Shown: positions 1-37,175 of the stretch, one piece after another | Layout of the letters: each line of letters begins with the position of its first letter | How positions within the stretch are numbered: the stretch's first letter is position 1 | Position numbers and translations under genes: made by a program | The notes under the pieces: model-generated | The model's database searches: none | Told to the model about the DNA's origin: nothing | The model's input: the letters and a program-made list of their open reading frames with translations, nothing else | NCBI GenBank assembly: GCA_020720405.1 | Contig: DYOS01000022.1 | Span: forward strand, 1-37,175 | DNA length: 37,175 bases | Reading direction: 5' to 3' | Origin: Caldithrix sp. | Lineage (GTDB): Bacteria > Calditrichota > Calditrichia > Calditrichales > Calditrichaceae

Positions 1-123
1 TTTGAACCTCAACTCCTCTTGTCAATGAACTCTATATTTCAACCCGTCCCGGGCATTTCGACCATTTGTTTTCAAACGAGCATTTAATATACATGGGCGT
101 TTTTAATCATGCAAATCTAAATA

Positions 124-879
124 TTAAAATTTTTCAAAATAGCGAATCATCAGTTCCCGACTGGCCGAAGATGATTTCACATTGTTTTCCAGTATGTCCC
201 GGACAATAAACTCAAGATCAAATTTATCAAGCAGATTCCATTTAATCGCTGCATGCAGATAGCCCTTGCCCATTCCAACAATTTCCCGATTGTCATCCGT
301 CGCGAAATTGTATTCGCTTAACACCGTTAATTCCGAATTAATACTTTTCTCGACCCCGATAAAGATTGACGGATCGCTATCACCATCACTCAACTCAAAA
401 GACCTGCCAATCCCGGCATGGACAGCAAACATACCCAATAATGAATAACTCTTGCTTAATGCAATATACAAACCTTTTGATTTTTCCGTGTAGCGCTTGA
501 GGTCTCCAAGATATCCGCCTGCACCCTGACTGTTATAGCCAATCGCAAGTGCAGGAAAATTTAATTCCTCCCGGCTCAATTGATATTTGAGCTGAACACC
601 TACCTGAGGATTCCAGTTTACCGACCCGCTGCCGAGTACGGAAGAACCACCAAAGGAAATACCGAACATAAACCTATCCGTGAGGGCCACCCCAAGCTGG
701 CTCAATACTCCACCCTGATCATAGGTTTTGATTGAAACATGGTAACTGCCCTTTGGCATTGTTACGGCAGTTGGTGCTTCGACCAGATCAATTGAATGAA
801 TGAGCAAAGCCGTTTGAGCCAAACCGATACCTTGTATAAACATAATAAAGAGGAATATATATCTTTGCATGGTTTTCAT
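124..879 (-). CDS. Secreted outer-membrane beta-barrel protein, YjbH-like
   Basis: A 251-residue protein with an N-terminal signal peptide (hydrophobic residues 7-20, likely cut after Ala21 or Gln22). The rest is a run of alternating amphipathic strands rich in Gly, Ser and Tyr, ending in Phe (IRYFEKF), as many outer-membrane barrels do. Phrases such as PKGSYHVSIKTYD and LTDRFMFGISFGGS resemble the YjbH-like barrel proteins common in FCB bacteria; the family match is from memory and the function is unknown. A second Met at residue 4 is an equally possible start; neither has a clear Shine-Dalgarno. It is divergent from clpC, with a candidate promoter at 903-932. No terminator was seen in the 123 bases downstream, which otherwise look empty. 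Confidence 0.75.
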   Translation of the reverse strand: MKTMQRYIFLFIMFIQGIGLAQTALLIHSIDLVEAPTAVTMPKGSYHVSIKTYDQGGVLSQLGVALTDRFMFGISFGGSSVLGSGSVNWNPQVGVQLKYQLSREELNFPALAIGYNSQGAGGYLGDLKRYTEKSKGLYIALSKSYSLLGMFAVHAGIGRSFELSDGDSDPSIFIGVEKSINSELTVLSEYNFATDDNREIVGMGKGYLHAAIKWNLLDKFDLEFIVRDILENNVKSSSASRELMIRYFEKF

Positions 880-902
880 TATTGTTAGTTAAGGAACTAA
901 GC

Positions 903-932
903 AAAATAGCATTCATTCAATTATTAAGTCAA
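903..932 (-). promoter_or_regulatory. Putative sigma70-type promoter for the barrel gene
   Basis: Read on the minus strand, TTGACT (927-932) and TATTTT (903-908) are separated by 18 bases and lie 24 bases upstream of the ATG. A perfect 10-bp palindrome, CCAACGTTGG, lies at 951-960 between this promoter and that of clpC and could be a shared operator. This is by inspection only. Confidence 0.4.
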
Positions 933-991
933 GAAATTATTCGGTAGTCACCAACGTTGGATCAGGTGTTGTGGATTAGGTTTTATTTGGC

Positions 992-1020
992 TTGATTGAC
1001 CCAAAGCTCCCGTTTAAATT
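992..1020 (+). promoter_or_regulatory. Putative promoter for clpC
   Basis: TTGATT (992-997) and TAAATT (1015-1020) are separated by exactly 17 bases, about 35 bases before the translation start. The same TTGATT-17-TAnnnT layout recurs in front of three other genes in this window, which raises confidence. No CIRCE or CtsR-type direct repeat is visible. Confidence 0.45.
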
Positions 1021-1053
1021 GAAAAAACAGTCATTTATTTTGAGAGGATGAAT

Positions 1054-3519
1054 ATGAAAAATAATTTCACCAACCGGGTGCAGAAAGTTATTCGCTTCTC
1101 AAAAGAAGAGGCCATGCGTCTGGGGCACGACTATATAGGAACCGAGCATCTACTTCTTGGAGTGATCAAGGAAGCCGAGGGAATCGCCATAAAAATAATT
1201 CTGAATCTTGGCGGCGAACTGAATAAGATTAAAAAAGCCATAGAAGATTCCACAGCCCCTTCCGGCGGAACTATGACCATTGGCAATCTGCCGCTTTCCA
1301 AGCGGGCTGAAAAAGCCTTAAAAATGACCTATCTCGAAGCAAAGAATTTTAAAAATGATGTTATCGGCACAGAACATCTTCTGCTGGCAATTTTAAAAGA
1401 GAAGGATAGCCTCGCGGCACAGATTCTACTTACTTTCAACATCGACTATGTGAATTGTTACACTGAGCTTGAAAATATTCTGGCCGGCAAACCTACCCAA
1501 CCCCGGACCCGGGAAGTTCCCAAGAAAACCAAAACACCGGCACTGGATCATTTCGGCCGTGACCTGACCCAACTGGCTACCGAGGGCAAACTTGATCCGA
1601 TCATCGGACGCGAGAAAGAAATTCAACGGGTAGCCCAGGTTTTATCACGGCGCAAGAAAAACAATCCGGTTCTGATTGGTGAGCCAGGCGTCGGGAAAAC
1701 AGCCATCGCCGAGGGCCTGGCCTTGAGGATCGTTCAGAAAAAAGTATCCCGGGTATTGCATAACAAGCGGGTGGTTGCGCTGGATATGGGTTCTATTGTT
1801 GCCGGAACAAAATACCGGGGGCAGTTCGAAGAACGGATGAAGGCCATCATGACTGAGCTTGAAAAAGCAGAGGACGTTATCCTGTTTATCGATGAACTTC
1901 ATACCATTGTCGGTGCTGGGGGTGCATCCGGCTCACTCGATGCTTCAAATATGTTTAAACCAGCCCTGGCCCGAGGGGAATTGCAATGTATCGGTGCAAC
2001 AACTCTTGATGAATACCGCATGCATATCGAGAAAGATGGGGCACTGGAAAGACGTTTCCAGAAAGTAATCGTAGAGCCAACCAGCCCACAGGAGACTCTG
2101 GAAATTCTCAAAAATATAAAAGACCGCTACGAAAGCCATCATCACGTACACTATGAAGAAGGCACCATCGAATCAATCATCCGTTTTGCGGAAAGATATA
2201 TTACCGATAAGAATTTCCCGGATAAGGCCATTGATGTTCTTGATGAGGCCGGTTCGATGGTTCACCTGAATAATATTGTTGTACCTAAAGAGATTGTGGA
2301 CCTGGAAAAAGAAATTGAAGATATCCGGATTCAGAAGGAATCACTGGCAAAATTGCAGGATTTCGAAAGAGCCGCAAAACTTCGGGACATGGAACGGAAT
2401 TTGACCGAGCGGTTGGAAATTGCCCGATACAATTGGGAAGAGTCCGAAGAAAACCGAATTGCCGCCGTCACCGAAAATGACATCAGCGCGGTCGTAGCCA
2501 TGATGACCGGTATTCCTACCCAGCGGATTGCGATTGAAGAGTCACAAAAATTGCTCAACATGGCCTCAGAATTACAAAAATCTGTTATCGGGCAGAATGA
2601 GGCCGTAAAAACTATCACCAAAGCGATTCGCCGGGCCAGAGCGGGGCTGAAAGATCCGGAACGGCCAATCGGCTCATTTCTTTTTCTGGGACAGACTGGC
2701 GTCGGGAAAACCTATCTGGCAAAAAAATTAGCGGAATTCCTGTTTGAAAGTCCCGATGCCCTGGTCCGAATTGATATGAGTGAGTACATGGAAAAATTCA
2801 ATGTTTCCCGCCTGGTTGGTTCTCCCCCCGGGTATGTTGGTTATGAAGAGGGTGGTATCCTGACCGAAAAAATCCGCCGGCGGCCATATTGCGTAATTTT
2901 GCTGGATGAGGTCGAAAAAGCGCACCCTGATATTTTCAACATTCTTTTACAGGTGATGGATGAAGGCCACCTGACTGATTCACTCGGTCATCGTGTGGAT
3001 TTTAAAAACACGGTCTTGATTATGACCTCGAATATCGGGGTCAGGCAGTTGAAAAATACTTCAAAATACGGTTTCGCCGATGCCGTTTCCGACGATTCTT
3101 TTACAAATATTAAATCTAAAATCAACGAAGAACTGCGGCGTGCATTTAATCCGGAATTTCTGAACCGGGTTGATGATTTTGTTTTCTTCCATCCCTTGAC
3201 CACAGATCATGCCAAAAATATTGTCGATCTGGCTTTGCAGGATGTTTCAAAAAAACTGAAGCATCAGGATATCCGTTTTGAACTTTCTGACGGGGCAAAA
3301 AAGATGATCGCCGAGCAGGGATTTGATCCGCAGTACGGTGCCCGGCCGTTGAAACGAGCGATTCAAAAACTGGTTGAAGATCCAATTGCCGATGAACTGC
3401 TGAAAGGTACCTTTTCCGAAGGTAGTATTATCAAAATTGATGTTAAAGACAATACCGAACTTGCCTTCACCGAGATCGGGGTCAAAAAGAACAAAGCCCG
3501 GGATATGGAAATTCAATAG
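1054..3519 (+). CDS. clpC: ATP-dependent Clp protease ATP-binding subunit ClpC
   Basis: An AAA+ unfoldase that feeds substrates to the ClpP peptidase in the cytoplasm. Counting from the upstream ATG (1048), the order is: double Clp_N repeat (about 5-145), first AAA domain with Walker A GEPGVGKT (near 211) and Walker B ILFIDE (near 278), a short middle region with a UVR motif (about 418-451, [17 protein letters not shown]) that marks ClpC rather than ClpB, and a second AAA domain with GQTGVGKT (near 548) and [11 protein letters not shown]. The total of about 820 residues is normal for ClpC. The ATG at 1048 directly abuts the GAGAGG ribosome site, so the ATG at 1054 with 6 bases of spacing is the better start. 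No ctsR, mcsA or mcsB neighbours are present; it appears to be a single-gene unit ended by a terminator at 3549. Confidence 0.95.
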
Positions 3520-3548
3520 GCAGATCATCTCTTTATCCACATCTTTAT

Positions 3549-3583
3549 AAATGCCCGGAGATTTTTCTTTTGGGCATTTTTAT
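3549..3583 (+). terminator. Rho-independent terminator after clpC
   Basis: An 8-bp stem, AAATGCCC (3549-3556) with GGGCATTT (3572-3579), is followed by a T-rich tail. It lies 30 bases past the clpC stop. Confidence 0.75.
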
Positions 3584-3628
3584 TTATCCAACTAAATTGG
3601 CTGCCCGCTAAAATTACAGGGAGTTTTT

Positions 3629-5008
3629 ATGGCGATACGATTTGATTATTCCAATGTCATGGCTGAGAATATCGGAGCTGAGCACGGATTAAGCAGTGCT
3701 AATTTCGAACAACTTATTCCCGCCGGAACTGAAATTTTAAAGGCTTTAAGACAAAAAGCTGAAAACGGCAGCCTGGGATTTTATCAGCTACCAAATGATA
3801 CCGCTGGATTAGCTGATATTCTCAATTATGCCGGTGTCGTTAAGAGCCGGTTTGAGAATTATGTTCATATCGGCATCGGTGGTTCCGCACTCGGCCCGAT
3901 TGCCCTTCAGACCTCATTGCAGGATTCCTATTATAATTTGAGCCACAAACCAAAAATGTTTTTCCCGGATAATATTGATCCGGATTGGCTTAACGATCTG
4001 TTAAAACAGATTGATGTTTCAAAAACGCTGTTTCATGTGGTTTCAAAATCCGGAAGTACAGCCGAAACGGCCGCCACCATGCTTTACTTCATGGAATTTC
4101 TGAAAAAAAAACTTGGCGAGCGGTTTTTCCAAAACCTTCTGTTTACTACCGATCCGGTCAAGGGGCTGCTCAACCAGATTGCCCGTGAGTACCCGATTCA
4201 GTGTTTCCGAATTCCGTCCGGGGTTGGCGGCCGCTTTTCAGTACTAAGTCCGGTCGGTTTGTTATCCGCTGCCGTTGCCGGAATTGATATTGAAGGCCTA
4301 CTCAAAGGCGCCCGGGAAATGGCCGGTATTTGTGACCATGATGATCTGATGCAAAATCCAGCTTTCCTGTTTGCTGCCATTCATACTTTGTACATGCAAA
4401 AAGGCAAGAATATCAGTGTGATGATGCCATACAGCAATAAGCTGAGGGATTGGGCCGACTGGTACCGCCAGATGTGGGCTGAGAGTCTTGGTAAAAAATT
4501 TGACATCGACAAAAATATTATTCATGTGGGTCAGACCCCCGTCAAGGCATTGGGTACCACCGACCAGCATTCCCAGGTTCAGCTTTATGTCGAAGGACCA
4601 AATGACAAAGTGATTTCGTTCCTCGAAGTTGAGCGATTTGAGCAGAACGGACTACTTGATAATCACTTTGAGTACATAGATGAATTTAATTATCTGAAAG
4701 GCAAAACTCTGGCTGAGCTGATCAATGCCGAGAAAAGTGCGACAGAACTTGCCCTGACCAACAACCAGCGGCCAAACCTGACTTTCCGTTTCGACCGGGT
4801 TGATCCGTATAATGTCGGTGCGTTCACCTTCCTGCTTCAGGCCGCGACAGCATTCGCCGGAGGTTTATTGAAAATCAATGCCTTTGATCAGCCGGGAGTA
4901 GAAGAAGGCAAAATTGCCACTTATGCCCTGATGGGCAGGAAGGGTTACGAATCAAAGGCGGAAGAAATCAGAAATCAATTGCAAAAGAAAACCTTGTTTC
5001 AGATTTAA
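3629..5008 (+). CDS. pgi: Glucose-6-phosphate isomerase
   Basis: Interconverts glucose 6-phosphate and fructose 6-phosphate in glycolysis and gluconeogenesis (cytoplasm). At 459 residues it belongs to the short bacterial Pgi form. Both family signatures are visible: GVGGRFSVLSPVGLLSAA near residue 197, and GLLKINAFDQPGVEEGK near 411-427, containing the catalytic-loop Lys. The MWAESLGKKFD segment (near 282) supplies the catalytic Glu, and TTDQHSQ (near 310) the ring-opening His. The sugar-phosphate-binding SKSG(S)TAET loop is also present (VVSKSGSTAETAAT). The ATG follows a GGGAG ribosome site. Terminators on both sides suggest its own transcript, although I found no convincing promoter in the 45 bases after the clpC terminator. 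Confidence 0.97.
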   Translation: MAIRFDYSNVMAENIGAEHGLSSANFEQLIPAGTEILKALRQKAENGSLGFYQLPNDTAGLADILNYAGVVKSRFENYVHIGIGGSALGPIALQTSLQDSYYNLSHKPKMFFPDNIDPDWLNDLLKQIDVSKTLFHVVSKSGSTAETAATMLYFMEFLKKKLGERFFQNLLFTTDPVKGLLNQIAREYPIQCFRIPSGVGGRFSVLSPVGLLSAAVAGIDIEGLLKGAREMAGICDHDDLMQNPAFLFAAIHTLYMQKGKNISVMMPYSNKLRDWADWYRQMWAESLGKKFDIDKNIIHVGQTPVKALGTTDQHSQVQLYVEGPNDKVISFLEVERFEQNGLLDNHFEYIDEFNYLKGKTLAELINAEKSATELALTNNQRPNLTFRFDRVDPYNVGAFTFLLQAATAFAGGLLKINAFDQPGVEEGKIATYALMGRKGYESKAEEIRNQLQKKTLFQI

Positions 5009-5026
5009 TAAAAGCCCGATATACCC

Positions 5027-5067
5027 AAAAATCCCGGAAAAACTAATACATTTCACCGGGATTTTTT
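5027..5067 (+). terminator. Rho-independent terminator after pgi
   Basis: The arm AAAAATCCCGG (5027-5037) pairs with CCGGGATTTTT (5056-5066), with a T run at the 3' side. It starts 19 bases past the pgi stop. Confidence 0.8.
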
Positions 5068-5112
5068 ATTTATATAGAAACCCGAACGGAAATTTTCTGC
5101 CGTTTACCCGGC

Positions 5113-5143
5113 GTTTGATTTAAGTCTTACATCAAACTATACT
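5113..5143 (+). promoter_or_regulatory. Promoter with embedded 25-bp palindromic operator, enoyl reductase gene
   Basis: A sigma70-like promoter has TTGATT (5115-5120), a 17-base spacer and TATACT (5138-5143). A near-perfect palindrome at 5113-5137 covers the -35 box and the whole spacer: arm GTTTGATTTAAG, a central T, then arm CTTACATCAAAC. Eleven of 12 pairs match. This placement is typical of a repressor site that blocks RNA polymerase. The outer TTTGAT/ATCAAA halves recall sites of lipid regulators such as FabT, but the spacing differs and the regulator is unknown. Confidence 0.65.
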
Positions 5144-5183
5144 TGGCCGGTTTTAATGAAGGATTATTTAGGAGGAAAACAAT

Positions 5184-6020
5184 TTGGCATTTTTACCAGC
5201 AAATCGGGAAAATGATTATGCCCTGATTTTAGGTGCTTCCAGCGGTTTCGGTGAAGCCGTAGCCCTCGAACTGGCCGGGATTGGCATGAATATTATTGGG
5301 ATTCATATGGACCGCGGTGTCGGTCTGAAACATGTTGATGAAATAAAAAACAAAATTACCCACGCCGGGGTAGAAGCGCGTTTTTACAATATGAATGCTG
5401 CTTCCGAATCCAACCGGAAAGAAGTAATCGATGAATTAAAAAAGATATTTATTGACAGCGGTTCGAAGAAGCGGATCAGGATTATGCTCCATTCACTGGC
5501 CTTTGGCTCATTAGCTCCTTTCATCAATAAAGATACATCTGAGCGGCTGACCCAAAAACAGATGGAAATGACTCTGAACGTTATGGCCCACAGCCTGGTT
5601 TACTGGACGCAGGATTTGTTTGATGCCGATTTGCTCGAAAAAACAAAAATCTTCAGTATGACCAGTTCCGGTTCAGTCCGCGTCGTTCCCTTTTACGGGG
5701 CAGTATCGGCAGCCAAAGCTGCGCTGGAATCACATACCCGGCAGCTGGCCCTGGAACTGGCTCCCTATCAGATCACCGTAAACGCCATCCGGGCTGGTGT
5801 AACATTTACTCCGGCGCTGAGAAAAATACCGGGACATGAAACCATGATTGATCTGGCTTTAAGCCAGATACCAGCCAAGCGGCTTACTCAGCCCGGCGAT
5901 ATTGCCAAATTCATATCGGCGATGGCCACCTCCGACGAAGTTTGGGCAACGGGTAATATTTATAATATCGATGGCGGTGAAATGATTGCCGCCTATCATT
6001 CTCCTTTTAAAAGAAGCTGA
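5184..6020 (+). CDS. SDR-family enoyl-[acyl-carrier-protein] reductase (FabI/FabL type)
   Basis: A 278-residue short-chain dehydrogenase, probably the NAD(P)H-dependent last step of the fatty-acid elongation cycle. The Rossmann motif LGASSGFGE is at about 16-24. The catalytic pair is Tyr171 and Lys178 (YGAVSAAK), spaced Y-x6-K. That spacing is the mark of FabI/FabL enoyl reductases; ordinary SDRs have Y-x3-K. HSLAFG (near 102) matches the FabI HS(I/L)AFA segment, and the C-terminal NIDGGEM is standard. The start is TTG, supported by a perfect AGGAGG 8 bases upstream (5170-5175). Its own promoter carries a palindromic operator. Another SDR substrate cannot be excluded, but Y-x6-K argues for an enoyl reductase. 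Confidence 0.8.
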   Translation: MAFLPANRENDYALILGASSGFGEAVALELAGIGMNIIGIHMDRGVGLKHVDEIKNKITHAGVEARFYNMNAASESNRKEVIDELKKIFIDSGSKKRIRIMLHSLAFGSLAPFINKDTSERLTQKQMEMTLNVMAHSLVYWTQDLFDADLLEKTKIFSMTSSGSVRVVPFYGAVSAAKAALESHTRQLALELAPYQITVNAIRAGVTFTPALRKIPGHETMIDLALSQIPAKRLTQPGDIAKFISAMATSDEVWATGNIYNIDGGEMIAAYHSPFKRS

Positions 6021-6033
6021 TCTGCAGAATATC

Positions 6034-6060
6034 AAAAGGCTCCGCAATCCGGAGCCTTTT
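6034..6060. terminator. Bidirectional terminator between convergent genes
   Basis: The 11-bp perfect stem AAAAGGCTCCG (6034-6044) pairs with CGGAGCCTTTT (6050-6060) around a 5-base loop. A/T tracts lie on both sides, so it can serve both the reductase gene and the DUF5916 gene. Confidence 0.85.
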
Positions 6061-6062
6061 GA

Positions 6063-8696
6063 TTATATACTGAACCAATAGTTAAACTTGATCAAAAAGA
6101 TATTTTCCGGATGTGTGTCGAAAAGACTAGTAATATTCTTATTAAACCTTAACCGGCCATTATTCTCGAATTCATTCCGGCCCTGTGACCAGACCAGGTA
6201 GATCAAAGAACCGGGCAGATACTCCCAGCGGACGACCAGATTGGAGCGAAACTGCATAAAATCAAAATCGGGGCGCCCAAAACTGTAATCGTCCATACCA
6301 TCTTCATTCTCATCCACATTATACAGTTCTTCATCAGCGTCATAGCTTAGCGTCTGATCAATTCCGGTAAAACGGTCGCTTAATTTTTCAGCCTTTGGAT
6401 TTGTAATTCTCTTGTAGAGTGAATAGCCGCCGGAAGAAATAAACGGCTGACCATAATATTGGACCGACAACTCAGGTGTATAGCTGTAGTTTAGACGCAG
6501 AACGAATCCTATGGTCTCTTGTTTGAGCCTGGCAAAAAGATATCTGCTCTGACCCAGATATTCTGCTTCATCCACATACTGAAGATTATCCCGATTTTTG
6601 CTGTAGAAAGGATCGAGTGAAATACCGAGGCGGCTGCCCGGTTTGAAATTTAAACTCAGCTCATAATTATCATTTTGTGAATAGCCATCATCACTGACAC
6701 TGCTAAATGCTTCCAGCTCAAAATTGACCGACTTGCGCTGATCAGAATACAATCCATACCAGTAATTCCATGTACCATCCACCTGCAGTGCCGGTCCACC
6801 GCGCAAAGCAGTTGTTGAAATGCCTGCTGCCTCCCGGTTGAAGCCGCCGAAGACACCCCAGAAATTTATAAACTGCAGATTGCTGTTCACATTTCCGCCG
6901 CTTGATAATTTGTCACCGCTATAATCCCAAACGTTCCAATAATTAAAATTTGTTCTAAAACGGTTAAGTATACCTTTCTTATCCTGATCATTATATCCAA
7001 CCCAGATAAAATTCATAATTTGGTCGGCTTTGCGCAGATATCCGGCATCATTCAATTCGAAACCTGGCGAACGCCAGATAGTGCCGCTCAAATATTGAAA
7101 TTTTCCACCCACTTTCCCGATATTAAAAGTTCCGCCGTTCCCACTTAATGTGGTTCGCTCGGGATCAAAATTAAGGTGCCTGGCATCCGGACGCTGAAAA
7201 TAACGGGCTGAGGCGGTTTGCAGTTCAGAAATGGCGTCTTCATGCCCATCAATGCGGGAAAAGGCCAGTCGCAGATCAGCCAGATAAGCCTTATCACTCC
7301 ACTGATGGCGCAAATCGATTCCACCGGTCATAGCCGAACGGTTCAGAAAAGTCAGATGATCGGCATTGATTCTGCGGTTGGTCGAGGTAAACATTCCGCC
7401 AATACTGGTATTGCCACGGTTAAAATCTTTCTGCAAACGTGTGATCAGGTAATTGGTAAGCGGTTCGACAATCAGGCTTTTCTTGTTTCCATCAAGAGAA
7501 ATACTGGCCCGCTCCTCGTCGGTCACCGCATCCAAAACTCCGACCGACCAACCCGACTCTGTTTTGCCGCTGAGCTTGGCTGCTCCAAGAATATGGGTGT
7601 ATTCCGGCACACTGGCAAAATCATGATTGAATCCGTCAGCCTCATCCGGATAATAATGAGGTTGCCGGCCAATGCGCCGCGAATAGAATAACTGTTCACT
7701 GGCAAAACCACCATCCCCAATACCCAAACGGAATTCAAAAATATTTTTGCCCTCTATAAAGAAAGGCCGTTTTTCATCAAAGAATGTTTCAAAAGCGGTT
7801 AGGTTTACTTCGGACGGATCGGCTTCGACCTGCCCGAAATCAGGATTTACGGTAAAATCCATAGTCAGATTTCCGGTCAGCCCGATTTTCCCGTCGATGC
7901 CTCCACTCAGGCTGCGATCTGTCCCTTTTAAGTATGGATTATCCTGTTCCTGCTGATAAGTATTTATTTTAGCTACACTATAAGGTAGAATTTCGATGCG
8001 GGACGCAGGTTTTATTTCCCGCAGGCCGGCTAATTCTCCAAAAAAAGAAACCATCCCGGCTGCCGATTTTGGAATCAGCTGCCAGAAAATTTCTTCCTGT
8101 CGGCGGTGAATTTTCCGAAAGACATTAAATCCCCAGATATGCACTTCTTTATCCGCAAAACGAAGCTGATTATAGGGTATGCGCATTTCAGCAATCCAGC
8201 CATCACGGCCGATGGTCGTTTTTCCATACCAGACCGGATCCCAGCTTTCATCCTCCCGGGAGCCGTCTTCGGAAAACAGGACATCTGTTTTTACCCCGCC
8301 GGCACTGAGACCAAAACCAAAGGCTGTCCTATGGTCAAAGTAACTGTCAATTGCTATAAATATAAAATCGCTGTCATCTATATCATCGCGACGGGTGACC
8401 CGGCTGACAATAGCCGATGGATCACTGTCCTGAGCCTGTACGGCGATATAAATATTTGATTCATCGTAAGCCACTTTAAACCGGGTTTGTTCAGATGGCA
8501 GCGCACCTTCAACAGGGTTGAACTGGACAAAGTCTTCGGCCTCAGGCACCGTTTGCCAGGCATCATCATCAAGAATACCGTCTATTTGTATAGCAGACTG
8601 ATTTATTTTAACCGGGAAATATTGTTTAACCGGACGGTCATCGGTTTGACTGTAGATAATCTGAAAAAGCAGGAATAATGCTATACCAATTCTCAT
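6063..8696 (-). CDS. DUF5916 outer-membrane protein with N-terminal CBM9-like domain
   Basis: An 877-residue secreted protein. A signal peptide (MRIGIALFLLFQIIYS, residues 1-16) precedes a carbohydrate-binding family 9-like sandwich (about 25-200, including IDGILDDDAW and the INIYIAVQAQD-type strand). A long beta-strand-rich DUF5916 region follows, ending in an aromatic barrel end (FNYWFSI). DUF5916 proteins are widespread in Bacteroidota and Calditrichota as putative outer-membrane barrels; substrate and role are unestablished. The reading frame stays open up to 8789. I place the start at 8696 because a GGGGGG ribosome site sits just before that ATG and because the signal peptide begins there; the longer start would bury it. 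A TTGCAC/GTGCAA dyad lies 49 bases upstream. Confidence 0.85.
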   Translation of the reverse strand: MRIGIALFLLFQIIYSQTDDRPVKQYFPVKINQSAIQIDGILDDDAWQTVPEAEDFVQFNPVEGALPSEQTRFKVAYDESNIYIAVQAQDSDPSAIVSRVTRRDDIDDSDFIFIAIDSYFDHRTAFGFGLSAGGVKTDVLFSEDGSREDESWDPVWYGKTTIGRDGWIAEMRIPYNQLRFADKEVHIWGFNVFRKIHRRQEEIFWQLIPKSAAGMVSFFGELAGLREIKPASRIEILPYSVAKINTYQQEQDNPYLKGTDRSLSGGIDGKIGLTGNLTMDFTVNPDFGQVEADPSEVNLTAFETFFDEKRPFFIEGKNIFEFRLGIGDGGFASEQLFYSRRIGRQPHYYPDEADGFNHDFASVPEYTHILGAAKLSGKTESGWSVGVLDAVTDEERASISLDGNKKSLIVEPLTNYLITRLQKDFNRGNTSIGGMFTSTNRRINADHLTFLNRSAMTGGIDLRHQWSDKAYLADLRLAFSRIDGHEDAISELQTASARYFQRPDARHLNFDPERTTLSGNGGTFNIGKVGGKFQYLSGTIWRSPGFELNDAGYLRKADQIMNFIWVGYNDQDKKGILNRFRTNFNYWNVWDYSGDKLSSGGNVNSNLQFINFWGVFGGFNREAAGISTTALRGGPALQVDGTWNYWYGLYSDQRKSVNFELEAFSSVSDDGYSQNDNYELSLNFKPGSRLGISLDPFYSKNRDNLQYVDEAEYLGQSRYLFARLKQETIGFVLRLNYSYTPELSVQYYGQPFISSGGYSLYKRITNPKAEKLSDRFTGIDQTLSYDADEELYNVDENEDGMDDYSFGRPDFDFMQFRSNLVVRWEYLPGSLIYLVWSQGRNEFENNGRLRFNKNITSLFDTHPENIFLIKFNYWFSI

Positions 8697-8744
8697 AGAT
8701 CCCCCCAAATATTTTAACATATGACGCAACAATGATTTAGAAGG

Positions 8745-8764
8745 TTGCACGATAACTTGTGCAA
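8745..8764 (-). promoter_or_regulatory. Inverted repeat upstream of DUF5916 gene, possible operator
   Basis: TTGCAC (8745-8750) and GTGCAA (8759-8764) form a perfect 6-bp dyad with an 8-base spacer, 49 bases before the chosen ATG at 8696. The geometry suits a dimeric regulator. I found no convincing -35/-10 pair around it. Confidence 0.3.
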
Positions 8765-8812
8765 TAGACATGGCCTGTTTCCAGACCAAGTGTTTATGGT
8801 TAATTCATGTAC

Positions 8813-9312
8813 TAGTCGGTGCTGGAAAAGATGATTCCTCAATATCCATATGAAAAATTCGAAGCAGTGTGTCCCTCAAAAATTACAGATATCCTCGAAC
8901 CTAAAATATTCTTAAACAAGTTATAATGGACTAAAGTCCATAAAAATCAAGGGTTTCTATAGCCCCGGCCTTAAGGCCGGGGCTATAAAAAAACCAATAC
9001 TCCCGGGCTTTAGCCCAAATTCATGAATTGATCAGACTAAAAAATCCATTCCTGAAAATGGACAAAAGGAGTTTTCTCATCTTAAAACCAAAGGCACATA
9101 ATGACGATGGATGGTGCCATATGAACCAGCGCTTGTTTCACATGTCGATCATTTGGTCTAAATGATTCTTATACAGATTGGAAGAGTTTTGGGACGCACA
9201 GAACCTCCGGGAAATGAATGGTTATTTTCTTGTTCTGGTGGGAATAGACGTTATTTTAACCAACTTAACTACTTATATATTCTACATTTAAAAACTTTTT
9301 CAGCACCGACTA
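8813..9312. mobile_element. 500-bp non-coding element with terminal inverted repeats (MITE-like or IS remnant)
   Basis: The left end TAGTCGGTGCTGGAAAAG (8813-8830) is the reverse complement of the right end CTTTTTCAGCACCGACTA (9295-9312) at 17 of 18 positions. Both ends finish in TA; if TA is the duplicated target, the true repeats are 16 bp, a layout seen in IS630/mariner-type insertions. The interior has no long open frame and no transposase motif that I can recognise. It does contain several palindromes (separate entry). The element sits in the only large gap of the window, just upstream of the DUF5916 gene. Family assignment is not possible from the sequence alone. Confidence 0.6.
8926..9062. 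repeat. Cluster of REP/BIME-like palindromes
   Basis: Five hairpins in 137 bases: ATGGACT-AA-AGTCCAT (8926-8941); a 30-base perfect palindrome at 8958-8987 with core GGCCTTAAGGCC; GGGCT-TT-AGCCC (9005-9016); AATTCATGAATT (9018-9029); and TCCATT/AATGGA (9045-9062). The first three share a CT(A/T)(A/T)AG centre, and their centres are 38-39 bases apart, so they look like copies of one repeat unit. REP-type units of this form are usually spread by Y1 (RAYT) transposases; none is encoded here. Confidence 0.65.
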
Positions 9313-9394
9313 TATTAGTATAAATTACCGAAGGAAAGACGGTTTGAAGCAGTGATGGTTTGAAATAAGCAGTGAATAAACGTATAAGACAGGC

Positions 9395-9425
9395 AAAAAA
9401 ACAGCTCCCGGAGCGGAGCTGTTTT
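9395..9425 (-). terminator. Rho-independent terminator after the winged-helix gene
   Basis: AAAACAGCTCC (9398-9408) pairs with GGAGCTGTTTT (9415-9425) over a 6-base loop. On the minus strand the stem is followed by a run of seven T. It starts 10 bases past the gene's stop and probably ends the long pilus transcript. Confidence 0.85.
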
Positions 9426-9434
9426 AGTTACAAA

Positions 9435-9632
9435 TTAGCGCAGTGCAATTTTAAAAGAAGTGCGATACTTTTCGAAGTAAATATTATTTTCTCTGGCCAG
9501 CCAGCCGATGGCCGCATCGATTAAAAAAGTGTCTGTTTTTAAAGCTGTTTTTAACTGAGCGATAGTCATCGGCCCATTCTGTTCAAGCGTTCTATAAACT
9601 TCTCCGGCTATTATTCCAATTTCTTCAACCAT
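9435..9632 (-). CDS. Small winged helix-turn-helix protein, DUF2582 family
   Basis: A 65-residue protein of the DUF2582 winged-helix type: IGIIAGEVYRTLEQNGPMTI (helix 1 and the turn), then LKTALKTDTFLIDAAIGWLARENNIYFE, where AIGWLARE.NI.F is the characteristic recognition helix and wing. Members are common in Bacteroidota and relatives and are presumed DNA-binding; no target is known. The second ATG (9632) is preferred because GGGAGG ends 4 bases before it, whereas the first Met (9635) is almost on top of the site. It lies 160 bases after the lipoprotein gene on the same strand, so it may be the last member of the pilus transcript or a separate unit. Confidence 0.8.
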   Translation of the reverse strand: MVEEIGIIAGEVYRTLEQNGPMTIAQLKTALKTDTFLIDAAIGWLARENNIYFEKYRTSFKIALR

Positions 9633-9794
9633 CATTCCTCCCTTTGCTATGGGTTTTGTCAGACGTTTTCAAAGTATGGGCAGGTCCAAATATAGTCAAG
9701 TTAATTTCCCGTAATAAGATGGTTAGGATAATTGAAAAACGGTCATATTCTAACATCTCTGAGCCATTTGTAAACAGTATTATACAAACCGGAC

Positions 9795-11216
9795 TTAGTT
9801 CTCATCATTATCACCTAAAATACTAACCGAGCGATAGCCGTTTCCAGAAACCGGTGTTTCTACTTTGATACTTATATACACCTGCGGCGTTTCGAGGCTG
9901 TCGCCCGGAGCCCAGGCAAAGCTGAAATCTGTTGTTCCTGCGCCACTGAATTGTGTATCACGGGTTGTAATATTGACATCACCATAAACCGCTCCATCCG
10001 TGGCTTCAACCGAAATACGGGAACCGCTAACCAGGGGATAACCCCAGATATCCGATATGGTGTAATTAAATTGAAGCGGTGTATTCGTATAATCGAAATT
10101 AAAATGATCCGGTGAAATTACAATCGGACCGGTCTGGCCGGTCAGCAGCAGATTTCCGGAGATGGAAAGCAGGTCAGACTGCAGGGTATCGCCATACGTG
10201 TGAGCTGTGATTTTAGCCAATGAGACAATCTGAGGCTGTGGTGGTAATGGAAAGGCGCTCATGTATTCAACTGTAGCCCGACCCATCTCATCGGTAACTG
10301 CTGCACCTTCAATAATACCGTAATCAGAATTGAAATAAACTATTGTACCCGGCGCCACGGGATTACTGTAGCGGTCGCCAACGAATGCAGTTATCTCATC
10401 GATGATACCGAGATGCACATGGCCGGCAATATTAACATATTCAAAGCCCAGACTCAGATGATCCTGATCGGGCAATCCGCCATATACCGCAACCCGCACC
10501 GGTAATGAATGAACAATATCAGTATCACTTTCCAGCCAGGCGTTTATTTGTACCGGACCGGCAATTGTGCCACTGTTTAAAACCGTATAGGCCAAACCGC
10601 GGACCGTGGTCATGGTATCCGGAAATAGATATTCTCCGCCACCCGGCCCATTCAGAATTTCAAAATGAACCAGCGCTTTATGGTCTGTGTCCACCGGAAC
10701 ACCGGCTGCGTCGGTCACCCTGAACTGAATCATAGCTGTTTCCTGCAGGCCGGAAGTTTTTACATAGACATGCGAGTTATGTTTTCCATAAATCTCAATG
10801 TGGGCCGGTTCTCCGCTTATTTCCTCATCCGGATCGTCAATCGGCAGCGAGTCATTGCCGGCAGTCTTCATCAATACGTCGGGCACGGTGGTTTGCATTC
10901 CGCGTTTTGCCTGAACATAAACCCCATTCAGTTCATAACCGATTTTGCTGACCTGCAGAGTAATATCAAATTCATCCTCTTCACCTTCGGGTTCGAAATT
11001 CAGCGTGAAATTGCCGGCATTATCCGAAACGGTTTGGGTAAAATGATCCTGAACAGTGATTAAGGCACCTTCGAGAGGGAAAACCTGGGTTTCAGACAGA
11101 AAGTAAACCTTCCCTTTCAGGTTCAGCAGACGGTCGGGATCCGTTTCGGAAGTGTCTTTACAGGAAGTCAGAATAAGCAACGTAAAAATAAAGCCAAAGA
11201 GAATAGGTTTTTTCAC
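9795..11216 (-). CDS. Lipoprotein with carboxypeptidase-regulatory-like and Big_1 Ig-like domains
   Basis: A 473-residue predicted lipoprotein. The lipobox LTSC puts the modified Cys at residue 19, after a hydrophobic signal. Residues about 31-115 resemble a carboxypeptidase regulatory-like beta-sandwich (LEGALITVQD, SDNAGNFTLNFE). Further on are invasin/intimin-type Big_1 segments (FVGDRYSNPVAPGTIVYFNS, AAVTDEMGRATVEYMS near residues 280-330), then more strand-rich sequence. The GTG start has GGGAGG 4 bases upstream (11221-11226). It begins 12 bases after pilT and is surely co-transcribed with the pilus genes. It could be a surface-exposed adhesin, a secretion substrate or an accessory lipoprotein of the machine; nothing in it looks like a classic small pilotin such as PilF or PilW. 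Confidence 0.7.
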   Translation of the reverse strand: MKKPILFGFIFTLLILTSCKDTSETDPDRLLNLKGKVYFLSETQVFPLEGALITVQDHFTQTVSDNAGNFTLNFEPEGEEDEFDITLQVSKIGYELNGVYVQAKRGMQTTVPDVLMKTAGNDSLPIDDPDEEISGEPAHIEIYGKHNSHVYVKTSGLQETAMIQFRVTDAAGVPVDTDHKALVHFEILNGPGGGEYLFPDTMTTVRGLAYTVLNSGTIAGPVQINAWLESDTDIVHSLPVRVAVYGGLPDQDHLSLGFEYVNIAGHVHLGIIDEITAFVGDRYSNPVAPGTIVYFNSDYGIIEGAAVTDEMGRATVEYMSAFPLPPQPQIVSLAKITAHTYGDTLQSDLLSISGNLLLTGQTGPIVISPDHFNFDYTNTPLQFNYTISDIWGYPLVSGSRISVEATDGAVYGDVNITTRDTQFSGAGTTDFSFAWAPGDSLETPQVYISIKVETPVSGNGYRSVSILGDNDEN

Positions 11217-11228
11217 AATTCCTCCCTG

Positions 11229-12266
11229 TTAAACTAAATCGGTAAGCTCAATATTTGGAGCCACCAGGTTATATTCTTTGAGCCGTTTCAATCCTTTTTG
11301 GAAGGATTGCATGCCGAACTCCGTTCCAGTCTGGATAGCGTTGTCCAACTGATGCGTTTTACCTTCCCGAATCAGGTTACGAACCGCCGGACTGGCGGCC
11401 ATAATTTCAAGAAGGGCAACCCGGTCGTCCTTCATCGACATGCGCACCAGACGCTGGGCTATTACAGCAACCAATGAGGCGGCCAGAACCATTCTGATCT
11501 GCTGCTGCTGTTCCGGAGGAAAAACATTTATAATACGATCCACTGTTTCCGCTGCCGAATTAGTATGCAGGGTACTCAGAACGAGGTGGCCGGTTTCAGC
11601 GGCATGAAGCGCATTGGTTATTGTTTCCAGATCGCGCATTTCACCAACCAGAATAACATCCGGGTCTTCGCGCAGGGCGCTGCGCAGGGCTGTTGAAAAA
11701 TGATCGGTGTGGCGACCGACTTCCCGCTGGTGAATAACGCTTTCCCGGGGGGTGTGAACGTATTCAATCGGGTCTTCGATGGTAATGATGTGGGCCCGGC
11801 GGGTCATGTTTATTTCATGAATCAATGCCGCAAGCGTAGTTGATTTCCCGCTGCCGGTCGGTCCGGTCATCAGAATCAGACCTTTTTTCCGTTTGCAGAA
11901 CTCACTTAAAACTTCGGGTAACTGCAAATCCTGCAGTGTTCTGATTTTGGCCGGAATCAACCGGAAGGCGGCACTTAATCCATTGAGATGTTTGAAAATA
12001 TTTACCCGGAACCGCACCTGGCCCTGCAGATCAATACCAAGGTCAACTTCTTTCTGCGACTTAATCTGTTTTTTCTGATTTTCATCCAGATAAGGCACCA
12101 GAAATTCGAACAACTCATCTTCTGTAACCGGAGGGGCATCAACCCGTTTTAGCTCGCCGAGCAGGCGCAGTACCGGCGGGCTGCCGGTGATGAAGTGGAT
12201 GTCGGAAGCATTTACCTGGTGGGCAAATTTTAATGTATTCTGAAATATCGGATTCATATTATTCAT
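11229..12266 (-). CDS. pilT: Type IV pilus retraction ATPase PilT
   Basis: A 345-residue cytoplasmic hexameric ATPase that powers pilus disassembly. It has Walker A GPTGSGKST (near 134), the Asp box IEDPIEY, Walker B VILVGEMRD (near 201), a His box (LSTLHTNSAAET) and the C-terminal PilT hallmark VRNLIREGK (near 297) followed by IQTG...GMQSF. That last motif separates PilT from PilB/GspE. The ATG at 12266 overlaps the secretin stop (ATGAATAA), which suggests translational coupling; the frame extends upstream to 12296 without support. There is no pilU. A retraction ATPase in the same operon as GspL-like and GspK-like components is the best evidence that the machine is a retractable pilus. Confidence 0.95.
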   Translation of the reverse strand: MNNMNPIFQNTLKFAHQVNASDIHFITGSPPVLRLLGELKRVDAPPVTEDELFEFLVPYLDENQKKQIKSQKEVDLGIDLQGQVRFRVNIFKHLNGLSAAFRLIPAKIRTLQDLQLPEVLSEFCKRKKGLILMTGPTGSGKSTTLAALIHEINMTRRAHIITIEDPIEYVHTPRESVIHQREVGRHTDHFSTALRSALREDPDVILVGEMRDLETITNALHAAETGHLVLSTLHTNSAAETVDRIINVFPPEQQQQIRMVLAASLVAVIAQRLVRMSMKDDRVALLEIMAASPAVRNLIREGKTHQLDNAIQTGTEFGMQSFQKGLKRLKEYNLVAPNIELTDLV

Positions 12267-13572
12267 TGCCGCTGGGGTTAGTATCCTTGGCCTCATTAAT
12301 GATTTTGGTCGTGATAAAAATCAGCAGGTCGTTCTTTGTCACCTTGATATCGCGGTGCTGAAATAAATAACCTAAAAGCGGGATATCGCCCAGCAACCAG
12401 ATTTTATTGATGATTTCTGATTTTGAATCTTTGACCAGCCCGCCAAGAACCAGAGTTTCACCGTCTTTCAGAATAACGGTGGCTTCGACCTCTCTTTTGG
12501 ATGTAATCGGTTGCGGCGCTTCGGCATCTCCGGTGTAACCAACAATTTCCTCAAGAACAGGATGTACCTGCAAGGTGATATAATCATCATCGCCAATCAA
12601 CGGGATAACATCGAGCCGGATACTGACATCTTTGTCTTTATAGGTAATGATATCACCGGATACACCACGGGAAATTTCCTTGATGGGAATAATCGTCCCG
12701 ATTTTGATACTGGCCCGGCGATTGTTTAGGGTAGTCACCCTGGGATTTGAGATCAGTTTTGATGTGTTGTCTGTGGCCAAAATATCGAGTGTGGCTTTCA
12801 GGTTATCAAAGGTCAGTACACCAAGATTTAGATCATTCGATGAGTTTGGCAGTTGATACCAGGCCGAAAGCAGACTGGCGCCCTGTTGATTATTCTGGCC
12901 CTGCGTGATTGGTGCATTCGTTTCAGCCCCGGTCATTTTTACGCTGACGGAGGTAGGATAATCAATTCCGACTTTTTTCTCATTGCCAACCAGTTTTTCC
13001 ACAAGCCGCACCTCAATCTGAACCTGACGTTCCGGTTTATCCATCTGGCGGATGACTTTTCCGATCTGGCGGACATTTTCCCAGACATCAGTAACAACCA
13101 GTCGGTTTGAGCGAACCAGAGTTTCCTTATCCGCATTTTCCGATTTCAATGCTTCTACTTTGCCCCGCTCGGAAAGCATCGGTTCCAGAGTGTGCTTAAG
13201 GCTAAATCCTTCCAGGTAACGCAGATCAAAAACCTGGCTGGTCAGATCACCATTCAGCTTCATCGCCTCCGGTTTGATGATCAGAACATTTTCACCTATG
13301 ACATAGTGATAACCATTGGCCTTAAGGATTGAGTTAAACGCTTCAGAAAGCGGAACATTTTCAAGAGAAATGGTAACCCGGGCGTTGGCCTCTCCACTGA
13401 TGACCACATTGATGCCGTATTGTTTGGCCAGAAACCGGACAACATTATCCAAAGTTGTGCTGACAAAACTTGTGGTTACTTTTTGTTGAAGAATTTTTTC
13501 CAGCTCATCAGCCCGGCTGATCTGGGTGAAGGCAAAGAGAATGATAAAGAGAATATTCAAGCGGCGGTGCAT
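12259..13572 (-). CDS. pilQ: Short secretin of the T4P/T2SS type (PilQ/GspD family)
   Basis: The outer-membrane channel for the pilus or pseudopilus. A signal peptide (residues 1-21, cut after SRA) is followed by an STN-type domain (about 35-95: DNVVRFLAKQYGINVVISGE, VTISLENVPLSEAF), one NolW/N1 domain (about 112-180: VFDLRYLEG.., NRLVVTD), then the secretin core (about 250-427: LISNPRVTTLNN, VEATVILKDGETLVLGGLVK, IPLLGYLF, ITTKII). At 437 residues it is much shorter than typical PilQ or GspD (about 650-750): it lacks AMIN domains and most N repeats. The start is well supported by AAGGAGAG four bases upstream of the ATG. The symbol is by position next to pilP and pilO; gspD would be equally defensible. 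Confidence 0.9.
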   Translation of the reverse strand: MHRRLNILFIILFAFTQISRADELEKILQQKVTTSFVSTTLDNVVRFLAKQYGINVVISGEANARVTISLENVPLSEAFNSILKANGYHYVIGENVLIIKPEAMKLNGDLTSQVFDLRYLEGFSLKHTLEPMLSERGKVEALKSENADKETLVRSNRLVVTDVWENVRQIGKVIRQMDKPERQVQIEVRLVEKLVGNEKKVGIDYPTSVSVKMTGAETNAPITQGQNNQQGASLLSAWYQLPNSSNDLNLGVLTFDNLKATLDILATDNTSKLISNPRVTTLNNRRASIKIGTIIPIKEISRGVSGDIITYKDKDVSIRLDVIPLIGDDDYITLQVHPVLEEIVGYTGDAEAPQPITSKREVEATVILKDGETLVLGGLVKDSKSEIINKIWLLGDIPLLGYLFQHRDIKVTKNDLLIFITTKIINEAKDTNPSGNE

Positions 13573-13581
13573 AGGCTCTCC

Positions 13582-14043
13582 TTAGTTGGCTAAAGTCAGT
13601 TCTTTCCGCTTCTGACCATCCGAAAGAACAACCCTGGTTTTGGAAATTGAAATTACCGTATAGCCGGCAACCATCTCACCGGTTTTTACTATTTTATCAT
13701 TAATCAGGGCGAAGCTGTTTTCGCCATCGGCATTTGTAGCCTGCAGAACCAGTTTCACTTCAACAACCTGAACGGTTTCCTGGGTGTGAAAGGAGGTACT
13801 GCGTTTGGGTACGATATAAAAAGGATTTGTACCCCAGTTGCTCAAAGCGGCCTGAAAAGTCACTTCCGCCTTAGTTTTTGTTATCTCAGTATTCTCGGTC
13901 TTCTCCGCCACTTTTTGCTTCTTCGAAGAACCCGAATAGAATTTGGAATAGGTTTCGGGGTTATTGATTACATCGATGATAAAAAAGGCCACCACAATGG
14001 CCAGAAATATGAGCAGTCTTTTTTGACTTTTATTGATTTCCAT
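13582..14043 (-). CDS. Pilus assembly protein PilP/GspC-like
   Basis: A 153-residue inner-membrane protein: short cytoplasmic N-terminus, one membrane helix (about 9-26), a charged linker, then a small periplasmic beta-domain. The last 55 residues (SFALINDKIVKTGEMVAGYTVISISKTRVVLSDGQKRKELTL) have the pattern of the GspC homology region/PilP domain, which docks the inner-membrane complex onto the secretin. NPFYIVPKR recalls the DPF segment that starts such domains. It lies between pilO and the secretin, exactly where PilP is expected, 9 bases from the secretin start. Naming is by position and domain shape, since sequence conservation in this family is low. Confidence 0.7.
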   Translation of the reverse strand: MEINKSQKRLLIFLAIVVAFFIIDVINNPETYSKFYSGSSKKQKVAEKTENTEITKTKAEVTFQAALSNWGTNPFYIVPKRSTSFHTQETVQVVEVKLVLQATNADGENSFALINDKIVKTGEMVAGYTVISISKTRVVLSDGQKRKELTLAN

Positions 14044-14054
14044 ATTATTCCTGC

Positions 14055-14597
14055 CTAATCATTCCAGGTGTAAAGTCTGGCACTTATCTGTGCCTGAAGA
14101 AGATTCTGGCCTTCCTGCAACCGGCTAATGGTTATCATTTCCGGGATGACATAAAAGGGCAAAGTTGGCCAATTCTCGATATACCGTCCGATATTTATAA
14201 AATCACCATGAACTGTAATCATGATCGGCAGTGCGATAACTTTGGTAGTCTGACCGCTTAACATGAAATTTTCATCGGTTGAGGTAAAGTCCATCAGCCG
14301 GACATCATACTGACCGGCAAAACTATTCATCGATGAAGTGACAATTGTCAGTTGATCTTTGCGGATAAATTTGCTCTTCTCCTGGTCAAGCCTGGCCTGC
14401 TGTTCCTTAAATTTTTCCTCAATATGCCTGATATTAATATTGGCATTCCGGGCATTTTTCAGCTTGTCGGATATTTGTTCCAGTTTACCCTGCTCAGACA
14501 GCAGTTTCTTTTCTTGCCGTTCAAACCATAAAAAATACCAGCCCGCACCCACAAGAATCAGAGCAACTAATTGGATAATGAAAATCTTTTTTTGCAT
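14055..14597 (-). CDS. pilO: Pilus assembly protein PilO/GspM-like
   Basis: A 180-residue bitopic inner-membrane protein: membrane helix about 6-24, coiled coil about 27-80 (rich in Lys, Glu and Gln), then a ferredoxin-like periplasmic domain (about 85-175) with LPIMITVHGDFINIGRYIENWPTLP, the most conserved PilO stretch. PilO pairs with PilN in the periplasm to form the alignment complex between platform and secretin. It follows the PilM-PilN fusion by 8 bases and precedes the PilP-like gene by 11, the canonical MNOP order. Confidence 0.85.
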   Translation of the reverse strand: MQKKIFIIQLVALILVGAGWYFLWFERQEKKLLSEQGKLEQISDKLKNARNANINIRHIEEKFKEQQARLDQEKSKFIRKDQLTIVTSSMNSFAGQYDVRLMDFTSTDENFMLSGQTTKVIALPIMITVHGDFINIGRYIENWPTLPFYVIPEMITISRLQEGQNLLQAQISARLYTWND

Positions 14598-14605
14598 GTC
14601 ATAAC

Positions 14606-16732
14606 CTACAGGTATAGCCGCAAGGCGAAATGGGTTCTTTTCTCTTCCGGGTATTTATTTTTATTCAGTAGTTCAACCTGCTTAAAATATCCGGCCTCAG
14701 ACAGGCGGTTTATGAAGTTGAACAGATTGACATCGCTCATCAGGTTTTCTGTAAACAGGTCCCCTTCCAGCTCAATCTGGTATTTATAAACCGGTTCTAT
14801 CTTCTTTTTCTTTTTTTTGTCTTCCAGTTCAATCAGGTTGATCATGTCGATTTTTTCCAGGCGGATGCCCTGCGGTACTTCATTACTCAGGTATTTCATG
14901 ACCTCGATAATCGGTGGTCGTTCGCGGACAAAACCACGCAGTTCAGAGTTCTCACTGTTAACCGACTGGATTTTTCCGATAAAATCGTTGTACATGCCCT
15001 CTATCGGATTCAGCCGGTCATATTCTTTCTGATAGGTAATGGTCAGATTTTGGGTTTTATTGATGATTTTATGCTGGAGATAAGATAAATAACCAGCGCC
15101 GGCCAAAGTGAAGAAGAATATTATTAACAGAAATGAGTTCAGCTTGGAGAAAAGTTGTTTCGTTTTATACCGTTCCGGTAGAAAATTAAAATCATTCTCC
15201 TTATAAACAGCAGTTCCGATAGTCGATGTAAATTCTCCAAATTCGAGTCTTTTTGACTCACTGTCACTGAGTCGGGGCGCCATCAGGTAAATTGGAATCT
15301 GCAGCCGGTTTTTCAGATACGGCACCAGGCTTTCCTTGCGGATGGCATATCCGGTAAGATATATCGTCTCAACGAAATTTTTATTTTCCTTCCCCTGAAA
15401 AAAGGCCAGCGAGCGCAGAATTTCTGAGAAAAAGGTATGCAGTACGGGGTTCTGTTTGTTCTGTAACTCATTGATCCGGGAATGCAAACGTTCCTTTAGA
15501 CTCAGCGCACCTGTACCGGCAGATTCCACTACTACCGATGCCAGCTCAGTCTGATCCATTCTGGTTTGTCCGCCTTTATCATCATGGATCATTACCTCAA
15601 GATTCCGGGCGCCAATGCTCACATTGCGGATAAATTCAATATTACGGTTACGGATTAAACAGATTTGAGTAATATCATAGGCGAAATCAATAATAATATT
15701 GGTTTTGTCTGAATCTACCATTGCGTTATAAGCAGCATGCAGAGAAACCGGCCGGGGAATAAACCGGGTAATGTCCAGAGCAAGATCACTAAAAACCTGC
15801 ATGTATTTGTTCAGAACCTCATCCGGGGCAACCACAATTAAAACATTTATCGTTGGAATATCATTGAACAGGTATTCATCAACAATTTTATAGGACCAGA
15901 TGCTTTGTTCTGTAAAATTCTGGAGTTCGGTCATATTCTTATTCAGCAGGGCATTTTCCAGATCACGCCTGTTTTTCATTTTTGGCAAAGCAACCTGGCG
16001 AATTTTAAACTCGTTGCTGAATATGCTGATATTCAGCTCCATATTTTTTTTATAATGCCGGCTGACTACATTTTCAAGACCAATCTGCAGCGCTTTGTAA
16101 CGGTTGACCTGCTCGGTAGGAAATTTCTGATCTCCAAATTTTATAACCTGCAGCCTCCCGGGAATGCGGTTCCCGACGAGATAACGTAATTTATCATTAT
16201 CAATATCAATGGCCAGAACCCGTTTCGCCTTTAGTCTTTCTTTGAAAGTGAGCGGCTTTGAAAAATTGTCCTGCACATTGGCAATAATCTCGGCCGGAAC
16301 AGACAAGCTTGCCTCTTGCTGAAAAATAGTTTCTGATCCTGTTGGTTTGGGCGAAATATTTTTGGGTTCGTTTTTTGAGGCCGCAGCCGGCTTTGGTGCC
16401 GGAGCCTGATCCTGTTTTGTCAGAACTTCTATCGGTAATGCCGGTTCTGCAGAGTGAGTGCTGGATTTTGCGGCCTGTTCAATATTCTCCATCATTTTAC
16501 CAGATAGTTTGGTATGAGTATCCTCAACAAATGATTTATTCTTTTTTTCATCATGCGTGAATTTCAATAGCTTCTCTTTTGGTGACTCCGGCCGGGTACT
16601 GGCCCGGGCCAGATCCAACCCGATTTGATGAGCGGAGTGGTCATCTACCTGTTCTAATAATTTGCCGGCCTCCGGATAAATAATGGCTTTACCTTCAACC
16701 GGTCGTTTTTGGGGAGTTTTTTTCTCTGCCAA
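14606..16732 (-). CDS. PilM-PilN fusion protein (GspL-like) with long N-terminal extension
   Basis: A 708-residue protein joining two normally separate pilus components. Residues 1-165 are charged, Ala/Pro/Lys-rich and probably disordered. About 168-500 is the actin-like PilM fold, starting with the phosphate-1 strand RVLAIDIDNDKLRYL and including IIIDFAYDITQICLI. The PilN N-terminal motif follows inside the chain as NFLPERYK (near 510; compare INLLP in PilN, the peptide that PilM binds). Next come a membrane helix (about 527-548, FLLIIFFFTLAGAGYLSYL) and the periplasmic PilN domain with coiled coil. The overall plan (cytoplasmic actin-like domain, helix, periplasmic domain) equals GspL of type II secretion. 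The extension has no recognisable domain. Confidence 0.85.
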   Translation of the reverse strand: MAEKKTPQKRPVEGKAIIYPEAGKLLEQVDDHSAHQIGLDLARASTRPESPKEKLLKFTHDEKKNKSFVEDTHTKLSGKMMENIEQAAKSSTHSAEPALPIEVLTKQDQAPAPKPAAASKNEPKNISPKPTGSETIFQQEASLSVPAEIIANVQDNFSKPLTFKERLKAKRVLAIDIDNDKLRYLVGNRIPGRLQVIKFGDQKFPTEQVNRYKALQIGLENVVSRHYKKNMELNISIFSNEFKIRQVALPKMKNRRDLENALLNKNMTELQNFTEQSIWSYKIVDEYLFNDIPTINVLIVVAPDEVLNKYMQVFSDLALDITRFIPRPVSLHAAYNAMVDSDKTNIIIDFAYDITQICLIRNRNIEFIRNVSIGARNLEVMIHDDKGGQTRMDQTELASVVVESAGTGALSLKERLHSRINELQNKQNPVLHTFFSEILRSLAFFQGKENKNFVETIYLTGYAIRKESLVPYLKNRLQIPIYLMAPRLSDSESKRLEFGEFTSTIGTAVYKENDFNFLPERYKTKQLFSKLNSFLLIIFFFTLAGAGYLSYLQHKIINKTQNLTITYQKEYDRLNPIEGMYNDFIGKIQSVNSENSELRGFVRERPPIIEVMKYLSNEVPQGIRLEKIDMINLIELEDKKKKKKIEPVYKYQIELEGDLFTENLMSDVNLFNFINRLSEAGYFKQVELLNKNKYPEEKRTHFALRLYL

Positions 16733-16752
16733 GATCGGACCTCATAACTTTA

Positions 16753-17727
16753 TCAGTTGATCACTTCCCAGGTACTTGCGGTGAAGATGATCGGGCCGCC
16801 GTTTACGGAATGCTCAAGGAGATCATTTATATTTTCCCGGTCATAAATGACCAGGAAGCGGAACGGCCAGAACGCCAAGGTTGTACCTACTGCATTGCCA
16901 TTGCCAATCAAACCGCCAATCAGGTATCGGCCAAGAATCTGAAATTTACACAGGAAATCACCGCCGGCATTGGGCAGGTACATGGTACCATTGGTTACAC
17001 CCAGAGGAAGGATACTACTGTTTATCGTTATATCGTCTCCGGCTACCCAATTTCCGTTATTAATCCAGTTAAAAGTACCAAAGGTGATATCACCTTCAGC
17101 GAAGATCACATCCCTGCTGATAGCAAATACTGAGTTCACCGTGAGATTTCCGGAATAGTAGTGAGCCGGCCTGGCCAGATCACGCAGCACATCAAGATCA
17201 AAGCGGGGCATAAATGCGGCATGGTGCAAAATTTTTCCTGAGGGACTGGTGCTGACCAGCGATGCATTACCAGAGACATATATGCCATACCTGGCCACAT
17301 CAATGTAATTCACGGTTTTACGGATTCGTTTGGTGGTAAAAGCCATACTTCCGGTTGAGACAATTTCAAACTGGGTGCTGCCGATGAAATTCAACTGAAT
17401 ATCACAACTGGCCCCATTGCCCAGTTCCAGGGTTTCGGTATGACCGTGAAGAGACGTGATGGTAGCGTTATTCGAATTCATCCCGGCCGCGTGAACAGAA
17501 ATCGCCCGCATGGCATATTCAATTCCGGACTGGGCGGCATAAAAGGCCTGGCGGTCATTCAGATTAAAAGCATGCATTTTTTTATCAGCCAGAACAATGG
17601 TCACCATGGAAATCGCCATCATACCCATCAGAATCAGGAAAATCAGCGTATTGAGCAAGGCAAAACCACGCTGATTATTTTTAATTTCTGGCAAAAAACA
17701 TGGTTTGAAGTTCACTGCTTTCTCCAT
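16753..17727 (-). CDS. GspK/PilX-like minor pilin
   Basis: A 324-residue prepilin. The leader ends QRG, then FALLNTLIFLILMGMMAIS, with cleavage expected after Gly21. Mature position 5 is Asn instead of the usual Glu, as in GspK/PilX tip subunits, which lack the Glu needed to pair with a subunit below. YAAQSGIEYAMRA directly after the hydrophobic helix is the PilX_N-type signature. The C-terminal 250 residues are strand-rich, with many Asn and Gly, and unassigned. The ATG at 17727 overlaps the preceding gene by 47 bases; the frame continues to a TTG at 17736. Together with the I- and J-like genes it should form the priming tip complex. Confidence 0.8.
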   Translation of the reverse strand: MEKAVNFKPCFLPEIKNNQRGFALLNTLIFLILMGMMAISMVTIVLADKKMHAFNLNDRQAFYAAQSGIEYAMRAISVHAAGMNSNNATITSLHGHTETLELGNGASCDIQLNFIGSTQFEIVSTGSMAFTTKRIRKTVNYIDVARYGIYVSGNASLVSTSPSGKILHHAAFMPRFDLDVLRDLARPAHYYSGNLTVNSVFAISRDVIFAEGDITFGTFNWINNGNWVAGDDITINSSILPLGVTNGTMYLPNAGGDFLCKFQILGRYLIGGLIGNGNAVGTTLAFWPFRFLVIYDRENINDLLEHSVNGGPIIFTASTWEVIN

Positions 17728-18196
17728 TGATCTCAACCGTCAATTCAATTTGGATATAAACAATTTCGGCCAGTGAGACAGCCGGATCCAGATTCTCATC
17801 CAAAAAAGAAAAAGGGTTATTTTGAACATGGCTGATAATGGTATTCCAGGTTTCCCCGGCCCCTTCCTGACGCTGAAGAGCACCGCCAACCGTTTTACGG
17901 AAGGTTATCTGTTCTCCGGCTTCATTCAGGTAACGCAAATATTCTCCGCCGCCAGTCAGACAGATGGCCTGAAGACTGGACTGTTCAATTCCCTGAAGCT
18001 CATTTCTGAGCACCCCGAGTGCTTTGCGCGGTTCCCAATGCGACACGGTCCGGTCCATGACCATATTAAAAGTCTGGACATTAACGCCAAGCAAGCCGAA
18101 GGTAAACAGTGAAAGAATACCAAGCAGGGAAATAACAATAACCAGCTCTAAAAGTGTAAATCCGCCCTGGCGGAAATTTTCAGTGCGGGTCTTCAT
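17681..18196 (-). CDS. GspJ/PilW-like minor pilin
   Basis: A 171-residue prepilin with leader MKTRTENFRQGG and cleavage before FTLLELVIVISLLGILSLFTFG (Glu at mature position 5). After the helix, a globular domain contains HWEPRKALGVLRNELQGIEQ, the pattern typical of J-type subunits, and strands ending LQTMFFARN. The start overlaps the previous gene by 17 bases and its end overlaps the K-like gene. Position between I- and K-like genes supports the J assignment; the globular part on its own is not diagnostic. Confidence 0.75.
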   Translation of the reverse strand: MKTRTENFRQGGFTLLELVIVISLLGILSLFTFGLLGVNVQTFNMVMDRTVSHWEPRKALGVLRNELQGIEQSSLQAICLTGGGEYLRYLNEAGEQITFRKTVGGALQRQEGAGETWNTIISHVQNNPFSFLDENLDPAVSLAEIVYIQIELTVEINGESSELQTMFFARN

Positions 18197-18623
18197 ACTG
18201 CGTCAACCTCATGCTCAGCGCGACACCATTTGGCAGCATGGGGTGGGTCACAACCACATCCACCTCCCAGCCGTCAATCCCTTCATCACCCCAGCCCGAA
18301 AATCCTGTTACCGTCACTACCCGGTGATAATTGTCCGGCAAATCCTCATCAACTTCAAACTGATCCGGGTCATCGGCCCAGTCCCAGTTTATTTCTTTTA
18401 TTCCGGTTATTTCTTCCATTTTGCTTTCTGCGTGCAGAAAAGCCTGTTCAACAACATTACCGCGGGCTGCAAAAATGGAAACCTGACCAAAGATGCCAAA
18501 AACAAAGGGCACCAGAACGCCAAGCAGAACAATGGCCACAACCATTTCGATCAGGGTAAAACCGCCCTGTTTCTGAAATTCTGCGCCATGAGAATACTTG
18601 TTGACGTTCTGCAAAAAGGTCAT
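18180..18623 (-). CDS. GspI/PilV-like minor pilin
   Basis: A 147-residue prepilin with a 21-residue leader ending QGG, followed by FTLIEMVVAIVLLGVLVPFVFG. The HAESKMEEITG segment after the helix is the common AE.KMEEI motif of GspI/PilV proteins. The remaining part is acidic (GIKEINWDWADDPDQFEVDEDL) with Tyr and Trp-rich strands. Spacing is 9 bases from the upstream pilin gene and a 17-base overlap with the J-like gene. It is expected to sit in the I-J-K tip complex. Confidence 0.8.
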   Translation of the reverse strand: MTFLQNVNKYSHGAEFQKQGGFTLIEMVVAIVLLGVLVPFVFGIFGQVSIFAARGNVVEQAFLHAESKMEEITGIKEINWDWADDPDQFEVDEDLPDNYHRVVTVTGFSGWGDEGIDGWEVDVVVTHPMLPNGVALSMRLTQYEDPH

Positions 18624-18632
18624 ATCGGTTTA

Positions 18633-18995
18633 TCATTCCACAATTATACTGCCACCCGAATAGGATACGGTGAACCTGCTCTGATCGGCTTTCAGCGGTT
18701 CCTCTCCGTTTGAAAAAAACGCAGTCGGGTCGGTGTTGTAATCATCAACGGCATCAGCCATCGAAAACCCGGGTGTTTCCAGTACTTCTTTGGCAAAGTG
18801 CAGGTGGATGGCATCATGAATGGCCTGCCTGTTCGCTGAATCGGCAGTTTCCGCACTGCGGGTTTTCATATCCGAGTAACGGACAACGGCAATTCCGGCC
18901 AGGACGCCAAGCACAACAATTACAATCACCAACTCGATGAGCGTGAAACCAGAATCGGCGCTGCGTTTACTCGACAGTGACGGCACCAGCGGCAA
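18633..18995 (-). CDS. Type IV pilin / GspG-like pseudopilin, second tandem copy
   Basis: A 120-residue prepilin. It has a 16-residue leader, then FTLIELVIVIVVLGVLAGIAVVRYSDM, with Gly16/Phe17 cleavage and Glu at mature position 5. The C-terminal part (ADAVDDYNTDPTAFFSNGEEPLKADQ) clearly matches the preceding gene's pilin, so the two are tandem paralogues. The start is uncertain: no ATG is available, and the TTG at 18995 lies 29 bases inside the upstream gene; a GTG three codons later is also possible. Translation is probably coupled to the first copy, which would lower its yield relative to it. Confidence 0.85.
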   Translation of the reverse strand: MPLVPSLSSKRSADSGFTLIELVIVIVVLGVLAGIAVVRYSDMKTRSAETADSANRQAIHDAIHLHFAKEVLETPGFSMADAVDDYNTDPTAFFSNGEEPLKADQSRFTVSYSGGSIIVE

Positions 18996-19305
18996 ATTCT
19001 ACTGAAAATGCACTTCCGTCGGCCTTGGTCGGCGCATTTCCATCCTGGAAGAACGAGCCCGGATCTGCGTTGTAATCATCAACTGCATCGCTCAGCGTGT
19101 AAGATGCGTCAGCCGAAACTTCGGTTCCGAAATGCATCATAATCGCTGCTTCGATGGACCGGGCATTGGCTGTCTCGGCGGCCGTTTCAGCACTTTCCGA
19201 AAGATCGAAATATCTCGGTACGGCAATCGCAGCCAGAATACCCAGAATAACGATAACAACAACCAGCTCAATTAAGGTGAAACCACCCTGATTTGATTTT
19301 GACAT
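18967..19305 (-). CDS. Major-type type IV pilin / GspG-like pseudopilin, first tandem copy
   Basis: A 112-residue prepilin with a short basic leader (MSKSNQGG) and FTLIELVVVIVILGILAAIAVPRYFDL; cleavage falls between Gly8 and Phe9, Glu at mature position 5. The Ala-rich helix continues to SIEAAIMMHFG, followed by a compact Asp-rich loop (SDAVDDYNADPGSFF) and two C-terminal strands. The loop might bind calcium as in GspG, which is inference. There are no cysteines, so no disulfide D-loop of the PilA kind. The strong AGGAGG 8 bases before the ATG, the best ribosome site in the operon, fits a highly made major subunit. Confidence 0.88.
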   Translation of the reverse strand: MSKSNQGGFTLIELVVVIVILGILAAIAVPRYFDLSESAETAAETANARSIEAAIMMHFGTEVSADASYTLSDAVDDYNADPGSFFQDGNAPTKADGSAFSVEFAAGAVTVE

Positions 19306-19330
19306 GAGTTAATCCTCCTGTTAGTTATGG

Positions 19331-20530
19331 TTAGAACATTTTCATCATATCCCACATGGGTAAAAACATGGCTAAGGCCAGAAGAAGAATCATACCGCCC
19401 AGACCTATAGTGATCACCGGTTCGATCAGTGAAGTCAGATTGGCCACGGTATCGGAAACTTCATGACTATAGTACTCAGAAACATTATTCAGCATATCAT
19501 CCAACGAACCGGATTTTTCACCGATCGAGATCATCTCAATCAGGAGTGGAGAAAAATACTTGCTCTGCTTCAGCGAATTGGCAATTTCCTGGCCCCGGAT
19601 AATCCGTTCTGAAACCAGACTGAGCTCCCTTCTATAAACGGCATTCTCCATTGTTTCCTGCATTATCGAGAAAGTATTGGTTATGTTTAGCCCGGTCCGG
19701 TTCATGGTGTAAAACAGCTTGGAGAAACGGGAGAGATTAACCTTGTTTACAAAATCGCCAATAACCGGCAGAGATAACATCAACTGGTCGAATTGCAGCC
19801 GGCCGTTGGGCGTACGGATATAAAACCAGACTCCGGCAATTAGCCCACTGATGGCAAGGACAATCAGAATGCCGTAATGCATAATCGCATAGTGCATTCC
19901 AATCAGGATTCTCGTTGGCAGAGGCAATTCCATTTTCTGGGCCTGAAACATCGGTATAAAATTTGGAATAACCATTGTTGTAAAAACGATAAAGGCGCCA
20001 ATCAATCCGATAGTGACAAACACCGGGTAACGCAGTGCCTTCTTCACTTCTTTACGCATCCGGCTGTCATCCTCGATAAACCGGTAAATATAATTCAGCG
20101 TCTCTTCCAGCGTCCCGCTGACTTCGCCCACCTTGATCGAATTGACAAAAATGGGCGGAAATACTTTTGGAAAGCGGCCGAGCGCACTGGACAGCGTGCT
20201 GCCCTGTTCAATATCATGGCTGATCGATTCAACCACTTCCTTGAAGTTTTCATCTGAGGTCTGTTCTTTTACCGCTCTGAGGCTGGAAACAATGGGCAGC
20301 CCGGCCTTTAATAAAGTATAAAGCTGCTTTGTAAAATGAAGAATGGTGACATCTTTTATTTTCAGATTGAATTGATCGGTTCTTTTTTTAGACTTGATCT
20401 CGGTGACATTGATAACCACCATGCCCAGTTCACGCAATTGTGTCATCACATCGCCGGAATCACGGCCGAGAAGCACACTTTCAATCATCCGGCCTTCGCT
20501 GTTTACTGCTCTGTACTTAAAATTCGGCAT
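19331..20530 (-). CDS. pilC: Type IV pilus platform protein PilC/GspF
   Basis: A 399-residue polytopic inner-membrane protein on which the PilB and PilT ATPases act. It has two T2SSF repeats: about 70-190 (LYTLLKAGLPIVSSLRAV, VFPPIFVNSIKVGEVSGTLEE) and about 270-395 (LFYTMNRTGLNITNTFSIM, FSPLLIEMISIGEKSGSLDDML). The duplicated GE.SG.L pattern is diagnostic. Membrane helices are near 168-190, 215-235 and 368-392, and the C-terminus PMWDMMKMF is typical. It sits between pilD and the first pilin gene with 15-25 base gaps. The ribosome site is weak. Confidence 0.95.
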   Translation of the reverse strand: MPNFKYRAVNSEGRMIESVLLGRDSGDVMTQLRELGMVVINVTEIKSKKRTDQFNLKIKDVTILHFTKQLYTLLKAGLPIVSSLRAVKEQTSDENFKEVVESISHDIEQGSTLSSALGRFPKVFPPIFVNSIKVGEVSGTLEETLNYIYRFIEDDSRMRKEVKKALRYPVFVTIGLIGAFIVFTTMVIPNFIPMFQAQKMELPLPTRILIGMHYAIMHYGILIVLAISGLIAGVWFYIRTPNGRLQFDQLMLSLPVIGDFVNKVNLSRFSKLFYTMNRTGLNITNTFSIMQETMENAVYRRELSLVSERIIRGQEIANSLKQSKYFSPLLIEMISIGEKSGSLDDMLNNVSEYYSHEVSDTVANLTSLIEPVITIGLGGMILLLALAMFLPMWDMMKMF

Positions 20531-20545
20531 ATTATTTTTTCTTTA

Positions 20546-21304
20546 TCAGAATAAATTCAGGTACACGTTTGCAATACTATCGCCAAAAAAAATAAAAATT
20601 AAAGTGCTTAGTGAGAGAAAGGGACCAAACGGCACCAATCCGGCTTGAAATCTGAATGATCCAAGGCGCATAATAGCAGCAAAAACAAGAACCATCACCG
20701 CTCCGGTATAGAAAGCAAGCAGGCTGAATTTCCAGCCGATAACCAGGCCGGCTGCCGACATCAGTTTAACATCACCCAGACCAAGGCCATCTTTCCGCAA
20801 TACAAAGCGGGATAATAAGGCCAGCGCATAAAGGGTGATACCGGTGATCAGCGCCCCACTCATGACGAACCGCCAGCTCCTGACCTCAAAAATAACATTA
20901 TAAACCAGAAAGAAAATTACAAACAAAAGAAGAATCCGGTCCGGAATAAGCAGAACATCAAGATCGATAAATGAAACGGCGATGAGGACATAAGCTAATA
21001 ATACAATCAGGAAAAACTCCGGTCTGAAACCAAACCGGCTGAAAGAATAAAGCGTGACCAGTGCCGAAATAAATTCCACGAAAAAATAGCGCACCGAAAC
21101 AGGCGCATGGCAGAATGCACAGCGTCCGCGCAGAAAAACAAACGACAGTAGTGGAATATTCTGATACCAGCGTAAAGGTTGATGGCAGTGCGGGCAATGG
21201 GAAGCCGGCTTAACCAGCGACTCACCTTTTGGCAGGCGATGGATGACCACATTCAGAAAACTGCCGGCTATGGCACCAAATACAAAGATAAACGACTCAA
21301 TCAT
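20546..21304 (-). CDS. pilD: Prepilin peptidase / N-methyltransferase
   Basis: A 252-residue membrane aspartic protease that cleaves prepilin leaders after Gly and N-methylates the new terminus. Residues 11-22 (AIAGSFLNVVIH) and the two CxxC pairs Cys37/Cys40 and Cys62/Cys65 belong to the methyltransferase/zinc region. The protease motifs are FIDLD....PD (Asp114, Asp116) and GLGDVK (Asp178). About seven hydrophobic helices follow. The start overlaps the pilB stop by four bases (ATGA type), so the two are coupled. It should process all five prepilins encoded downstream. Confidence 0.96.
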   Translation of the reverse strand: MIESFIFVFGAIAGSFLNVVIHRLPKGESLVKPASHCPHCHQPLRWYQNIPLLSFVFLRGRCAFCHAPVSVRYFFVEFISALVTLYSFSRFGFRPEFFLIVLLAYVLIAVSFIDLDVLLIPDRILLLFVIFFLVYNVIFEVRSWRFVMSGALITGITLYALALLSRFVLRKDGLGLGDVKLMSAAGLVIGWKFSLLAFYTGAVMVLVFAAIMRLGSFRFQAGLVPFGPFLSLSTLIFIFFGDSIANVYLNLF

Positions 21305-23619
21305 AAAAGCCTGAAATCTACTTTTTCACCAGTTTGGTCAGGTTTTTGACCTGTTTCTTCCTTTAGTTCTGTTGCAACGGATGTTCTCCTGGCCGAGCGA
21401 TCGAGCATGCGCCGGATTCGGGCTACCAGAATATCGCGCTGAATAGGTTTGGTCAGATAATCGTCAGCACCAAGTTCGAGCCCGCGCAGTTCATTTTGGG
21501 ACGACTTCATGCTGGTCAGCATCAAAACCGGGACATTGGCTGTTTCCGGAGCAGCCCGCAAATGCTGTAAAAATTCATAACCATCCATTCTCGGCATCAT
21601 TATATCCAGAAGAATTACATCCGGTATTTTCCGGGTTATCTCTTCAAGGGCGGAAATACCATCAGAGGCTTCACGTACCGTCATATTGGTGGTTTTCTCA
21701 AGTATGGTCCGGATCATAGTCCGGGCTACATTAAAATCGTCAACAATCAAAACGTCCGGGCGGAATTCCGCTTCGGGCACGGGGCTATCCCCGGCCGGCA
21801 GACCGGTCAGCGGATGCGGCTCTTCTGTTTCATTGGCCGGGATAATCTGGTCTGCCTCGGGCAGATTGGGCTGGCTGGCCTCCGGTACAATTCGGGCGGA
21901 AGAGACCCCTGCCGTTTCTTCACCGTCATCAACGGTGGAATGCATGTTCCGTAACACTTCTTTATAATCGGTAATGCCATCGGCCACCAAAGACAGAGCA
22001 TCTTCAAACAGGTTGCGGAAACCTGCTTTCCGGGCATGACTCCGGATTTCCTGCAAATTGGTCTGACCGCCGATCAGCTGTTTGAGCTCATTATCGATGA
22101 TCAGGATTTCATAAACCCCGATCCGCCCCTTATAACCGGAATAATCACATTTCGGACAACCCTTGGCCTCAAAGGTCTGCGGCTGATGGCCAAGACTGTT
22201 TAGCATTTTGGACAGCTTCGGATCGATCTGATCTGCCTGAACGCTGACCTTGCAATGCGGACATAGTTTGCGGACCAGACGCTGGGCGACAATGCTTTGG
22301 ATGGAATCGGTAATTTTTACAACATTGATTCCCATATCCATCAGACGGGTGATGGTGGCAAAGGTATCGTTGGTGTGCAATGTGCTCAGCACCAAATGCC
22401 CGGTCAACGCGGCCTGGATGGCGATTTCCGCTGTTTCGCGGTCCCGTATTTCACCAACCAGGATAACATCCGGATCCTGGCGCAGAAATGAGCGCAAAGC
22501 GCTGGCAAAGGTGACACCGGCTTTTTCATTAACCTGAACCTGGTTTATACCTTCAATCATATATTCAATCGGGTCTTCGATGGTCAGAATATTGTTGGCC
22601 GTGGAGCGAATGCGGTTAATGGCGGCATACAGTGTGGTGCTTTTTCCCGAACCGGTTGGCCCGGTTACCAAAATCATACCCTGCTTAAAACCGAAGCACT
22701 CTTCCAGCAATTTCTGGTTGTGGCCGCGGATACCCATTTTGGCAAATGAAACCATGGCTTTGCGTTTATCGAGCAGGCGGATGACCACCTTTTCACCAAA
22801 AGTGGTCGGCAGAACGGATACACGAAGATCGATATCGGCATCGTCAATATAAATTTTGGCTTTGCCATCCTGCGGTTTGCGGGTTTCAGCAATGTTCAGC
22901 GATGAAATAATCTTGATCCGGCTGATCAGCGTTTGATGGGCGGTGCGCGGCAGCTCGACCACATTCCTTAGAACACCGTCAATCCGGTAACGAACCAGAA
23001 CTTTCTGCTCTTTGGGTTCGATATGGATATCGCTGGCACCGCCTTCAGCGGCATCGAACAAAATCTGGCTGACCAGGCGGACCACCGAAGAATCCTGCGC
23101 CGCCTCATCACCTTCAATGCGCAGGTTTACCGAACGTGTTTTCCCGTCCATGTATGAATCGATAAATTTGTCCGGTGTGAAGTATTCACTGATTTTGAGA
23201 TTTATCTGTTCTTTATAGGCGAAATAGGTTTTTACATACTTCCCGGTCAGCTGCTCAATTTCACCTTCGGCTTCCAGGTTGGAGGTATTAAAACAAGCGA
23301 CATGAATATGTTTATCAACTGATTTAAAGGGAATAAGCAGATGCCGGCGGCAGAAATCCTCAGGAAATTTTTTGATCAGCTCGCCATCTACCTGAACTTT
23401 ATCCAGATCAATGGTCGGGATTTTTAAGGCCTTCTCGATAAAAACAGCAATGTCTTCTTTTTCCAGATAACCGTTTCCGGTCAGGATATCAAAAAAGTAA
23501 TCATCCTCCGCAAAGCGCCGGGACAGTTCATCAAAAAGACCCTGTTCAATAATCTGATAATACAAAAGGGCTTCGACGAGCCAGTCATCATTAAATTTTT
23601 TCTTTGTTTGTAAAGCCAT
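21301..23619 (-). CDS. pilB: Pilus extension ATPase PilB/GspE fused to a C-terminal receiver domain
   Basis: A 772-residue protein. Residues about 1-150 are a degenerate T2SSE_N/MshEN region. About 180-560 is the hexameric ATPase: GPTGSGKSTT (Walker A near 320), DPIEY Asp box, VILVGEIRDRET, LSTLHTNDT, and a CPHC...CPKC zinc clasp (about 453-490), as in PilB/GspE and unlike PilT. After an acidic, Pro-rich linker (about 565-618) comes a full CheY-like receiver domain (about 620-740): the acidic pair in LIVDDF (near 626), phospho-acceptor Asp near 672 (DVILLDIMMPRMDG), Thr/Ser switch (MLTSMKS) and the YLTKP lysine. The fusion would place pilus extension under direct phosphorelay control. It is the first gene of the operon; no sensor kinase lies in the window. 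Confidence 0.93.
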   Translation of the reverse strand: MALQTKKKFNDDWLVEALLYYQIIEQGLFDELSRRFAEDDYFFDILTGNGYLEKEDIAVFIEKALKIPTIDLDKVQVDGELIKKFPEDFCRRHLLIPFKSVDKHIHVACFNTSNLEAEGEIEQLTGKYVKTYFAYKEQINLKISEYFTPDKFIDSYMDGKTRSVNLRIEGDEAAQDSSVVRLVSQILFDAAEGGASDIHIEPKEQKVLVRYRIDGVLRNVVELPRTAHQTLISRIKIISSLNIAETRKPQDGKAKIYIDDADIDLRVSVLPTTFGEKVVIRLLDKRKAMVSFAKMGIRGHNQKLLEECFGFKQGMILVTGPTGSGKSTTLYAAINRIRSTANNILTIEDPIEYMIEGINQVQVNEKAGVTFASALRSFLRQDPDVILVGEIRDRETAEIAIQAALTGHLVLSTLHTNDTFATITRLMDMGINVVKITDSIQSIVAQRLVRKLCPHCKVSVQADQIDPKLSKMLNSLGHQPQTFEAKGCPKCDYSGYKGRIGVYEILIIDNELKQLIGGQTNLQEIRSHARKAGFRNLFEDALSLVADGITDYKEVLRNMHSTVDDGEETAGVSSARIVPEASQPNLPEADQIIPANETEEPHPLTGLPAGDSPVPEAEFRPDVLIVDDFNVARTMIRTILEKTTNMTVREASDGISALEEITRKIPDVILLDIMMPRMDGYEFLQHLRAAPETANVPVLMLTSMKSSQNELRGLELGADDYLTKPIQRDILVARIRRMLDRSARRTSVATELKEETGQKPDQTGEKVDFRLL

Positions 23620-23949
23620 ATTTATTCACGTTTCTGCATAGTTTTATGCAGTTAATATCGGAATTCTTGTTTATATCTTAAGTGGCGATATTAAAGCAGG
23701 TATTACTCTTCGATGCATCAATTTTCTGATGAATTCAGGCTCGAAATTTTCCGGTTTTCCCGATTGAGGAATTCCGATCCAAAAGCAAATGTTCTCTGCA
23801 TCATCTGTCCGAAAAGATCGCACCGGCTGGGAGATATCTTTAACACCCAGGGCCTGAAAGTAATAAATTTAGCTGCACATTTGTGCCGGGCAGGTCTGGT
23901 AACCGGAATTCCGGAAATGTAAATAACCCATAAATGAAAGGAGTTTACC
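23620..23949. promoter_or_regulatory. 330-base divergent intergenic region upstream of the pilus operon and a GNAT gene
   Basis: It holds no credible gene. A perfect 9-bp dyad, TTAATATCG (23652-23660) and CGATATTAA (23686-23694), lies 33-75 bases before the pilB start, and a small hairpin, TGCATA/TATGCA (23635-23650), is in its probable leader. A 12-bp palindrome CCGGAATTCCGG (23903-23914) lies 36 bases before the GNAT start. No clear sigma70 promoter is visible for either gene, so the pilus promoter may be of another class. Confidence 0.35.
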
Positions 23950-24447
23950 ATGCTTGTTACGGATCGTCTGAATATGCAATGGCCTGAGAAACATCATGCA
24001 AATTTTATTTACCGGTTACTGAACAGCCCGGCCTGGCTGCAATTTGTCGGCGACCGGGGCATAAAAAATCTGAGCGATGCGGAGAACTACATCACCAATA
24101 AACTTCAGGCCGGCTTCAGTGAACATGGTTTTGGTATGTATATCATGGAGCGCAAGTCGGATGCAGAATGTATCGGAGTCTGCGGGCTTATTCAGCGCAG
24201 CTATCTTGACCGGCCGGATATTGGTTTTGCCGTTTTACCGGAGGCAACAGGAAAGGGATATACCAGCGAAGCGGCAAGTGCTGTTTTAGCTTACGCCAGA
24301 CAGGAACTAAAACCCGGTCAAATTTACGGAATTACAACTGAGGATAATCTGGCTTCACAGCGTGTGCTGACCAAGCTGGGTTTGGTCTACCAAAAAGACA
24401 TAAAAGATGAACAGGGTGAAAAGCTGATGCTGTTTTCTACCCTGTAA
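23950..24447 (+). CDS. GNAT-family N-acetyltransferase, RimJ/RimL type
   Basis: A 165-residue acetyltransferase expected to move an acetyl group from acetyl-CoA to an amine. The RimL-like layout is visible: N-terminal TDRLNMQWPEKHHANFIYRLLNS, then GVCGLIQRSYLDRPDIGFAVLPEATGKGYTSEAASAVLAYA, with the acetyl-CoA pyrophosphate loop EATGKGYTSEA (near 100), and C-terminal TTEDNLASQRVLTKLGL (the N..S..VL.KLGF motif). The substrate cannot be inferred; relatives act on ribosomal proteins, antibiotics or small metabolites. AAGGAG lies 9 bases before the ATG. It is transcribed away from the pilus operon and appears monocistronic. Confidence 0.88.
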   Translation: MLVTDRLNMQWPEKHHANFIYRLLNSPAWLQFVGDRGIKNLSDAENYITNKLQAGFSEHGFGMYIMERKSDAECIGVCGLIQRSYLDRPDIGFAVLPEATGKGYTSEAASAVLAYARQELKPGQIYGITTEDNLASQRVLTKLGLVYQKDIKDEQGEKLMLFSTL

Positions 24448-24628
24448 AACTTTAAGGGATGGTGTAATAATGTGGCTGACCTTGAAGCAGGAAGGAGAAA
24501 GTGAATTTAGAACCGGTAGTTTTATTCCTTTATACATCCATTCCTGCAGGCCGGTTTTTTTAAAGAGAGATTAAGATTCATCAATATTTTTAAATCCGAA
24601 CTACTGGTTGCGATGCTGTTTGTTCGGT

Positions 24629-24657
24629 TGATTCTCTAATTTTGAATCCTTAAGATT
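24629..24657 (+). promoter_or_regulatory. Putative promoter for the small barrel gene
   Basis: TTGATT (24629-24634), 17 bases, TAAGAT (24652-24657), about 50 bases before the ATG at 24710. Same layout as the clpC, enoyl-reductase and LVIVD-gene promoters. The rest of 24448-24709 shows nothing coding. Confidence 0.4.
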
Positions 24658-24709
24658 CCGGTTAGAAAACTGTTAATTCAATTTACCACATCTCGTAGGG
24701 CAGAAGATT

Positions 24710-25237
24710 ATGGAAAAAAAACAGGCTATTCTCCCGCTTGCTTTACTGCTCATTTTACTGAATTTCACCGGTGCTTTTAGCCAATACCGACAACCATCAC
24801 TTTCTGCAGATCAAAAAATAGGACTTGGTTTCCAAACCGCTTATCCCTTTTTCGGTCTGAGCATCAAATACAAAATAGTAGATTCTTTTTCCCTGCAGAG
24901 CATTATTGGCATTCTGTTCGATACAAAATTAACCAGTCTGAGGGCCTTATATCATTTTTCCACCACCGAGAGTTCAACCGCCTATTGCTTTGGTCAAATC
25001 GGTCAGTACAGCATCACCGGGCTTAGAATCGACGATGACTTCGATTTTAGAGAAACGACCGAAAAGATATTCGGCTATGGGTTTGGCCTTGGTCTGGAAT
25101 ATCATTTTGAAGAAGTGAATTACAATATTCCAGTTTGGGCCAATATTGAGGTAATTTACGGAAACCTGAATTTCAAAGAGGTTGATTTTGAAGCTCAGGC
25201 TATAACCATAGGCGGAGGTCTGCATTATTATTTCTAA
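24710..25237 (+). CDS. Small secreted outer-membrane beta-barrel-like protein
   Basis: A 175-residue protein of no recognised family. A signal peptide (residues 1-24, cut after AFS) is followed by about eight predicted amphipathic strands (GLGFQTAYPFFGLSIKYKI, YCFGQIGQYSITGLRI, GYGFGLGLEYHF, WANIEVIYGNLNF) and an aromatic C-terminus, LHYYF. The size fits an eight-stranded OmpA/OmpW-like barrel. The ribosome site is weak (GGGCAGAAG). It is convergent with the large ligase gene at 25326, with no clear terminator between. Confidence 0.65.
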   Translation: MEKKQAILPLALLLILLNFTGAFSQYRQPSLSADQKIGLGFQTAYPFFGLSIKYKIVDSFSLQSIIGILFDTKLTSLRALYHFSTTESSTAYCFGQIGQYSITGLRIDDDFDFRETTEKIFGYGFGLGLEYHFEEVNYNIPVWANIEVIYGNLNFKEVDFEAQAITIGGGLHYYF

Positions 25238-25325
25238 AATACAGATGCCATGTCCGACAAAATTTTCCCAGTCAACCGCACATTTCCTGTTTTAAATTTC
25301 CTGGAACACTGCCGGCAACATCCTT

Positions 25326-28300
25326 TTATTTTTCCTGTGCTAAATCTTTGACTAATCCGGCGTATTTGTGTTCAACCTTAAATCCGAAGCGGTAAAAATA
25401 TTCCGGGCGTAAAAATCCCGTTGTCACATAGCGGATGTGGGCGGCTTTCAGGCGCTCGAAAAATTCCTTCATTAACCCTTCACTTATACCCTTCCTCCGG
25501 TAACGGTCGGCCACAACAATTTTTTCCATCTGTACCGTTTCATCATCAATGCGGGTGAAAAACAAACCGCCAATAATAAATCCCCGTTCGGCGATAGCCA
25601 GCAGAAACTGGTGTTCCGGCCGGAATTCGACCGGCAGGTTGGACTCCAGAAACATCTGATGCAGGCGGGAAATTTCTTTTGGCATAACCGGCCCTCGAAC
25701 CCGGAAAATCTCCCCATCATAGTCTTCCATCTGCACCACCACATCGGCGACCAGTTTTCCTTCCTGTTGGCTGCTTAAAAGTTCAGCCTGATCGGTCGGT
25801 TTCAGATGCGGGTAAGATAGGCGGCTCAGGAAAAACTGTTCGTTCCCGGTCAGGCTGAAAATATTGTTCAGCGCTGTGAAGCGCTGCTGCAATTCTTCGC
25901 TGCCCAGCCGCTGGTGATGCTGCTGATGACAAATATCGCGCAGGGCCTCGCGCAATTCATCACCGCCGTGCCGGAATACCGTTTCCAGGTAAAAACGGGT
26001 CCGGGTTTCGGGGTAGTGCAGTTCCAGCGCCGAAAGCTGATACGTACTGAATAATTCGTTGAGCAGGCTGGCCCGGGCGGCATTGGTAGCCTGCGGACTA
26101 AGTTCGCGCCAGCGGTGATAGCGGCGGATGGCAAAATAGAGATTTTTCGGGGTAAAGCCGCAGTGTTCAACTTCTTCAATAAGCTGCCCGGCCTGTTTCT
26201 GCAGCAAACTGAAAATATCCTGATCCGCCGCTTCCCGCGGCGAACTCTCTAAAATCTGGCGCAGGCGTCTCAGACCGCTCGCCTCACCCTCAATATCAAA
26301 CAGGGCGGTCAGCATAAAATAGGACATATCATCCCGTTTAAGCTGGGGATAGGTTTGCTCGGTTTCGATTACAAACTGGCGGTAAAAATCGATGAGCAGG
26401 GCGGTCACATCCTGATTTTTCCGGCGCCGGGCGATGGAAACAAAACGCACCCCGGTTTGATAATCGTGCTCGGGTATGACAATATTGGCCGTGGTTTTTA
26501 CGGCCAGTTCAACCTGGTAATTGGAACGGCGCCAGAAACTGAGATGGGCGCCCACAGCGCTGCGCACAAAAAAAGGCCAGAGATGGTAAGCCCGGTTCTC
26601 CTGTTCATCACCTTTGCGGCGCTGAACCCGGCCTAAAAAGCGGCTGACCGTATCACCGGAAATATACTCTTCCGTCCAGGCCATATATTCTTCCCAGTAG
26701 CCGCCGAATTCCTCCACCAAACGGATACCGCGGCGCGGCGCACCGGCATGAACCAGCCAGAGCATTTCATTGCTGTGTTCGATAGGGTCACCGCTGCGGA
26801 TCATATTCAGTACAATATCATAAGAACCCTGATAGCGGGTCTGGACCGAGATACGGTATACCGGTTTGTCGGGGCTGTCATCGAGCAGGCTGATCCAGAC
26901 ACCGCCCAGCGGAATATCATATAAGCGGACAATATTACCGTTGGAAAAAAGAAAAATGGCTTCGCGCAGCATAGGTGTTTTTTCAATAATACTGACCAGT
27001 GTCGTTTTTTCATTCAGGCTGATCCGCTCCTCGAACGTGACCACATCCGGCCAATGGTATTCTTCTCCGGTTTCCACATCCACTGCGACCGGCTGATTAT
27101 CACCCAGCCATTGCCGGAAACCGCGCCGCATGCGCTCGCGGCTGACCGAGGCCATGCGCGAAACCTGCGCTAAATCTTCGCGCAACTGATAGCGCACCTG
27201 CAACTGGCGCAGGCGTTTGAACTTGGTCGGGTGGCGGATGCCCATTTCAGCCATAAGCATAAAAAGAGCGTTCAGTGCGGTTTGATTTGGCCGTGTACCC
27301 TGTTCGATACTGTTGATTTCATTTTTGATCAGGGCATGGAGGGCGGTAATATCGTGGTCCGTTTTCAGCTCGCCGGCCAAAAAGGAAGTCAGGCTGTCAT
27401 CCAGAAAAGCCGGGTTCTGATTTATAAAAGTGAACAGGTATTTTTCCAGAGCCGCACCTTTATTCAATCCCAAACCCAGCCGGAAATAGAGACGCTGCAC
27501 CTCGGCATTGGCATTCAAACCAGGCCGCCGCACCAGTTCCACCGCCAGCGGATAAATGGGCAAATGGCGGTCCTGCAGAATGGTTTTCAGATAATCGGCA
27601 CCTATTAAAGCCTGGCTTACATCCGGAGACTGCAGAAGCTGGACTGCCAAATTCAGCCCGCTCAACGACAGTTCGCGGCCATTAATTCTTTCGGATAATT
27701 CCTGAACCAGCGGGTAAAAATTGGCCTGCAGCAGGCGGCTCTCGACAAAATCGATGGCATCGTTGCGCACATCCAGACGGTACCACTGAAAAATGGCTTC
27801 ACCGGCAAACTGAATCAGGGCCACATTGCCCAGCCAGTACAGCGGATTGTATAAAAATAGCTGCAAATCCAGGTGGGAATTCCCGCAACTGTACACAAAA
27901 TCACCCAGCCGGATCTGCCCTGAACCAATTTGGGAGATCGAAATTTCCATGTTCAGTTTTGGTATGGCCAGGGTTTCGCCACGGAAAACGATATCGTGCA
28001 TCAGGCAGCCTTTTTCCCGCAGAAACCAGTTGGGCAGCTGGACTTCGAGACTGCCGTTGGACAAGGCCACATAATTTTTCTGATACATCTCATCGATCTG
28101 CGTGCTGAAATTCTTCTCAATCAGCCGTCTTTTGTAGGTGCCTTTCGGTGTCAGTTCACCCAGTGCTTCGCTAAAGGCGCGCCCGGTCAGCCTAAAATCA
28201 AGGATGCGCTCAAAGGGCGCCAGAAATTTGTTGACCGTAACCACCAGCGAGGAGAAAAAATTGCGGACAGCGGCTGGCTCTCTTTCTGGCAGACTTTTCT

Positions 28301-30110
28301 GAATATTTTCATCATTTGGGTAAATCAGCACCGTATTAAACGGACGGTGATCGCCAACCAGGAAAACCTGGCTTACACTGTCAAAATCACGGAACAGGTT
28401 TTCGATTTTCTGCGGGGCAATCGTTTCTCCACGGATGTTTTTATAAATCTCCTTCTTGCGGTCAATAATTTCGAGGTAGCCATTGCTGTCCCGGCGCATG
28501 ATATCCCCGGTCGGAAACCAGCCGTCGGTAAAAGTTTCAGCCTGTGTTTCAGGCCCGTAATAACCGGCCATAACATAATCACCGCGGATTAAAAGCTCGC
28601 CGTCATCGGCCAGTTGCACTTCAATTCCCGGCAGGGCCTTGCCCAGTGAATTAGCCACATATTCACCGGGATAGGTCATGGTAATACCACCGGTTGCCTC
28701 GGTCATGCCAAATCCGCTGAGCAGTTGAATATCGTAGCGCTGGAAAAACAGAAAAACTTCCGGATCGAGATAGCCGGCCGCGCTTAAACCCCAGCGCAGA
28801 CTTCCGCCGGTTGCCTGCTGAACCACAGCCCGTATTTCTTCGTCCTTGTCAAACTCGATATCGACCTGACTGGTGATGTGCTCATACAACTGATACCATT
28901 TTTTAGGGATGCTGATAAAAACCGTCGGCCGGGAACGCTGCATATTATCGAGCATGGTGTTCAGGGCCGGGTTTTCCATAAAGGTATATTCCGCCGCCCA
29001 GAAGATAGCCCCTGTCATCTCAAACCAGCGGCCAAAGGTGTGGTAAAGCGGCAGATAAGCCAGAAAGCAATCCTTCTCGCCGATTTCAGGTAGAGCCATA
29101 GCCCGGCAAAAACGCTTAAAGACAATATTCATATTACTGAACATAATGCCTTTCGGATCACCGGTCGTGCCCGATGTGTACATAATTGAAGACAGGTCAT
29201 CGGGTTGGATATTTTCGGCCAGAGTACGGATTTCATCCGCAGTAACGCCGGCACCCTGCTTTAGAAATTCATCCTTTGACAAAACCATTTTTTCAATGCT
29301 GTTACCGCTGAACAATACCGCTTTTTTCAGCTGCGGCAAACGACCCTGCAGAGATTTCAGCTTGGCTAATTGTTTATCATCGTGCAGGAAAATCAGGCTG
29401 GCCCCGGATTGCTGCAGGATAAACTCGATTTGCTGGGGTACGGAATTAGCCGGGATCATCACATTGACATAACCGGTGCGCAGACAGGCCAGATCGAGCA
29501 GCACCATTTCCAGGCTGTTCTCCATTAAAAAGGCCACTTTCTGGCTGCGGTCGGGCAATTGGGCAACCAAAGCCCGGGCATATTTTTCAATAAGAGTATC
29601 CGTCTGCTGCCAGGTAAATTTCTGTTCGCCGCTCGGCTCCAGCACCCTGAATAATAATTTGGCCGGGTAATCTGCCAGGCGTTGTTCGAACAGACGGTTA
29701 AAGGTAAATTTCGACTCACGGATCAGGCGGCGGACCAGTTCAACCCATTGCGGCTCATAATGTATGCGCCGCAGCAGGGCGCTGTAACGAACCAGATTCA
29801 GCCAGAGCCAGGCGGTTTGTTGCTCTTTCCCGCCACCATTTCCGGAATTTGGCTGTATCGATTCGCCCCAGGCCAGAAAAACGCTGAGCTCGATTTCCGC
29901 AAGTATGGCCGGAATAAGATCATTATGGCTGGCGGTGCGGAAGATGCTTTGCCAGAGCTTTTCATTTTCGGGGCCTGCCATGGGAGGTTGGGCAGTGAAC
30001 AAAATACAGATTTCATTGATCAGTTTTATTTTTTCATTTTCGGTCAGGGCACCGGCACCGGCCTGAAGGCGGGATAAAATATTTTCGGAAGATTTCACAA
30101 AACTCTCCAT
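25326..30110 (-). CDS. Giant AMP-forming acyl-CoA synthetase-like protein with unassigned middle region and C-terminal GNAT domain
   Basis: A 1594-residue single frame. Residues about 150-690 are an ANL-superfamily adenylation domain of the long-chain acyl-CoA ligase kind: MYTSGTTGDPKG (near 311), YLPLYHTFGR, GFGMTEATGG, GWFPTGDI, and YLEIIDRKKEIYKNIRGE..APQKIE (near 553). The A10 region reads ELTPKGTYKRR (near 650); where relatives have the catalytic Lys, as in TPTxKxKR, a Thr seems to stand. About 690-1440 has no family I recognise; its C-terminal half contains strand-rich then helix-rich sequence (VWISLLDD, YRISVQTR, EEYMAWTEEYISGDTVSRFL) that faintly recalls a kinase-like fold. About 1445-1594 is a GNAT domain with RYRRKGISEGLMKEFF near 1532. 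No signal peptide. A GTG at codon 5, preceded by GGAGAG, is an alternative start. Substrate and role are unknown. Confidence 0.85.
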   Translation of the reverse strand: MESFVKSSENILSRLQAGAGALTENEKIKLINEICILFTAQPPMAGPENEKLWQSIFRTASHNDLIPAILAEIELSVFLAWGESIQPNSGNGGGKEQQTAWLWLNLVRYSALLRRIHYEPQWVELVRRLIRESKFTFNRLFEQRLADYPAKLLFRVLEPSGEQKFTWQQTDTLIEKYARALVAQLPDRSQKVAFLMENSLEMVLLDLACLRTGYVNVMIPANSVPQQIEFILQQSGASLIFLHDDKQLAKLKSLQGRLPQLKKAVLFSGNSIEKMVLSKDEFLKQGAGVTADEIRTLAENIQPDDLSSIMYTSGTTGDPKGIMFSNMNIVFKRFCRAMALPEIGEKDCFLAYLPLYHTFGRWFEMTGAIFWAAEYTFMENPALNTMLDNMQRSRPTVFISIPKKWYQLYEHITSQVDIEFDKDEEIRAVVQQATGGSLRWGLSAAGYLDPEVFLFFQRYDIQLLSGFGMTEATGGITMTYPGEYVANSLGKALPGIEVQLADDGELLIRGDYVMAGYYGPETQAETFTDGWFPTGDIMRRDSNGYLEIIDRKKEIYKNIRGETIAPQKIENLFRDFDSVSQVFLVGDHRPFNTVLIYPNDENIQKSLPEREPAAVRNFFSSLVVTVNKFLAPFERILDFRLTGRAFSEALGELTPKGTYKRRLIEKNFSTQIDEMYQKNYVALSNGSLEVQLPNWFLREKGCLMHDIVFRGETLAIPKLNMEISISQIGSGQIRLGDFVYSCGNSHLDLQLFLYNPLYWLGNVALIQFAGEAIFQWYRLDVRNDAIDFVESRLLQANFYPLVQELSERINGRELSLSGLNLAVQLLQSPDVSQALIGADYLKTILQDRHLPIYPLAVELVRRPGLNANAEVQRLYFRLGLGLNKGAALEKYLFTFINQNPAFLDDSLTSFLAGELKTDHDITALHALIKNEINSIEQGTRPNQTALNALFMLMAEMGIRHPTKFKRLRQLQVRYQLREDLAQVSRMASVSRERMRRGFRQWLGDNQPVAVDVETGEEYHWPDVVTFEERISLNEKTTLVSIIEKTPMLREAIFLFSNGNIVRLYDIPLGGVWISLLDDSPDKPVYRISVQTRYQGSYDIVLNMIRSGDPIEHSNEMLWLVHAGAPRRGIRLVEEFGGYWEEYMAWTEEYISGDTVSRFLGRVQRRKGDEQENRAYHLWPFFVRSAVGAHLSFWRRSNYQVELAVKTTANIVIPEHDYQTGVRFVSIARRRKNQDVTALLIDFYRQFVIETEQTYPQLKRDDMSYFMLTALFDIEGEASGLRRLRQILESSPREAADQDIFSLLQKQAGQLIEEVEHCGFTPKNLYFAIRRYHRWRELSPQATNAARASLLNELFSTYQLSALELHYPETRTRFYLETVFRHGGDELREALRDICHQQHHQRLGSEELQQRFTALNNIFSLTGNEQFFLSRLSYPHLKPTDQAELLSSQQEGKLVADVVVQMEDYDGEIFRVRGPVMPKEISRLHQMFLESNLPVEFRPEHQFLLAIAERGFIIGGLFFTRIDDETVQMEKIVVADRYRRKGISEGLMKEFFERLKAAHIRYVTTGFLRPEYFYRFGFKVEHKYAGLVKDLAQEK

Positions 30111-30190
30111 GGCAGATTGAGATTAAAATGTATTGAGGGAAAAGGGTAATTACAATGCAGGAAGATGGTCAATGGCAGGTTGTTAAAAAT

Positions 30191-30220
30191 TTGTCTCTAT
30201 TGCTTACTGGCATTTATAAT
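30191..30220 (+). promoter_or_regulatory. Putative promoter for the VOC-family gene
   Basis: TTGTCT (30191-30196), 18 bases, and a consensus TATAAT (30215-30220), leaving a leader of about 90 bases before the ATG at 30317. Confidence 0.45.
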
Positions 30221-30316
30221 TATTCAAATTGCTGGCGGGCTGATGACCTAAATACAATGACGATCAGAAAAAGCACCGTACCCAAATAATATTTCAACTA
30301 AAAACAGGAGGTAAAT

Positions 30317-30703
30317 ATGAAACGCGTGACCGGTATTGGTGGAATTTTCTTTAAGGCCAAAGATCCTGTTGTCCTGCGGGCCTGGTATAAGAAACATTTA
30401 GGGATTGATATCCAGGATTGGGGCGGCGCTGTATTTAGCTGGGCCAATGCCGCCAACGAACCGGATAAGGGAACAACGGTCTGGAATATAACCGCTGCCG
30501 ACGACAACTATTTCGCCCCCGGCACCTCTTCATTTATGGTAAATTACCGGGTCGCTGATCTACATTTTCTGCTCGACGCACTGCGCACCGAGGGTTGTAA
30601 TGTACTCGACCGGATCGAGGATTCTGAGTTCGGGAAATTTGGCTGGGTAATTGACCCCGAAGGCAACAAAGTTGAACTATGGGAACCGCCGGCTGCACTA
30701 TAA
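30317..30703 (+). CDS. VOC/glyoxalase-fold protein
   Basis: A 128-residue vicinal-oxygen-chelate protein with two beta-alpha-beta-beta-beta halves: GIGGIFFKAKDPVVLRAWYKKHLGI at the N-terminus, and SFMVNYRVADLHFLLDALRTEGCNV...FGKFGWVIDPEGNKVELWEPP at the C-terminus. DPEGN.VELW is the usual closing strand and carries a metal-ligand Glu. The first strand has Gly-Ile-Phe where metal-binding glyoxalases often have His, so the metal site may be incomplete. Such proteins include lyases, dioxygenases and resistance proteins; the exact reaction cannot be told. AGGAGG precedes the ATG by 5 bases. Monocistronic, with a terminator downstream. Confidence 0.85.
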   Translation: MKRVTGIGGIFFKAKDPVVLRAWYKKHLGIDIQDWGGAVFSWANAANEPDKGTTVWNITAADDNYFAPGTSSFMVNYRVADLHFLLDALRTEGCNVLDRIEDSEFGKFGWVIDPEGNKVELWEPPAAL

Positions 30704-30792
30704 CCCGGCATTCAAATTCCCTATCTGCTTATTGGGCTGAGCCGTACTAATTGTGAGACGGGGTTTTCTCAAGATGACAGGATACCAAAATA

Positions 30793-30829
30793 AAAAAGCC
30801 GGTCGCTTCAGTGAAAGGACCGGCTTTTT
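30793..30829. terminator. Bidirectional terminator between VOC gene and LVIVD-repeat gene
   Basis: The 12-bp perfect stem AAAAAGCCGGTC (30793-30804) pairs with GACCGGCTTTTT (30818-30829). A and T tracts flank both sides, serving the two convergent genes. Confidence 0.88.
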
Positions 30830-30844
30830 CTATTCTATAAAGCT

Positions 30845-33800
30845 CTAATTCTGGTTCTGCTCCGGGTTTTCCGGCAGTGGTTCCGGTTTCGGATTTACAG
30901 TTACGGTAACCGTGCCGCTGTCACTATCCGAACCATCGGTAACGGTTATTTTCAGATTGTAACTTCCAGCCTGCTCATCACCCGGTGTCCAATTGAAATT
31001 ACCGTTGGAGAAACTGGCGCCCGACGGTTCACCGGAAATTTCATATTCCAGTTTATCATTATCCGGATCAGCAGCCGAAACGCTGAAGGACACATTTTCA
31101 CCGGCAGTAACCGTCATTCCGCCCGGGACATTCAATTTTGGCGGACGATTAACATTTTCAACTTCTATTTTAATACTTTGCCCGGCCCGGCTGGTGCCGT
31201 CGCTGACCGAAACATTAACCGTATAGCTGCCAGCCTGGTCAAAACCCGGCTTCCAGCTTAACTCACCCGTGTTCGCATTCAGACTGGCCCCGGATGGCAA
31301 ACCGCTGGCGCTGTATTGCAGCGTATTGTCCGTGTCTTCGTCCTGGCCTGAAAATTTCACATCCAAGGTACTATTCTCTTTTACCGTCTGATCACCGGGG
31401 CTTGCCAGTTTTGGCTCGCGGTTCACTTCAGCCACGGTCACGGCAACAGATTGCTCAGCGCTCAGGCCTTGGCCATCTTTTACCATAACCGTAAAATTAT
31501 AGGCACCCGATTGCAGAAAATCCGGCGTCCAACTTACCGTTCCTGTAGAACCATCAATGGCTGCACCCGCCGGAAGATTTGAGGCAGAGAAGTTCAGTTT
31601 TCCTTCATCTTCCTGATCGGGATCACTGGCGCTGACAGGAATGGTCAGGCTCAGATTCTCGCTCGTTTTCTGAGCGGATACCGGCTGGAGTTGCGGGGCC
31701 CGGTTCACATTGTTCACAGTCAGGGCGAAACTTTGTGTAGCCTGCAAACCGGCCGGATCGGTAACCGTGACCGAAATATTTTCATAGCTGCCGGACTGGT
31801 CAAAAGTCGGTGTCCAGCTGAAGGCCGCTATTGCCGCATCGAATCTGGCACCATCGGGCAGACCGTCGGCGGTAAATTTCAGCTTACCCTGGTCCTCTTT
31901 ATCCGGATCGGAATACTCCGCTTTCAGGCTCCAGGCCTGGTTTTCGCTCGTTATTTGAGCCGTAACCGGATTAAGGGCCGGCACCCGGTTGATATGATTT
32001 ACCGTGATATTAACCGGCTGAACTACTTCAAACTGACCGTCTTTCACTTTTAGATTCACCGTGTACTGACCAGACTGATCATAACCGGGCGTCCAGCTAA
32101 AAGCGCCGCTGGTTCCGTCAAACGCAGCCCCCTGCGGCAGATTCTCAGCCGAGTAGTTCAATTTACCCTCATCTTCCCGGTCGGGATCGGCAGCCGGAAT
32201 AATACTAAATTGCAGTAGTGCATTTTCATCCACGGTCTGCGCCGGCTGAACCGGTAATTCCGGAGTACGGTTGACATGAACAACGGTTATCGGAACCTGC
32301 ACTGCGGCGGTCAGCCCGGCCGGATCGGTATTGGTAAAGGTCAGGTTGTACCCTCCGGACTGTTCAAAGTCTGGTGTCCAGCTAAAATTTCCGGCGGCGT
32401 CAAAAATCGCTCCGGCCGGAAGCTCACTGCTGGTCAGGAGCCATTTTCCGGCATCTTCCTGGTCAGGATCAGAACCGGTTATTTTAAAAATAAGTGCTGA
32501 ATTCTCATTAACCGTTTGTGCCAGTACCGGTTCAAGCAGCGGCAAACGGTTGACATGGTTTACCGTAACCGTAAGGTTTTCCGTAGCCTTCAGACGGCCA
32601 TCGCTGACTGTAAAGGCCACCGTATACTGCCCGGATTGATCATAACCCGGTGTCCAGCTAAAACTATTGCCGGTTAAAACAGCGCCCTGCGGCAGATTCT
32701 GGGCCGTATATTCGAGTTTGCCCAGGTCTTCCTGATCGGGATCGCTGCCCTGCAGAATAATGGTCAATGCTTCGTTTTCATTGACAACAGCCGGAACCGG
32801 AGCGGTCAGCAGCGGTGTACGGTTGACATGGTTGACCCGGATCAGCACCGTTTGTTCGGCGCTCAGACCGCTGCCATCGGTTACCTTGAATATGACCTGG
32901 CCGTATTCAGCGGACTGTTCAAAAGTCGGACGCCAGGTAAAACTCAGTGAATCGGCATTAAACCGGGCACCCGTGGGGAGATTCTGCGCAGAATAAACCA
33001 TTTTGCCGCCATCTTCCGGGTCGGGGTCCGATCCGGAAATTACAAAATTCAGTGCTTTATTTTCGTCCACCGTCTGGGCAGAAATTGTATTCAACAGCGG
33101 CGGCAGATTGACGTGATTTACTGTGATCGGTACAACCACCGTATCGGCCATTTTCCCGGCGCTAAAAATAAAAGCAGGATTTTCATAGCTGCCAGATTGA
33201 AAATAGGTCGGTGTCCAGCGGAAGGTGGCTGTAAGCGGATCAAAAGCCGCGCCTTCGGGCAGATTTTCGGCTTTGTAGCTTAAGCGGGTCTGGTCTTCTG
33301 TGTCCGGGTCGCTGCCGCTAAGTTTAAATTCGAGCAGCGTATTTTCATCAACAACCTGGGTCGGTACGACCGCCAGCACCGGTTTGCGGTCAATATGATT
33401 TACCGTGATGGTCGACGGTTCGTGAACCACACCGCCGGCAGCATCATGAACGGCAAAATCCACAGCGAAAACACCCGACTGATCAAAGGTTGGCTTGAAA
33501 GTAAAGACCCGTAATTTTGGGTCAAAGGAAGCGCCGTCGGGCAGATTGTCTGCCGTATAGGATAACTTTCCCTTATCTTCTGTATCGGGATCGGAACCCT
33601 GCGGCACTTTGATGACCAGGGTCTGGTTTTCATTAATAAATGTATCGGCAATTGCCGGAAGTGAGGGCAAGCGGTTCACATGATTGACCGTAACCGAAAA
33701 AACGGCTGCGGCGCTGAGAGCCGAGGCAGTGCGCTCGGTGACCCGGATTTCAATGTTTGGATAAAGCCCGGACTGTACAAAATCCGGCTGCCAGTTAATT

Positions 33801-34939
33801 TTACCATTGGTCGAGTCGAAAGAGGCAGCCTCGGGCAGGTTTTCCACCGAGAAGAAAATGGCATCGCCGTCAGCATCTTCAGCCGAAGGCAGAATGCTTA
33901 AATTCTGCATTTCATCTACCGTTTGATCGGCAATGGCCTGGATAACCGGCGGATGGTTATGACGTAAAATCAGCGTTTTCTTGTCGGCGGCAACATAAAC
34001 ATAAACATTTTGCTTCCAGGCCGCATAGATTTTGCTCTCTGCCTGGTAACCGCCCTGCAGCACCGGCTTGGCCGGATTGGTCACATCGACAATCTGAAGT
34101 TCCTGCAATTGTTCATTGGCCAGAAAAACATTATTCCCAAATTTATAAACCGAATTTACAAATCCCCCGGCCTGAACCTGACTTAATTTTGTCGGATATG
34201 CCGGATTTTTTATATCAAGTATAATCAGACCGGAGGGTCCGTAAGCCACATAAGCCAGATTATTTTCGACCTGCAGCATCATGGCATTCGTCCCGCCGGG
34301 ATAACTGCCGGCCAGCTTCAAAGCCGACGGATCGGATACATCGAGAATGCCGATCCCCTTTTGCTTGTCGGCAAATAAAAGCAGGTGATCGGTTAATTCC
34401 ATACCCCAGGCCCAGCGCACATCGGTGTAGGTAGAAAGCAGTTGCGGGCTTTGCGGATTTTCACAATTATAAGCCGCGATTCCCTGTTTGCCCATGGCTA
34501 CATAAACCAGAGGCCAGGCCGATTCTGCCCAGATGGCATCGCCGGCGGTCTGAATGGTATTGACCAGCCGCGGCCTGGAAGGATCGGTGATATCAAGAAT
34601 GGTCACCCCGTTCAATTCGGTGGCCAGAATGGCATAATTGCCCTGCACCACCACGTTGCGCACCCGGCCCAGTGATTCGAAAGTAGATAATTCATTGGGT
34701 TTATCCGGCCGGCTGACATCAATAATCTGCAAACCGGACCAGATGTTGGTGACAAACAATTTACCATCGGCATAAAAAACACCCTGTATTCCATCCTGCA
34801 CCTGTTCGCCGCTTTGCAGTTTAGCGGGCGCCGCTTCGCTGATGTATTCAGCACTGGCCTGCTGGCTGTAAAGCGGTTGACAGATCAGCACCATCATCCC
34901 AATGATGAGCAATCCACGGTTCAGGTATTTCGGTAACAT
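30845..34939 (-). CDS. Large secreted protein: LVIVD beta-propeller followed by 11 cadherin/Ig-like repeats
   Basis: A 1364-residue exported protein with a signal peptide (residues 1-25, cut after LYS). Residues about 45-325 are LVIVD repeats (LQIIDVSRPDKPNELSTF, VTILDITDPSRPRLVNTI, IGILDVSDPSALKLAGSY, LIILDIKNPAYPTKLSQV, LQIVDVTNPAKPVLQGGY), which build a beta-propeller found on bacterial surfaces. About 328-1345 holds eleven repeats of about 92 residues, each with Q(T/K)V.EN, SDPD.ED (probable calcium site), NLP.GA.F, F.W.P.F.QSG.Y and a VNHVNR-type linker. It ends in a Pro/Glu/Asn tail with no anchor motif or type IX sorting domain. The ribosome site is AGGAGC. A calcium-stiffened surface stalk carrying an N-terminal propeller is the likely form; adhesion is inferred. 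Confidence 0.85.
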   Translation of the reverse strand: MLPKYLNRGLLIIGMMVLICQPLYSQQASAEYISEAAPAKLQSGEQVQDGIQGVFYADGKLFVTNIWSGLQIIDVSRPDKPNELSTFESLGRVRNVVVQGNYAILATELNGVTILDITDPSRPRLVNTIQTAGDAIWAESAWPLVYVAMGKQGIAAYNCENPQSPQLLSTYTDVRWAWGMELTDHLLLFADKQKGIGILDVSDPSALKLAGSYPGGTNAMMLQVENNLAYVAYGPSGLIILDIKNPAYPTKLSQVQAGGFVNSVYKFGNNVFLANEQLQELQIVDVTNPAKPVLQGGYQAESKIYAAWKQNVYVYVAADKKTLILRHNHPPVIQAIADQTVDEMQNLSILPSAEDADGDAIFFSVENLPEAASFDSTNGKINWQPDFVQSGLYPNIEIRVTERTASALSAAAVFSVTVNHVNRLPSLPAIADTFINENQTLVIKVPQGSDPDTEDKGKLSYTADNLPDGASFDPKLRVFTFKPTFDQSGVFAVDFAVHDAAGGVVHEPSTITVNHIDRKPVLAVVPTQVVDENTLLEFKLSGSDPDTEDQTRLSYKAENLPEGAAFDPLTATFRWTPTYFQSGSYENPAFIFSAGKMADTVVVPITVNHVNLPPLLNTISAQTVDENKALNFVISGSDPDPEDGGKMVYSAQNLPTGARFNADSLSFTWRPTFEQSAEYGQVIFKVTDGSGLSAEQTVLIRVNHVNRTPLLTAPVPAVVNENEALTIILQGSDPDQEDLGKLEYTAQNLPQGAVLTGNSFSWTPGYDQSGQYTVAFTVSDGRLKATENLTVTVNHVNRLPLLEPVLAQTVNENSALIFKITGSDPDQEDAGKWLLTSSELPAGAIFDAAGNFSWTPDFEQSGGYNLTFTNTDPAGLTAAVQVPITVVHVNRTPELPVQPAQTVDENALLQFSIIPAADPDREDEGKLNYSAENLPQGAAFDGTSGAFSWTPGYDQSGQYTVNLKVKDGQFEVVQPVNITVNHINRVPALNPVTAQITSENQAWSLKAEYSDPDKEDQGKLKFTADGLPDGARFDAAIAAFSWTPTFDQSGSYENISVTVTDPAGLQATQSFALTVNNVNRAPQLQPVSAQKTSENLSLTIPVSASDPDQEDEGKLNFSASNLPAGAAIDGSTGTVSWTPDFLQSGAYNFTVMVKDGQGLSAEQSVAVTVAEVNREPKLASPGDQTVKENSTLDVKFSGQDEDTDNTLQYSASGLPSGASLNANTGELSWKPGFDQAGSYTVNVSVSDGTSRAGQSIKIEVENVNRPPKLNVPGGMTVTAGENVSFSVSAADPDNDKLEYEISGEPSGASFSNGNFNWTPGDEQAGSYNLKITVTDGSDSDSGTVTVTVNPKPEPLPENPEQNQN
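30888..33966 (-). repeat. Tandem coding repeats, about 275-280 bases each
   Basis: The eleven Ig-like modules of the LVIVD protein. Copies are diverged but share conserved blocks encoding the VNHVNR linker and the SDPD.ED and QSG.Y motifs. The first two and the last three modules are the most different; the central six (about 31970-33650) are the most alike, which suggests recent internal duplication there. Confidence 0.75.
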
Positions 34940-34991
34940 GTTAAGCTCCTATAAACGGCTAATTTGCTAAATATTAATAATTTAAGATCAA

Positions 34992-35020
34992 AATTTAGGC
35001 CTTGCCCTTTTCAAAATCAA
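34992..35020 (-). promoter_or_regulatory. Putative promoter for the LVIVD-repeat gene
   Basis: On the minus strand, TTGATT (35015-35020) and TAAATT (34992-34997) are 17 bases apart, with a leader of about 50 bases to the ATG at 34939. Boxes and spacing are identical to the clpC candidate. Confidence 0.45.
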
Positions 35021-35084
35021 TTTGTGGCGGTAACCGGATTTTCGATCACTACCCGCTTATTCTTTAATCTTTTCTGAACTGTGA

Positions 35085-36380
35085 TTAAACTTCTCTGTGC
35101 CCGGTCTTATGCCCGGCGATAACCTTTTCCAGAAATGAATTTAAACGCAGAACCTGACTGTACCTACTGTATTTTTCTATGTTTTCACTATGCAACGGCG
35201 TTGTCGGGCCAGCCGCCCAATGGTGAAGAAAATCTGCCAGTTGTTTTGTAGCCGAGGCCGGGAAAACCCGACCGCTTCCGGTTTCATTCAATACTTTCGC
35301 CACTTCGCCCCCGGCCTCGCCAATGGCCAGAATAAATTTCTTCAGCCGCAGATATTCATAGAGCTTACCCCCGACAATCCAGCCGCTGTCTGTGAAGCGC
35401 TCATGATGAATAATAACCAGACCATCCATCGCCGCAAGCAGATTTAGCGCTTCCCGGTGCGGAAGGTAACCGTGCTGAACAACCTGTGCACTCAGTTTTA
35501 AGCGCCCGACCAGCGGCTGCCAATCGATAGCCGACTGCCCGACATGATGAAAAACGATTTCCCGGCCAGCAGCTGGAAAGCGGTGCCGGATTTCAGCCAT
35601 AGCCCGAAGCAACGGCCCGGGATGGTTGTTTTCCGAATGGATCATCCCGGAAAAAGCCAGGTGTAATTGTCCCTCAGCCAGAGCCGGCGGCAGCAGTTCC
35701 GGGAAATCTTCCTCATCATACCCGTTGGGAATGAATATTCTTTGCTGACCTGACCGGAGCGGAAGGGCCTTATTATACCACTCTAACAGAAGCTGATAAG
35801 CCGAAATCAGATAGGGCAGACGGGCTATAGTGTCCAATTCCAGATCCCGGTTGCGGCGTTTATGCCACGAAGTCGGGTGCAGTTTGAACGGGTGCCGTGA
35901 CCACGGATCACGCAGATCGAGAATTACCGGTAACGGCAGCAGGTTTTGTAGTTCCGCGGTCAGCAGGGCCAGTGAATAAGGCGGCGCACTGATTAAAATG
36001 CAATCGAAAGATTTGTGCTGTGTTAAATTTAAAATTTCCTGCCGCGCCGAGGCCAGCCAGCTTTTACGGTTATCCGGTATTGACAGCCAGGAGCTGATAT
36101 AGCGGCGTAAAAAGACCCGCTTACTTAAAAATTTTTGGGCTTGAGCACTGCCGGCTAAAGAGTCAAACTGAAAAGGCAGGCGGTGAATCTGTAATCCGGC
36201 CGGGAGTTCCGCCAAAAGTGACGGATCGGCCGGCTGAGTCGGAAATTGCTCTTCGGCGGTGAGCACTTCGCAGTGCCAACCGAGCCGGTGCAGATATTTT
36301 ATCCACTTGACCATGCGCTGCACGCCCGATCCGCCCTGCGGAGGGAAATACCAGGAGACGATCAGGCAAGTTCGAGCCAA
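35085..36380 (-). CDS. GT-B fold glycosyltransferase (GT4-like)
   Basis: A 431-residue cytoplasmic or membrane-peripheral sugar transferase. The N-terminal CLIVSWYFPPQGGSGVQRMVKWIKYLHRLGW is the classic acceptor-side start of GT4-like enzymes. DLRDPW (near 160) and IPNGYDEEDF (near 222) are typical, as is the donor-side half: LHLAFSGMIHSENNHPGPLLRAM, HHVGQ, QHGYLPHREALNLLAAMD and KLYEYLRLKKFILAIGEAGGEVAKVLNETGSG. The start is TTG with GGAAG about 7 bases upstream and overlaps the kinase gene by 19 bases. It probably builds a surface polysaccharide, but no other glycan genes are in the window, so the product is unknown. Confidence 0.85.
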   Translation of the reverse strand: MARTCLIVSWYFPPQGGSGVQRMVKWIKYLHRLGWHCEVLTAEEQFPTQPADPSLLAELPAGLQIHRLPFQFDSLAGSAQAQKFLSKRVFLRRYISSWLSIPDNRKSWLASARQEILNLTQHKSFDCILISAPPYSLALLTAELQNLLPLPVILDLRDPWSRHPFKLHPTSWHKRRNRDLELDTIARLPYLISAYQLLLEWYNKALPLRSGQQRIFIPNGYDEEDFPELLPPALAEGQLHLAFSGMIHSENNHPGPLLRAMAEIRHRFPAAGREIVFHHVGQSAIDWQPLVGRLKLSAQVVQHGYLPHREALNLLAAMDGLVIIHHERFTDSGWIVGGKLYEYLRLKKFILAIGEAGGEVAKVLNETGSGRVFPASATKQLADFLHHWAAGPTTPLHSENIEKYSRYSQVLRLNSFLEKVIAGHKTGHREV

Positions 36381-37012
36381 GACTGGTCTTCCAATTGTTT
36401 GATGGGGTTTAGTATCAGACGGAAATCGGATTCATTGTTTTCAAAATCACGGTTGCTGGTATCAATGGTAAACACGTTGAAGCCTTCCTCGGCAACCCGG
36501 AAAATCCAGTCGTCGTAGGCCTCGTTCAATGTGGCCAGGTAACCCGGATCTATGGTCTGCTCATAATCCCGGCCGCGTTTGCGGATATGTTCAAGCAATT
36601 TATCCGTTGTCGAGCGCAGGTACAGAATAAGGTCCGGCTTACGCAGGTAGGAGGTCATAATTTCAAACAAATCCCGGTAATTCTGATAATCGCGGGGCGC
36701 CATTTTGCCCTGCTTGAACAGGGTATGGGCAAAAATTTCGACATCTTCATAAATCGAGCGGTCCTGAATACAGGAATCCGGCCAGTTGGAAATTTCTTTC
36801 TGACTGCGGAAACGGTGCGAGAGAAAATAGACCTGAAGATGAAAACTCCAGCGTTCCATATCTCCGTAAAAATCAGACAGATAAGGATTGTCGATAACCC
36901 GCTCGTAATAGGCCTTCCAGCCCAGTGCCTCGCTGAGCATGCGGGTCAGGGTGGTTTTTCCGGCACCGATATTTCCGGCAATGGCAATATAGAGTTTTCT
37001 TTTTTTAGGCAA
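36362..37012 (-). CDS. Deoxynucleoside kinase (dAdo/dGuo kinase type)
   Basis: A 216-residue nucleotide-salvage enzyme that phosphorylates deoxynucleosides with ATP. The P-loop GNIGAGKTT is at 13-21, the catalytic Glu in YYERVIDNPYL near 37, the DRSIYED motif (Asp84-Arg85-Ser86), and the lid region IRKRGRDYEQTIDPGYL near 145-160. FYGDMERWSFHLQVYFLSHRF matches bacterial deoxyadenosine/deoxyguanosine kinases; substrate preference cannot be read with certainty. The start is TTG, immediately preceded by a 19-bp palindrome that would overlap the ribosome site. The downstream glycosyltransferase overlaps its end. Confidence 0.92.
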   Translation of the reverse strand: MPKKRKLYIAIAGNIGAGKTTLTRMLSEALGWKAYYERVIDNPYLSDFYGDMERWSFHLQVYFLSHRFRSQKEISNWPDSCIQDRSIYEDVEIFAHTLFKQGKMAPRDYQNYRDLFEIMTSYLRKPDLILYLRSTTDKLLEHIRKRGRDYEQTIDPGYLATLNEAYDDWIFRVAEEGFNVFTIDTSNRDFENNESDFRLILNPIKQLEDQSWLELA

Positions 37013-37031
37013 GGTTAATCCCGGGTTAACC
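37013..37031 (-). promoter_or_regulatory. 19-bp near-perfect palindrome abutting the kinase start codon
   Basis: On the plus strand, GGTTAATCC, a central C, then GGGTTAACC: 8 of 9 pairs match and the ninth is T/G. It touches the TTG start of the kinase gene, so it is either an operator or an RNA hairpin covering the ribosome site. Confidence 0.4.
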
Positions 37032-37043
37032 AGTTAAGCTAAG

Positions 37044-37073
37044 AGTATAAACAAAAATCCGGATTAAGGGCAA
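37044..37073 (-). promoter_or_regulatory. Putative promoter for the deoxynucleoside kinase-glycosyltransferase pair
   Basis: On the minus strand, TTGCCC (37068-37073) and TATACT (37044-37049) are separated by 18 bases, about 30 bases before the start. The remaining bases to 37175 show nothing recognisable. Confidence 0.4.
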
Positions 37074-37175
37074 AAAGAATTTGGATGCGCACTGAGCAGA
37101 CAGCCGCAGCCCGGTTAGGAGGATTTTGGCGCTACCCTTGCGGGATTCCGCAACAGATGCTGAATAAGATGCCGA

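Follow-up and report, generated by a model that had tools for sequence, protein, structure and literature searches.

The window analyzed here, a 37,175-nucleotide stretch of a Caldithrix sp. genome, carries a run of type IVa pilus genes on its minus strand that opens with a gene for an extension-type ATPase fused to a receiver domain, here called PilB-REC, and closes with the gene for a 473-residue protein (Table 1). The catalytic core of PilB-REC is intact, with a Pfam T2SSE match at residues 173–557 (E 9.6e-137, 456 bits) that includes the Walker A (residues 319–326), GEIRD (389–393), and His motifs expected of a PilB, along with four invariant Cys residues (453, 456, 488, and 491). Ahead of the core is a region that matches MshEN (residues 66–148, E 8.6e-15), and behind it come a linker, a match to Response_reg (residues 623–736, E 1.5e-30, 106 bits against a cut-off of 30.2), and a short tail. 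The initial annotation had described the linker as acidic, and its composition agrees (14 Asp/Glu, 2 Lys/Arg, and 10 Pro in 64 residues). An AlphaFold2 model built from 25 aligned sequences (mean pLDDT 80.0) predicts a helical part followed by an α/β part for the N-domain, disorder for linker residues 563–617 (pLDDT <50) and for tail residues 747–772, and a complete five-stranded (βα)5 fold for the receiver, with pLDDT blocks mostly near 90. With a pTM of 0.52, the model does not confidently place these domains relative to one another.

Table 1. Genes of the pilus operon, domains of PilB-REC, and a Chp-like cluster located elsewhere in the same genome
Feature	Position	Strand	Basis or remark
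PilB-REC, extension-type ATPase with C-terminal receiver	21301..23619	(-)	772 aa, ATG start
MshEN-like N-domain, ~aa 8-150	23170..23598	(-)	Pfam MshEN 66-148; c-di-GMP motif absent
T2SSE ATPase core, aa 173-557	21949..23103	(-)	Pfam and PDB structure matches
Linker, aa 559-622, acidic and proline-rich, predicted disordered	21754..21945	(-)	composition and model
Receiver domain, aa 623-736, phospho-acceptor D672	21412..21753	(-)	Pfam, alignment, model
C-terminal tail, aa 747-772, predicted disordered, ending VDFRLL	21304..21381	(-)	alignment and model
PilD prepilin peptidase	20546..21304	(-)	Pfam; start overlaps pilB stop by 4 bases
PilC/GspF platform protein	19331..20530	(-)	Pfam and NCBIfam
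Four prepilin-like genes, 112, 120, 147, and 171 aa	17681..19305	(-)	N_methyl matches
327-aa protein, conserved in operon	16753..17736	(-)	weak PilX_N match, below cut-off
PilM-like protein, 708 aa	14606..16732	(-)	family scores below cut-off
PilO	14055..14597	(-)	Pfam
153-aa conserved operon protein, PilP position	13582..14043	(-)	weak CdsD_C match, below cut-off
Short PilQ-like secretin, 437 aa	12259..13572	(-)	family models
PilT retraction ATPase	11229..12296	(-)	445.7 bits vs cut-off 319.1
473-aa protein, lipobox-like start	9795..11216	(-)	CarboxypepD_reg-like match, below cut-off
Chp-like cluster	L209 6707-17197 (G000:C177)		own genome

Identity of the Operon and Its Motor

The family models for PilB and GspE score PilB-REC nearly equally and both fall short of their cut-offs, with 554.3 bits against 675.65 for the NCBIfam PilB model (TIGR02538) and 548.5 bits against 630.25 for the GspE model. 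The name PilB therefore rests on the operon, with its PilT above cut-off and its PilQ-like secretin, and on fold matches in the PDB. In a fold search with the model, the top E-value belonged to GspE-GspL of Vibrio vulnificus, and the closest overlays were with Geobacter PilB and Thermus PilF/PilB (46–48% identity over ~387 columns). PilB-REC shares the fold of the ATPase core with these two motors but extends beyond it with a linker, a receiver, and a tail, and its N-domain has lost the c-di-GMP motif. Its partners are those of a type IVa PilB, namely pilC, pilD, a pilM-like gene, pilO, a pilQ-like gene, and pilT, where the PilM match is below cut-off; no gene of the operon was identified by family as PilN or PilP. 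On the strength of PilT and PilQ we class the system as a type IVa pilus, and PilB-REC is, as judged by the operon around its gene, a PilB-type extension motor. It is also the sole extension-type ATPase found by a T2SSE profile search of its own genome (3.33 Mb in 266 contigs), in which PilB-REC and PilT were the two matches above cut-off and a third fell below. The PilB-type motor with a built-in receiver described in the initial annotation is thus real, with a receiver that appears intact and phylum-wide, although the "PilB" in that description cannot be drawn from a family score.

A different assignment would make the operon a type II secretion system rather than a retractable pilus, with the receiver gating secretion. 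Beyond the similar GspE and PilB scores, this assignment can point to GspF as the best model for PilC and to GspG among the top pilin models. The operon nevertheless contains a PilT above its curated cut-off, the best model for its secretin is PilQ, PilB-REC co-occurs with PilT across genomes, and the folds that overlay best are those of pilus motors. A type IV pili cluster is also reported in the C. abyssi genome paper. Taken with these observations, a secretion system seems highly improbable.

Gene order in the operon is retained in the relatives examined. A homologue of the 473-residue protein follows pilT in G005, G006, G007, G016, G017, and G018, and none was recognized at the operon in G023 and G021; this lipoprotein-like protein may belong to the pilus machine. 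Counterparts of the 327-residue operon protein are 562–565 residues long in G016, G017, and G018, and G009 has two copies in tandem. Elsewhere in the window, a gene at 25326-30110(-) encodes a 1594-residue protein with N-terminal AMP-binding domains, a C-terminal GNAT acetyltransferase domain, and a middle region without a Pfam match.

The Receiver in Calditrichota and Beyond

The receiver of PilB-REC has the full set of CheY-like features. An acidic pair (D627/D628), a phospho-Asp, a switch Thr (T702), and K724-P725 all align on the predicted (βα)5 fold, and the phospho-Asp that the initial annotation had put near position 672 is exactly D672. Alignment of these residues had been named beforehand as a point on which the reading could fail, and it passed: D628, D672, K724, and P725 are invariant in 25/25 phylum rows, and the T702 position is Thr or Ser in all of them. 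Mean majority identity per column is 0.63 in the receiver compared with 0.30 in the linker and 0.34 in the tail, and selection thus appears to retain the receiver, which from its sequence is apparently intact.

Searching for further fusions, as the initial annotation had proposed, found PilB-REC in 25 of 40 Calditrichota genomes, the present one included, which rules out an assembly or frameshift artifact. PilT was found in 23 of the 40, and the two proteins go together: both occur in 22 genomes, PilB-REC only in 3, PilT only in 1, and neither in 14 (Fisher p 3.9e-7, computed on genomes that are related and hence not independent). The three genomes with only PilB-REC are one that is 76% complete (G004) and drafts of 680 and 390 contigs (G013 and G024), and the one with only PilT (G039) is 62% complete. 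An operon PilB without a receiver was not seen in this 40-genome sample. All Calditrichota orthologues found carry the receiver, and a receiver-bearing PilB is apparently phylum-wide. Receiver-less T2SSE relatives do exist in the phylum, both in genomes that lack the operon and, in G019, G024, and G027, as paralogues alongside the fused protein. A contig scan returned mostly unrelated receivers; the only fused homologue among its 80 loci (L029) was identical in length and scores to the G011 protein and was treated as the same and counted once.

Outside the phylum, a profile of 25 rows was run against 385 genomes, 345 of them from other phyla, with two candidates scored per genome, which makes the resulting counts lower bounds. 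Fused proteins occur in at least 5 of the 345 genomes (G136 with two copies, G100, G241, G195, and G126), with receivers confirmed by Pfam except for that of G126, which was recognized by our own receiver profile at 110.8 bits. The Asp, Thr/Ser, and Lys are kept in all six intact fused proteins from these genomes, and in G195 the KP is replaced by KT. A seventh outside protein, from G329, has a degenerate receiver that scores below cut-off and is missing both the KP lysine and strand one, where the acidic pair would lie.

A tree of the ATPase domain, with the receiver excluded, divides 31 fused from 29 unfused proteins by one branch (support 95/86), where the unfused rows are high-scoring matches from searches with the fused proteins and where G034 and the degenerate G329 protein were left out. 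This split fits a single old fusion. An earlier version had included three PilT sequences, whose long branch bisected the phylum group; the final tree omits PilT and includes additional unfused rows. Three outside fused rows sit on long branches, and branching among the outside rows is weakly supported. In the receiver tree, which was filled up with 70 further rows that were the top scorers among 149 candidates, 24 of 25 phylum receivers form one group (91/86) with that of G024 unplaced, and the six outside receivers are scattered over several places with weak support, so that this tree is compatible with one or with several origins of the receiver itself.

The initial annotation had called the N-domain degenerate, and a scan for the c-di-GMP motif of MshEN, in the strict and relaxed forms defined in PMC5013675, bore this out with matches in 0 of the 20 rows (of 25 aligned) that span the region. 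PilB-REC lacks the two 24-residue RLG...Q motifs of MshEN c-di-GMP receptors, and its N-domain is, on this sequence evidence, degenerate with the motif lost. With that motif gone, the receiver may be the chief regulatory input of PilB-REC. One of the G136 copies retains the motif together with its receiver, and the two inputs are thus not mutually exclusive in general. A broader and more tentative reading, which we hold to be possible without calling it probable, is that PilB-REC represents an old pilus-motor subfamily of single origin spread across several lineages, in which two-component phosphorylation is wired into each subunit of the extension hexamer and in Calditrichota has replaced c-di-GMP sensing at the motor. 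If this is true, pilus extension in Calditrichota would be controlled after translation chiefly by phosphorylation.

Proposed Control of Pilus Extension by Phosphorylation

It is an open question how signals set the time and place of pilus extension, and most known inputs act via separate adaptors or second messengers. The statement in the initial annotation that control usually comes through separate proteins is correct, and the closest precedent is EmvR of Xanthomonas oryzae, a single-domain response regulator that acts as a PilB-binding repressor (PMC11973254). EmvR lowers the ATPase activity of PilB by ~40% in a non-competitive manner with Km almost unchanged, and its action requires D15, D59, and T87 (PMC11973254). 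For Synechocystis, binding of the CheY-like protein PixE to the extension motor PilB1 has been reported (review PMC7690835). PilB-REC would resemble EmvR in having a phospho-receiver act on PilB, with Asp and Thr both needed in EmvR itself, and it differs in that EmvR is a protein with its own gene whereas the receiver of PilB-REC is covalent and present once per ATPase subunit. PixE and the other PATAN-REC regulators that act on cyanobacterial PilB1 are likewise separate proteins and have a PATAN domain. MshE and other MshEN ATPases under c-di-GMP control share the N-domain and ATPase families with PilB-REC, which departs from them in lacking the c-di-GMP motif and in the C-terminal location of its receiver. 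One sentence in PMC5013675 already records MshEN in association with receiver domains. This prior mention of the pairing, together with the same fusion in other lineages, lowers the novelty implied by the initial annotation. The largely open-access literature searched held no description of a receiver fused to the C-terminus of PilB or GspE, and a term search of the main text of a review of PilB control did not find the word "receiver." Phospho-receiver control of PilB is known, and PilB-REC would represent it in a covalent and apparently phylum-wide form.

The simplest reading of the fused receiver is EmvR-type control in cis, and direct switching of pilus extension by a kinase is plausible. 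This proposal starts from the architecture, from a receiver whose chemistry is intact and invariant, from the operon, from an N-domain that has lost the c-di-GMP motif, and from a genome in which no other extension-type ATPase was found; to these we add phosphorylation, a kinase, an effect on extension, and its sign and target, all of which we infer. PilB-REC would be a type IVa extension motor with a tethered receiver whose D672 is the target of a kinase from another locus of the genome, possibly an orphan histidine kinase or the Chp-like CheA system. Depending on its phospho-state, the receiver would dock differently on the ATPase hexamer or on partner proteins of the motor, and this change in docking would set whether the pilus extends. 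As to the sign, repression upon phosphorylation is our favored guess because EmvR, a separate receiver, has a repressive effect on PilB that depends on its own Asp. We consider this proposal probable. Support comes from the invariance of the receiver residues in all 25 phylum rows and their retention in the six outside proteins, from the presence of a receiver in every Calditrichota orthologue found and its tracking of PilT (22/3/1/14), from the genome search that found no second extension-type T2SSE ATPase, from the lack of the c-di-GMP motif, and from the precedents of EmvR and PixE. It is weakened by the low confidence of the interdomain arrangement and by the lack of a consistently linked kinase. 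Receiver domains can also act without phosphorylation, which counts against the proposal as well.

The search for a kinase covered the window, the relatives, and the rest of the genome. Pfam scans found no kinase gene among the window ORFs that they covered, and in the relatives examined none accompanies the operon consistently. There, the gene upstream of pilB varies among lineages: miaA in G016 and miaA plus mutL in G017 (the two genomes of family f2 scanned), a PEPCK-like gene in G005 and G009, and unshared two-component genes in G006 and G007. With these differences between relatives and no kinase among the scanned window ORFs, a neighboring gene was rejected as the source. The initial annotation had suggested looking for co-occurring orphan histidine kinases. 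The genome has 63 HATPase_c matches, 62 of them above cut-off and not all of them kinases, and among the best 30 of these loci a receiver is in the same ORF in 11, in the ~1.5 kb flank in 8, and in neither place in 11. The last group does supply orphan candidates, but 11 among the best 30 are too many to name one kinase, and no single partner was singled out. The Chp-like cluster encodes a ParA-like ATPase, a protein with a C-terminal REC, CheW, an MCP, a 1692-residue CheA-like protein (Hpt, CheW, REC), and a TonB_C/β-helix protein, and CheW is matched in 39 of the 40 genomes of the phylum. ORFs are arranged similarly in G005, G007, and G017, and also in G025, which has no PilB-REC; co-occurrence thus fails to single out the Chp-like system, and it was rejected as a dedicated kinase.

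The same lack of a linked kinase in the relatives would fit a receiver that has a constitutive role in structure or docking, or that serves as a sink for phosphate, with phosphorylation irrelevant to extension. Degenerate receivers such as that of G329, without the acidic-pair strand and KP lysine, would fit as well. Retention of the Asp, Thr/Ser, and Lys in 25/25 phylum rows is unexpected for a dead receiver, and we give this explanation little credence.

The receiver could instead serve as an address label, with phosphorylation setting the location of PilB (at a pole, an array, or a partner) rather than its catalytic rate and with the tether and the C-terminal peptide recruiting the motor. 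The model predicts a long disordered linker and tail, and an acidic-hydrophobic end motif (VDFRLL, EFKLI, ELQLM, and similar), counted by eye in 13 of the 24 orthologues with an intact C-terminus, is a possible docking peptide. According to reviews, the REC domain of FimX, which lacks the Asp, influences pilus localization, and cyanobacterial PilB1 bears a C-terminal extension that binds Hfq. Several lineages, however, keep the receiver without the tail motif, and EmvR is reported to affect ATPase rate. An address label is on these grounds unlikely, and we prefer control of extension by the phospho-state of the receiver. Under that preferred reading, a pilus motor may be controlled directly by a sensor-kinase signal instead of via a separate messenger protein, and a motor with its own receiver makes such control testable in one purified protein. 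If PilB-REC works like EmvR in cis, receiver control of PilB would have evolved in two forms, one as a separate protein and one built into the motor.

Linkage to signaling genes looks more suggestive outside the phylum, where two genomes show such genes near the fusion. In G136, each of the two PilB-REC copies (L163; L165/L166) lies among two-component genes, and the copy that keeps the c-di-GMP motif is ~120 bases after a REC-PAS-GGDEF-EAL gene. In G100, a hybrid kinase is encoded ~0.8 kb downstream of PilB-REC on the opposite strand.

Follow-up and report, generated by a model that had tools for sequence, protein, structure and literature searches.

What kind of enzyme carries an AMP-forming acyl-CoA synthetase (ANL) domain at one end of its chain, a GNAT acyltransferase domain at the other, and a long stretch without any recognizable family between them? 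The question is raised by a gene in the window, by which we mean the whole 37,175-nucleotide stretch of Caldithrix sp. DNA analyzed here. Our first choice, held tentatively and at somewhat less than even probability, is an obligate multi-domain enzyme that both activates and transfers acyl groups, with a pseudokinase as its scaffold.

One reading frame and one domain order

The features that define the gene as a whole are

25326..30110, minus strand: whole gene, 1594 residues; start codon ATG at 30110, stop codon at 25328-25326; homologues match it in length and order
29721..30110, minus strand: poorly conserved N-terminal extension, residues 1-130; mean pairwise identity 25% vs 56% in the ANL part

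The frame at 25326-30110 runs without interruption across all 1594 residues, as a sequence-only reading of this DNA had claimed, and both Pfam domains and homologues bear the claim out. It lies on the minus strand, which that reading left unstated. A Pfam search of the protein recovered PF00501 (AMP-binding, residues 142-518, 2.8e-64), PF23562 (AMP-binding_C_3, residues 560-678, 4.4e-12), and PF00583 (Acetyltransf_1, residues 1495-1577, 3.8e-6, above the cut-off), and no family between residue 679 and about residue 1440, a span of about 750 residues. The best 25 NCBIfam matches were exclusively AMP-forming ANL models, confined to residues 1-690 and all far below their cut-offs. The source genome holds a single copy of the fusion; its remaining matches are partial ANL matches to paralogues.

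The same reading had proposed a survey of genomes for the three-part order, and that order is kept in 64 distinct full-length homologues, found in Calditrichota, Ignavibacteria/Melioribacteraceae, KSB1, Neomarinimicrobiota, Acidobacteria MAGs, and a few genomes labeled otherwise. Therefore the fusion did not arise by chance, and a chance open frame and an assembly fusion were both rejected as explanations. Scanning genome contigs gave 66 named loci with homologues. Residues 691-1594 used as a query matched in 24 of 98 genomes, and a profile of residues 681-1445 matched in 31 of 385 (22 of 40 in the same class, 9 of 345 elsewhere). Domain HMMs placed the ANL part, the two halves of the middle, and the GNAT in one frame and in fixed order in all complete homologues, and in none of the 64 full-length homologues did the middle stand alone. 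Departures from the full order were limited to fragments at contig ends, to L038/L054 and L112, which have an in-frame stop, and to L150, which has part of the kinase-like domain described below. The stops at L038:9508-9510 and L112:4042-4044, one each in two unrelated genomes, split the gene within its middle; errors in sequencing, decay, or a genuinely divided gene could each account for them.

Pairwise identity averages 56-60% over the ANL part and 30-49% over the middle, and it is highest over the GNAT, at 61%. An acyl ligase coupled to a transferase is favored by this concentration of conservation at the two putatively catalytic ends, and by a domain order common to every complete homologue. 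Other searches returned little: a genome contig scan with the single fusion protein as query and a plasmid tblastn search with residues 691-1594 gave no matches, a PDB sequence search with residues 691-1594 gave three weak GNAT matches and nothing else, and Pfam applied to the middle of 18 homologues gave weak, scattered matches only. An open-access literature search for this architecture found no paper describing such a protein. The fusion is real and conserved, and it represents a multi-domain enzyme family that has apparently not been described before.

A displaced lysine in the ANL domain

The N-terminal part comprises

28557..29687, minus strand: ANL (AMP-binding) N-terminal domain, residues 142-518; PF00501, 2.8e-64; YTSGTTG P-loop, FGMTE, and TGD intact
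28077..28433, minus strand: ANL C-terminal domain of the AMP-binding_C_3 (long-chain FadD / carboxylic acid reductase) type, residues 560-678; PF23562, 4.4e-12; PDB match to carboxylic acid reductase
28125..28160, minus strand: A10 motif GELTPKGTYKRR; K656 (28143-28145) invariant, T658 (28137-28139) in the canonical Lys position

The PF00501 fold, P-loop, FGMTE, TGD, and hinge motifs of the ANL class are all in place. T312, S313, G314, T316, T470, E471, D536, R551, K553, K557, and G561 are invariant in 64/64 homologues, and every ANL motif examined, the A10 Lys apart, is invariant or nearly so. The one class feature that is missing is a catalytic Lys at the canonical A10 position. The sequence-only reading had placed a Thr there, in the segment ELTPKGTYKRR (residues 652-662), and alignment with FadD of the same class and with carboxylic acid reductase, on whose Lys T658 falls in the PDB alignment, confirms this. 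What that reading missed is a Lys two residues upstream, K656, which is present in all 64 homologues; position 658 is Thr in 60 of them and Ser in four. In the ordinary ligases of FadD type that were sampled from the same class, among them a paralogue from the source genome, A10 is mostly GELTP[ST]LK[VI]KR; variants such as GDVTPTMKVKR and GLITPTMKLKK occur in a few, and the Lys stays at the canonical place throughout. The 14 fusions of that class mostly read GELTPKGT[YF][KR]R, so that Lys and Ser/Thr are swapped (ELTPKGT in the fusions vs ELTP[ST]LK in ordinary FadD).

A plasmid search with the ANL part found ordinary ligases and one protein annotated as a feruloyl-CoA synthase (L186), which has the same shifted Lys, ETTDKGNLNQ; this is a single sequence, and its annotation rests on homology. 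The shift is thus not unique to the fusions and may be functional, a parallel that we take as a lead rather than proof. Given K656 in 64/64 homologues and the same arrangement in L186, the A10 Lys looks relocated rather than lost, and K656 is presumably catalytic. Loss without replacement was rejected on the invariance of K656. The near-complete set of ANL motifs together with K656 favors an active ligase, as does the L186 parallel.

Among 374 aligned ANL enzymes, the A10 Lys is one of just five invariant residues (PMC6122825). Its displacement may therefore impair adenylation, which would favor a sensor role for the domain. Of the two half-reactions, adenylation requires this residue and the second hardly depends on it (PMC11255334; see also PMC4053389). 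The earlier suggestion that the domain makes acyl-AMP but not thioester is thus reversed: with the A10 Lys serving adenylation, it is acyl-AMP formation that would suffer from its loss. The idea of an enzyme unable to form the thioester was dropped, as it had confused the two half-reactions.

The same lysine raises the possibility of self-regulation, in which the GNAT would acetylate Lys656 in cis and switch the ANL domain off at high acetyl-CoA, an intramolecular version of AcuA/AcsA or Pat/Acs. In Acs, acetylation of the A10 Lys by a GNAT does block adenylation (PMC11255334; PMC4053389), and in the fusion the Lys and the GNAT lie in one chain and are both conserved. We nevertheless regard this as improbable, for the canonical position is Thr and no deacetylase was noticed among the conserved neighbors. 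Further, Pat substrates usually present this Lys in the context PK(T/S)xSGKxxRR, which GELTPKGTYKRR lacks.

A predicted kinase-like fold in the middle

Three structural units were delimited between the ANL and GNAT domains, the last with a recognizable degenerate active-site stretch:

27741..28070, minus strand: beta-rich piece (PNWFLRE..., NPLYWLGN), residues 681-790; AlphaFold2 secondary structure; W695, G736, and W759 in 64/64
27105..27716, minus strand: alpha-solenoid of paired helices, residues ~799-1002; AlphaFold2 model of 681-1594
25791..27053, minus strand: degenerate, two-lobed protein-kinase-like domain, residues ~1020-1440; AlphaFold2 and Foldseek
26430..26504, minus strand: degenerate catalytic loop/DFG stretch, residues 1203-1227, N1209-IVIPEH-D1216-YQTG...S1225; conservation and alignment to L150

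AlphaFold2 modeled residues 681-1594 from 18 sequences with a mean pLDDT of 83.9, and the kinase-like region alone from 62 sequences with a pLDDT of 92.8 and a pTM of 0.88. Against the PDB, Foldseek matched the longer model to PsiK, PRPK/Bud32, VPS34, and tyrosine kinases as well as to GNATs. The kinase-like region alone gave 244 matches at E<=0.001 (best 2.0e-5, probability 1.00), of which the 50 listed are all kinases; viral kinases were matched as well. TM-scores are modest (mostly 0.22-0.30 by query, at most about 0.5-0.6 by target), which makes the fold a divergent kinase-like one. The models thus predict the kinase-like fold that had been suspected from the letters. Since the middle is conserved in several phyla and absent from Pfam, it constitutes a kinase-like family hidden from annotation.

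The residues on which an active protein kinase depends are largely gone. The beta3 Lys is kept in 5/62 sequences; the catalytic Asp position is variable (Asp in 33, Asn in 18, and Glu in seven of 62, the window protein itself having Val); and the DFG-Asp position, assigned to S1225 by sequence alignment and spacing rather than by coordinates, is Ser in 61/62. An active kinase was rejected on these grounds. Other positions are better kept, namely the aC Glu (E1115, 55/62) and N1209 (54/62). From the alignment we read the domain as a pseudokinase, for which a new activity is possible, and the fold matches together with the lost beta3 Lys and DFG-Asp favor a scaffold.

Could the kinase-like domain itself, centered on its HDYxTG loop, be the source of the main product through a different activity such as nucleotidyl transfer, as in other pseudokinases? 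D1216 of this loop is invariant (62/62 and 64/64), and H1215, Y1217, and G1220 are nearly so, despite the loss of the usual kinase residues. A relative, L150, retains the full set of D, N, and DIG (NDVNPYN...NDIGN), its DIG Asp aligning with S1225. Yet the beta3 Lys and the metal-binding Asp are missing from the fusions, and the invariant Asp may be structural; we consider this explanation very unlikely. The L150 frame (L150:2837-7066, minus strand) is 1410 residues long; its kinase-like domain is related to the fusion's middle, it has neither ANL nor GNAT, and it gave no match in Pfam.

The GNAT domain

The C-terminal features are

25329..25790, minus strand: GNAT domain, residues 1441-1594; PF00583, 3.8e-6; GNAT fold matches in the PDB; most conserved part, 61% mean identity
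25482..25499, minus strand: CoA-pyrophosphate loop RRKGIS, residues 1538-1543; R1538 61/64, G1541 61/64

Both the GNAT fold and the R/Q-x-x-G-x-G/A CoA loop are found, the last place of RRKGIS being Ser in 58/64 homologues and Gly or Ala in the other six. Just upstream of the loop lies a general-base candidate, E1529 (Glu in 48 and Asp in 16 of 64), a position that we equate, by eye, with the GCN5 base. Together, the CoA loop, the Glu/Asp at 1529, and the PDB fold matches suggest, on sequence and model, a functional acyl-CoA-dependent transferase, and the retention of loop and base candidate favors a chain in which ligation is followed by transfer.

Gene neighborhood

In 29 loci citrate synthase adjoins or lies near the fusion gene, and its placement follows three patterns. 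Ignavibacteria-type loci account for 26 of them, and in these a citrate (Si)-synthase is upstream on the same strand and usually adjacent; in two KSB1 loci (L100 and L099) the next gene, convergent, is a citrate synthase, in L099 of type II and followed by an isocitrate dehydrogenase-like gene; and in an Acidobacteria locus (L102) citrate synthase lies ~2.5 kb downstream. Further, L151 has a homocitrate synthase gene (TIGR02146, above cut-off) in overlap with the end of the fusion. That these genes recur in more than one arrangement suggests a connection with acetyl-CoA condensation, and the neighbors suggest a link between the fusion and the acetyl-CoA/citrate node, bearing in mind that the Ignavibacteria cases are not independent and partly reflect inherited synteny.

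These neighbors bear on the main rival, a regulated protein acyltransferase resembling PatZ. The GNAT would be the sole enzyme, and the ANL and kinase-like domains would be pseudo-enzymes that bind ATP/AMP, acyl-CoA, or acid and gate acetylation, for instance of the neighboring citrate synthase. Altered catalytic residues in both upstream enzyme-like domains fit this, as do the 29 loci with citrate synthase and the overlapping homocitrate synthase. However, the invariance of K656 and of all the other ANL motifs goes beyond the needs of a ligand-binding relic, the neighbor in the window's own class is not citrate synthase, and the Ignavibacteria neighborhood is in part inherited. We judge it rather unlikely.

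Other neighbors were noted. Immediately upstream of the fusion, at 30845-34939 (minus strand), is a gene for a 1364-residue secreted-looking protein with LVIVD-type and cadherin-like repeats; a gene of this kind is conserved at that place in 10 related loci, an association that looks like synteny within the window's family. About 900 bases past the end of the fusion gene, at 23950-24447 (plus strand), is a stand-alone GNAT, which by eye we take to be RimJ/RimL-like. The frame at 21301-23619 (minus strand) encodes a PilB/GspE-type ATPase within a type IV pilus/type II secretion gene cluster, with what we take, also by eye, to be a C-terminal response-regulator receiver-like domain (VLIVDD...DVILLDIMMPRMDG...LTKP). 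Two distant homologues are overlapped at the gene end by an additional ANL ligase gene of the ordinary kind (L154:9793-11505 and L155:9763-11940).

A proposed sequence of reactions

In the acyl-activating and acyl-transferring enzyme that we prefer, the ANL domain would form acyl-AMP from a carboxylic acid and then acyl-CoA, or would hand the acyl-AMP on, with Lys656 taking over, from two residues upstream, the part that position 658 usually plays. From CoA, the acyl group would then be passed by the C-terminal GNAT to an amine, either a protein lysine or a small molecule. The solenoid and the pseudokinase-like domain would act as scaffold and as a sensor of nucleotide or substrate, not as a kinase. 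From the patterns above we infer that both end domains are active and coupled, and likewise what the middle does and what kind of acceptor is used.

Comparison with known systems

The N-terminal 690 residues resemble long-chain FadD and AMP-binding_C_3 synthetases (PF00501 plus PF23562), with the adenylation motifs present minus the A10 Lys, and FadD paralogues of the same class align to the fusion through A10 without gaps. Unlike FadD, the fusion has the A10 Lys and Ser/Thr swapped and always carries 900 further residues. Being family-wide, the swap offers nature's own test of how far ANL adenylation tolerates an A10 Lys out of place. The best fold matches of the middle are Bud32/PRPK and PsiK-type folds (PRPK TM by target 0.47-0.60), from which it differs in having lost most catalytic residues, in a sequence identity of 9-14%, and in giving no Pfam kinase match.

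Bacterial GNAT acetyltransferases fall into five types, none described with an AMP-forming ANL or a kinase-like domain. The fusion may represent a sixth architectural type, doubtful as that still is, in which an AMP-forming synthetase with a relocated Lys would supply its acyl product to a GNAT of the same polypeptide, controlled by a pseudokinase with a conserved HDYxTG site of its own, and would act at the acetyl-CoA/citrate node in several phyla that have been little studied. It is like AcuA-AcsA in partnering a GNAT with an AMP-forming synthetase (PMC11255334), but AcuA-AcsA is two proteins, with a canonical A10 Lys and no kinase-like part. It is like PatZ/Pat (type I) in joining a large N-terminal acyl-CoA-synthetase-type domain to a C-terminal GNAT (PMC8556138), but the PatZ synthetase domain is NDP-forming and of another fold and family, whereas the fusion combines an AMP-forming ANL with a solenoid and a kinase-like domain. 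In known synthetase-GNAT fusions an inactive NDP-forming synthetase serves as the sensor; an AMP-forming synthetase with a pseudokinase as the link would couple acid activation to acylation in a separate way.
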